Source of the DNA: Apiospora phragmitis
Taxonomy: Eukaryota > Ascomycota > Sordariomycetes > Amphisphaeriales > Apiosporaceae
NCBI GenBank assembly: GCA_038363925.1
Contig: JAQQWL010000011.1
Location: 3,906,001 to 3,970,000 of the forward strand
Direction of reading: 5' to 3'
Length of the DNA: 64,000 bases
The position numbers were made by a program, and so were the translations under genes. The notes beneath the pieces were generated by a model, which saw nothing but the letters and a program-made list of their open reading frames with translations, was not told the DNA's origin and searched no databases. This document shows positions 1 to 64,000 of this stretch, one piece after another. How positions within the stretch are numbered: the first letter of the stretch is position 1; each line of letters starts with the position of its first letter.

Positions 1-299
1 CCCCCCATGCACCTGCAGCGAGCCTGCATATCGCGACATGTAGGCATCCCTGTTTGAGCGAACCAAATGCCTGAGTACTTTATCTTCCCGGCCAGGTTGC
101 TTGTTTTGGTCAGACCTAACCCATCCCAGCAACAGTTTGCATGATATAGATACTCCGTGGTAGGTACTCTCTGCACGGAAGCCGTTCTTGTGTAGAACAA
201 GGGGGGACGGGTAATGAAACGCAACCTTTTCGCGAGACATCTACCTACAGCATAGGTAAATACATGTACACTTACTTGTGGAATTAAGCTAGTTAAAAG

Positions 300-950
300 G
301 GAGAGAGAGAGTATTAAAGCGTGTAAAAGCTTTTAATATTTAATTGATAAATAAATTTATATATTAAAAAATTATAAGATTAATTAATTAAAAGTAAATT
401 TTTTTTATATATAATATAAATATAATTTTTTAAAAATTAAAAAGCGTATTATTTAATATATTATTTTTTTTATAAAAAAGATTATATTAAAAATAAGTAT
501 AGCTTATATTATATAATTATAAAGTATTTCTTTTTTAATTAAATTTAATTTATATTATAAATGTTAAATCTTATATTAAAGTTTAATATTATAGAGTTAA
601 TTATTTAATATAATTTAAAAACGTTATATACTTTTATAATAACTCTTTAATTAATTTTATTTAAACTTTCTTACGTTGTTTAAATTATTAAAATAATATA
701 ATCTTTTTTTAATTAAATTAATAATTATAATTATAAGAATATTATATATTAAAGTTTAATTATATAAATAAATAAAAAATAATCGATTTAATAATAAATT
801 ATATTATTTTATAATATTAATATTAATAATAACTTAATATAAATTAATTAAAAAAAATTTCATTAAGTTTTTATTTTATCTTATTTTAATATATTATTTT
901 ATAAAAGCTTTTTATTTTTATTAATTATATAAGCCCTATACGTACCCTCG
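300..950. repeat. AT-rich, RIP-like relic island
   Basis: About 650 bases of almost pure A/T with long A and T runs sit between normal-composition flanks. Composition resembles the large AT-rich block at the other end of the window. No element family, terminal repeat or coding trace could be recognised, so this is called a RIP-degraded repeat relic by composition only. Confidence 0.6.
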
Positions 951-3043
951 GGTAAAGTCAAGAAATTAGTAGGCTCTATTCCACACTCAGGTGACATGGG
1001 GGGAGGGGGCAACCCTCAGGTTGTCTGATTCTCCTTTATACATGTTCGCTCTTCGATCAACGTACCTCAAGCCAAAAGCTCAAGCCACATACGCACAGAA
1101 TACGCACACGGGATCGCTGCCGGAGAGAATCACTTACAAGGCTACCATAGTTAGCAGAAGCCACCACCCCATTAGTCCAGGATAGTGTCAGTATAGTAAT
1201 ACTGTAGGCAGTTGCGGTGTTGAACCTCATCCGACCTTCGCATGCCACCCCACATCGTCGTAGAGCCTGCTGTCGTATCACAGATCTGCAGTGTTCCATC
1301 CATTTCGCTCCCATGATGATGTGCCGCTTGTGACGGTGTTCTTTTCGTCTAGCGAGACGGGCATACGCTTGGTACATGTGTTCCGTGTCTGCTCTCCAGG
1401 CTCTCTCCAGGCATTCCAGAGGCAGCCGGGTGGGCTCTTGAACGCAGTCCTGCAAACTGACCCCTTAAAAGAATGGGCGAAGCCAGCCAGCCAGCCAGCC
1501 AGCCAGTCAGTCATGTTCGCTGAGACTGAAGCTGCTTGCTGTTGGGTGTTTGCGTACTTAATCATCGGTGTGCAGGGACTCCAAATCCGGTGTGCAGAGG
1601 CGCATGTGTAATCCGCGCAGTCACGTACATGACATGACATGTAGATATGTACCTAGGGGATGAGGGTGTGCTACACCGAAATCAATCAATCAATCAACCA
1701 ATTGATCAATACAGTTGACTTGACTTCTTGTTGGTCCTTTTCTGTCGGGCGGCAGGCGGCTTGCCTACCTAGGCAGGCAGTGTCAGGCAGGCAGGCAGGG
1801 CAAAGAAAGACTGGCGAGACCATGCTTCGATTTCCGCCCGATTCCCCTCTCTCGGGCCACTCGGGCACAACCGGCTGCAGCTCAGATTTGGCCGGATATA
1901 TCGGGGATATCTGGCTCGGAGTTAAGCGGCCAAGATCCTTCAGGGGCACGAGGGGTCCATCTAGTAGAGAGATAGAGACGAGAGGTTTGACTCGCCTCCA
2001 AGCGGTGCCAAAGCAAAATGCGATCCAGCACGGCCCAGCATACAACCAGCCAGCCAACGTCCGGGAAAGGTTACATGAAAGTAGTCGGCTGCGGCTCTGA
2101 GTAGAGTTTCCAGATTAGCCTTTACCACGAGCCATGCTTCTGCAACGCTTAACGCTGCGTTTACGATGAGATGAAAAAAGAACACGGTTGGTTTGGATGT
2201 TCTCCGTCTGTAATGGATCTGACCCACCAACTTTGACCGTGGTACGGATACCTTGTCGTGTTTTCCATCCGCCGATCACCGACCAACACATGCATCTCGG
2301 GGGCAACTCAATCGGGGCGTACGGATTCATCTGAAGCACTGCCTACGCGGATACGCGAATTGCTTCAACTCTGAAAGTTGCGACCACCCTACCACTGTTG
2401 GCTGCCACAAACTTCACGGGCATAGATGATCGTCATCCCAACGCTGTGCTATTCCTTGCTTGCACGACTGGTGAGCCTGTCTTGACCGTCACGTATTCTT
2501 GTACCCCGTAAGATAGCAAGTGCCAATATACTCAGTAGTCAGTCTTCGGTAAGCATGTATGTACGGAGTACCTAGTCAGCCTTTAACAAGAGGAATGCCA
2601 GACACCCCCCCAAGGGGCCGGTGGTATGATCAACACCTACTCAGTAAGACTTGGGGAACGTAATGGGTCCACCGTTGAAACGGTTCCAACATACGATTTG
2701 ACAGCTCAGGCTCACAGGTCAATTCACCCGAGCAGACTGTCAACCACAAAACATCACCAACATCTATTCCTACTCATCTTCAGTGCATATCATCATCATC
2801 AACACAAACAGCAGGTATTGATCACACATTAATAATTCGCTTCTAAACCATTGATTCTATTTGCACAATCCTCAGTAGATTTACACCATCTTCAACCATG
2901 GGGCATGTCGAAAGTATGCCCCGCCGACAACAAAGGAAAAAGGAAATGCGATGTCAGCTGAAGCTCCTGCGCCCCTTGCGAGCTACAAGAGCCCCGAGAT
3001 CGTAACTGCGCCGCGGCTGGTGAGCGCTAACGACTGAGACCGC
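951..3043. other. Intergenic, no gene recognised
   Basis: No open frame here looks like a protein. The stretch holds low-complexity tetranucleotide runs: CCAG repeats near 1487-1508, ATCA repeats near 1680-1697, and GGCA/GCAG repeats near 1750-1800. Simple TAGG/TACC-type motifs recur in intergenic DNA across the left half of the window. Confidence 0.6.
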
Positions 3044-4193
3044 TCAGTTGTTCTTCTTGCCGCCCTTGCCGCCCTTGGCCTGTAACACGCTCTGTTAGCT
3101 AATGGTCCTGTGAAGAGCCCGGATAAGGGTCAAATTATCAACTTACGCCCTTGTGGTGAGGCTCACGCTTGTCGAACTCAGCAGCGGCAGCGTCCTCCTC
3201 TTCCTGGGTAGTGTGGGCGTCCTCGGCGTCCTCGTCGTCGGCTTCGTCGTCGGCCTCACGCTTGTTGTTCTTCTTGCCACCCTTACCACCCTTGGCGCCC
3301 TTGTGGTGAGGCTCACGCTTGTCGAACTCAGCAGCGGCAGCGTCCTCCTCTTCCTGGGTAGTGTGAGCATCCTCAGCATCGGCCTCATCGTCGGCAGCGT
3401 CGTCGCGCTTATTGTTCTTCTTACCACCCTTACCACCCTTACCACCCTTGGCGCCCTTGTGGTGAGGCTCACGCTTGTCGAACTCAGCAGCGGCAGCGTC
3501 CTCCTCTTCCTGGGTAGTGTGAGCATCCTCAGCATCGGCCTCATCGTCGGCAGCGTCGTCGCGCTTGTTGTTCTTCTTGCCACCCTTGCCGCCCTTGGCT
3601 CCCTTGTGGTGAGGCTCACGTGTCTCAAGCTCGGCGGCGTCCTCGTCGTCTTCTTCGTGATCCTCCTCTGAGACGTCACGCTTGTTGTTCTTCTTGCCAC
3701 CCTTTCCACCCTTGGCCTATTCACGTGTTTTGTTAGCTGGGGTCCTATGAACAGCGATGGGTCTCGTGGGGAGATCAACATGGGAAACTTACACCCTTGT
3801 GATGTCGCTTGTTGTTCCTATTTGGTCCTCGGCGTTAGTATTGGTCTGTTACGAAATAAAACAGATGTATCAAGAGGGCTTGTAAATAGCTCTACAATGG
3901 GCCGCAGCCTCAACCCTCCTAAGATACTGAAAAAGGAAGGAACAAATCCCGAAAGTTACTTACTTCTTACCACCCTTCGCGCCACCCTTCGCGCCACCCT
4001 TCGCGCCCTTGTGGTGAGGCTCACGTGCGTCAATGTTGGCAACGGGGGCAGCCATGGCAGGGATGGCAAAGGCAACAAGAGCACCGGCGCCACGGGCAAC
4101 CAGGTCTCTGTGGCCAGGCAGCTCGAAGCTGTTGACGGCCGAAGCCGCCAAGAGGCCGGAGACGGCAATCTGAACGAGAGAAGGAGTGTACAT
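3044..4193 (-). CDS. Secreted kexin-processed repeat precursor (candidate RiPP or peptide precursor)
   Basis: Four exons on minus: 4193-3964, 3817-3793, 3716-3147 and 3079-3044, giving 286 residues. Introns have GTAAGT donors, and intron 1 has a TACTAAC branch point. The N-terminus has a hydrophobic signal-peptide-like segment (about residues 4-22) and a second hydrophobic stretch (about 34-50). The rest is six copies of a core such as EPHHKGAKGGKGGKKNN. Cores 3-6 are separated by acidic Asp/Glu/Ala spacers. Core copies 1-5 end in KR; copies 4-6 are preceded by DKR, copy 2 directly by the KR of copy 1, and copies 1 and 3 by AR and TR. Copy 2 lacks EP and starts HHKG; the last copy ends at the stop after NN. 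Lys-Arg sites are the known Kex2 signal of fungal pheromone, KEP and ustiloxin/phomopsin-type RiPP precursors. It is divergent from a UstYa-family gene 2.2 kb away. I do not recognise the mature peptide. Confidence 0.85.
3149..3622 (-). repeat. Three coding repeat units of about 147-156 bp
   Basis: The block beginning TTGTGGTGAGGCTCACG on plus recurs at 3151, 3301, 3457 and 3604, so adjacent units are 150, 156 and 147 bp apart. Two units are nearly identical. Length differences are multiples of 3, from extra GGK codons and spacer codons, so the frame is kept. Each unit encodes one core plus one acidic spacer of the precursor, a pattern consistent with expansion by unequal exchange. Confidence 0.85.
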
Positions 4194-6373
4194 GGTGAGT
4201 GACTTGAAGTTAGTTGAAAATAGTAGGGCTGATCCGGCAGCTGAAAGAATGACTAATACGAATCAAGGTAAAGGAGAACTAAAGAAGATGGTATCAAACC
4301 GGTAGAACGAGAATGTGATGATGATGACAAGAGCCAAGAATGGAGAAACAGGTGAGCGAGTTTGAGAGATTTATACATCTTCTGCATAGCCGCATCCAGG
4401 ATTCCATGTTGGCCCTAGAAATAACCCTGCTGGGGTTCACATCAGACGGGGACGACGACTGGGTGATAGTGTCGGATCGTCTTGTCTCGTCGGGAGTCTC
4501 ACGAAGGAGGGACATTCACCGGCCTCGCTTGCCCTGATTCGGTAGGTTGGCTTTGTGTTACTGGCATTGCGGCAGGCTAGGGGAGCCTGGTAGCCGCCGC
4601 GTACGTCTCGAAGCTATTGAGGTCTGAGGACGTGTGTGGAGGGCTCAGCTGCGACTAGGCCACCTGCGGGAATAGATGCAGCTTGATAGTCCCTCCTGTA
4701 CCAGGCCGGGTCCAATCGCGGCGCTCAGTTTGCAGCAACGAGGTGGATGCTAAGCATTGCCATCCCCCTGGCTAAGATGCGGCTGCGGACATCCAAACGG
4801 TATAGAGACGTTTCCCATATGGGGAGGACTGGGATGTACAGCCATGGGCAGAGACAAGGGTGGGACAGCGACAAGCTTCTTAGTCGCAACGAGTTGCCCA
4901 TCGGTAGGTTGTGCTGACTGACCAAATCCCGCCGTCGTTAGCTAGAGCTGAGGGTCAAGGGGCAACATCTAATGCAAGATCTTACCTATGCGGAGCCCTG
5001 TCAGTGCGAATCGATCCCATCTAATCTTTGACTTTTCGCTTCGTGGGGAAGTTTTGACCCTTGTCGTCTTTGGTGACATCACCCCCCTGTGAAACGTTTC
5101 GCGACATGGGTGAGTGCCAAGGCTTCCTCGCTAAGAGGCACCCAAAGGCATTCATAGAAGTTTGAGATGAAACCGCGAAATAAAAAAAAGCCAGCGGCGA
5201 CAACAACACAGCTGAAGGTACTGCAGCGAGAGGGAGCGAGGCTTGGCGAACGGTTGATTCACAGGCTCGAGTTGCTTAGTGATGAGAAGCAAGTAAGCCA
5301 AGCTGTCACTCATTCAATGGCGCAGATCCTCGACTTCGATCCCGCAGCCTCTAGGATTGGCCAGGTGCAGGGAATGGCGGTGTTCACCAAAACACGTTGG
5401 ACTGGGCTCTAGAGCCAACCAGGTGTGAAGAAGTCGGGGGACTTCATGGACTTCAGGGACTTCAGGTATATCATCTCTGCTTTGGGTGCGTCTAACTGGC
5501 GGTTACATAGAAATTGCAAATCCCCCAGAAACCCCAACATGGAGAGAATAGAGGGAAGAAAAAAAAGACTGGAGAGCCAGCTACCAGCTAAGCTACTGTA
5601 CCTGGACTTTCCAGGCACCCCGAACATTTTAGACTGTGACTCTCCCTCACTAGCCGTAATAAGCTTATTGAGCCTCATCTGTTCATCTGTTCAGCTTTGG
5701 CCCACAATCCCATCCATTCTCCCAAGTGCTGAGTGCCGACGGTAGTACCGCAACTGGGGGAAACAGGAGGTTCCTCTCCCTTCTACAACTTCTAAGAGGC
5801 TCAAGGAGGGGTCCCCGTCCAGCTGACGTAAAGATTGTTCGGGTTCAGGACCAGCCGTTCGGGAACCCCTGTTAGTCTTGGCAGTTTGAGACGTCGCGAC
5901 GATGTTTGAAGCCAAGCGTCGATCCCCCTGGATATTCGTTTGATCTCGACAATTCTTTCCACGCCTTTCCCCATTCTCTCGGGTTGCCGTGTTCCATTCA
6001 GTCGGTTGCTGCCCCTGCTAGCATTAAGCCGAGTGCCGTTCATCTTTGTTTTTTATGTACTGCAGAGTTGTTGGTGATTGAGGCATCCTATTTGGTTTCA
6101 TCGTAGCGGTGGGTACTACTTTGGTGTGTGTGCGCGACCTATGTAGGTAGGTATGCGAATGTGAATGGGGACTGCGTATGCCATCGGCCTGGACTCCGAT
6201 GCACCCCCTCTCCTTCTCAGAGTCTCTTTCTTGTCCATTTCCTTTCTTCCCTCTTCCTCTACACGTTTTAGACGAACGCTCTAATCTTCAGTTTCTTTCG
6301 TTTGCACCTGGCGTGCCCTTCTTATCGTCCAATATACTTTGTTGTTTGTCCTAATCAGATTTGTTTCGTTTCA
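4194..6373. other. Divergent intergenic region between precursor and UstYa-family gene
   Basis: This 2.18-kb stretch separates two divergently transcribed genes and must contain both promoters if they are used. No convincing ORF was seen. Pyrimidine-rich tracts occur just upstream of the plus-strand gene (about 6205-6300). No binding site could be named with confidence. Confidence 0.5.
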
Positions 6374-7307
6374 ATGTCGAAATTCTATCGCTCGCTCCAA
6401 ACCGTGCAGGAGGAGGAGCCATTGACCGGTGGCGATGATGATACAAGGGAAAAGCGAATCTGGACGTCAGGCACAGACTCGTCTCTCTCAAGAGGCTGTC
6501 CAAAATAACGCCGTACTGGCAGTGGATAGCCCACGTCCTCCTGCTGTCCCTGTCGTTGACGATTCTCGCTCTATCGTTCTGTGTCAAATCCTCCAGGCAT
6601 TGTCCTGTGGGTGAGCGACCACCGGAGACATACTGTAAGCTTGACTAGAATGGTCGTTGTACCTAGATGCGCCGGCAGACTAACATGATGTACATCAGCA
6701 CCGGCGCTACCGGCTATCAAATATGAGATTCAACATTTTGATCTTCCGCCCGTCCCAGAGGGGCCTTTTATTGGAAAAGGCCCTGAAGTCGACAAAATGT
6801 GGGACTACATCACGGACGACGGTATGGCTGGCTCCCATCCAAGATTACGGGCTGCATGGCTAACATATACCCACTAGTCCCCGACACCATGATATCCCGC
6901 GAGGAGATGATCAAGATGGGCCTGGACCCGGAGGGCGCACTCGAGATCACCAACCCGGCGACGGGGGAGAGAAGGGCTACCGCGTGGCGGTCGAGGTGTT
7001 CCACCAGCTGCACTGCCTGAACCTGATGCGGCAGGCCAACCACAAGTCGCACTACGCGCCCCTGGGCGGCGACACGGCGGCGCCCAAGCACGACCTGCAC
7101 AACCACATCGACCACTGCATCGACGCGCTGCGGCAGTTCGTCATGTGCCAGGGCGACGTCAACGTCTTCGCCTTCCGCTTTCCCTTCAATGACGGCGACC
7201 CGTGGCCCGACTATACCACACCTCACGTCTGCCGCAACTACGAAGGCATTCGGCAGTGGGCGGTCGACCACGGCGTGCCCCAGGTGCCGGGAGAGCCTGA
7301 TCATTAG
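6374..7307 (+). CDS. DUF3328/UstYa-family oxidase, with two apparent single-base deletions
   Basis: Exons are 6374-6610, 6699-6821 and 6878-7307, with GTGAGC and GTATGG donors and a CTAAC branch point before 6698. Restoring one missing base at each of two places gives about 263 residues, normal for the family. Order: cytosolic N-terminus beginning MSKFYRSL; one membrane segment (about 6502-6580, WQWIAHVLLLSLSLTILALS); a segment with GPEVDKMWDYI; then the diagnostic motifs FHQLHC and HIDHCIDALRQ, followed by a CRNYEGIRQWA end. In ustiloxin, phomopsin and asperipin clusters such proteins catalyse oxidative cyclization of the precursor core; other members chlorinate or hydroxylate. The frame changes between about 6442 and 6490 and again at 6966-6976, in TC-rich and GA/G-rich runs. 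Both look like sequence errors, because essential genes here show the same pattern. Confidence 0.85.
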
Positions 7308-8980
7308 TGAAATACTTATATGTGAAATATAGCTAGGCAAAGCCTTGTAGATAAACTGTTAGCGATATACTTCTGAAATAGGCAGACCTTGTTTTCAGAC
7401 TGGCTGCGTTCCCATGCAGCCCTCACTGGATTACTGCAAGTAGAATCAACGTGCAAATAATTATTAGAGGTGGTGTGCCTTTGGCATACAATTACATAGG
7501 TATACTAGTAGTAGCACGTATTATTGCTCTATAGTATGTCAGACAGAGTGGAGAATACTCCCAACTGCAAGGCAGCGTTCATGTTGTTAAGTAAATGGGT
7601 ACTTCTCTATACGACTATAAACTACTGCGCGCCGAGTACCACCTGACGGCTTTTGTATAACTATAGCTGCATGTCTAAGACATGCCTTTTCGGGACTTTT
7701 TCTTGCTGAGTCAGGAAGCTGTGTTTATAAAAGCAGGCAACTTTTAGCGACGTTCTGGAATTTCCATCGTCTTGTACCCAGATCTACAGCCAAGTCCGAT
7801 TTACCCGCCGTTCCTTTCGTGAATCATACCATACATACCATGCGCATGGTGGCTTAGGCTACATAAACAAACGGTGTGCTTAGTGCTGTTTCTGTGTCGG
7901 TGATCATTGGCAAGAAGTCGCCCCGAGTTACCTGCCTGTCATGTTGTTGTCTGACGGTAGATCGGAACGGAACAGGACGGCATAAGGCGCGTAACACTCA
8001 ACGGCCGGAAAGGTGTCACAAGAAGTCAAGGGACACTTGTCGAATGGAGATCTGAAGCCAGTCTTCGTCGCCGCCTGACGAGGCAACCCTGTTATATCTG
8101 CCACTCTGTAGAACATTCTGTAGGGTGGAGTTTCCAAACAGACGGTGAACGAGCCACAACAGCACGCTGAGCCGCAACTCTCAATATATTACGCAGGTTG
8201 AGTATATACTTGTGTAGGTATATACACATATCTTCGAATCGTCGTCTTCGCCTCATGTATATGCGCACATGCCTTGGTGTTTTACGCATACATGTTCCAG
8301 TAAGCAATTCTATTTTCACTGTTCCCATAAGATGTCCGGCACTTTGAACTTCGACATTGGAGGGAGTGTGCTAAGCGTAGGTATTTGTCCAAGATGTCGT
8401 CCGAAAATGGTGGTGCGACAGGACAGCCCAATTGGCCAATCAGCTAATCCCACCTGATCGGTTGCATATTTCCTCGCCATCGAGACATCCAGCACTTGAA
8501 TCAACGGCAGCGCCGTCTGTCTCTCCCAGAAGCTAGAGACAGTTCTTCTGCATGATTGCCAAAGCGCAATCAATCTCATCTAGTCCTAGTGCTAGCTAAA
8601 TCAACTGGACTGACGGCAAAAACCCATGTAATCGCAACGCGTACTTTCCAGCTGATCCGCGGGAACTGACAGGCTGTGTCTGAGTAAGTGATTAATGAGC
8701 AACGAACGGATCCGGAGGCCTGTCTGTGATAGCGACGACTCCGAAATGGCACATTTTGCATATCAGTCGGATTTCCCATTCCCGACTTGGATACCGCCTC
8801 AACTATGCCAACGGGCTCTAATATTCCGCCCAGAAAGGTGATCCTTTCCGTTCCTTTTCCGCCCTTCCAGATTCCTTCTGGATTCCCTTCAGTCGTTCTG
8901 TCATTTTTCTCGAGGGCTTCTAGCCTAGATACGTGACATAGCTGGTTCATCCGTAAACAGACCACTGCATCTTTCTCGCC
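7308..8980. other. Intergenic, no gene recognised
   Basis: No protein-like frame was found. The first part is the 3' flank of the UstYa-family gene, and the last few hundred bases are the promoter side of the sterol desaturase gene. No repeat or RNA gene was recognised. Confidence 0.5.
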
Positions 8981-10085
8981 ATGGATATCGTGAACGAGGT
9001 GTTCGACACCTTTATAGGCGACTATGTTTGGGCTAAGTTGCTCCCAGTGCGACTAGTTCCCTATAAGTTCCCTTCCGCCACCAATGCTTCGACAGCCCAG
9101 GCCTTCTCGTCATGGCAATACGAGCCGGCGACCAAGTTCTTCTCCATCGAGCCCAGCCCAGCTGCCTATGGGAGCGTGTGGACCCGAGACAACATCTGTA
9201 GGCAGGGTATCAACCTGTTCCTGATCACCTAGTGAGTCCTGACGCGGCGGTTCCCCGTGCGCTCTGTCTGCGACCTGATTATTCTCTAACCCAATATGCA
9301 GTATATTCGGCCTTCTCACGTACTATGGCTTCTCCACCCTTTCCTACCTCTTCGTATTTAACAAGGACCGTGAAGCACCCAAAGTACCTCAAGAACCAGA
9401 TCCGGCTGGAGATGCGGCAGGCGACCTCCGGCATGTTCGGCATGGCGCTCCTGACCACCCCCTATTCCTGGCCGAGGTGCGCGGGCACAGCAAGCTGTAT
9501 GACATGACCGAGGCTGGGCCGGGGCTCTGGTACAACGTGGTGCAGTTCCCCTTCTTCCTGCTCTTTACCGACTTCGTCGTCTACTGGATCCACCGCGGCC
9601 TGCACCACAAGCTCGTCTACAAGACCCTGCACAAGCCGCACCACCGGTGCATCATGCCGACCCCCTACGCCTCGCACGCCTTCCACCCGCTCGACGGCTT
9701 CGCGCAGTCCATCCCCTACCACGTCTTCCCCTTTCTGTTCCCGCTGCAGAAGGTGTCGTACGTCGCCCTTTTTGTCTTCGTCAACCTCTGGACCATCCTG
9801 ATCCACGACGGGGAGTACGTGGCCAACAGCCCCGTCATCAACGGCGCCGCCTGCCATACCATGCACCTCCTATACTTCAACTACAACTACGGCCAGTACA
9901 CCACGCTGTGGGACCGCTTGGGCGGAAGCTACCGTAAGCCAAACGCGGAACTCTTCCGGAAGGACCAGAAAACGAGCGACCGGGAGTGGAACAAGCAGGT
10001 CAAGGAGATGGAGCAGATGGTGGTGGAAGTTGAGGGCAAGGATGATCGGACGTACGACCCGGCGGACACTAAGAAGAACGATTGA
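8981..10085 (+). CDS. ERG3-type sterol C-5 desaturase, with internal out-of-frame segment and an altered histidine box
   Basis: Exons 8981-9231 and 9302-10085 give an uninterrupted 344 residues. Family enzymes introduce the C5-C6 double bond in ergosterol synthesis at the ER, using a di-iron site held by three histidine boxes. Box 1 is HRGLHH (181-186) and box 2 is HKPHH (194-198). Box 3 reads HTMHL (269-273), where the family has HxxHH, so one expected ligand is Leu. The segment PTPYASHAFHPLDGFAQS and the YNYGQ-TLWDRLGGSYRKP end are typical. Residues 107-138 do not fit the family; the next frame encodes the conserved KHPKYLKNQIRLEM block through ALLTTPY. This implies one extra base at about 9369 and one missing T at about 9465. 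The frame pair may be sequence error; the H-to-L change is not an indel. Without the box-3 change I would call it plain ERG3. Confidence 0.85.
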
Positions 10086-11303
10086 ATCAAGCAAGAAAAC
10101 TACCGCCGTTTAAGTGACCGAAGAGAAAGACATTTACAGAGGCTCTGGTGGTGGCATTCGACCATCTCAAAGGCGTCCTTCTAGTCAGTCCGCGAAGCCC
10201 AACCCAGAGTGTGCGCGCAACTGCGTCGAGGATGCTAGCAACACCAACACCAAAACACCGCCATTATAAGATCAATGTACGTATACCGGATAGCCCTCGA
10301 ACTCGAGAAATCCCGTTGGGCGATGGGTTTAGTAAGATCAAATTGCGCAGGATACACCTCTTGCTTTCCTGGGGCTGGATGTTAGCCTGCTGCACGTGCA
10401 ACGCTTGACAGGCCAGAGGGTTTACTTAAATACATATTTAACCTACCTAACATAGACCGAAGCACGTCCGGCAGTATCAGAGAACCTGCCTACACTTCGA
10501 GGTTTTACAGCTGGGCTTAAAAGAAGATAGTTGCATGGTGCCCAGGATCAAATGACTAGGTATATCTAAATATGTGTCACACATGCATCACTAGCAACAC
10601 GATAGACTGATGGGGAATACGTAAGTTCGTCCATAGGGAATATGGGGATCTCGCATCTGCTTGACGTTTATTCTACGTCTTACTGCACGCAACGGGTACA
10701 TCTTTTCGGTTCTTGATCACGTCATATTCGTATGCACAGCACATCTGGGTATCACAGTGGATATACCAGGGAAATACTACAGCATTCGTAGATCCGTAGC
10801 TTGAAGTACGAGTATATCGTCTCTTAATGTGACGTGCCGAAGAAGCTATGCAAGGAAATCGCTTTCGCTCGATACGAATGTAGAGTTTGGGAATGCAATG
10901 TGAATATTGCAGGTGCCCAAGTAAATATCAGGGTGGTAGTACAAGTGGGTTGAATGCATCAAACCCTCTCTCGACGCCGTAGTCGTAGCGAGCAGCAAGA
11001 GTGTTGTGTAGGCCGCGGATTGGACGAATCCGGCGCGAATAGAGAACAGGCTCACACCACCACAGCTGGGTATAGGTATAAGCCCCAGCGTGGAATTGGC
11101 CCACGCTCCCACGGATATTAGAACCGCTTACGAAGACGCCCGAACGCCAAACAAACAAAAGAGCATGACAAAAAGCAGACCTCGAGGAGATAGGAACTTA
11201 ATAGGATTGTTCCATAACTCCCCGCCAGGCTTTTCTTCCTACCTACCAACCAACCGCACTCCCTCAGTTGAACCCATCCCATCCATCCGTCTAGATCCAA
11301 CCA
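10086..11303. other. Intergenic, no gene recognised
   Basis: This lies between two convergent genes. Only short unrelated frames are seen; none has a recognisable motif or plausible splice structure. Confidence 0.5.
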
Positions 11304-11690
11304 TTACGAGAAGCTGACAAACTTGGGGTCCTTGGGCCGCCCGTCAGCGCCGATGCCGTTGGCGCTGAAGCGCTGCTCCATGTAGACGCGGCGGGCCTCG
11401 TCGAATCGCATGCGCCGCTTCTTCATGATCTTGAGGATCTCGCCTTTCGCCGCATCGTCGAGCCCCGCGCGTCCATCGCCGCCCGCGACGTTGCCCGAGA
11501 GGTCGAAGGTGCTGCTCGAGAGCCCCGCCTCCATGTCGCCCGCGAAGCTCGACGGCAGACGTGAGTACAAGAAGGACCCGGGGCCGTGGGAGAGGTCGGG
11601 CAGCAGGTGCTCCCACCGGCTGCGCGTGAAGTAGAGGATGGTGCCCGTGATGAGGACGAGAAGGGTGACGGAGTAGATCAGGTAAGCCAT
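11304..11690 (-). CDS. Small single-pass membrane protein, UPF0357-like
   Basis: Single exon of 128 residues. Residues 3-21 (LIYSVTLLVLITGTILYF) form an N-terminal hydrophobic anchor followed by an Arg-rich stretch. The C-terminal third, with KKRRMRFDEARRVYMEQRF and GIGADGRPKDPKFVS, resembles the conserved end of the fungal UPF0357 family (yeast YCL012C type), as far as I recall it. The function of that family is not known to me. The start is the first ATG and places the anchor at the very N-terminus. The gene is intact and of normal composition. Confidence 0.7.
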   Translation of the reverse strand: MAYLIYSVTLLVLITGTILYFTRSRWEHLLPDLSHGPGSFLYSRLPSSFAGDMEAGLSSSTFDLSGNVAGGDGRAGLDDAAKGEILKIMKKRRMRFDEARRVYMEQRFSANGIGADGRPKDPKFVSFS

Positions 11691-12523
11691 CTTGGATATA
11701 CGGAAGTAGTAGTAGTAGATGCGCCGGCGTCTTCCTTTTTTTGATATTCGTATAAGTGACTGCCTGACTGCTGGCTGGCGAGAGTATGATGTATCGGTGG
11801 CTTCGATGTGGATGTCCGATGGACCCGGGGATGATCGATCAGATCTCCACTAAGGTTACAAGCTGTCAGAGTTGAAGAAACGAAACGGAAAGTGAACAAA
11901 TGGAAAAAGAATTTAGGTGTAGAAGGTATGTGTGTAACAGTCAGTGCAGAAGCAACGACAGACACGTTTTCAATCAGACCATCGATGACTACCAAGTTTG
12001 TATGTCAAGGACCTGATGGAGGGAAGTGAAGAAGGAAAAAAGAAGTCATTTAGGACGGTCGATCAAGAGTCGCGAGAGGGCGATGCGCTCCCAAATTGCT
12101 TACGACAGCCTCTGAGGCCAAGCCAGTTTAGGGGCTTAATGCGTCAATGCGTTGCGCTGAACATGCGCTGTAAGCCTGTAACTCAAACGGGCTGAACGGC
12201 TGTCAATCCGCTGATCCAGTTTGGTCTCCTTGGATGGGATTGAGCACATGCACGGCTTGCCTGGCCGTAGGGGTACATCATGATTGTACACCCATGATTG
12301 AGCCACACGCGCCACATTTGAAGCGGGACTTATCGCCAGAACACTAACCCTGATCAGGCATGATAGGGTAACGCCACTCCCACAGTCTGTGTCGAAATCC
12401 AGCCATCAGTCGGAATCCGGGTTGTGTAGCATACAGCGACGATATTCTCGAAATCCCGGAACCGAAACAGAACGTCGAACGAATACCCGAAATCTTGCAC
12501 AATTTCAAGTCAAATCACTCACA
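11691..12523. promoter_or_regulatory. Shared divergent promoter region
   Basis: This 0.83-kb non-coding stretch separates the minus-strand UPF0357-like gene from the plus-strand eL28 gene, so both promoters must lie here. No specific element was identified. Confidence 0.45.
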
Positions 12524-13226
12524 ATGGCCACCGTCAGCAACCAGATTTCGTCGGATCTGATCTGGGAGATCGTCCGTGAGTTTTTTCCCCGTCGCCCCCG
12601 TGCTGTGGGAATTTTGTCGACACGAAGAATCTCGAAATATTAATGGTGTTTGGGAACAGGCAACAACAACGCCTACGTTGTCACCCGCAAGACCGGTGGT
12701 GGTGTCCGTTTCTCTCGCGACCCTCTTAACCTGAAGAACCTGCACACCCGCAAGGTAAGCGATTGGGACCGTCCTCGCTCTTTTATTTGCGATGCGTCGA
12801 GGGAGCATTGGCTGACGATGAACTACAGTATGCTGGTTTCGTCAACGAGAAGGCCATCGGTGTCGTCCCCAACGAGAACGGTGGTGTCAAGATCCTGAGC
12901 AAGAAGACCACTGCCAGCCAGAAGCCCGCCTCCAACATCACCTCTACCACATTCCACGGTGGCAAGTCCGCACGCAAGTAAGTTGGGAATAGCTTCATGA
13001 AATTGGACCTTAGGGTGTCAATACTAATGCGTCGCCTCCTCCCAGCTCCTACAAGGCCGTTGCCAACCAGACCGCCAAGAACAGTTACCGCCCCGATCTC
13101 CGTGAGGTCGCCGTCCAGCGCGCTTCTGCCATCCGCCGTTCCCAGCGCCCCGTCAAGCCCGAGCCCGAGCAGAAGCTCCGCAGCAACAAGGCCAAGAAGG
13201 CCGCTGCCGCCACCGAGGAGTCGTAA
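12524..13226 (+). CDS. 60S ribosomal protein eL28
   Basis: Four exons (12524-12575, 12660-12754, 12829-12977, 13046-13226) give 158 residues. The protein starts MATVSNQISSDLIWEIV, continues NNNAYVVTRKTGGGVRFSRDPLNL and GFVNEKAIGVVP, and ends in a Lys/Ala-rich tail. This is the eL28 (L28e) fold of the large cytosolic ribosomal subunit. Three introns in the first two-thirds of the gene are typical of filamentous fungal ribosomal protein genes. No frame error is seen. It is divergent from the small membrane protein gene upstream. Confidence 0.95.
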
Positions 13227-15308
13227 ATCTTTCTTCTTTCGGAGTACGGATTGAAATATAGCATGACGGACTGATGGAACATGGCTTTCTTATAAGGAGT
13301 CAGGTTGGCGAACAACCCGGTTGCATATTCTACTAGCAGCTACGACACCTGGTATGGGTCGGTATAGATGCGAACCCAAAATGAGAACTCTTTTGACACC
13401 ACGAAGCACTAACGCCGATGATACTCGTTATACTCGTTTTCCTGATTAATTGATGCATCCTTGACAGTTGAAGCTATGCAATGTGAAGAAGACCTGATGC
13501 CTCAAAAGTCGAGGAGAAAGATAAGTAGAGAGAAGAAGAAAGAACCCCAAACCCAAAAACCAATTGCTATTCCATGCATCCATTGGACCAACTCGGAGGT
13601 GGCATTCAAGTAAGGTTAATTGGTCGCATCGTGGTGGGTATTGCTATTTTCGGCGTGGAAGTTGTTTCGTACCGTATCCCTGAGAAGGAGTGACGATCTG
13701 GTAGGTATGCCGTGGGGGTCTCTTGCAGCATATCCGGTAAGTAGCAGTTCCCTGGGAAACGTCACCAGGATCATAATGGTTTGCTATAATAGCAGCTCCT
13801 CCTTGGGATTGCGTTGAAGCCCGGCCTCAGAGGATGTTTCTCCAGTCTGGATAATGGCCTTGGCAGTGGGCCGGTGAAACTGTTGAGCTTCACTTTGCAC
13901 CATGACGCATTTCCCTAGTCAAGGAGCGAAATGTCACAAGCCTCTACGCACGTTGGACACCAAAAAGCAATGACCAGATTGCCCGTGACACTTTGGTTGC
14001 GAGACCTTTGTATGCCTAGCCCGAGTTCCTATAAAATCCGTCCATAATGACCATCACTCATTGGCTAACGGTGGCCCGTTCCGAAGCTGTAGTAAGCTAA
14101 GCGGTTGAGCTGAAGAACCTCGGTTTCTTTGAATTCTCTCACGGAGCTCTCTCTACGATAGATAGCCGTTTGACTCGTGACTGTACTCTCCAACCTCCAG
14201 CCCTCGGGAACTGTTAAGAGACCGTGCCTACGCTTCGGCTAATAGGAAGAATAGTATGGGATACGGATCATATGCCATAAGTGGTCATCAAATAGTTAGC
14301 AAATCAGTTAGTAAGTTTGGTGTAGCCGGGTCCGGTTTTTCTGGATCACACAAGACAAAAGAGCATATTTTTAGTGGTTTGTTGTGAAGCTGTTTCACGC
14401 CGCAAATAGTATTTCTGGGCGTTTTCTCAAGCACCCACCCATGGACTGTAACGAGAGGTAGCAGAAGAGGTAGGAGAATCGCAACCAAATAGCCAGCTGT
14501 GGATGAAGCACGTTCCGTCTACTGGACACTGAACCCCGTCTTCTGACACGGGAGGTTCCCGATGGCCTAGCATCCAGTCAAGCCGTCGGTTTGATGCTCC
14601 ATCTCTCCATGTCATGCTGCCTTGCCTGCTGCTTGCTGATATCAACAACAGCGCATTAATGGATGGGTGCATGCATGCATACTTACCCATACTGCCTTGG
14701 ATATACGTATCCCGTGTACCTTGACGGCGGGGTTGCTTATTTCCCCCGCTTGACCCGAAACTTCTTGGGGGCTATCCCCCTAATGCTATTCATGGGGATT
14801 CGCTAATAGGCCAGAGGCGGGAAGTACTGGAGGTGCTAGACTGGGAAGCTCTAAGTCGGAGCTCTGGAGCTCCCCCCCTGTGCCCAGGCGCCCCCTTCCT
14901 CCCCAGCCCGTTTCCAGAGTGTTGGTGTTTCCTCCTCTCCATAAATGTTGCCCCGCCATTTCGACTATCCCTCCTTCATCACTCTCCAGTCCCTCTTTTT
15001 GTCCAGAACCGCAATCCCCCCCCCGGAGATCTGAGCAGAGAGAAAAAAGACACAGATATAAAATTAGGTAGGTGCGTGTGTCTTCTGACAGGCCTGCATC
15101 AGGAGAACCGTATAAAGTTTGGCCAACCACCCGTCTGCCCTGGACTCTGATTCTATTCCATCTCCATCTCTTCATTTCCTCTTTCAAGATACCCATACCC
15201 GCTCGAGAACCGTGACGTTGACCTGTCTGCACCCCGCCTTAGATCGCATCCTGTTCCCCACTTCCACTCGAACCAGAAACCTCGATACAACCAACACCAA
15301 CCGCAAAC
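13227..15308. other. Intergenic, no gene recognised
   Basis: About 2.1 kb without a protein-like frame. The last 450 bases are pyrimidine-rich and precede the malate dehydrogenase start, as expected for a strong fungal promoter and leader. A short palindromic GCATGCATGCAT run lies near 14668. Confidence 0.5.
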
Positions 15309-16689
15309 ATGGTTAAAGCTGGTATGCATATCGACTGACACCCGTCACAACATGCCACTGACCTGCTAACCATCCTGTAGTCATTGCTGGAGCCTCCGGC
15401 GGTATTGGCCAGGTACAACCACCCACCTCTTTGGTCTCCGTGGCCTCCGTGGCCTCCGTGGCCTGCTACGACTAGACTTGAACCAAGCTGACCTGACACC
15501 TCTGCTAGCCTCTTTCTCTGCTTATGAAGCTGTGCCCCCTCGTCGACGAGCTTGCTCTCTACGATGTCGTCAACACTCCCGGCGTCGCTGCCGATCTCTC
15601 TCACATCTCCTCCACAGCCGTAAGTTGCTATCAAATAGCTCAAAGGGTCTACTTGGGCTCGTCTAACCGATTGTTTACGCATAGAAAATCACTGGCTACC
15701 TCCCCAAGGACGATGGTGGCAAGGCCGCCATGAAGGATGCCGACATCATCATCATCCCCGCCGGTATTCCTCGTAAGTACTGAGTACTGTTTATCTTCCC
15801 ACGAAGCTTCAACTAATCATGTTGTTCTTCTACAGGCAAGCCCGGTATGACTCGAGATGATCTGTTCAAAATCAATGCTGGCATCGTCAAGGGCTTGATC
15901 GAGATCGCTGCTGAGGTCGCCCCCAAGGCCTTCATTCTCGTGATTTCCAACCCTGTCAACTCGACAGTCCCCATTGCTGCAGAGGTCCTGAAGGCCAAGG
16001 GTGTCTTCAACCCCCAGAAGCTCTTCGGTGTCACTACTCTTGACATCGTTCGTGCCGAGACCTTTGTTGCCGAGATTGCCGGCAAGAAGACTGGCTCTGA
16101 GCTGACCGTCCCTGTCATCGGTGGACACTCCGGAGAGACCATTGTGCCCCTCTTCAGCCAAATCACGCCTAGCGGTATCACCATCCCTGACGACAAGTAC
16201 GATGCTCTTGTCAACCGTGTTCAGTTCGGTGGTGACGAGGTTGTCAAGGCCAAGGACGGTGCTGGCTCCGCTACCTTGTCCATGGCTTACGCCGGTTATC
16301 GGTAAGTGGCGAAATCGACTGTGACTTCCAGCTTGCTAACATCAAAACAGCTTTGCGGAGAAGGTTCTCAAGGCTGCCAAGGGCGAGAAGGGTCTCGTCG
16401 AGCCCAGCTTTGTCTACCTGCCAGGTGTGCCCGGTGGCAAGGAGATCGCTGAGAAGACCGGCTGTGACTTCTTCTCGGTCCCTATCGAGCTCGGTGTAAG
16501 TGCATTAGCCGTCTTTTATCATTGCTTTGCTAACAGTCATGAAAACAGCCCAACGGCGCTGAGAAGGCCACCAATGTCTTGGGCGACATCACCGAGAAGG
16601 AGAAGAAGTTGTTGGAGGCTTGCACTACGGGCTTGAAGGACAACATCACCAAGGGCGTCACCTTTGCCCACAACCCCCCTCAGAAGTAA
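15309..16689 (+). CDS. NAD-dependent malate dehydrogenase, probably cytosolic
   Basis: Seven exons: 15309-15321, 15381-15412, 15509-15619, 15685-15772, 15836-16301, 16351-16495 and 16549-16689; 331 residues, no frame errors. It interconverts malate and oxaloacetate with NAD. The Rossmann start is [20 protein letters not shown]; substrate and catalytic residues are visible in [23 protein letters not shown] and [10 protein letters not shown]. The protein begins directly at the dinucleotide fold with no presequence, so a cytosolic (or glyoxysomal) form is inferred rather than the mitochondrial one. The C-terminus is NPPQK, not a classic peroxisomal SKL. The first exon is only 13 nt. Confidence 0.95.
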
Positions 16690-17267
16690 ATAATTCCCCC
16701 AATTACCCTTAATACGCTATGGGCGTAACTCGTGCGCGAACTATTGATGATTTACGAATTTGGTTTTGGGACACACGGAAAGCTGCCATTGCGCAGCTGA
16801 GGGTGTGTATAGAAGGAAAAACAGCAAATACAGCTCGCGCACTATTGAGAACCAGTGACTGATTGTTTAATTCCTCGCGACAGGCTGTAAAGTGTGTTTC
16901 TAATTTAGGCGTCGGTCAACTCGAGTAATGACACGATTCCCGTGAACGCGCTCGTCGCCATGACCCCAAGATCGAGGGAGGACAGACTACAGTAACCGTC
17001 GGTGTTGTGAAGGTGGTGGTAATGAAGGGTAATGAAGGAGACAGGCCGCGTGATCGTTGGAAACCGCACATAAAATGATCGTGCTGGCGGGAAGTACATT
17101 GTTTTATAGCCTTCCTGTAGATATCATTAATATCAACGCCGTAAACGCCCCGGACTCCTTTCGTAAATGCTTCCGTTGCCGCCGCCCGCTGAATCACCAA
17201 GCATGTATGTACCTGGATCTAAGCCATGCCTCTATTTTTAACCATTACAAGATGCCTAATGAGTCTC
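16690..17267. other. Convergent 3' intergenic region
   Basis: This lies between the 3' ends of malate dehydrogenase (plus) and TRS33 (minus). It contains no credible frame and presumably holds the two 3' UTRs. Confidence 0.5.
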
Positions 17268-18148
17268 TCAAGGCTTGTTCGGCAGCGTCTTTATTTGGAA
17301 CACAGCCCCCGGTAATTCGCTCGTCTCTGCTTGCACCGTCGCATTGATCCCTAAAGCAGCCAAAGCGCCCCGTACTATACCGCAGGGGGAACCACAAGAA
17401 CTAAGTTTCATAATAACACCCTAGGGTTAGTCTTCGTAGAGAGGGATAATGGGCGCTTGTGGGGAGAGCAGGAAAACCTACCGGCTGCGCCCGAAGGACG
17501 GCCTGTCCGCCCGTCTCGGTGCTCATGCGGGCGAGTGGCCGGAATGCGTTGTCAGTCAGTACATAGACGCCGCGGTGATTGGTCTTGAGGTTGTCGATCT
17601 GCTTCTTGAAGACGAGGGTCCAGAGGTCTTTGCAGAGGAACTTGATGACGTCGAGGGTGTCGTTGAAGCGAGGGCGGTCGCGGGAGAAGCTGGTACAGCA
17701 AAGTCAGTCAAGAAAGCAAGCACACCGACGTTATGAATGCGAAGAAGGCATATATCCCAGACCCCAGGAGAACGGGTCTGCGTGCATGATAATGGAGGAA
17801 GACATACCGTTCTACCAGACCCAAGCCGACCCGGTACCCCAACGTCTCGAGCCGGTAAAACACGGCATCGCGCTCTTCTTCCTCGTCCAGCCTCCCGCTC
17901 GTCCGGCCGGCCGCCGTGCCGTCTGCCGCACCACCAGGACTAGTTCCCGTCGTACCCGCTGCTGTCTCGGCGGCGCTTTTCGCCGAGTGTGGTATTGATT
18001 CCGAAGAGGCCGCGTCTACTTCGTTGGCGACCCGATACGCCATGGGCACGATCTCTATGAGCAGCAGGTCGAGGCATGAGGAGCTGAGGAAGGAGGCGGT
18101 GGGGTCCGAGGCGTTGAACGGAGGGAGCGGCTGGTCGAAGTTGGACAT
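17268..18148 (-). CDS. TRAPP complex subunit Trs33/TRAPPC6 (Bet3-like), one apparent extra base
   Basis: Exons on minus 18148-17808, 17689-17482 and 17400-17268; 226 residues after removing one C. Trs33 is a small Bet3-fold subunit of the TRAPP tethering complexes that activate Rab1-type GTPases in ER-Golgi traffic. Visible motifs are LDLLLIEIVPMAYR, FYRLETLGYRVGLGLVERFSRDRPRF, DTLDVIKFLCKDLWT, QIDNLKTNHRGVYVL, and a C-terminal FPCG-RGALAALGI block ending FQIKTL. A low-complexity Ala/Gly/Thr insert (about residues 45-90) interrupts the fold, as in other filamentous fungi. The C-terminal frame changes at a CCCCC run (GGGGG at 17385-17389 on plus); four C would restore FPCG. This matches the homopolymer indels seen in neighbouring genes. 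Confidence 0.85.
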
Positions 18149-19102
18149 GGTGTGGTCGTAGTAGTGGTGCTGGCAATTATGGGCGTGCTGTACAAAAGCA
18201 TGCGTGGGAGGGAGATGTTGTACGTATGCGCATCGAGGTGCGCGTGGGGAAGCGCCCGGTTGGGGAGTAGGTGGGCGGCGTTGGTGGTTCTAGTTAAGGC
18301 CCAGATTATGTACCTATGTAAGGCAGATGGCAATCCTGGCGGTTTGTTCAGATACAATGCTCGTGGGTTATCGCGGTGCAATGCAATCTGGAAGTCATGC
18401 GCATATCAGCTACATGTATCTACAATGATGGCATCAAAATGTCGAGGCTGAGTATAACGGGCGCAGGGCTGAAGGGATTATTTCCTATGCCAGGTCTGTC
18501 TGTTGGGACCAAATCAATCAATCAATCCCATTGCGCCTGCTACCTATGGTTAGTGGGGCTACGGCGGAGGAACAGCCTAAGCAAGGTCCCTAAGCAAGGA
18601 CCCCAGGTACCTAAGGTAGCGCTACCTACCTAGATATTGAGTTGATCGATGCATGTACCTGGCACCTGGTCGGCTTCACTCCAGTTCAAATAGGGGTCCC
18701 TGCTTGCCGATCGGGACTTATTATCATTCAAGATCAAGCCTTGTTGATGGTTTATGTAGGTATGCACCTATCTACGCCAAACGTGTTCTTGCAATTCGGT
18801 TGTCCATCTTCGTTGCTTCGTATCGCAGGCATTACGGCTCGCTAGTTGCGATAAACCATCTTCTTTTCTTGTCCATCAGCATGGCTCAACTGCGCCAGCC
18901 ACACATCTATACTGGACGGGAGCAACACTTTCGTATGCGCAATTCGGTCTCCCTGCAGAGCGGAATAACGTCGCGGTATAAACTCCGATGCCATTTTCCT
19001 CCTTGCGAAATATACATGCTTGCCCTATTATGCCATGCCAGAAACGCCGATTCCATGCAAAATGACCTGATCCTTTTTACTCCCTCAGTCCTCCTCCCAC
19101 TC
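18149..19102. other. Intergenic, no gene recognised
   Basis: A 151-codon open frame (18653-19108) has no recognisable motif or splice structure and is not accepted. The stretch presumably contains the TRS33 promoter and the 3' UTR of the SUMO ligase gene. Confidence 0.45.
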
Positions 19103-21288
19103 TTATGAGTACTGGAACTTGGGGATGTTGGGCCCTAAACTAGGCGTCTGGCCCGCGTTCTGACATTTGGGGGCTCGCACCGGCTCGTTATCCTCGTCGT
19201 CGCTCAGCGTCAAGTCAATAACTTCCGCTGGCCTCTTCCGGCTTCCTGATGATGCTGATCCATTGCCCTGTGCCGGACCAGGTGTCCCAAATAGCGACTG
19301 ATTCGGCGTTTGCGTGTTGCGGGCACTCGGGAGGCTGAAGCTATCCAGAGGCACTACGTCATCGTCGTCGTCGTCTATCACGCTTGCGTTGACTCCACTC
19401 GAGTATCGGGGCCTCTTGGGCTCGGGTTCGCTGCTGGCTTGCGCCCTCCATTGGCCGTCAGGTTCGATTGTGACCTGCTCTGTAGATTCTGAAGTATGAT
19501 CCAGGATGTCCTTCGCGTACTGATCGATGGCTAGGTTCTCGAACGTCGCAGACTTGTTACATATGGGACAAATCCATTGGGGGCCTTGCTCCTGCAGCTG
19601 GAGATATGATGTGGCGTCAAAGCACTGTATGTGGCTGCACGAAGTCGACCGACAGGGCGCCCTCAGCCTGGTGTAGCTTAGAGGACACTTGAGCGAGAGG
19701 ACTTGCGATGTCGCAACCACGTCTGGGTCGTTGGCGGCCTTGGTGAGCTCTTGAATTACCGAGTCTTTTTGGATCCGTCGTCCCTGGATCTTGGCGACCA
19801 GCTCCTCGACGGGAACAGCCCGACAGAGGTACACTGTGAGGAAGAACTTCTAAAAATAAAAAGTCAGCAAACTCATCCTCTCAAGTAAGAACCATTCGAA
19901 ACTCCAGAGAGCATCGCTTTCCGCACAGAATTGCCAAGCATGGCACGTGCTTATCGCCACTTGGATGGTGGAAGTTTGAATGGCTCACTGGTGCTCGTGG
20001 ATTCGTCTTCACCTTCTGAGTCAGCGCATAAGTGAACTCAACATTGTTCACGTAGGAATGCTTGTCAAGGCGAAGCGAACTGGTGATATCGACCGGTCGC
20101 GTCGAGCCTGGCTTTCCCTTTAGCCCCCGCAGATTCGCCTTGATCTCTCCGCCGTTAACCTTGAGCTCCGACTGATGCGGAAACGCAACTTCCTGGATCC
20201 CTTGGTCTTCGGCAGCACAGAATACCATAACCCTTGTCGTTTTGTCGTGTGCGCAGTGCAGGAGGGACGGATGGTCGCTCGCCTTCAGTGCGAAGTGGAT
20301 AGAATTGCGATGCTGGGCCATAGCTGCATCCCCTGTTAGCACTGATGATTCCAACACCGAAGGCCTACTGAAACTCGGTTGTCCCAAAGAGGTCGTCCCA
20401 GAATTGTAGGGTCCAAAGCACCAGTAACGGAAACATAGCACAAGGTAAGACGGACGAGTTTCCCAAGGCGCAAACATCGGTTTCCAAAAGACTTACCATC
20501 GCAGGTACGGATATTCCCAATTTGGGGACACTATCGTGTAGAATGGGCTTGGTTTGAACTGCAGCACTGATTCATGGCGTTAGACAGGGCACATGAGCAC
20601 GACTACCAAGTTCGACTTACTCGCTTTCGACGCGCCCTGGGCAGAAGCCCCTCCAAAGGCGCGATTCGCGCCATACGGTGCGTACTGGGCGAACCCATTG
20701 CTGAAAGTCGGCGCGGCATGCGGTGGGATACCAGGGGTCGTACCGTAGGCGCTTCCTCTAGAAGAGCCTGTCGTTGATGCGCCATTGTTTTGGTGGGCTT
20801 GGTGACCACCGCGCCCGCCTGAAGACATGTTTTGTATCGTGCTTCTAAGTTGTGCGTATAATGCTGGGTCTGCGTGGAGATTCTCCTGGAGAGCTGTATG
20901 GAGAGGCAAGGAAGTCAGCTTAGCTCGTCAACACGGAAAAATGGGTATATGTTGGACGTGCGACCAAGTAGGATCAACGTAAACGGCATGTTCAATTGGG
21001 TGTAGATGAAATGGTTCCTGTTTAGGAAGAAGCTGCAGCAAATGGGGATTTATTCGGGTGTTTTCGCTCTGCCTGTTTCGTCGCGATATTCCCCAGGCGC
21101 AAAATCGTTGGGGAAGATTGTTCTCTCGATGCCGACCTACCTTCTATTATTCGCTTCTGCAAATCGGCCTTGATGCCACTCGTCTTCAGTCCGTTGATTT
21201 GACATATGGATTGTAGTTGCTTGTTAAGCATGTGACCGAGTTGTACGGACAGCGATTGTATTTCTCGTGCGGAGGTAGAGGATGCCAT
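19103..21288 (-). CDS. SUMO E3 ligase of the Siz/PIAS family
   Basis: Five exons on minus (21288-21141, 20893-20621, 20566-20497, 20364-20013, 19849-19103) give an in-frame 529 residues. Order: N-terminal SAP-like DNA-binding motif (about 15-50, QLQSICQINGLKTSGIKADL); low-complexity Gly/Ser/Asn/Pro linker; PINIT domain (about 140-320) with LQFKPSPFY, FPHQSELKVNG and TRPVDITSSLRL; SP-RING zinc finger (about 350-400) with LKCPLSYTRLRAPCRSTSCSHIQCFD and WICPICNK; acidic tail with EVIDLTLSDDED, a SUMO-interacting-type motif. It transfers SUMO from Ubc9 to nuclear substrates. The 3' splice site of the intron before 20364 was chosen because it alone keeps the frame; that junction is the least certain. 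Confidence 0.88.
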
Positions 21289-22280
21289 TTTCGCTCTCGC
21301 TGCTGCGTCTGCTACCTTGTACCTAGGCAGGCTATGATCTGGGTTGGGTGCCTCATTAGGAAGGCTCGGCGTAGGTGTATTTTTGCGGTTTCCCTCAGGT
21401 CAGGTCGGATGCTCACTTGGCCCAGGAATGTCGGCAACGAAGAGGGTTGGGAGCGTTCTGCTGTCGCAGATGTGACGATTTAACCATCCAACTTCTGAAG
21501 GCCTTTTAGCAGCGTCGCACGAAGTTAGCTTGGAGGACTTCGAATGCCGGAGATCACTGTTCGGAGCTAGAGGTACTACACGTGGAAATGAATCGTTACC
21601 TAAGTCTAGCAGTAGGAGGCAAGCGCGATGGGTGCTGGAAACGTGATTGCCGTTGTCGATGTCGTTGTCGTCTTCAGCAGGCATGACAGCCTGGCTGGCG
21701 TCACGTCGGATCGGTCGTGGTTTATTGGTGCTTGGGAGCTGGGCCTTGGGTTCTCAGTTGAGGTTACTGAAGTTAGGTAGGTAGGTACTTATGCGTTACA
21801 CATTAACTTAAAATGTTTAGTTAAGTAAGTAGGTAATGTTACCTCTAACAGTTACCTGGTAGGAATAGGATGGTTGCATGTATCCAGTCGAATTGATGGC
21901 TGTTCCTCCGGCCTGAATTGAACTGAACGTGAACAGGGAGTTAATTCCGCTCTTCTTTTTAAATATGTTTGCCTATCTGCATCGTAACTGTCCTATCCGG
22001 TTAGAGTTATCGGAACGGCTAGGCGCATCTCGTTCGTCCTTTTTCTTCTTTTATCTTTTCCTTTAGGGGACCCCAAAAAGCCGCCCCACTACGCATACCG
22101 CCTGCCGCTAGAGTTTTGTTCGATTAGCGCTCTTTTTCCGCAAGTAGCGATTAGAAAGTTTTAAGTTGCCCAGGCCATTTCTTCGCCCGCCCTCCCAGAA
22201 TTACTTGCACTGTCCGTTGTTGGTTTGCGATTCGAGAAAGCAGTCCTTCTTTTTTGAAACTACCCCCTCAAACCGCAGCA
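21289..22280. promoter_or_regulatory. Divergent promoter region
   Basis: This non-coding stretch lies between the minus-strand SUMO ligase and the plus-strand UPF0642-like gene. TAGG/TACC-type simple motifs occur near 21776-21840. No discrete regulatory site could be named. Confidence 0.4.
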
Positions 22281-22690
22281 ATGGCGAAAAGCTCCAGAGC
22301 CAGTACTGTAAAGGCGAACAACCAGCGCCTCAAGCGCAATGTATTCGGCCCCGTCGAGGCGGCCCGCCTCCAGCGCCTCTCTGCGAAAATGCGCGAGATC
22401 GCAGCCCAGCCCAAACCTACCCCCGAGGTCGAGATGAAGCCTGTCGACGAAGGCGGAGAGGCCAACGCGACCGAGCAAGCATCCGAGACTGCCCCCCGAA
22501 GCTGGTAGGTTTTATTCCCTGGCCTTTCTGACCAGGAGGACTCCGTGCTAACAGCCATCCAGCCGCAATGGAGGTTGACTCTGCCAAGCCCTTGAGCAAG
22601 CGCAGCGAAAGGAAGCGGATTGAGAAGCGCAAGAAGCCCTCGAAGATCGTATTCCCCAAGTACAAGGATCGCGTGACCAAGAAGAGGTAG
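22281..22690 (+). CDS. Small basic nucleolar-type protein, UPF0642/DUF2423-like, one apparent extra base
   Basis: Exons 22281-22504 and 22563-22690 give 116 residues if one C is removed from the run of six at 22492-22497. The N-terminus MAKSSRASTVKANNQRLKRN followed by VFGPVEAARLQRLSAKM matches the DUF2423 domain (yeast YBL028C and human LLPH type). Those proteins are small nucleolar factors linked to the 60S pre-ribosome. The C-terminus is highly basic (KRSERKRIEKRKKPSK, DRVTKKR) and looks nuclear. As printed, the exon phases do not join; five C would give a clean phase-1 intron. Confidence 0.8.
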
Positions 22691-22872
22691 ACCTGTGTGT
22701 TGCAACAAGAACGATCTTCGAGTTTCACGATGGCAACGGCAACGGCAATGGAAATGGCATTCATGGGACGGAGTCATGGGAGTTTTGGTGTTGGGACACA
22801 AAATGTCTTCGCTATCGAAGTGGGTATCAAGCTATGCATATAATAATACATATGTAAATGATGTTTCAACCT

Positions 22873-25720
22873 TTATGGCTGAACTGTAGCAGTCGTTTGT
22901 ACACCCGACGCTGATGAGGGTGCCTCTCCCTCCTGGGTAGTTTCTGGTGTAGGTATTGGCACAGGCGCTCGCGTGCTCGTGGGCGAGGATTTTGAAGGGT
23001 CTGATGGTGCTGTACCGACCGGGGATGTTTTAGAGTTAACTAAACCTGATTCCACTGACGCTACATGCGCATTCGAACTCGATGAACCACTTGCTTCGGA
23101 GTTTACGCCTTTCGTGGCCGAGTGCTGTTTCACCGGTATGACCTTCTCTGTAACAGGAGCAGTTGGTGGAGGGTGGTTGCTCGTCCCAGCCTGAGCCTGC
23201 GTTTCTGTGGCCGGCTGTGTGGCAGGTGATCTGGCTGGCCCGATTGGTTTACCTTGGATTGCTTCTGCTGGCTTGCTCAAGCTGACAGTAGCTGTACTGC
23301 TCGGAAACGTCCCCGAAGGGGGTAGCCTGAGTTGCCCCAGTCGGTGTCACTGGTGTCGCTGGTGTAGCTGGTGTAGCTGGTGCAGCTGGTGCAGTTTCTC
23401 CTGGTCTTCCTGAGGTCGCTTCTTCCGGCTTCTTATCCCCAGGGACCGCGGGCTGTTTGGCCTCAACCTTAGGGGGTGCCGGAGCTGCTGGGTCAAGGAA
23501 CCTGGCTGGGACGCCTGTGGCTGCAAGAGAACCACTTCCTACCCAGGCGCCTACCAACTGACTCCACTTGTAGTCGCCATGCTTCAACTTTTGAATCTGT
23601 TTATACGCGTAACTGTTGTAGTATGGCAGTCCTGTCTCAGGATCCCTATAACGAGCCAGATGGTTCGTAATAACGCAGCGAGGTGCAGGTCCAGGCTCTG
23701 GATTGTGTTAGGTGTCAACTTATTCTCCGCATGCCCTACTGGGGTAACTTACTAGCTAGTTTTTGCATCTCCTTCCCGAACAAGATACGTGTCTGCACAG
23801 ACTTTTGGCTGATGGCATTTTCGTTAAAGTTCTGAAGGAGGATGCAGCTTCTGGTGGCTTTGCCGTTGGGAGGGGCGTGGGGGGCTGGGGTGGTGGTGAC
23901 GCCCTTTCCTTTTGCGCATACCCCTTTGACCTGCCGGCATGCGGTTGCACAGGCTTAGAGCTGCTTGGGGTTTTCGTGGCTGGTGGTGGATGTGGAGTCG
24001 GAGGTTTGGGGGCAGATGGCGTCTGAGCTGCTTGGGGCTGAGGCGGTGTCGGCGCCGGGGCTGCCGGGGGTGCTGGGGCAGGGCGTGTATCAGGCTTAGG
24101 AGCTGCCAAAGGTGATTGTCTTGGTGCCGACATTGGCGGTGCCAGTACATTTGAAGAATTGGAACCCATGGGAGAGGGTGACGAATAGCCCAGCACTGGC
24201 ATAGATAGCCCACTCTGTGTGGCCCCTGGGGGCGGCGCCAAGAAACTATTCGTCGGCGGCTTCATCTCAGGTGGCTTCATGACTGGCAACTGCGAAGGCG
24301 GTGCAAAGATGCTGGTGGTGTATAGACCCGATTCCGGGGGTTTCATGTTTGGGGGTTTATTATCAGGGGCCTTTAGCTCTGCAGGTTTGGGCTGCATCAA
24401 TTTGTCTGGGGACGGCCGCGGCTGATCTTGATGTTCAGTCTCACGAGCTATGACTTTAGAGCCAGCAGAGTCCAGGCTTTGTTGCGGCTGTGGTGCTTGT
24501 GGATGCTGTGAAAGATCTTTTGGCTGAGAGGGCGGAGGCGCAACGGAAAGATTGGCTGTTGCTTTCTCAGCTGGCACCGGTTTCTCTGTGAGCTCTGCTG
24601 TTTCCGGAGCAGTTTCCGGAGCAGTTTTCGGGGCAGTTTCCGAGCTAGTTTCCGCGACTGTTACTTGGGCGGTCTCAACCTTCTGTACAGGCACTTCTGG
24701 TTCAGGTTTCTGGCCCGACTCTTTGCCGTCCTCATCCTTGCTGGGTGGTTCTGCTGGGAGGTCCACGCCTACTGTAGATGTACGTTTCTTCTTGACTGGC
24801 TTCTCCTCGATCGTGACAATCTTGCCGACGTGTTTTAGTTTGCCGTCTATCCATTCCCCAACACCACTCCAGAATGTGACTACTGGCCCACTTAGCTGTC
24901 GATTGTTCAGGGCGGCAAGCTTTGCTCGCCGCTCGGCCTCCCTCTGCTTTTCAGCTTCTTCCCACCTATTCAGGCTCTTGGCATTCCTCTTCTCAACGAG
25001 GGCAGCCTCTGCGAGACGCTCAGCCTGGGTCATGGGTGGCTTTTTGAGGGCTTCCATTCTTTTGGCCTTGCGCTCCATTGCGTCCACCTGCTTGAGCCGT
25101 TTCGCCTCTCGCTCCAACATCTGCTGGTGCAGCTGCTCCTTGCTGAGCATGGTGGTTTCACGCTTGGACGCTCGGGTCGGCATGTCTGCAGTAGATGGCA
25201 GCCAACTTGCACGCTCCGATTTTCTCTTCGGCCGCGGTGCGGGCGTGGCGGTCACCGAGCTCGTCGTGTCTGTATTGATCTTCACTTTCTTGCGAAATTT
25301 CAACGGTATTGCCTCCTGCGCCTTGCGCTTCCGCGCCGCCTGCTTGCTCTCCCGGGCTTGTCGTGCCAGCTCCTTCTCTCCTTCGTCCTCATCGCCGTTC
25401 TCGTGAGCATCGTCGTCGTCGGATGATGAGTCCATTTGCACGTCCGATGCATCCTCATCGACGTCTGTAAAGCCGTCGTCCTCGCCATCTTCGGCAAACA
25501 GGAGTTCGAGTTCGTCATCGGGTTCTTCGACAGCCAACATGGATTTCATGCGGTTTCCGGCAGTTGATCGCTTTGCTCGACTGGTGGCTAGCCACTCCAC
25601 CGGCTGTTGCTCGGTCTCGGTTGGTTCGCGAGGATCTCCATCTTCGCTACTCGAGTCCAAGCTGTCTGCATCTTCGTTCTGATCCAGCGACATGCGCTGG
25701 TCCTCTTCTTCGGTCGCCAT
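22873..25720 (-). CDS. SWR1 complex subunit Vps72/YL1, with apparent indels
   Basis: Two exons, 25720-23753 and 23697-22873; about 930 residues after correction. Vps72 binds H2A.Z-H2B and delivers it to the SWR1 remodeler. The N-terminal YL1 region has EWLATSRAKRSTAGNRMKSM, then acidic Asp/Glu clusters and KEKELARQ/RKRKAQEAIPLKFRKK-type basic segments. A long Pro/Ala/Thr-rich middle follows. The YL1_C domain is split by the intron and contains CVITNHLARYRDPETGLPYY and YKQIQKLKHG. One A appears missing at about 23817-23821, where the other frame gives NAISQKSVQTRILFGKEMQK. A second shift near 23318-23333 separates the domain from a 130-residue Pro/Thr/Ser-rich tail ending at 22873. If that second shift is real, the protein ends earlier, with NPR. 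Confidence 0.85.
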
Positions 25721-26577
25721 GAGGTTGAGCGGGTAGTTTCGCTAGGTGGTGCTTCATAACATGCTGGATTGGAGACAGATGTCCAATGTACACCAGGCCG
25801 ATGTACAATACGAGGGGGAGAAGAAAGCTGGCCGTATGTACGCTGTCAGCAAGCGACGATTGGTATCTCTAAAATGCATACGCCACTTTTTAAAGAGTTT
25901 CGCGCCGACTAGCGAGACGCGGTTGACTGAGAAGAGAAGTACATGTAGCCTGTGAGGTCGGGTACTTTTTTCATGCACGGGCTTAAATGATGTACATAGC
26001 CCGAGAAACATAGGTAGCCACAGTAACTCATAACTCCACACTGCCCACTCGTTCCTCTCTTGCGGACCTCTATCTCAACTGTCTGGAGCCCCAGGCATGA
26101 ACCCAAGGTCTATACCATTACTAGATACTTATAGATCTTGTGTTCAGTGAATATTTAAGTCATCACTCGGGGAATCAGATAGTCATCGACTCCTGTTTTC
26201 TTTTCAGTTCAAGTAAGCATTTGTGCATTTCTTCTGCTACTTTAGTTCCTGCCCCTGCTGCGTAGAACAGTCCATGTGTAACGTACATATTGCAGAGTGA
26301 AGCCTGGCAAACCAACTGTAGAAGTTAATAACGAAGCCATTCGTATAAGGTTCATATTACAGATCGTACACCTGAAGTCGGACAAGTCAATATATTTGAA
26401 TCTCGAAACGTTACCCTAAACATGCATCCTTCGACTACCATGCCCGCTATGTTGAAAACAGAGATGTATGCCTCAAATGTCTAGCTCGACTAACTCAGAT
26501 GCTTAAACGGTATGGAAACACATCATCATATTCTGTCATGATCACATAATCCAAAGCCAACGGAACAACGAAACAAC
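25721..26577. other. Intergenic, no gene recognised
   Basis: Short spacer holding the VPS72 promoter side and the 3' flank of the transporter gene. No frame or RNA gene was recognised. Confidence 0.45.
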
Positions 26578-28910
26578 TCAGTGAAAAGACTCGGCACTAG
26601 CATCTGCGCCGATCAAATGCTTAGGCAAGAATGCCCAGACGGTGCCGACGATCGAAAGCACGAACGAGATGATCATGGTAGTCCATGTCAGGGCGCGCTC
26701 CTTGTTACTCAACTCGTGGCCAAACAGTTTGAGGTAAAAGGCTAGTGGCAAGCTAGATGAATTCGTCAGCCAACAGCTACCTCCTTTCTCTGGGGGAATG
26801 AATGTCGGGGGCAACTTACGTAACGCAGATAGTGTAACATAGTGCACTACCCATAAATGCCATAATTGTATCGAACGTGGGGAAGGCGATCGCAATGACC
26901 AGGAAGAAGATCAAAGTGAATGTGCGAAGGGAAATCTTCATAACCCCCCTGAACACGCTGGACCTCCCAACAAGAATAGAGTCATCGGCCACTACTTGTG
27001 TCCGCAGGCCGGCCAACAATTCCAAGGTAGTAACGATAGGTTGCGCATTGAGTGGAATTTTGGTCAATGGAATGATCGAGATGAATATGACCAACAACAC
27101 GTTGAGCGCCTGGGGGTAGCCGGTGGTCCTAAGTAGGATCCGATGTGATTGCATCGCGCGCCGCCCCCGAACATGATGTACCCAACGACTGCAACAGCGG
27201 CATCAATGAGGTAGGTGAAGGTGAAAGTGATGGTCACAGCCTCCTTATAACGATACGGGTGGCGCATATCACGGTAGATCTGGAGAATGTTAGTCTCACG
27301 ACCGGTTGCAACTGGGAAAATGTAGGCCTACATTTGGGAAGACACTGTGGCCGCCCCAAGGCGACATGAGCAGGCCAAAGGATAGTGGCAAGGTCAACCA
27401 ATCCTCTGGGAATATGTAAGTAATCGCAGGCTGGATGAGAGAACCAGGAGTGATTGGCTTCAATAGTCCATCCACAATCACGATAATGGCAACTGATATA
27501 AGTTAGTGAAAGCATCCACGAGTAACGCCACGGATAACCCACTGCTAAAGACACAGACAATTCCGACGAAACTCGTAAAACTGAGAACACGTAGGGGCGC
27601 GAATTGCAAGGGTATCAGAATGATCGTACAGACGATTTTCCACTGGGTAACGGTGAGGGTATCAGGTAACAGAAGGTCCAAGGAATCAGCGAATAAAACT
27701 ATCAGTGCAACACACGCGGCAAGAAGTTCAAGCGTGAACAGCACACTGGTTATGATGCGAGCCTTCCTGCCAAAGGATATGTAGGCGATGTCGGAAAACG
27801 TGATGACGGTGGGATCCAGATCCATGCATCGCGAGAGGATTCTCGCCGTCCAGCTCGTGACAGCAGCACAGAGAGCTAGGGCGATCATGCCGCATAGCCA
27901 TCCTGCATATTTGAGGCCGATGGGTAAGCTGAGCAGGCCTACTCCGATAAGGACACTGCCAAGGAATGTCAGTCGAGTATAGATAGATAGGTAATTGGAA
28001 CAGCGAGGACGTACTTTGTGGAATTGACAACAGTCTGAGGCAATGTAGACTGTCCAGATACGGCCAACACAATTTTGCCATCTTCCTGTTCTACCTCCTT
28101 TACTAGGATCGCAGGGCGACCCCCCTCGGGGACATCAGCACCAGCTTCTTGTTGTTGTCGCCAAAGCTCGCCAGCATGGGCCATGGACTGACGAGTGACA
28201 TTGGAGTCGACGGTACCATACGACCTGTAGGAGGAAAAGCTTCCCACAATAGGGGGTGTTGCTAGGTGAGGTTGAATCTCAAATAGCGAACCGCGACTTC
28301 GCACAGAAGTTGCAGGCGAAATAACACGGGACAGTTCGTTCCCAAACCCTTTTCGTTCGCTGCTCCGACGATGCGGGAGTAGAGGAGGGGTAGTGGCTGA
28401 AGGCCCCGTCTCTTCGTCTTCGACGGCATTCTCAGAGCCCGTGGTCTCGAGGTGTTGTCTAAGCAAGGGACGTCTGAGGGGCGACGTTCTCAACATCGCC
28501 TCTACCGTATGTAATAGGGTCTGTTTGGACGGGCTCTTGGTCGGGGGCGAACACGAACGCGGGTCGCTGTGGGATGACTTCCGGGAAAACAGCCGCACGC
28601 TGCCAGCTTCGGGTGAAAGATCTCAAACTGTTGACTCCGCCAATTTCGGTGATCGCAGCTAACCTGTTGGTGACAGAAGATCTAGCAAAAGGGTTAGCCA
28701 CAGAATAAATACAGCCCATCGCGCCATAGCATACCGTCGACGAACACGGTTCGGCCAATCCTCCCCTTGGGCGCGATTTTCGCCATGAAGAAGGCTCTGT
28801 TCCTCAAACTGAACGCTGCTGCTCTGCCCGAGGGATGAAGTGCTACCAGATCTGCCTGGTGACGCTCCGCGATCATAGTCATCCCAGTTGGAAGGCTGTC
28901 TTGAAGCCAT
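26578..28910 (-). CDS. Vacuolar amino-acid transporter, Avt type (AAAP family), with apparent indels
   Basis: The start at 28910 (MASRQPSNWDDYDRG) lies in a hydrophilic 250-300-residue N-terminal region with segments such as GGVNSLRSFTRSWQRA and FVFAPDQEP, typical of fungal Avt1-like proteins. The transporter core follows: VLIGVGLLSLPIGLKYAGW, LDLLLPDTLTVTQWKIV, LKPITPGSLIQPA, RYKEAVTITFTFTYLID, and a last membrane segment before ESFH. Such proteins move neutral amino acids across the vacuolar membrane in exchange for protons. At least four introns are present. Three apparent one-base insertions break the frame: GGG near 28467-28469, CCCCC at 27164-27168 and CC near 27140. Removing one base at each restores conserved-looking sequence (for example DAITSDLLRTTGYPQAL). 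Confidence 0.82.
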
Positions 28911-31211
28911 TACACCAGTTATCTTGCGACACAGTAGCAGCACCTCTTCGACTGACAGGACCCAAGTTCCAAAAATCGACTGCTGTGTTCAAGATAGCGC
29001 GGGCGGGCAAGCCGAGAAGGTTTATAAAGATTGAGTCAGTTGCAACAATGCATGAAGATGTAGAATTTTCCAAGGTCACACCATATGTTCCAGGGATTGA
29101 GAAGATCCAACCGGCATGGTGATGCGACCCAGAACAGCGGGAAATATATATCGGCTTGACAAGCTTGCGCTACGCACGCGAGCAGAGAATGCGCCTACTT
29201 TAGTAATGGCAACAAATAATACGAAAAATCAACACAGCTACTCTGATTGTATGCGCATTAGGATCACCACTGTGTTAGCTCGTAGGGTGGACAGAGGCTA
29301 TGGAAAGCCGGATCCAGGTCCGCGATATTGCGTGGAGACCCTGGAGAAGAACGAGATCTCGAAGCAGGGCATTGCATTTGTTAGGGAGTGACCTGGAGGA
29401 GGACGATCTCCCAATGCAAAAACGGCTTGATCCCAAGCAATTGAGTCAAGTAACTTTTCACCTCTTCGCAAGTAGCCCATGCCACTCTGCCCATCCGCTC
29501 ATGACCCCCCCTAGCAGGTTGCTTATCACCAACCCCACCGTTTGTGGATATTTGTTGCAATGGGACTCCTTTGCGGGCTGGCGGGGTCTTCATTGATCCA
29601 GCAGCCTGCAGGTCTGTGAGCAGAAAGCTCCAAAGCTACGACATTTCAACAATCGTAGATTCCTCTCCTTGGGAACGAGAGGCGCTGTCAGATGCCTCGG
29701 AGCTTTATCACTAATCGCATTTGTTTGTTAATCTTTCCATCAAGATGAAGCCGGAGTTGCACCTAGTCTTGAAGGTAAAAAAGTAAAGCCCGTTCAGGTC
29801 GATGCGGGATGACCCCTCTGATGTCATTTCGATTATGGATTCACTTCAAAGATTCTTTTGCAGGGCGGCTGCATAAAATGGTCACGCATGCTATCCGTCC
29901 TCCACCCCGCCAATGAGGACGGTGAGGAGTCTCTTGGGCATACTAAATCCGGACCTGCTGAGCCAGTAGCAACTTGACGGCAAATGCGGAGATGATGCTG
30001 GCGAGAATCGTTCTTCTGATAAGGGTGTTACTGTAATATGGGGCTCGACCATGTACAGTAATCAACGTCTTACAGCAGTGTTTTTAAAACCATCACCATG
30101 GCAGATAAAGAGCGCTTTATATCATTCAATATTTGTTGCCAGGCCCGACGCGACTGGATCAAAGCAGATAGGGATAGGAGCTGGTATGAAAACGGAGCTG
30201 TTGGTAGGTCTTTTGCGGAGTTGTTAAGATTTATAAAACATCGGTCAATAATGTGTTCATCGGGGAGAATGGGTAAAGAGCCATTATCCTCAAAGAAGAG
30301 AGCCTAGAGCTGTACTACCAGTCACTTATAAGTGAAGGTTGCCAGTAAATCATAGGTGAAGTTGGCAAGTGTGTATTGGTTGCATTGAATCCAATGGCGG
30401 AGAGCGAATCAGAGAAAGCTTCGCGGTGAATACAAGCCTAATCCGTACGACATGCTAAGGTTGACTCAAAGCTTTAAGACGCCTCGAAGTAGATCAGGAC
30501 AAACGAATCCTTCTCGTTTCTGATCACAACTACAGCAGTTCACGCAGTTGTTATTCAGTCAGCAAAGACCAAAAGGTAGGCATGCATGCATTGCCAATCA
30601 TAGGTGGTTTCGCCAGCAGATCAGGCCTATGGACCATAGAAGGCAAAAGAACATTCGCTAACACACCTCACAGCTTAAGCGTTGGAAGCGTTGTGAAGAC
30701 CGTGGCCTCAGTGGTGCGGCTACCTAATTGTTCAGGAAGGTACCTAAACAGAGGTGGCGGAGAAACCCATAGATCCGGCTGGAGCACCAGTGCAAGAGAG
30801 AGAGCATTACCTAACCACCTCTCTTTCTCCAGGCAGACCAGCAGAAGGCAAGGCAAGGTCCAAGCTTCATTCGCAATCGTCACCGACTGGGTACCTGGAG
30901 CACACCTGAGCTTCCAAACGCCGAGCGGTACATACATACTTCACTTCACTTCAACTCGAGGTGATTGTATCCAAAAACTTTGACTTGCCATTCCGTCATC
31001 CTCAACCACCAATTTTCACCTTTTCCCCCATCTGTCCAGAGGATCAGATTCAACCCACCCATCCCATCTCCTCCATCCTTTTTGTGTGTGGCTCGCTCGA
31101 CTGCGCCAACACACTACATCATCCGTCCATTTCCCCCCCACGACTTCCGAGGCCAGTCCTTCTCCGTCCGCACCTAATCAACCACACCTTTCCTTCGACC
31201 AAACAGACATC
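28911..31211. other. Intergenic, no gene recognised
   Basis: About 2.3 kb between divergent transporter and CDC48 genes. Short frames (for example 29300-29596 and 30582-30983) show no motif. The last 250 bases before 31212 are C/T-rich, consistent with a strong fungal promoter and leader. Confidence 0.5.
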
Positions 31212-35188
<3,977 letters not shown>

Positions 35189-35787
35189 CTAAGTAGACCC
35201 CTCGTCGATCTCGCATACGGCCTCTAGCCGCTCCCGCGCGACCCGGAGGACGTCGTCCACAACGGTGGCGGGTATCGCCAGGTTGTTGGCGTCGCCCGCC
35301 GCGCCGTTGACGGCCTTCTTGTTGTTACCGTTCGTCGCGGTGCCGTTAGCTTCCCCGATCTTGCTATCCTCGACAGCGGCCGCCTTGGCCTGCGTGTCGT
35401 GCCGTACGTCGTCGATGACGCGCCGGATCAGCGCCGGGAACGTAGTCGCCTCGCCCGAGCGCAGCAGCGATATGGCGTGGGCCTGTATCGCCGAAGGCCA
35501 ATTGGAGGGGTGGGCGTGCAGGCTGTGGAGGAGCTCCTCCTGGATCCTGGTAGCAGGGTAGACAGTCAGTATTGTGTCATACATTCGTCTTCTTCCCATT
35601 GTTCGTTGCGTCGCGTATGCAGAGACTGCAACGGGGGAGGAGTAGAAAAGGCGGCTTACTTCTCGACGTGTCCCTCTCTAAGCAACAGTGTGTTGATCTG
35701 GGATCGCAGGTCCGGGTCTAGTGTGGCCGGTGTGTAAGTGGCTGCCGATGCTGGCACCTTGACGGGGGTCGATGGTGGGGGCGACAT
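35189..35787 (-). CDS. Conserved-looking fungal protein of unknown function
   Basis: Exons 35787-35660 and 35546-35189 join in phase to 161 residues, starting MSPPPSTPVKVPASAATYTP. The segment after the start reads TLDPDLRSQINTLLLREGHVEKIQEELLHSLHAHPSNW, a likely helical region, followed by LLRSGEATTFPALIRRVIDDV. A Gly/Asn/Ala-rich low-complexity stretch then precedes a helical C-terminus (VVDDVLRVARERLEAVCEI). I do not recognise a named family. The clean splice junction, coding-like composition and intact frame support a real gene. No signal peptide or membrane segment is seen, so a cytosolic or nuclear protein is likely. Confidence 0.7.
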
Positions 35788-37127
35788 GATTTATTCGATG
35801 AAACGACAAGAAGGGCGTCTCTAAGTCCAACCTGTCTTTCGCTGCAAGAGTCCGTGCCAATAGGGGTTCCTTGTCGTCAGAAGGAATGGAAGAAGCCCGT
35901 GTGGTGGTAGTGGTGGTGCCTCTCGCCCGTTTGCATGTCAAGGATGAGGCGACAGAAGCTAGCTCTTGGGGGCAGGCAAGAGCGTGCGCAGTCGGCGTTG
36001 TGGGCGGCGAATTGGACTCAGATTACGGGAGTTTTCGGAAGCACATTGGTCATTATGAGAGCCGCATGTCAATGGAATTGAAGATTATTGACCGATTGTA
36101 CGAGGGAACCCAAGTTGTCGTAGACTAGAGAGAGAGATTGCGAGGCTGAAGGAGCTTGTTGCCTTCCCCAGGAATTCAGGGAAGGTCAGAGGCAAGGCTG
36201 ATAGGGGAGTGGGTAGCGAGTGGGGCCACCTCCCCAGTATTCATTAGCTCACTTCTTATCTAATCGCCTATCTGCCTGGTGCTTCCCTTTGTGCACCTCG
36301 AATACAGAGTACTGGAGATTTACTACTCAAGTGCTACATATCATGGGTAGTACCGTCGCTCCCACGAGCACCAGATCTATCTCGCACACATGGAGGTATC
36401 AATATGTTTATATTCTGTATAATATATATATATATATTGTTCTACACTGTTTGAATGCCTACTTCTTAACTAACGTCCCCAGCCCCCCACTCCATGTTGT
36501 GAGGCTGGCGAATGACAAACAACGACCAACGTCAATATACACAATCCATCTTGATTTGGGGTATGAAGCACCAATGTTGATCGCCAACCTCCCTGTCGTT
36601 GATTACTGAACACCGCAATCACTGCAAGGCCCCCTTGGGTGGTGTCCATTGTGACCATGGCTACACCGACCGGCAGGGCTGGTATAGATTGGCTAAAGTA
36701 GGATAAGGAGCTGAAATTCGTTCGTAGTTACACAACATACATAGGTACCTATCCATCCCTTGAGTATCAGGAGTTTCCCTCCCTCTCTACCGGATGTTTA
36801 CTTTTGATCAGCTGAAATAGACATCGCGACGCCTTACATTCAAGCCGTGCTACTCATTGGACGAGCGATTCCTATCTATCGCGTTGGTGTGATTCAAGCC
36901 TTGCGCCTTGCGTTGAGATCTGTCATGTTGTTGCCCTATTTTCATGATAGCTTCGTGGCAAACCCTTGCCACTGCCGCGACCCAGGGGATGTTTGGCTAA
37001 GGGAGCAAGCTCTATGATCGACAGGGCGTGCGGTGTGATGAGACGAGTATAAGTGCTGCCTGGGTGGCTTCTGCTACTGCATATTGGACTTGCTTTTCAG
37101 GGACCATCTCACCTATCTCGCTTCGCC
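35788..37127. other. Intergenic, no gene recognised
   Basis: No protein-like frame was found. A TA microsatellite lies at about 36420-36440. The last 200 bases are the promoter side of the O-methyltransferase gene. Confidence 0.5.
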
Positions 37128-38651
37128 ATGTCTTCTCTCTCCTCCATTGTGCGGATGGAACAGTTGTCCGCTCTGATTTCGGAGAAGGAGAAGCTCCTCA
37201 CCGACTTTCTGGCGTCGAAAGAGCTGGAAGCTCCGTCGCTCAGTGTTGACGAGCTTGCCAAATTGGAGGTCTCTCCGGATGATAACAAGTCTTTTAAGGC
37301 TCGTACGGAGCTCATCAAAGCTACGCGAGAGCTGCATGACATATTCCTGGGTCCACGAGAGACCTTGATGGCGCTGGCCTGGGGGTAAGTCCATGCTTTG
37401 CTCCTCTGGCGCAAAGGAACCAACCAAAGTTGATCATAGCACTCACTGTAGTCTACCGACCAGCTAAGTCTGCAGGCCATCTGGGAATTCAAGATCGCCG
37501 AAGCTGTCCCCACGAATGGCTACATCAGGTTTGAGGAGCTGTCAGTCAAAATCGAAGAATGCACAGGGAAAACCATCCTACCATTCCAGTTCCAGATTCT
37601 GCTTCGCCATGCCATGACCAATCAGATATTTTACGAGCCCCAGAAAGGCTGGGTAGCTCACACGCAGATGTCGCGCCTGCTCGCCACCAACCCCAAGTCC
37701 AATGCCTGGGTCGGCTTCATGACTGGCGACCTCTTTCCTGCGTTTGCCAACGTCGTGAATGCCATGAAGAAGTCGCCAGGGAGCCAAGAGCCTAACGAGA
37801 CAGGTGTCAATGTAGCCTACAGTCAAGACCTACCATTCTACGACTTCGTACAGCTCGACAAGGGGTGCGCCATGCGATACAGCCGCGCCATCGAATCTCA
37901 CGGATCGAGCGAAGGGACGGACATCTTGCATGGTGTTGTAGATGGCTATCCGTGGGCCAACCTGGGCGATGCTACTGTAGTTGATGTGAGTACCTGCTGA
38001 CAAGCCTTCTTCTTATCCCAGCAGCGTAACGCAATTTCCATTGTTTAGTTGCTGAATAACACAATGCCCATACCAGATGGGAGGGAACATGGGCTATGTC
38101 TCTGTCGCCATCGCCGAGGTTTTCCCCAAGCTCAAGTTCGTAGTCCAAGACACAAAGGGCATGAGGAGCGCCGAGCCTCTGGCTAGAGTGCCCCAGAGCC
38201 TGCGGGACCGGGTAGAGCTCACCATCCACGACTTCTTTGACGTGCAGCCCATAGTAGCAAAAGCATACCTCTTTCGCCACGTGTTCCATAGTAGGTACAC
38301 CACCAAACAGGTAGCCACTGCTGCGGAACAGTTCCTAATTTGACTTGTATAGGTTTCCCCGACAAGTATTCAATCAAGATACTCCAATCGCTTGTGCCTG
38401 CCTTGAGAAAAGGGGCCAGGATTATCATCAACAATGGAATGCTCCCGGAACCGGGAACACTGTCCTACGTGGACGAGAGGAGTATTCGAACACTGGATGT
38501 TGTTATGCTTACTGTAACGAATTCCAGGGAACGAGAGCTCAACGACTGGAGGAAGTTGTTCCGAGATGCAGACCCGAGATACAAATTTCTTAGAGCCTGG
38601 AAGCCTAGCAAAAGCCAGCTGTGGTTCATCGAAGCAGAATGGAATCCTTGA
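37128..38651 (+). CDS. SAM-dependent O-methyltransferase of the fungal secondary-metabolite type
   Basis: Exons 37128-37384, 37452-37985, 38077-38290 and 38353-38651; 434 residues if one G is restored at the end of exon 1 (GGGGG at 37380-37384). The N-terminal half is the helical dimerization domain of plant COMT-like enzymes. The C-terminal half is a class I methyltransferase fold: motif I VVDMGGNMGYVSVAIAE (usually DxGGGxG; here MGGNMG), an acidic strand end KFVVQDTKG, RVELTIHDFF, the conserved YLFRHVFHSFPD, and ARIIINNGMLP. Relatives methylate polyketide or phenolic hydroxyls (sterigmatocystin/aflatoxin OMT type). No synthase gene is nearby, so the substrate is unknown. The gene ends 0.3 kb from the RIP-mutated block and stands alone at the heterochromatin edge. 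Confidence 0.88.
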
Positions 38652-38972
38652 CTCTTATTACCTGTTCTCTTACCTTAGGGAAACCCCCTGTGTGGTAGTA
38701 CATGGCTTGACATGTAAAAGCCGGGGTGGGCAGATGATCACACATGCACCAGATCAAAGACCACCCGACGTTGTGTTGAACCGGGGGGTGTCTATAGTCC
38801 GCCACATTAGCGCCTTGTTCGAGCCATGACTTTCCTCGGAAGCGATCCGGCTCTAACCGAAAGTGTGAGGCACATGCATGTTGAGGTACAGCCAATGCAT
38901 AGTATTGATCTTTCGCTTATCCCCATTTCGATGGGAAAAATACGAGGTCGTCATGTTATTGATTTATTAGAT
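38652..38972. other. Boundary segment between genic and AT-rich DNA
   Basis: Normal-composition 3' flank of the methyltransferase gene. Composition changes within a few tens of bases near 38,940-38,970. No gene was recognised. Confidence 0.6.
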
Positions 38973-38999
38973 TAGAAGTACGAGCTTCTCGTACTTCTA
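38973..38999. repeat. 12-bp perfect inverted repeat with 3-base loop
   Basis: Arms TAGAAGTACGAG (38973-38984) and CTCGTACTTCTA (38988-38999) are exact reverse complements around CTT. They sit at the junction of genic and AT-rich DNA. It could be a terminator-like hairpin, a transposon end or a chance palindrome; no partner copy was found in the window. Confidence 0.7.
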
Positions 39000-39916
39000 G
39001 CCGTTATAGCCTCGTTATTTATTTATATTATAAGACTTTATTAATTTAATAATATAAATTAAGTACTAGTTAATAACTTTTATATAAGTAGAATAAATAA
39101 AGAAATTAAGTAATCGTATCGCTTTTTATATTATTTTAATTAACTTTTTAAGTTATTTAATCTCTACGCGGTTTTTAAACTTAGCGGTCACTGCGAGTAC
39201 GTATTATAAGCGCCTTATTAAGTTCACTTAGCTTTAAATTTAACTTTATAACTACTTTTACTACTTTTTTAACTTTAGCCTCTTTTTTTATTAAACTAGC
39301 TACTTCTTTTATAATTAATACTATAAAATCGCCGCTTACTAGTGTTTTTAATACGGCCTTTTTACGCTTTAATTAAGCCTTTAGCGATAATATCTCGATG
39401 TTTTTAATAGTAACCTTTATTTATTTTTAAATATTTTAACTATATTACTTATAATCTTTTATAATTAAAAGAGTGTATTATAAGCTAAGTTTTTAATCTC
39501 TCGGCTAAATTTTAATACGTTATTATTAACTAATTTTAAAGCTACTTTAAAGGCTTTAAAAATAGTAATATTTTAAATCTTTAAATATATTAATACTTTT
39601 ATTTTATTAATAAACTAGTTATTAACTAATTATTACTTTAACTTAATAACTTATTTAATTATAACCTTTTATTATATAATTATATAGTATTTAATTAAGG
39701 TAAAATTAATTAAAAAGTTAAGCTTTAATAACTTTATTATTAAAAAATTAAAGCTTATAATTAATATATATTAAAAAAATTAATATATAATTCTAAAGTT
39801 AAAAAATAATATAATTTTTATAATCGTTTATAATAATTAAGCGTGTTTTAAAAAAAAGTTCTTCACTTTAATTTAAAACTTATATATATTTAGTAATTAT
39901 TATTTAATATAATGTA
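39000..39916. repeat. Unidentified RIP-mutated relic
   Basis: AT-rich DNA between the boundary hairpin and the pogo element. On minus, about 39,190-39,370 keeps a stretch free of stops and rich in Lys/Val/Leu codons (reading like EVASLIKKEAKVKKVV). That suggests a helical or coiled-coil coding remnant of an unknown element. Confidence 0.4.
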
Positions 39917-41765
39917 GTCTATAAGCGAAATAACTATATAAACGAATTAACTACTTTTTTAAACTTCGTATAATAAAGTATAAATTAATTCCGCTATAAC
40001 GTATTTAATATATTAAAATTAATCGAAATCTTTATTATTAAATATATTTATATCGTTTTAATAAGTACGCGTATTATACCCGGGCTCCTTATAAATTCTA
40101 TAGCACCGCGGGCGCGTCTTAAGCCTTTTCGTATAACCACTACTCCGGCGCGATTTATCTTATAACTATTTATTAATATCCTTTTAAAACTATAAGTATT
40201 TTTTAGCTTATATATAAAGTAATCCTCTATCTTATAGCCGTTTCTTTTTCGCACGGCGGCGCCGGCTAAGCATTTTTTTTATCTCTCGTAGTACGGTTAC
40301 CTCACCTTTTAATAAAACGAGCCGGTATATTACTTACGTTATACCTTTCGCGATTTAATTAAGTCTAATAAAAACTAATATCGGAAAGCTATTTTAATAT
40401 CGCGCGATTCGATTCTTAGCGTACTCGGTTTAAGATTAAGTTTTAATTAAATTATCTAAAGTTTTTAATTCTTAAGGTATAAGTAGGCCGAAAGAGGTCG
40501 CCGGAAGCGTCGGCGTATATAGCTTTATATTTAATTATAAAATAATAGATTTTAAATTATACGATATAAGTCCTGCCTCTCGAAAACCTCCTTAAATATT
40601 TAAAATAATAAAAATCGCTTAGAACGCTTCTAAAAACGCTAGTAAAAAGTCTTCCTTTAAAATATAAATAATATACGCTCGTATAAAACCCTTAATTTCT
40701 TTTTTATATAACTTTTTTAATATACGAAAATAGCCGATATTAAAAGGTTAAAACTTATATAATAAATAAAAAAGTATATAAAATATAATAATCGAATTCT
40801 CTTTATAATAAAGCTCGAAAGTTATTAAATAATAACTCTTATAATTATTAAAAAGTAATAAATAATAAATACTTTTCGTATAAGACTTCGTATACTTCTT
40901 AAAGTATCGAATTTAATACTCGCTTTTTTCGTTCGTAGTTTAGCCGTTTTTAATAATTAAGATTACTTAGTCCTTCGATAATAAGCTATTTTCGTACTAA
41001 GAAAAGAGGTACGTTTTTTCGATAAATATAATATACGGAGGGATAACTTAACCGGATAATCTAACGCCTTAAATAACTATAACTTATTCTCGATTCCTTT
41101 ATTATATTACCTTAAGCTTTCCGCGTCGATTAGAGGTAGTAATAATTATTTCGAACGAGATTTAACCTATAAAAAAGCTAGTCTCGTCGAAATTATAAAT
41201 ATCCTCTTTTTAAATCTTATACTTATAAATTATATTTCGTATAAGGGTAAACTACGCGTAATACGCGTCGAGATCTTTATAAAGGATTTTTTAATAATTA
41301 ATTTTTTAATTAAAACGCGTTCGGAGGTTTAATTACCGTCGTACGAAATTAAAGGCCTAATTAACGCCGACGCGTCCCGCGTCGCGTTAACGAAATAATC
41401 GATTCGCTATATTTTTAACGCTACTTATCCGGGGAGGAAACGATCGCGAATTTAGTTCGATTATATATTATACGATTACATCTTTTTCGAAATCCGTTAA
41501 CTTTTAAGAATTAGCGGATATTTCGCGTTTTATAAAAATATCGAGCTATTAGTTATAAAGGGTCGTATAAAAGACTTCGTACATTTAAGCTATGCGTTAA
41601 AGACTTAATTTTAAATTATTTTTAAACGCTTAAAGCGCTAAAATTATTTACCCTTTTTTAAGTATTAACTATAATAAGTAATAAAAGAATTAAGTTATAA
41701 AAGTTATTCGTACGAAATTTAACGAAAGTAATTAATTCACTTATATAGTTATTTCGCTTATAAAC
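39917..41765 (-). mobile_element. pogo/Fot-type DNA transposon, RIP-inactivated
   Basis: The 1849-bp element has imperfect terminal inverted repeats of about 38 bp: GTCTATAAGCGAAATAACTA at the left and its complement (with RIP differences) ending at 41765. TA target duplications lie at 39915-39916 and 41766-41767. Size, TIR length and TA target fit Tc1/mariner-superfamily pogo/Fot elements. The interior carries a transposase relic on minus. Confidence 0.82.
40250..41660 (-). pseudogene. Decayed pogo/Fot transposase (DDE_1 type)
   Basis: Read on minus with many RIP stops, the order is: HTH_Tnp_Tc5/CENP-B-like region (about 41,300-41,450, with YFVNATRDASALIRP standing where RDASRVGKLWPxNF-type sequence is usual); the first catalytic region near 41,170-41,210 (FDETSF); TSNRRGKLKV; and VIPPYIIF near 41,000. 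A later LLxPFNIGYF trace, corresponding to LQPLDVGCFGPL, is near 40,740. The GGFREAG C-terminal motif is near 40,570. Stop codons are mostly TAA/TAG, as RIP produces from CAA/CAG/TGG codons. It is clearly non-functional. Confidence 0.8.
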
Positions 41766-41849
41766 TACGTTAATAAAATTTAAATTAAGTATAGTTTATT
41801 TTATCTCGTTAAAAAATTATTACGTCTATAGATTTTTTTTAAAATTTAT

Positions 41850-42150
41850 TATAATAAACGTTATTTAAGTTTAAAAAAAACTTAATAAAACGTACTTAAG
41901 TTTATATTAATAATATAAAAAAGTATTTAAACGTATAATAAAAGAAACGCTTTATTAATATAATAAGTAATAATAAAAGTAATCGAATAAAAGTACTTAT
42001 ATAATAAAATTATTAAGGTTATATATTTTATTAATAAGTTAAGTTAATTATTTATTTTTAACCGTACTATTTTAATTATTTAAACTTAGTTATTTAATTA
42101 ATATTAATTAATTAATATTATCATTATTATTCGGTTTTATATCTTTTTTT
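41850..42150 (-). repeat. Degenerate gypsy LTR fragment
   Basis: The bases from 41850 (ATAATAAACGTTATTTAAG) match the reverse complement of the 3' end of the gypsy LTR at 51,218-51,899. Similarity continues, with gaps, for some 200-300 bases towards 42,150. The far end cannot be placed; no target duplication was found. Confidence 0.6.
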
Positions 42151-42183
42151 AATAAATAAGTTTACTATTATTAATAAGTTATA

Positions 42184-42394
42184 TATTAAATAAGCTTTCG
42201 TACGTACGTACTAGTTTTAAATTTAATCGTTATATTATTATATTTTATTATTTATATCTATTTTTTATACGAGTTACGAGGGGTATTATATACCCTTCTT
42301 TATAAAATAAAAAAGGGGTTCGTACGCGTAGGTACGTAGTACCCCTTTTAAAGTAGTATAGAAAACCTTAATTCCTGCTGTTCTAATATTAACA
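42184..42394 (-). repeat. Copia copy A, 3' LTR
   Basis: 211 bp. On minus it begins TGTTAATATTAG and ends in AAGCTTATTTAATA. It is preceded on minus by an A-rich polypurine-like tract ending AAAAC, exactly as in copy B at 63,270-63,285. It matches the 213-bp LTR at 63,286-63,498. Confidence 0.75.
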
Positions 42395-43061
42395 GTTTTT
42401 ATTTTAACGATAAATTTAACCAGCTCCTCTTTTTAAGACGAGTCTTCCCTTTATAAAGGTCTCGTATAAATAGTTTACGCTAATCCGGTATTCGGCGCTT
42501 ACTTAAGCCGTATAAGTGATACTATACCTTTTTAATATTAATTTTATTAAGTAGCAGGTTTTTTTAATTAATTATTTTAATCGTTTAAAAATAATAATAG
42601 TAATAAGTACGCCGTCGTATATCGAGATACGTTATACCTCGTTAAGGAAAAAGATATCTCTCTTTCCTCTCTTTTATTTCTTTTCCCCTTTTCTTACTCG
42701 TCGTGCGAGTCTAGTCTCTCGACGTACGCTTCTACGTGTACGGTTAACTTATTAATTAATATTAACTGTTCGAGGGCTTTATTTAAAGATTTTTTAATAA
42801 AGGCGTTTATAGGGTTATTTCGGCTATTGATTTAATAGATTTCCGAGATCTCCCTTTTTTTATACGATTCTTAAAATAATATAATATTAATTATTAGTCT
42901 TTTCTCGTTCGTTATTCTTAGTTTAATTAAGTATTTATAAAGTGATCTCGAGTTTATATAAAAGATTATTAATACCTCTTAAAATCCGAAGCTTCGTACG
43001 GTTCTTTTAAGCGTAATATTAAGTGCGATACCGCTATTAATACTGGAGATCATGCCGTATA

Positions 43062-43699
43062 TGTAACGAACGCTATCCGGGTTTTAAAAGAAACCTAGTA
43101 AGACATACTGGGGTTTATGCTAGCAATACGAGGGAGTATCTAGACGTGCGATAAAAGTCGCTTCTATCGATATAATAGGTAATAGCTCGTAAGAACGAAA
43201 ATAACTAAGGTGCGTAGACGTTTAAAGGTATTTATAATAGTTTCGTTAAGGCTGTTTACTTTATTAATAAGTTAAGATTAATATTTAAATTAATTATTAA
43301 AGTAAAGAGTATTTATATAAAATATATAGGGAATATCCGTCGTTATATATTTAATTTCTTCCCTTATTAATTCGTTAGATCACTTAGCTTACCTTTATAT
43401 TCTAGTGATTCGGGTGATCCCCTCGTTAGTTAGATCACTAGCTCACTTCGTCGTTTTTGGTGATCCCCGTGATCCCTCACGTGACGTTATCCTTGCTGCT
43501 CTTTGGGGTCGTGTCTAGCCGGCTGTTGTTCAGGATACCGTCGTCGTGGTCGCCGTGCGCTTTTATAGTATAAGCGCGTTCATATTAGTATAGCTAGTAG
43601 CGCGGTCGGTGGCCGTGACATTATAGCCTGGGCGGGGTATCGTAAATCCGGCCCGGTGATTTATGAGTCTTGGCCGCATGATTAGGTCAGGTCGTAATA
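43062..43699 (-). mobile_element. Gypsy solo LTR inserted in copia copy A, lightly mutated
   Basis: 638 bp on minus, aligning with the 5' and 3' LTRs of the full gypsy element: it starts TATTACGACCTGACC (compare TGTTATAACTTAACC at 51,218) and ends GTTCGTTACA. A perfect 5-bp duplication GTATA flanks it (43057-43061 and 43700-43704). Bases 43,430-43,690 are GC-balanced and keep many CA/TG dinucleotides, unlike everything around them, so this copy has had far less RIP and is presumably the youngest insertion here. Confidence 0.88.
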
Positions 43700-46600
43700 G
43701 TATAGTTCGTTAATTAATACGCTTCGAATAATTCTCTTATATTTCGTCGAGCTTTAATAAATAATATTACTTTAAATCTCGAACTAGTCCCTCGTATAGC
43801 TAAGCTCTTAGCTTAATATAATTAAATATTCGAGCTAAGAAGTTAAGTTTTTATTATTCGCGAAGGAATCGTTAGTAAAAATATATATCTTCGTATAGTA
43901 AAGATCTAGTAGGATATATTTTAAGCCGCGTATCGAATTTTAGATCTACTAATTAATCCGTATATTTAAGCTCTTAATATTCTTATCTTTTAAAGTTCGT
44001 ATTTAAACGGTAATAAATAAGTTGTACGCTATGTTTAATTAATAAATAAAAGCTAAATATACTCTTTTTATACGTTAAGAGATATATTACTAGTTTTTAT
44101 TAACTATTTTCGAGTCGATAAGTTTTAATTAATTAACTTATCCCTTTTATTCGAAAAAAATATCGTACGATTTTAATTAAATCTTGCCTCCGTTAAACTT
44201 AATTAATATATTTTCGGTTAAGATACTTTTTAACTTTATACGGAATTATTTTTTTACTAGCTTTTCTTTCTTTTTAAAAAAAAAGGGGCTATAGCAAAAC
44301 TAAACGTATCGTCGGTCTATATTATTATAATATCGAAAGTGTCCGGTCTTTTTATAATAAATAATAAATAAGCGTTATATATTAAAATTATTATTTTTAA
44401 ATTTTATATATAGTAATTATAATACGTTTTAAACTAATAAAATCTTAACTTTATTAATTTATATAAAAGTAATATAATTTAAAATAACATTCTTTTAAAA
44501 TACTAAGGTTTTAACTTTATTAATAAATATATATAAATTAATCGGTTTAGTTTATTATATAACTAAGTATACGCTTATATAATATCGCGTAGCTCGCTTT
44601 ATATATTAAAATTTTAAATTAAAGTCAGTTCGAAAGTTAGTAGGAGTTTTTAGCTCATCTTTTAAATTATTAACAACTAAGTTAAAATAGCCTCTTTTTT
44701 TATATCTCTATAGCCCTATATTATAAGCTTAAATCTCTCGTATAACTTTATAGTTTTACTTTTAATCTTTTATATAAGTCGTGTTTTAATAATTCTCCGG
44801 CTAATATATTTACCCGGATCGAATTAAATAAGTTTAAAAACTTTTTATACGGCGAAATTATTAATCTTTTCCGCGTTAAACTCTTAATATAAATATTTAA
44901 ACGAAATAATAACGCCATTTTATTAAAATTTAATTATTAAATCGTAATTTATTTATTTATTTTAAATAAGAAATACGGCGGTTAATGCGTTCCGAAGTAA
45001 ATATTTTATAAATCGTTCTCGGCTACGTTATATAAGAGCTATAGTAATTTCCTCGGTTATTAGTTTAATATTTAAGGTATTTACCGGCTATTCCGGATTT
45101 AATTATATATCCGGCTCGTTATACGGTTCTCCGGCCTCTTTCCGGTAATACGGCTTAATTTAGGTTATTCGAAAAGCTTTCGGGCCGTTTAAAGTATCTA
45201 CCCGGATCGTACGGTTTTTAATAATTACTATTTTATATAGTTTAGTCTATTTTTCTTTTTTCGTTAAATTAAAACTTTACTTCGAAATAGGAGTATTAAA
45301 ATATTATAAATAGCCGGTCCGTTTTAAGTATTTAGAGCTCGGTAAATATTAATATTCGTACATATTTTCCGGATTATCTTTATTATTTTCTATACGGCTT
45401 CTCTTTGTATTTAAATTTTTAATAACGGTAATAAGTTTTTATTAATACGAAGGTATATTTTAAATATAAATAAAATAAATATTAAGCCGTCGAGGCTAAC
45501 CGTATTATTTAAAGTTTTAATAATTATTTAAAGCATTATTTAATATTTACTTAATAATCGAAATCTTTTTATAAAATTTTAAAAGTTTTATATAATAAAA
45601 TATATATTCGTTTAATTTTATTTATTATTTAATAAGTTTTAATAAATACTTATTTATAAGTAATTTTTATTATTTATATATAATTTTAAATTTTTTTTTT
45701 AAAAATATATACCCGAATTATATAAAATATAATTAAAAGGTTTTTAATATACGTATATTTAATATTTATAAAAAGTATTTTAAATACTTTATACGTTAAA
45801 TAAATATAAAAATATAATCGTTAAAAACTATATTCGAATTAATTATATAAAATATGTTTTATTTATTAATATAAATAACGTTTATAATAATTTTATAATT
45901 AAAGTTATATTCGTTTTATAACGAGAATTTAAATTTTTATAACGCCGGATCGTATAATTAATATTAAGAGCAGAATTTTTAAATTTCGTCGAGAATAATA
46001 AAATTAATATCGTTATAGCCGGCGTTCTTTAAAAGTGTATAGAGCTTTTTTATATAAGAGTGTTTAAATTATCGATAAAAGTATCGAAGCTATTTTTAAA
46101 TAAAATATAACGTTATTTTTATACGGCCGGTATTAAAAAATAAGTGTCTTTATTTCTTAATTATAAATAATATTTTACCGTCTTTCTATATAATAAAATT
46201 AAAAATATTATTATAATACGTTTTAAACTAATCGGCGTTATATAACGAGAATAAAAAAAGGTTATAATATTTAAGATATAATACCTAGTTACTTTTAATC
46301 GGTTCCGTATATTAATTATTTTAATTAAAGAAATAAGCTTCAAATTACCGAACTTAATTTCAGCGCTCTCCGAGGTTTAATTAATTCGTATATCTAGGTT
46401 TTCTTATATATAAGCCTTTATTTAAAGCTTTTTAATTATTAAAAACAAGGCGGCGCTAATATTTTAAAGCTCTTTTTAATAAATTTAGCTATACGAGTTA
46501 TTAAGGTTAAATTAGTCGGCTTATACAATAATACTAAACAATAAATATCTTTATTAATAAGCCGGTAATAAAACGCGGCGTCTATTAATTAAATAATACC

Positions 46601-48676
46601 TTATCGTACGTTTTTTAAATTAAAGTAGTCGTACTCTTTTTCGTTATTTTTTAGCTCCTCTTTTTTTCCCTTTTTAGTTTCGGACGGAACCCTCGTATTT
46701 ATTTTAAATAAATTTTTTTATTTAATATTATTATACGTTTAGAGGTATTAAACTATTATACGGGTTCGCTTTTCAACTAGGTAATTTATTAATTAATAGC
46801 TTTATTTATAGTAAATTAGGTAAATTCTTTATTTAAACTACCGGTTCTTATACGATAATTTAGGTTAAAACGTGTTCGTAAATCGTTTTTATTTTATTTT
46901 AATAGTTAGTTATTATACGGTAATCTATTATTATAAGCTAGTCGGTTTCTTTTTATACGGTTATTTATAAACGGTTTATTAATTAAATACGTATTTATAA
47001 CTAGGTTTTAATATAATTCCTTCGTTAAATATCGTTCCGAGAACTTTTAATTTATTATTATATTTAATAATACGCGAAGGTTTAAAAATAACGCTTCGTA
47101 TATTAGCTTTTAATTAATAAGGGCCTGTATAAGCTCTAGAACTTTTTAATAAGTTTATACGATTAAGGTATAAAGAGCGATCTCTTTTTCGAATCCCTTT
47201 TCGAGGGCTCGTTATACGAGTTAGAGCTTGTTTAGCAGGATTTTTAAAACCTCGATAAGTTACTTCTCGGCGTTTTTATTTTTTATTTTTTATTTATACG
47301 AAAAAAGTTATCGTTTAATCCGTAAAACATTATATATAATTTATTATTATATTAAAATACGAATTTATAAGGTGGTATATCTCGTTATATTTTTTCTCGA
47401 GTTTAATATAATTAAAATAAAATACCTCCGCACGACCGGAAAAAATATCCGGAAAGATCGTATAATATTAGTTTTTTAATATATTTAATCGTTAATATAT
47501 TTTAATAAATATCCGTACTTTATCGTAAAAGATATTATACGGCTTATTAATATAATTCTTTTTTTTATATCTTTAAAAAAGTAATAATTTTATTTTAATC
47601 GATTTTATTATTATAAATAGCTCGGCTTAAAAAGATATCGTACTTTATAACGTACGTTAGACTAAATAATCGTATAGTCTAGTCCGGCGGTACCGGAATT
47701 AAAGAAAAAAGGGATAATATCTTATAACGTTTAAGTATTTAAGAATTTAAGGTTAGACGTCGGGCCTAGAGTATCCCGTAGTATCGCGAATAATTACTCC
47801 GTACGGAGACCGGGTGTCTCTCGCTTAGGCGGCGGTTGTTTTATTATCTATTCTCGGGAAGAGTATAGAATATCCTCTTTTCGGGTTTCCGAAGTCGGTT
47901 TTGTCGGTCGGTACCGTTGGTGGGTAGGAGCGGCCGGTAGTACTAAGCTTGCGAGCTTAGCTTTAAAGGATCCGTTCGTTAGTGTATCGACTCCGTGTTT
48001 CTTAAAGTAATTAAAAAGCTCTTTTTAAAATATATAATTAATTTAATTAAACTAGTGCGTAGTTTATTTATTAAATTCGGTAATAAACGACTTTTAAAAA
48101 GAGGTCTTCTTTATTTTTAATATATAATATTTTAAGAAGTATTATGCGAGGTACGTCGTGAATTATTCGGGCGATATTTTTTTAAAGAGTATCTCTAAGG
48201 GTTCGAACTTTTAGATATCGAGGTTAACGTTCTTTCTTTAAACTATTAATAAAATTTAGATATATTAAAATATTTCCTCGTACGTAGTTAGTTCGGGGTC
48301 TAAGTTTAAAGCTAGGGTCGTTAGTTTATTTAAGTTCGATACGTCCGGGCTCGGTCTCGATTCGCCGACCGTAATTAACTCTATTTTAATAGAGGTTATC
48401 GTTTTATAAATCGTAAAATAAGGTTATTTAAATATATAATTATATATAGCTCAGCTAGTTTCGCGTATAATTTAACACTTAGTTTTCTCTTTATAATCTA
48501 TATTTAAAAAAAGAGGTTCCTCTTTATACGATTAATTTAATTCGGCTCTTCCTCCGAATTTCTAACGGCGGAAATTCTCGGGGCTCTTTAACACGGTCGC
48601 CCTTATATTAATAAGGGCGTAAAACCGGTTTTTTGCTATTATTAATTTATAATCGCTACGAGTAATTATTAATTAA

Positions 48677-48840
48677 TATTAAATAAGCTTTTATATATAC
48701 GGTTTAATTCTAAGTTTAATTAAAGTTATATCGTTATATTTTATTATTTATATCTATCTTTTATACGAGCTGCGAAGGGTATCGTATACCCCTCTTTTAA
48801 AGTATTATAAAAAACCTTAGTTTTTACTATTTTAATACTA
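48677..48840 (-). repeat. Copia copy A, 5' LTR with internal deletion
   Basis: 164 bp, homologous to the other copia LTRs. It lacks about 45 bp corresponding to the segment around the GGGGTTCGTACGCGTAGGTA block present in the 3' LTR at about 42,307-42,350. Confidence 0.7.
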
Positions 48841-49717
48841 TAAGCGTTAATTAAATAAGGTTAATTTATATTAAGTTTTATATATATTTTAATGTAATAT
48901 TAACTTATATCGAAAATAAATTTAAGTTATAATATTTTTTTACTTATTTTATTTTTAAAGTAATTAATTATTATAAATACTTATCGTTTTATTACTTATT
49001 ATTAATTTATTTTTATTTTTATTATAATATATATTTATTATAATAAATCGTATTAAAAAACGCTATATATAAAGATACTTTAAAATTAAACGTTATAATA
49101 TCATTTTAAGCTTAATTTTTTAACGGTTAATTATTATTCGTGTTTTTATTATAAGCCTCGAGATTTTAAAGCTTATAAAATATTATCGTTAAGTTCTTTA
49201 TATTATAATTTATATATTAAATATAATTAATTACGATATAATATATACAGCTATTTAATTATAAATTATAAATAATAATTATTTAAAATTAATAACGACT
49301 TAATTATAACGAAAAAAGAATTAAAGTAAGCCGTTATAAGGGTTCTTTTATTTCGAAAATAAAAGAAACTATAGTTTAATAAAATAATACGCGCGATCCG
49401 GCGTAGGATTTCTTTAGTAAAAGAATTAAAACGCGTCGAGCGCGAAGAGGCGAAAGAGGAGGCTTATTGAGAGGCGGCGGCTAAGCCGGTCCCAGAGGCT
49501 GCTCTTATCCTTTTGTCGGACTTCTCTTTTAATTAAAACGAAGTCTACTTCGATGTCTCGTTAAAACCGTCTTTATTAATTAAGTTTAAGCTTATCTTAC
49601 CTTAAACGTCTAGAGTTTCGTAATAATATTTTTTAAATACTTTTTAAGTTTTTAAGTATTATTTTTTAATAAGTAACTTATTTATTAAACGAAGTATTAA
49701 AAGCTTTATTTTTTTAC
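48841..49717. other. Spacer between the two copia copies
   Basis: 877 bp of AT-rich DNA between the facing 5' LTRs. It shares no obvious similarity with the copia or gypsy sequences. It contains the coding-like relic at 49,380-49,620, listed separately. Confidence 0.55.
49380..49620 (+). pseudogene. Unidentified coding-like relic
   Basis: A patch with higher GC than its surroundings reads on plus as KELKRVEREEAKEEAY, a RIP-type stop (TGA), then EAAAKPVPEAA and, after another stop, NEVYFDVSLKPSL. The charged helical start resembles the tail of many transposases or Gag-like proteins, but no family is recognised. It may be what remains of an element or gene that predates the copia insertions. 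Confidence 0.4.
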
Positions 49718-49926
49718 TAATAATATTAAAATAATTAAAACTAAAGCTATTTATATTACTTTAAAAGGGGTGTTGTATACCTGCGCGTACGAACCCCTTT
49801 TTTTATTAAAAGAGGTATACGATACCTTTAATAATTAATATTATAGATAAATATAAATAATAAAAAATAATAATATAATATTATTTTAACCTTTATTTAT
49901 ATATATATATAAAAGCTTATTTAATA
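49718..49926 (+). repeat. Copia copy B, 5' LTR
   Basis: About 209 bp, homologous to the LTR at 63,286-63,498, including the block GGGGTGTTGTATACCTGCGC and the end AAGCTTATTTAATA. The exact first base is uncertain by a few positions because of mutation. Confidence 0.7.
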
Positions 49927-51217
49927 TTAATTAATAATTATATAAAGTAATTATAAATTAATAAAAATAAAGAGACGGTTCTACGCCTTTACCGACGTAA
50001 GGGCGACCGTGTTAAAGAGCCCCGAGAATTTCCGCCCGTTAGAGATTCGGAGGAAGAGCCGAACTAAATTAACCGTACGAGGAGGAACCCCTTTTTCCGA
50101 GTATATATTATAAGGAGGAGACTAAGTTTCGAATTATACGCGAAACTAGTTAAGCTATATATAATTATATACTTAAATAACTTTATTATATAATTTATAA
50201 AATAATAACCCTTATTAAAATAGAATTAATTACGGTCGGCGAATTAAGACCGAGCTCGAACGTATCGAACTTAAATAAACCGACGACCTTAGACCTCGAA
50301 CTACTTACGTATAAAGAGGTATTTTAAAATACCGAGATTTTATTAATAATTTAAAAAAAAAAAACGTTAACCTCGCTCTTTAAAAACTCGAACCTTTAAA
50401 CGTACTCTTCGAAGAAATAATACTTAAACTATTTACGACGTACTTCGTATAATATTTTTTAAAATATTATATTATAAAAATAAAAAGAACTTTCCTTTAA
50501 AAAGTATTTAATATAAAGTTCGAAAAATAAACCGAATATTATTTCAATTAAGTTAATCGTACGTTTTAAAAAAAGCTTTATTATTATTTTGAAAAAAATA
50601 AAGTTAATATACCGGTAAACGGATCCTTTAAAAGTAAGCTCGTAAGTTTAATATTATCGGCCGCTCTTACTTATTAACGAGATTAATTAATAAAACCGAC
50701 TTTAAAAACCCGAAAAGAGGATATTTTATACTTCTTTTAAAAATAAATAGTGGAATAACCGCCGCCTAAACGAGAAATACCCGATCTCTATACGAAGTAA
50801 TCGTTCGTAATACTACGGGAAACTCTAGGCCCGACGTTTAACTTTAAATTCTTAAATATTTAAGCGTTATAAAATATTATCCCTTTTCTTTTTTTTAATT
50901 CCGGTACCGCCCGATTAGACCATACGATTATCGGGCTTAATATACGTTATAAAATATAATATCTTTTTAGCCGAGCTATTTATAACGGTAAAATGAATTA
51001 AAATAGGGTCGTTACTTTTTCGAAGGTATAAAAAAAAGAAAAAAACTATACCGGTAAGCCGTACGATATCTTTTATAATAAAGTATAGATATTTATTAAA
51101 AGATATCGACGGCTAAATATATTAAAAGACTAATATTATACGATTTTCTCGAATATTTTTTCTAGCCGTATAGAAGTATTTTATTTTAATTATATCGGAC
51201 TTAAAAAAAGATAAAAC

Positions 51218-51899
51218 TGTTATAACTTAACCTAATGACGCGGCTAGTACCCACCCCGGGAAGGAACTAAGATAACTCGAAGCGCCTACGAATTAATAAA
51301 TAGTTATTAACTCTATTAATTAATATTTATAACCTTATTTATAATAATAAAAGTTTATTATATTAATTATAATAACCGATATTACGATAATAAATATATA
51401 TAATTAATTTAAAATAGTACCCAGAGGATAATATAAGATAAATAGATAAGAATAAACGGGTAGAAATAATTAATATAAGTTAAATAAATAAAACGGAGTT
51501 ACGTATTAATAAAATAAGAAGCTATAGGATCACGACGCTCTTAGTGATCCCGGAGCTATAAAATTATAACGTTCTTAATAATCCGGCGTAGATTAATAAA
51601 GGAAGGATTAAATATATAACGATAAATAATTCCTTACGTATTTTATATAAATACTTTTTATTTTAGTAATTAATTTAAATATTAATTTTAATTTATTAAT
51701 AAAATAAACAGTTTTAATAAAAATTTTATAAATCCTTTTAAATTTATATATTTTAATTACTTTTATTTTTATAATTATTATATATTATATCGATAAAAGC
51801 GGACCTTTATTATATATTTAAATACTTTTTTATATTATTAATATAAACTTTAATACGTTTTATTAAGTTTTTTTTAAAACTTAAATAACGTTTATTATA
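51218..51899 (+). repeat. Gypsy element, 5' LTR
   Basis: 682 bp. It begins TGTTATAACTTAACCTAATG and ends TTTATTATA, in place of an expected CA end lost to RIP. It matches the 3' LTR at 58278-58960 and the solo LTR at 43062-43699. Confidence 0.88.
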
Positions 51900-54800
51900 T
51901 TTTAATTATTTTTATTCTTATAAATTATTATTTAAACTTTTAAATAATAATATTTATAAGAATTATATCTATACGTAGACTTAATAACGCCCCTCGTCAC
52001 GAGAAGGCCCCCGCTATTACCGTAAATACCCCTTAGCGAAACCCTGTTATAAAAGTAAATAATAACAATAATAATAACGGCTTTATTTAATAAATATTAA
52101 TTAAACGAATTAAGGAATTTAAATAAAAAAACGCTAATTATTAATATTATTACGCTAAATTTAAAAAAAGCGCGACGAGCTCTTAATTAAGAACACTTTA
52201 AAATAAATACCCGATATTAACGAGCTACGCGAGGAAGTACGCCTTTTCTATACCGCCGCTAGTATTATCCAAACCTTTATTACTTTTAAAGGAGGAATAA
52301 AAATTAATACCCTAGCGGCTTTTAACGGGATAAATAAGAACCTCCGCGGATTCCTTATTTAAATTAAAACTTATTAATAGTTTTATAAAAAGACGTTTTA
52401 AAACGTTATTTAACGAGCCATTTACGTTACTTTATTTTTTAAAAATAAAATATTTGTTTAATTCGAACCCTATTTAAATAAACTTATAAAAAACGATTAA
52501 TAAATTAAATTAAATTAAATAAAAGCGTAACGAATTTTTAAAAACTACGATAGCTTTAAATAAGCTTTTAAATCTTTCTTTTAAAACCTCGACGAGAAGT
52601 AATAAATAAAAAAAGAATTAAAAACTTCTGAATAAAAAAGATTAGCCGCTTTTTATACCGCCGAATTCCGATATATTATAGCTCGACTAAACTATATTAA
52701 AGCTACGAAAATTATAATATATTATCGAGGACTAAAGGAAAACGTTAAGAACGAACTTAGCCGGCTTAATACCCTTAATAATTTCCTTTCGTATATAGAG
52801 CTTACTATTAAAATCGATACTCGTATATACGAACGCCGCCGCGAGAAGCAAGGCGGGTAATAACGGTAGACCGGTTAAATCTAGGCTAATATAGGGCGAC
52901 CACGTTATTATAACAACATACCGCTAAAAAATAATATAACGTATAATTACTATAGCGAACCTATAAACCTCGACGTTATTAAATATAATAAAAAGTAATA
53001 TATTATTTATTATAATTATTAAAAATAAGGATATTATATTTAAAAATACGATATATTAACGTTATAAAAATAAAGAATATTTTTATAATAATTATTAAAA
53101 ATAATAACGTTATTATTAAATATAATAGTCTATTTTAAATAGTTTATTATAATAATAAATATATTTTTAATTGAATAAATAAAAAAAGTATCGGATAGTT
53201 TTTTAAAACTTTTAAAAAAAAGGATACTATAGCCGAAACGTTACGGTAATACGAAAAAACGACCCTTTTTATATAACGAAAATAATAATTTAATGAATAA
53301 TATTATAAACCGGTTAAAATAATTAATAAACGAGATTATTAAATTTAAAAACTTAAAAATTAACGGATAATTAAATATTTTTAATATCTTATACCTCGAT
53401 TTAAAACATTTATATTAAATACTTATTACGGCTAGGTTTAATTAAAGAATTTATAGTAATTACGTAGTAAAAAATAATACTTAAATCTTTTTTATATATA
53501 AAAAGTATTTTACGCTTTTATAAATCTTATACGTATATAACGCTTATACGGAATACTTTATAAAGAAACTCGAGTACGAATGGTTTCTTTAAAAGATCGG
53601 TAAATAACTTATTATATAATTATACCTTAATTATATTATTAAAAAAATCCGGATATTAATCCTTATTAAATAACGCGCGTATTTATTAATATAAAAAGAT
53701 TTATAATAATTATAACGGTATTATTTAAAAGGACGAGATTAAAAGGAGTATTTCGAAAATTAATATTTTAAATACGTTTAAAAAAAATCGCGAGCTTATA
53801 AATATTTAAAAGAAAGTACTTAATACTTTTAAAATATATAGGTATATATTTAATAAAAAAACCATTTTAATATATTAAAAACTTTATAAAGCGTTTATAA
53901 ATTATAATAAACTTAATAAACCTTTAAATTATTTAAAAAAAACTTAAATCTTAAGTATTAAAAATAATACTTTATATAAAAAAAAGTATAAAAACATTTT
54001 TATTAATATATTAAGAAATGCTTTATAAAAAATAAAAGGAATAATAATAACGATATAATAATTAATTATAAAAAACTATTAATTATTTATAAAAATAGTG
54101 TTTAAAAAACAGACGCCGCTTATTATAAAATAATAATAATAAGCGGACTAAAACAGGTCTTTATATTAAATAACGGATAAGTAAGCTATTTATAAATATA
54201 TTATATTAATAATAAGTATAAAAAGAGTTTATACTAAAGTATTACTTAATAACGGAATATGAGGAAATTATATTTTATTACGAATTATTAATTGCTTTAA
54301 ATTTAAATAATAAAAGAAAAACGCCTTATATTAATTTAAAACCGTTAATAAAAGATTTATAACTTATAATAATAAAGAAGTATAAAAAGAAGTCGCGAAC
54401 CTTTTAATTAATATTAAAGAATAATATAAACGAATTATGTATAATATTACGGACGTCGTAAGATATAATATAATTTTAAAAATACCTTAATTACGGGTAA
54501 ATAATCTTAAAATTAATTAAAAAATAGGCTAACTTTAATAAAATATATTAAAAAAAGGTTTAATTAATAGGTAACGGTTTAAAAAACGGCCCTTTAATAA
54601 ATTTAAAATCTTTAAAATATATATTATTATTAAAAAGCTTAAACCAAACGTTATAACAATTATACTAAAAGAGTACTAGTAATTCGAAGCCTTTTTTAAT
54701 AAAAAACTAGAGATAAGCTTACCGCTTTATATACGGTAAAACTATAAAGTATCTTTTAAAAATAAAAAGGAACCCTTTTTATACTTATATATAAACTTTA

Positions 54801-56368
54801 TTAAAAGTATAAATAAACCTTAAAAGAATATATTATAAAAAACCTCGAAAAAGGAGTTATATAACTATCTATATTATTAACAGGCTTCCTCATCTTTTTC
54901 GTCTCGAAGAAAAGCAAAAACGAGAAACTTAAATGGCGTATATATATTAATTATCGAAAGTTTAACGAAACTATTATTAAAAACCGGTACCTCTTACTTT
55001 TAATTACTAACTTATAAAATAAGCTATTATATATTAAATTTTTTTATAATATTTAACCTCTTTAATATATATAACTTAATCCGGATTAAAAAGGAAAAGA
55101 AATAAAAACCCGTATTTTAAACTAAGTATAAATATTTCGAATATTAAGCTATGTCGTTTAACTTAATTAATATATTAATTAGCTTTTAAATAATAATTAA
55201 CTACGTTTTACGCGGATATTTTAATAAGTTTATAATATATTTCGATAATATCTTTATTTATTTTAAAAATAACGAGTAATACTAAAAGTACGTAAAGTTA
55301 GTACTTTAAAAGCTATAGGACACTAATCTACTAATTAACTTAAAGAAAAGCGAATTTTACTAACAATCCGTCACCTTCGTAAGATATATAATATCCTTAA
55401 GCGAAATTCGAATAAAACTATTAAAAATCTTAATAATTAAAGAATAGCTTACGCCTATAAACGTTATAAAAATTAAATCCTTTTTAAAATTAATTAATTA
55501 TTACTAGATTTTTATCCCCGGGTTTAATAAAATAGTAATATTTTTAACGAACTTAATAAAAAAGGATAAATTATTTCAATAAACGAAAAAAAGCCGAAGC
55601 CTTTTATAATATTAAAGAGCGAATTTTTAATAAATTAATACTTCGCGTAATAAACCTTATTAAACCTTTTAAAATTAAAACTAATATATTAAATTATACG
55701 ATTAGAAAATAATTAAATTAATAAAATAATAATAAAAAGTCGCACTTTATCGTATTATTTTTAAAAAAGCTTAATAAATTAGAACGTAATTATTAAATTT
55801 ATAATAAAAAATTAATAACTATTATTAAAACTTATAAAAAATAAAGATATTATTTTAATAAAATAAAAAAACTAATAAAAGTTTATATTAATTATAAAAA
55901 CCTTATAACGTTTATTATTATTAAAGAGTTAAATAAATAATAAATATAATAGTTTAAATTCTTTTTAAAATTTAACCTTATTATTATTTACTAAAATAAT
56001 AATAAAAATAGCCGCGCTAACGCGTTAAACCGACGGCTAAACTATTAAAAAAAAACCTACTCGAAACGCGAACTATCTTAACTTATAATTAAAATAATAA
56101 CTTTATATTATTATAATAACTAAACGTTACGAGTTACGTTTAATATAATAATAATTAAGTTATTAAGTTTTAATAATTTAGCCGAACCTTTAACTCCGCC
56201 GATTATATTAAAGATTACCTCGAGAACCGGAACGGTCTTACCTTTTATTAAAACAAGGTTTATATCTTTAAATAATACCGTAAAGACTTTATTAAAGAAT
56301 TCTACGAACACTTTATATATAGATATTAAAAAGTATTTAAAACTTAAAATCGAATTATTAAGTAATTT

Positions 56369-56446
56369 AATTATAAAAACCTTAAATTAATTATAATTAT
56401 AAAAACCTTAAATTAATTATAATTATAAAAACCTTAAATTAATTAT
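56369..56446 (+). repeat. Three perfect 26-bp tandem repeats inside the gypsy element
   Basis: The 26-bp unit starting AATTATAAAAACCTTAAATT occurs three times without mismatch (56369-56394, 56395-56420, 56421-56446), just upstream of the integrase core region. Perfect identity in otherwise heavily mutated DNA suggests that the duplication arose after most RIP. Confidence 0.9.
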
Positions 56447-58277
56447 AATTATAGTAATTAATAAATATAACCTATGTAATTAAGCTAAGGCCGCTCGATA
56501 CCAACTATATAAAAAATTATAATTAATTCTACCGCTAAATAAAGTATAGAAAATAATCGTATTTAACTTTATAATTAAGCTATTTTTATTAAAAGAACCC
56601 TTAATTAAAATTAGTTACGATAATATCTTAATAATTACGAATATATTTATAAAATATACCTACTTTTTACTTTATAAAGAGTTTAGTAATACTAGCGATT
56701 TAACCTATATATTCCTTCGAACGATCGTTAGCCAGCACGAGCTGCCCGAAACGATCATCTCTAATAAAGACAAGCTGTTCACCGCTAAATTCTAGAAATC
56801 ACTTATAATATAACTCGGTATTAAGTATAAGCTGTTTACGGCTTACCACCCCTAGACGAACGGATAAACCGAGCGGATAAACTAAATTTTAAAATAATAC
56901 TTACGCTGTTACGTTAATTACAAATAGGATAATTAGGTACGGTTATTACTTATAGCTTAATTCGCTTATAATAAAGTAGATAACGAAACTATACGCATAT
57001 TACCGTTTTAAATAAATTACGGATATAACTTAGAAATTATTAAAAACCCTTAATAAAAAGAATTAATATTAATCGCGACTATATAAATCGAAAAATTAAA
57101 GGAATTCTAACTTACGTTATAATAAAACCTTAATTTCCTTTAATAATAAATAAAGAGACACGCCGGCGAAACTAGGTTAAAAGGACTAACCTTAAGAAAA
57201 GGAGGAAAAGTATACCTCTTACGACGAAATATTAAAACTAAGCGGCTAAGTAATAAATTAAACTTTAAAAAATCGGACTATTTAAAATCGCGAAAATCGT
57301 TTTAAAAACTAATTATTAATTAATATTATTTAAAATAATACCGATATACTTAATATTTAATATCTTATTATTCGAACTAGCGGCCGAAAATACCTCGATT
57401 AATATATAACTAAAAATTATAATAAATTAGTACAAATATAAAATTAAAGAAATTATTAAAAAAATATTAAACGAGGCTTTTAATACTTCGTTTAATAAAA
57501 TAATTTCTTATTAAAAAATAATATTTAAAAATTTAAAAGATACTTAATAAACGCTACGAAAAAACTTCGGGAATTCAGGCAATAATAAGAAGTATTAAAA
57601 GACCTAAGCCCTCGAAATTAGCTAGGCCTAAAAAAGACTAGTCTATATTAATAAGAACGCCTAAGTTCTAAAGGTTACTAATTAAGTAACCCTCGTAGCT
57701 ATTTAGCGTAAGTAGGATGTTATCCTCTTTATTTAACTCCTCTATATTACGACTAAATAAATCGGCGCCCTTTTCCTTTTACTTTTTAATAAATCTTTCG
57801 AATCCGTAATAACCAACCTACCGCCTCAGCGAACTGAGATTAAAATTTAATTAGTTTTAAATAAATCGATAAGAGTTTCTCGTTTATATCTTCTTTATCC
57901 GCGTTTAACTTTCGTTATTATTTTAAAACTTTTTTTAAAAACGAAATAATTAAAAAACCGTTATATAAACGACCGTAATTTATATATTTTTTATAGCGAG
58001 AAAAACGATCCGAAATATAATAATTTAATTTAATATTTTTAAAATAATATGAATAAAATATATCGGCCGAATAATCGTTAAAAAATATAATTATAAAGAA
58101 AAGAATATTAAGAGGCTTTAATAAAAAACTTCTCGATATAATTTAAAACTATAATAAATATATATTATAAAAGAATTAAAAAAAGAGAACTTATAAAATC
58201 TTAATATAACGGTATATAATAAGTATTTATAATAATTAACTATTTTAAAAATAAAATAATAAAAAGAGGAGGGATAA

Positions 58278-58960
58278 TATTATAACTTAATCTAATAACG
58301 CGGCTAGTATTTACCCCTAGAACGGAACTAAAATAACTCGAAGCGCTTATAAATTAATAAATAGTTATTAATTTCGTTAATTAATACTTATAACCTCACC
58401 TATAATAATAAAAGTTTATTATATTAATTATAATAACCGATATTACGATAATAAATATATACGGCTAACCTAGGGTAGTACTCAAAGGATGGCACAGGAT
58501 GAATAAATAAGAATAGACGGGCATAAATAGCTAGTATAAGTTAAACAGATAGAACGGAGTTACGTACCGATAAAATAAGAAGTTATAAAATTATAACGCT
58601 CTTAATAATCCCGGAGCTATAAGATTATAACGCTCTTAATAGTCCGGCGTAAATTAATAAAAAAAGGATTAAATATATAATAACGAATAATTCCCTACGT
58701 ATTTTATATAAATACTCTCTATTTTAATAATTAATTTAAATATTAATCTTAACCTCTTAATAAAATAAACAGCTTTAACGAAACTATTATAAATCTTTTT
58801 AAGTCTACGCACTTTAATTACCTTCGTTTTTATAATTATTATATATTATATCGATAAAGGCGGACCTTTATCGCACATTTAAATACTCTCTCGTATTATT
58901 AATATAAACCTTAGTACGTCTTACTAGGTTTCTTTTAAAACTTAGATAACGTTCGTTATA
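58278..58960 (+). repeat. Gypsy element, 3' LTR
   Basis: 683 bp. It begins TATTATAACTTAATCTAATA (TG mutated to TA) and ends GTTCGTTATA, followed directly by the AAAAC target duplication. Confidence 0.88.
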
Positions 58961-61900
58961 AAAACGAGATATATTACTCTATAAACTTATATTTTAATAT
59001 AATAATAAATTACGTATAATATTTTATAAATTAAACGATAAAATTTTATATATATATAAAAAGTAAAAACGTTAAGAAATAATTTATCGAGGGTTTAAAA
59101 ATCTTATTAAATAAGCTTTAACTCGTATAATAAGCCTTTAAAAAAGGATTCGAAAAAGAGATCGCTCTCTATACCTTAATTATACGAGCTTACCAAGGAG
59201 TTCCGGAATTTATACCGGCCTTTATTAATTAAAAGCTAGTATACGAAGCGTTATTTTCGGACTTTCGTATATCGCTAAGTATAATTACGGATTAAAGGTT
59301 TTCGGAACGATATTTAACGGAGGAATTATATTAAAACCTAGTTATAAATACGTATTTAATTAATAAACGGTTTATAAATAACTATATAAAAAAACCGACT
59401 AATTTACGGTAATAAATTATTATATAATAACCGATTAATAAGATTAAATAAAAACTAGCGATTTACGAACACGTTTTAATTTAAATTATCGTATAAAAAC
59501 CGGTAATTTAAATAAAAAACTTACCGAATTTACTATAAATAAAGCTATTAATTAATAAATTACTTAGCCGAAAAGCGAACTTATATAATAACTTAATATT
59601 TCTAAACGTGTAATAACGTTAGATAGGATTTCCTTACCTAAGACGAATACGAGGATTTCGTTCGAAACTAGGAAAGGAAAAGAGAGGAACTAAAAAACGA
59701 CGAAGAGTACGACTACCTTAATTTAAAAGACGTATAATACAGTATTATTTATTTAACGGACGCCGCGTTTTATTACCGGCTTATTAGCGAGGATATTTAT
59801 TTTTCGAAAGCTATTATATAAGCCGACTAATTTAACCTTAATAGTTTATATAGCTAGACTTATTAAAGAGAGCTTTAAAATACCGGCGCCGCTTTATTTT
59901 TAATAATCGAAAAGCTTTAAATAAAAGCTTATATACGAAAAAACCTAAACGTACGAATTAATGAAACATTGGGAAGCGCTGAAATCAAGTTTAAAAGCTG
60001 AAAGCTTATTTCGTTAATTAAAATAATTAATATACGAAACTAATTAAAAATAATTAAGTATTATATTTTAAATATTATAACCCCCATTTTTTATATTATA
60101 TAACGCCGACCGGCTTAAAATATATTATAATAATATTTTTACTTTAATTATATAAAAAGACGGCGAGATATTACTTATAATTAAAAAATAAGGACACTCG
60201 TTCTTTAATACCGGCCGTACGAAAACAACGTTATATTTTATTAAAAAATAGTTTCGATACCTTTATTAACGGTTTAAATACCTTCGTATAAAAAAGCTCT
60301 ATCCTTTTTTAAAGAACGCCGGTTACGATAACGTCGACCCTGCTATTTTTAACGAGATTTAAAAGTTTTACTCTTAATATTAATCGTACGATCCGGCGTT
60401 ATAAAAATTTAAATTCTCGTTATAAAATAAATACGATTTTAATTACGAAATTATTATAAACGTTATTTATATTAATAAATAAAACGTATTTTACGTAATT
60501 AATTCGAATATATCTTTTTAAACGGTTATATTTTTATATTTATTTAAAATATAAAATATTTATAATTTGTTTTATTAATATTAAATATATATATATTAAA
60601 ACCTTTTTAATTATATTTCGTATAATTTAGATATATATTTTTAAAAAAGGTTTAAAATTATATATAAATAATAAGAATTATTTATAAATAAGTATTTATT
60701 AAAACTTATTAAATAATAAATAAAACTAAATAAATATATGTTTTATTATATAAAGTATTTAATATTTTATAAAATAATCTCGGTTATTAAATAAATACCG
60801 AAATAATGCTTTAAATAATACGGTTAGCCTCGACGGCTTAATACTTACCCTGCTTATATTTAAAATATACCTTCGTATCGATAAGAACTTATTATCGTTA
60901 TCGGAGATCTAGGCACGAAGAGAAGTCGTATAGAAAGTAATAAAGATACTCCGGAAAAAATATATAAATATCGATATTTACCGAGCTTTAATTATCCGGA
61001 ACGGACCGGCTATTTATAATATTTAAATATTCCCGTTCCGAAGTAAAGTTTTAATTTAGCGAAAAAAAGAAGGATAAACCGAACTATATAAAATAATAGC
61101 TATCGAAAACCGTACGATTTAAATAAATACCCTAAACGGCTTAAAAGCTTTTCGAATAATTTAAATTAAGCTGTACTATTAAAAAGAGGCTAAAGAACCG
61201 CATAACGAGCCGAATATATAACTAGATTCGGAATAACCGGTGAATACCCTAGATATTAAACCGATAACCGAGGAAATTACGGTAGCTCTTATACGACGTA
61301 GCCGGGAACAATTTAAAAAGTATTTATTCCGGAACGTTTTAACCGCCGTATTTCTTATTTAAAAGGAATAAGAGAATTATAATTTAATAATTAAGTTTTA
61401 ATAAAATAGCGTTATTAATTCGTTTAAATATTTATTTTAAAAGTTTAACGTAGAGGAGATTAATAATCTCGCCGTATAAAGAGTTATCGAATTTATTTAA
61501 TTTAACCCGGGTAAGTATACCGGCCGGAGAATATTTAAAACACGGCTTGTATAAGAAATTAAAGATAAAACTACGAAGCTATATAAAAAATTTAAGCTCG
61601 TAATATAAAATTACGGAGATATAAAAAAAGAGGCTATTTTAACTTAATTATTAATAATTTAACGGATAAATTAAAGACTCTTTTTAACCTTTAAATCGAC
61701 TTTAATTTAAAACTTTAACGTATAAAGCGAGCTATGTAATATTACATAAGCGTATATTTAATCGTATAATAAGTTAAACCGATTAATTTATATACGCTTA
61801 TTAATAAAACTTAAAAATAAGTATTCGGAAAAAATACTACTTTAAATCGTATTACCTTTATATAGATTTATAAAGTTAAAACTTTATTAATTTAAAATAT

Positions 61901-63285
61901 ATTACAATTATTATATACGAAATTTAAACATAATAATTTTAATATATAACGCTTATTTATTATTTAATACGAATAAACCGGATATTTTTAATATTATAAT
62001 AATATAAATCGACGATACGTTTAGCTTTATTATAGCCTCTTTTTCTTAAAAAGCGGAAGAAAAGCTAATAAAGTAACGATTTTATATAAAGCCGAAAAGT
62101 ATCTTAACCGAAAGTACGCCGATAGAATTTAATAGAGGTAATATTCGATTAAAATTATACGATATTTTTTTAAATAAAAGGGATAAGCTAATTAATTAAA
62201 GTCTATTGATTTAAAAAATATTAATAAAAACTAATAATACGTTTTTTAACGAGTAAAAAAAGTATACTTAATATTTATTTATTAACTAAAAATAATATAC
62301 GACCTATTTATTATCGTTTAAATACAAACCTTAAAAAATAAAAGTATTAAGAATTTAAACGAGCATATTAATTAATAAATTTAAAACCGGATATACGGCT
62401 TAAAATATATCTCGTTTAACTTTTATTATATGAAGATATATATTTTTATCGACAGCTCGTTTATAAATAACGAGGACTTAATTTTATTAAATTAAGAAAT
62501 AAATTATATAAAAGACTAGTTCGAAATTTAAAATAATGCTATTTATTAAAGCTTAATAAAATATAAAAGAGTTATATAGAGTATATTAATTAACGAACTA
62601 TACAGCACGATTTCCGGTATAAATAACGGTATTATATTAAGTATTACGTTTAAAAGAATCGTACGAACCTTAAGATTTTAAAATATATTAATAACTTTTT
62701 ATATAAATTAAAGGTCTCTTTATAACTACTTAATTAAACTAGGTATAATAAACGAAAAAAGGCTTATAATTAATATTATATCCCTCTAAGAGTCGTATAA
62801 AAAAGGAGATCTTATAGATTTATTATATCGATAATAAAGATAACCTAGTAGACGCCCTTATTAAGGTATCTTCAAATAAGGCATTCGAATAAATAGTCTT
62901 AATAAATAGCCTTACCGTATATATAAAAGCGTATATCGAGAGGCTAGACTCGTACGTCCCCGATAAGGTATAACGTATCGCGATATACGACGGCACCTCT
63001 ATTACTATTACTATTTTTAAACCGGTTTTTTTAATTTATAACGGGAAATAATACGCGTTAACGTATAATAACTTCCCTTATTACTATTATTAAATAATTA
63101 AAATTATTAATTAAATAAACTTATTACTTAATAGAATTAACGTTAAAAAGGTATAATATTACCTATACGGCTTAAGTAAGCACCGAATACCGGATTAGCG
63201 TAACCCATCTATACGAGACCTTCGGGAAGGGAAGGCCCGTATTTAAAAAGGGGAACAAGCTAATTCTATCGCTAAAATAAAAAAC

Positions 63286-63498
63286 TGCCAGCATTAAAAT
63301 AATTAAAACTAAAAATGTTTATATTACTTTAAAAAGGGTGTTATATACCTACGCGCACGAACCCCTTTTTTATTTTATTAAGAGGGTTATATAATACCCC
63401 TTATAATTAATACTATAATTAGATATAAATAATAATAGATAATAATATAGCACCACTTAAACCCTTACTTATACGTAAGTACGAAAGCTTATTTAATA
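63286..63498 (+). repeat. Copia copy B, 3' LTR
   Basis: 213 bp beginning TGCCAGCATTAAAATAATT after an A-rich polypurine-like tract and ending AAGCTTATTTAATA. It matches the three other copia LTRs in the window. Confidence 0.75.
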
Positions 63499-63599
63499 AA
63501 TAATTGTTTTAGCTTTATACTTATATTAGTCTTTTTTAAATTTTAATTTAAATAATAAAATATAAAGTAAATCCGTATTATTTTAAATAATTAATAATT

Positions 63600-64000
63600 A
63601 GTTTATAACATAATTAAATTATTTTAAAATTTAACTTATTACTTAATCGTTTTATTTTAATATTTCGTTTTAAGAAAGAAATTTATTTCGTATTTTATAA
63701 TATTTTTAAATTTATTTTTTATAAAACTATACTTAATATATAGCTTAAATATATCGCGACGATATTAAGTTTTCGTATTAGTTTTTTATTAATAATCGAG
63801 TTATTACGTAATAGATTTTATAACACCTTTTAAAATCTATTACATGAAATACTAGTCCGTTAAAAATACGCTCCTTTATAGCGTAAAAAGCTTCGGCTTT
63901 TTTATTTATTTATTAAAATAGTTTATCCTACTTTATTAAGTTCGTTAAAAATATTACTAATATATTAAACCCGGGAATAAAAATCCGGTAATAATTAATT
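63600..64000 (-). mobile_element. Part of a second gypsy element, cut by the window end
   Basis: On minus, 63,850-64,000 matches the first gypsy element at about 55,490-55,640, including the CCCGGGTTTAATA stretch and the following RNase H-side region (KAEAFYAIKERIF). Similarity between 63,600 and 63,850 is weaker. The rest lies beyond the window, and the junction with the copia LTR at 63,498 suggests truncation. Confidence 0.65.

Follow-up and report, generated by a model that had tools for sequence, protein, structure and literature searches.

A probable di-histidine KEP precursor and UstYa-family oxidase pair in Apiospora phragmitis

In a 64,000-nucleotide stretch of the Apiospora phragmitis genome (contig JAQQWL010000011.1, positions 3,906,001 to 3,970,000, hereafter the window), a six-core peptide precursor lies beside a gene of the UstYa (DUF3328) family. 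Judged from the letters of this stretch and of its relatives, the locus is probably a di-histidine KEP/UstYa pair, a further member of a kind known from sequence only. It is small and well bounded, with one precursor, one oxidase and both peptide ends deduced by comparison, and it poses directly the question of what a UstYa oxidase does to a peptide devoid of aromatic residues. According to the published text available, two widespread DUF3328-linked KEP types carry His-His instead of an aromatic residue.

The precursor gene is on the minus strand, with its ATG at 4193 and its stop at 3046-3044, as the preliminary description had placed them. It consists of four exons whose spliced frame is open throughout and encodes 286 amino acids. 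Each of the three introns (146, 76 and 67 bp) has a GTAAGT donor and a YAG acceptor.

3964..4193, minus strand: precursor exon 1, leader and most of core 1, donor GTAAGT at 3963
3793..3817, minus strand: precursor exon 2 of 25 bp, in which core 1 ends and core 2 begins (NNKR-HHKG)
3147..3716, minus strand: precursor exon 3, remainder of core 2, then cores 3-5 and the beginning of core 6, with four acidic spacers
3044..3079, minus strand: precursor exon 4, AKGGKGGKKNN closing core 6, then the stop; ACAG acceptor before 3079

The very short exon 2 has a GTAAGT donor at 3792 and an ATAG acceptor before 3817, and its junctions are in frame. Exon 3 has 190 open codons, a GTAAGT donor at 3146, and direct repeats reaching 98% identity across 156 nt. 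By hydropathy, the leader is hydrophobic at residues 1-20 and 31-48 (1.93 over residues 7-20); the pattern M..PS..Q..VSGLLA.SA.N.F...G.RDL....AGALVA.A.PA.AAP is common to the precursor and to P0001 of Seiridium cardinale. A genome-wide search for a second copy in A. phragmitis found none, all matches being to the window itself or to its spacers.

The six cores have the form (EP)HHKGAKGG(KGG)nKKNN:

3811..4016, minus strand: core 1, residues 60-79, the longest (20 aa), split by the 146-bp intron
3684..3804, minus strand: core 2, residues 82-96, the only one without EP, split by the 76-bp intron
3567..3611, minus strand: core 3, residues 121-135, HHKGAKGGKGGKKNN
3411..3464, minus strand: core 4, residues 170-187, HHKGAKGGKGGKGGKKNN
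3264..3308, minus strand: core 5, residues 222-236, HHKGAKGGKGGKKNN
3047..3158, minus strand: core 6, residues 272-286, split by the 67-bp intron, ending NN-stop

KR directly follows five of the six cores, the sixth terminating at the stop codon, while the site upstream is KR in four and a single Arg (DAR, ETR) in two. Acidic spacers are found at four of the five core junctions, core 1 abutting core 2. The earlier statement that most cores are bounded by KR and separated by acidic spacers is therefore correct, as is the one that none contains Tyr, Phe or Trp (0 in 6 of 6). With six cores and KR after five, the precursor has the three or more repeats split by Kex2 sites that are required of a KEP. 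Five cores start with EP-HH and one with HH. The 10-mer REPHHKGAKG occurs 5 times, whereas shuffling the protein 2,000 times produced no recurring 10-mer. Over the 12 gap-free codons of the six copies, which were chosen by exact amino-acid pattern (the precursor has no further HHK copies), the differences were all synonymous (43 of 180 comparisons; random synonymous share 0.185). Each of the four precursors compared has at least one copy with HH right after Arg, and in each the final copy terminates in Asn with no KR behind it. From this comparison we infer both ends of the mature peptide; core 6, which ends at NN-stop, marks the likely C-terminus.

The neighbouring gene was located as follows.

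6374..7307, plus strand: UstYa/DUF3328 gene with three coding exons, split by introns at 6635-6698 and 6822-6877; public model PG994_010979
6490..6634, plus strand: UstYa piece containing WQWIAHVLLLSLSLTILALSFCV, the transmembrane segment; pieces translated separately
7002..7016, plus strand: first HxxHC motif, HQLHC, five residues all invariant in 26 aligned relatives
7104..7118, plus strand: second HxxHC motif, HIDHC, with H, H and C invariant in 26 aligned relatives
4194..6373, no strand: 2.18 kb of intergenic DNA separating the two divergent ATGs, longest listed internal ORF 106 aa

Its identification as a UstYa-type gene with FHQLHC and HIDHC motifs was borne out by the intact C-terminal frame, which matches PF11807 (E 3.4e-31). 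No solved PDB structure matched UstYa profile A2. In the structure model of the intact A. saccharicola orthologue, P0046, a helix (46-75) coincides with the transmembrane segment and each HxxHC lies in a helix of its own. The A. phragmitis gene itself is not open in the assembly: two frame breaks, at about 6485-6492 and 6966-6980, are unexplained by introns, and tblastn with P0046 matched it in three frames. Out-of-frame stretches are also present in the public models P0006 (A. phragmitis), P0013 (A. kogelbergensis) and P0079 (A. arundinis). Such breaks, which count against the pairing, would be expected if UstYa were a true pseudogene in A. phragmitis and the locus made only a linear peptide today. 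We regard this as improbable: the gene retains both HxxHC motifs and, over the last 129 aligned columns, 89% identity to the A. saccharicola orthologue, out-of-frame start included. Moreover CDC48, in the same window, also changes frame twice when set against what we take to be its reference sequence, which is unexpected for an essential gene. Given these frame changes and the intact orthologue in A. saccharicola, assembly error is likelier than decay.

The precursor and the UstYa gene are divergent, their ATGs 2.18 kb apart (2.2 kb in the preliminary description), and none of the 3 ORFs scanned in the intergenic region matched Pfam. Genome-wide, 31 PF11807 matches were grouped into 19 loci. 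By area, the chance of falling within 5 kb of one of these loci, over 52.67 Mb, is about 0.4% (0.36%); because the pair was selected in a scan, this figure overstates how rare it is. The nameable flanking genes are housekeeping genes: Trm732, a Tup1-like WD40 protein, a fatty-acid-hydroxylase-type enzyme, malate dehydrogenase, YL1 and Cdc48. As first reported, no tyrosinase or P450 gene was seen nearby: no tyrosinase was found within about 690 kb on the contig (63 matches genome-wide), and from 1.63 to 5.61 Mb the contig gave no P450 match (92 of 330 P450 candidates scored). The housekeeping surroundings and the distance to a tyrosinase speak against the pairing.

The proposal of a RiPP locus thus stands in part. 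A predicted secreted KEP-type precursor and a UstYa gene are indeed divergent neighbours; the claimed novelty of an aromatic-free core was not supported. Such a core next to UstYa had been called unlike the known cases, and di-histidine KEP types are already in print (PMC7329392, as far as its text was available). In that text (Umemura 2020), 1758 of the 7878 KEPs have a DUF3328 gene no more than 15 genes away, most commonly at the adjacent position. Two di-histidine types with Pro, G-3 and G-8, which belong to the ten types occurring in most genera, have DUF3328 at such a distance in 57 of 64 and 45 of 49 members. This association and the low probability of chance adjacency support the pairing. 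The resemblance to G-3 and G-8, compared by description only, consists of Kex2-processed HH repeats with Pro and a DUF3328 gene nearby. Both traits are present here, as EPHH in five of the six cores and as a UstYa gene with no Pfam-matching ORF in between. Among the G-8 genera is Epicoccum, which like Didymella exigua belongs to the Didymellaceae; neither Apiospora nor Seiridium appears in the G-3 and G-8 genus lists of the part available. In the accessible texts of the literature searched, no product was found for the di-histidine types. Nor is the aromatic-free core without precedent on the enzyme side: according to the excerpts at hand, DUF3328 enzymes are implicated in the dehydrogenation of Ile, Asp and Pro, and were shown to hydroxylate 2-aminobutyrate, so that aromatic residues are not needed for DUF3328 chemistry.

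Overlap between the genera of UstYa relatives and those of KEP types was also considered as evidence for the pairing. It was dropped, being no clearer for the di-histidine types (G-8, 6 of 18; G-3, 3 of 20) than for types without DUF3328 (G-2, 9 of 35; G-7, 5 of 17, counted without the entry 'Eurotiomycetes', which is not a genus). In the available text, G-2 (the pheromone type) and G-7 are without DUF3328 in all but one member each (PMC7329392).

On the preferred reading, Kex2 would cleave the precursor at KR and at single Arg, Kex1 would trim KR from the cut peptides, and a Ste13-type dipeptidyl aminopeptidase would take off the EP dipeptide. A Kex2-type P-domain is matched once in the genome and DPPIV_N twice. 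Six HHKGAKGG(KGG)nKKNN peptides of 15-20 aa and net charge +5 to +6 would be released, HHKGAKGGKGGKKNN and EPHHKGAKGGKGGKKNN among those predicted, and the acidic spacer peptides would be freed as well. UstYa, presumably a lumenal enzyme anchored in the membrane and bearing two HxxHC copper-ligand motifs, would meet the precursor in the secretory pathway. Before or during trimming, it could oxidise residues near the conserved Pro-His-His, by hydroxylation, Pro dehydrogenation or His cross-linking. Tentatively, we suggest that a copper-dependent UstYa-family oxidase modifies the Pro-His-His end of the aromatic-free core, giving a His-terminal, highly cationic and possibly copper-binding peptide, of a Tyr-free fungal RiPP class that would include the di-histidine KEP types. 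The modification might, for example, cross-link His, hydroxylate His or Pro, or yield dehydro-Pro.

EPHH cores are common to relatives in Seiridium, Didymella and a metagenome; beyond HH, the cores of these relatives vary widely. The Didymella exigua precursor, M421DRAFT_91363, with EPHHKG, is related to that of A. phragmitis. The Seiridium cardinale precursor is AB5N19_06630, and the Seiridium UstYa protein listed is SUNI508_04358 of S. unicorne. Scans of viral contigs and genome contigs gave no relatives. Two other Apiospora proteins, P0004 and P0005, share the KR-bounded acidic module of the precursor but not its HHKG cores. In P0005 the module is 76% identical across 63 columns and scores 87.8 bits, where 200 shuffles gave no more than 45.4, and the remainder of this protein has no match in the A. 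phragmitis genome. P0004 also has a KKNNNKR-like tail.

The UstYa clade extends over Amphisphaeriales, other Xylariales, Leotiomycetes and Dothideomycetes, with 55-81% identity to P0046 among the best 45 matches; the UstYa gene of A. saccharicola is PG996_000557. For many Xylariales having a clade member no precursor was found among the 7987 candidates scored, those sharing most words. The 120 UstYa proteins listed, out of 249, include none under the name of Didymella, yet a precursor is present in D. exigua. Both this and the wide conservation of the clade weigh against the pairing.

The main rival explanation is possible but doubtful: an ordinary KEP would give cationic His/Lys/Gly peptides that stay linear and unmodified and serve as signals, antimicrobials or metal binders, UstYa being an old independent neighbour with another substrate. 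A clade so broad, present in many species without a detected precursor, favours this explanation, but the precursor search was insensitive, so that absence from other species is a weak argument. The composition of the cores also favours a linear peptide. They lack Tyr, the residue enriched in DUF3328-linked KEPs (65.6%, versus 38.2% otherwise), and HH occurs in 5.7% of KEPs with DUF3328, hardly more than the 3.9% of those lacking it (both in the available part of PMC7329392); the latter figures likewise count against the pairing. No further tailoring gene was found among neighbours that are, where named, housekeeping genes. On the other side stand the rarity of the adjacency by chance and the DUF3328 association of the two di-histidine types in the same source, and we retain the KEP/UstYa pair as the preferred reading.

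A mating-pheromone-like signal, processed by Kex2, Kex1 and Ste13 as for alpha-factor, seems very improbable. The peptide WC...GQPCW, which we take to be the canonical alpha-pheromone motif, was not found elsewhere by exact pattern, and a looser pattern gave two scattered single matches, fewer than the reversed control, which counts in favour. EP after a Kex2 site is moreover a Ste13 signature (PMC6339444, PMC9769878, in the parts available), and ascomycete alpha-pheromone precursors resemble this one in their Kex2 sites, Ste13-type X-Pro dipeptide and several copies. However, the precursor has no Cys or Trp and its cores have no PYGxPxG, that is, neither of the two described ascomycete kinds, and it has a UstYa neighbour, whereas KEPs annotated as mating factor or pheromone almost never have an accompanying DUF3328 (PMC7329392, available text). 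The wide variation of the relatives' cores is a further argument against a pheromone. As an alpha-pheromone proper, the precursor was rejected for its lack of Cys, Trp and pheromone motif. A reading as a mimic of histone tails, to which the K-G-G-K repeats might point, was set aside.

With the dikaritins (ustiloxin, phomopsin, asperipin-2a), the locus shares a multi-core Kex2 precursor and a UstYa-family oxidase with two HxxHC motifs, the latter here with its two frame breaks in the assembly. It differs from them in having one UstYa gene, housekeeping surroundings, no Tyr or other aromatic residue as a cross-link site in any of the six cores, and no tyrosinase in the cluster such as ustiloxin and phomopsin have, the nearest on the contig being about 690 kb away. 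The UstYa-made fungal RiPPs named in the literature, in the parts available, have an aromatic residue in the core, victorin presumably included. Cyclochlorotine hydroxylase CctR, another DUF3328 protein, is similar in its single transmembrane helix and its two HxxHC motifs on two helices, as seen here in the orthologue model; in the available text its substrate differs, being a non-ribosomal cyclic peptide that is hydroxylated (PMC12435403).

Finally, a simple detector applied to 20 stretches of 10 kb revealed KEP-like ORFs at 2 of the 19 UstYa loci, the window and C5; intron-split or short precursors escape it, and in the window it responded as well to the same repeats read out of frame. At C5, both UstYa genes lie on one side of the precursor.

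The precursor is encoded in the window on a contig of 9,183,595 bases, part of the 52.67 Mb genome of Apiospora phragmitis, a species placed in Amphisphaeriales. Divergent from it lies a gene of the UstYa family:

4193 to 3044, minus strand: precursor gene, four exons, introns of 146, 76 and 67 bp
6374 to 7307, plus strand: UstYa gene (PF11807), introns 6635-6698 and 6822-6877, frame breaks near 6485-6492 and 6966-6980 that are not accounted for by introns

All three precursor introns start with GTAAGT, and the four-exon model is supported by exon 2, which is 25 bp long, encodes NNKR-HHKG and keeps the reading frame at its junctions with exons 1 and 3. No Pfam match was found for the 286-aa product. 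The six (EP)HHKG cores announced in the preliminary description were all found, five with EP and one without: HHKGAKGGAKGGAKGGKKNN, four copies of HHKGAKGGKGGKKNN (one lacking the preceding EP) and HHKGAKGGKGGKGGKKNN. Net charge is +5 to +6 in the cores, and -12 to -16 in the spacers. Between the six copies, 43 synonymous and 0 non-synonymous differences were counted in 180 comparisons over 12 gap-free codons, the copies being picked with an exact residue pattern in which the compared positions are themselves fixed, and the variable-middle columns, where copies vary in length, being omitted. Random single changes at those 12 codons would be synonymous for a share of 0.185. The precursor contains no further HHK copy, so none was left out of this count. 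Over their final 24 codons, the three long spacers showed 10 synonymous and 6 non-synonymous differences, in effect a single comparison since two of the three are identical.

A protein search, in which the 7,987 candidates with most shared words were scored, returned five matches, three of them with HH cores:

P0001, Seiridium cardinale: related leader, HHKGRGK
P0002, Didymella exigua: core EPHHKGKGLGALAALAKGKGKK
P0003, metagenome protein: core EPHHTEAQIAAKKAAKGGKKNN

One of the four P0001 copies looks broken by an apparent retained intron. In all four HH precursors, that of the window included, HH immediately follows Arg in at least one copy (1/6, 3/4, 1/6 and 1/5 of the copies), and the final copy terminates in Asn at the protein end. 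These two features point to HH...N as the mature peptide and to EP as a trimmed dipeptide. EP following a Kex2 site is described as the Ste13 signature (PMC6339444, PMC9769878), and the genome has one match to the Kex2-type P_proprotein domain and two to DPPIV_N. By analogy with the established processing of KEPs (KEX2-processed repeat proteins), the precursor would be cut by Kex2, followed by Kex1 and Ste13 steps; loss of EP would leave the HH...N peptide, its ends placed by comparison, and UstYa would modify the precursor near Pro-His-His.

The acidic KR-bounded module of the precursor (DDEAEAEDAHTTQAEEDAAAA-like; window 3147-3716) is common to the other two matches of the search, both Apiospora proteins without HHKG cores, P0004, where a KKNNNKR tail is also present, and P0005. 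Since such proteins share it, the module may itself be a peptide and not just a spacer.

The UstYa fragment of the window and the A. phragmitis protein PG994_010979 match at 100% identity. As a UstYa-type gene it was confirmed by a PF11807 match on its intact C-terminal frame; as an open gene it was not, given its two frame breaks in the assembly. P0046, the intact A. saccharicola orthologue (270 aa, 14 member sequences), aligns to the window in three different frames. Cdc48 is essential, yet its gene in the window (31993-34000) shows two frame changes relative to the reference sequence, at about 33310-33318 and 33890-33905, a sign of indel errors in the assembly. Because Cdc48 also shifts frame, assembly error is likelier than decay for the UstYa breaks. 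In the related A. arundinis long-read assembly, 7,974 bases are reported as corrected by short reads (PMC10999098). Out-of-frame stretches were also seen in public models of this UstYa gene from three Apiospora species (P0006, P0013 and P0079), which may need re-annotation. The structure model of P0046 (mean pLDDT 73.8, pTM 0.58) has a single long helix, 46-75, and places the HxxHC motifs on separate helices, 167-182 and 198-219. This predicted fold agrees with the architecture described for CctR, a membrane-bound binuclear copper enzyme (PMC12435403).

A chance pairing of the two genes has to be weighed at genome scale. PF11807 has 31 matches, grouped into 19 loci, and 10 kb around each covers 0.36% of the genome, a figure that overstates the rarity of the pair because it came from a scan seeking such pairs. 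KEP-like ORFs were detected at 2 of the 19 loci, that of the window and one on contig C5:

C5:3806603-3806845 (L024:2103-2345), minus strand: KEP-like ORF, four ERGYAK copies, LEQDQDAA-type spacers
C5:3808424-3808696 and 3810408-3811127: UstYa matches, ~1.6 and 3.6 kb from the ORF, on the same side

With its Tyr, the C5 locus appears dikaritin-like, in contrast to the window pair. In a Pfam scan of 33 window ORFs, which only sampled the window past 12 kb, those with a match other than UstYa were housekeeping genes:

Upstream: Trm732, a WD40 protein (by inference of Tup1 type), RMP1-like (below cut-off), Tim17, NAD nucleotidase
Downstream: FA_hydroxylase (probably a sterol desaturase), DUF2015, malate dehydrogenase, SP-RING, YL1, AAA protein (Cdc48)

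That no tyrosinase or P450 lies near the pair, as first described, held at larger distance: among 63 tyrosinase matches in the genome, none on the contig is closer than ~690 kb, and none of the 103 P450 matches (92 of 330 candidates scored) falls at 1.63-5.61 Mb of the contig. The UstYa clade is old and broad, a cut-off of E 1e-40 taking in 249 proteins. These housekeeping surroundings, the distant tyrosinase, the breadth of the clade and the lack of a Didymella name in the 120 listed of the 249 proteins count against pairing. The overlap in genera between UstYa relatives and the di-histidine KEPs, set against that for other KEP types, gave no signal. The precursor, like the UstYa clade, is distributed in Amphisphaeriales and Pleosporales.

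Queried with P0046, 17 of the 18 other UstYa loci gave matches; as their identity reaches at most 38.6% over stretches of more than 50 residues, the window UstYa forms its own branch within the genome. In a midpoint-rooted tree of 42 rows, with group labels assigned by us and two rows of the Amphisphaeriales group named only 'Xylariales sp.', Dothideomycete sequences adjoin Amphisphaeriales, and these two together with Leotiomycetes are separate from 13 other Xylariales rows (support 97/92 and 100/99). This topology suggests possible horizontal transfer or hidden paralogy.

The aromatic-free cores had been considered unlike known cases, a view not supported by the survey of Umemura 2020 (PMC7329392). 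There, a DUF3328 gene is reported at most 15 genes from 1,758 of 7,878 KEPs, most frequently adjacent, and of seven abundant DUF3328-bearing types four have Tyr, one Trp and two di-histidine, G-3 (57/64 with DUF3328) and G-8 (45/49). Pro accompanies the motif in both di-histidine types and in the Trp type; overall HH content differs little (5.7% of KEPs with DUF3328 versus 3.9% without). The window core EPHH fits this di-histidine and Pro motif, compared by description only, and Epicoccum, a genus of G-8, is in the same family (Didymellaceae) as the precursor-bearing D. exigua. DUF3328 chemistry does not need aromatic residues: a role in forming dehydro-Ile, dehydro-Asp and dehydro-Pro is attributed to PhomYc, PhomYd and PhomYe (PMC10880069), and 2-aminobutyrate is hydroxylated by CctR (PMC12435403). 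The literature searched, which mostly excludes subscription journals and includes PMC12048977, PMC9233826, PMC12186524 and PMC7099791, gave no record of a fungal HHKG or EPHH peptide, nor of the product of any di-histidine KEP. We conclude that the pair is best filed with those di-histidine KEPs that are associated with UstYa, which the literature searched describes only at the sequence level. As long as its cores do not have the aromatic feature of dikaritins and its product is only predicted, the pair should not bear that name.

Elsewhere in the genome, at C7:920618-925858 (L021, L022), where a simple detector found no KEP, a tyrosinase match (C7:922192-922542) lies between two UstYa matches, a gene set like that of the ustiloxin and phomopsin clusters.
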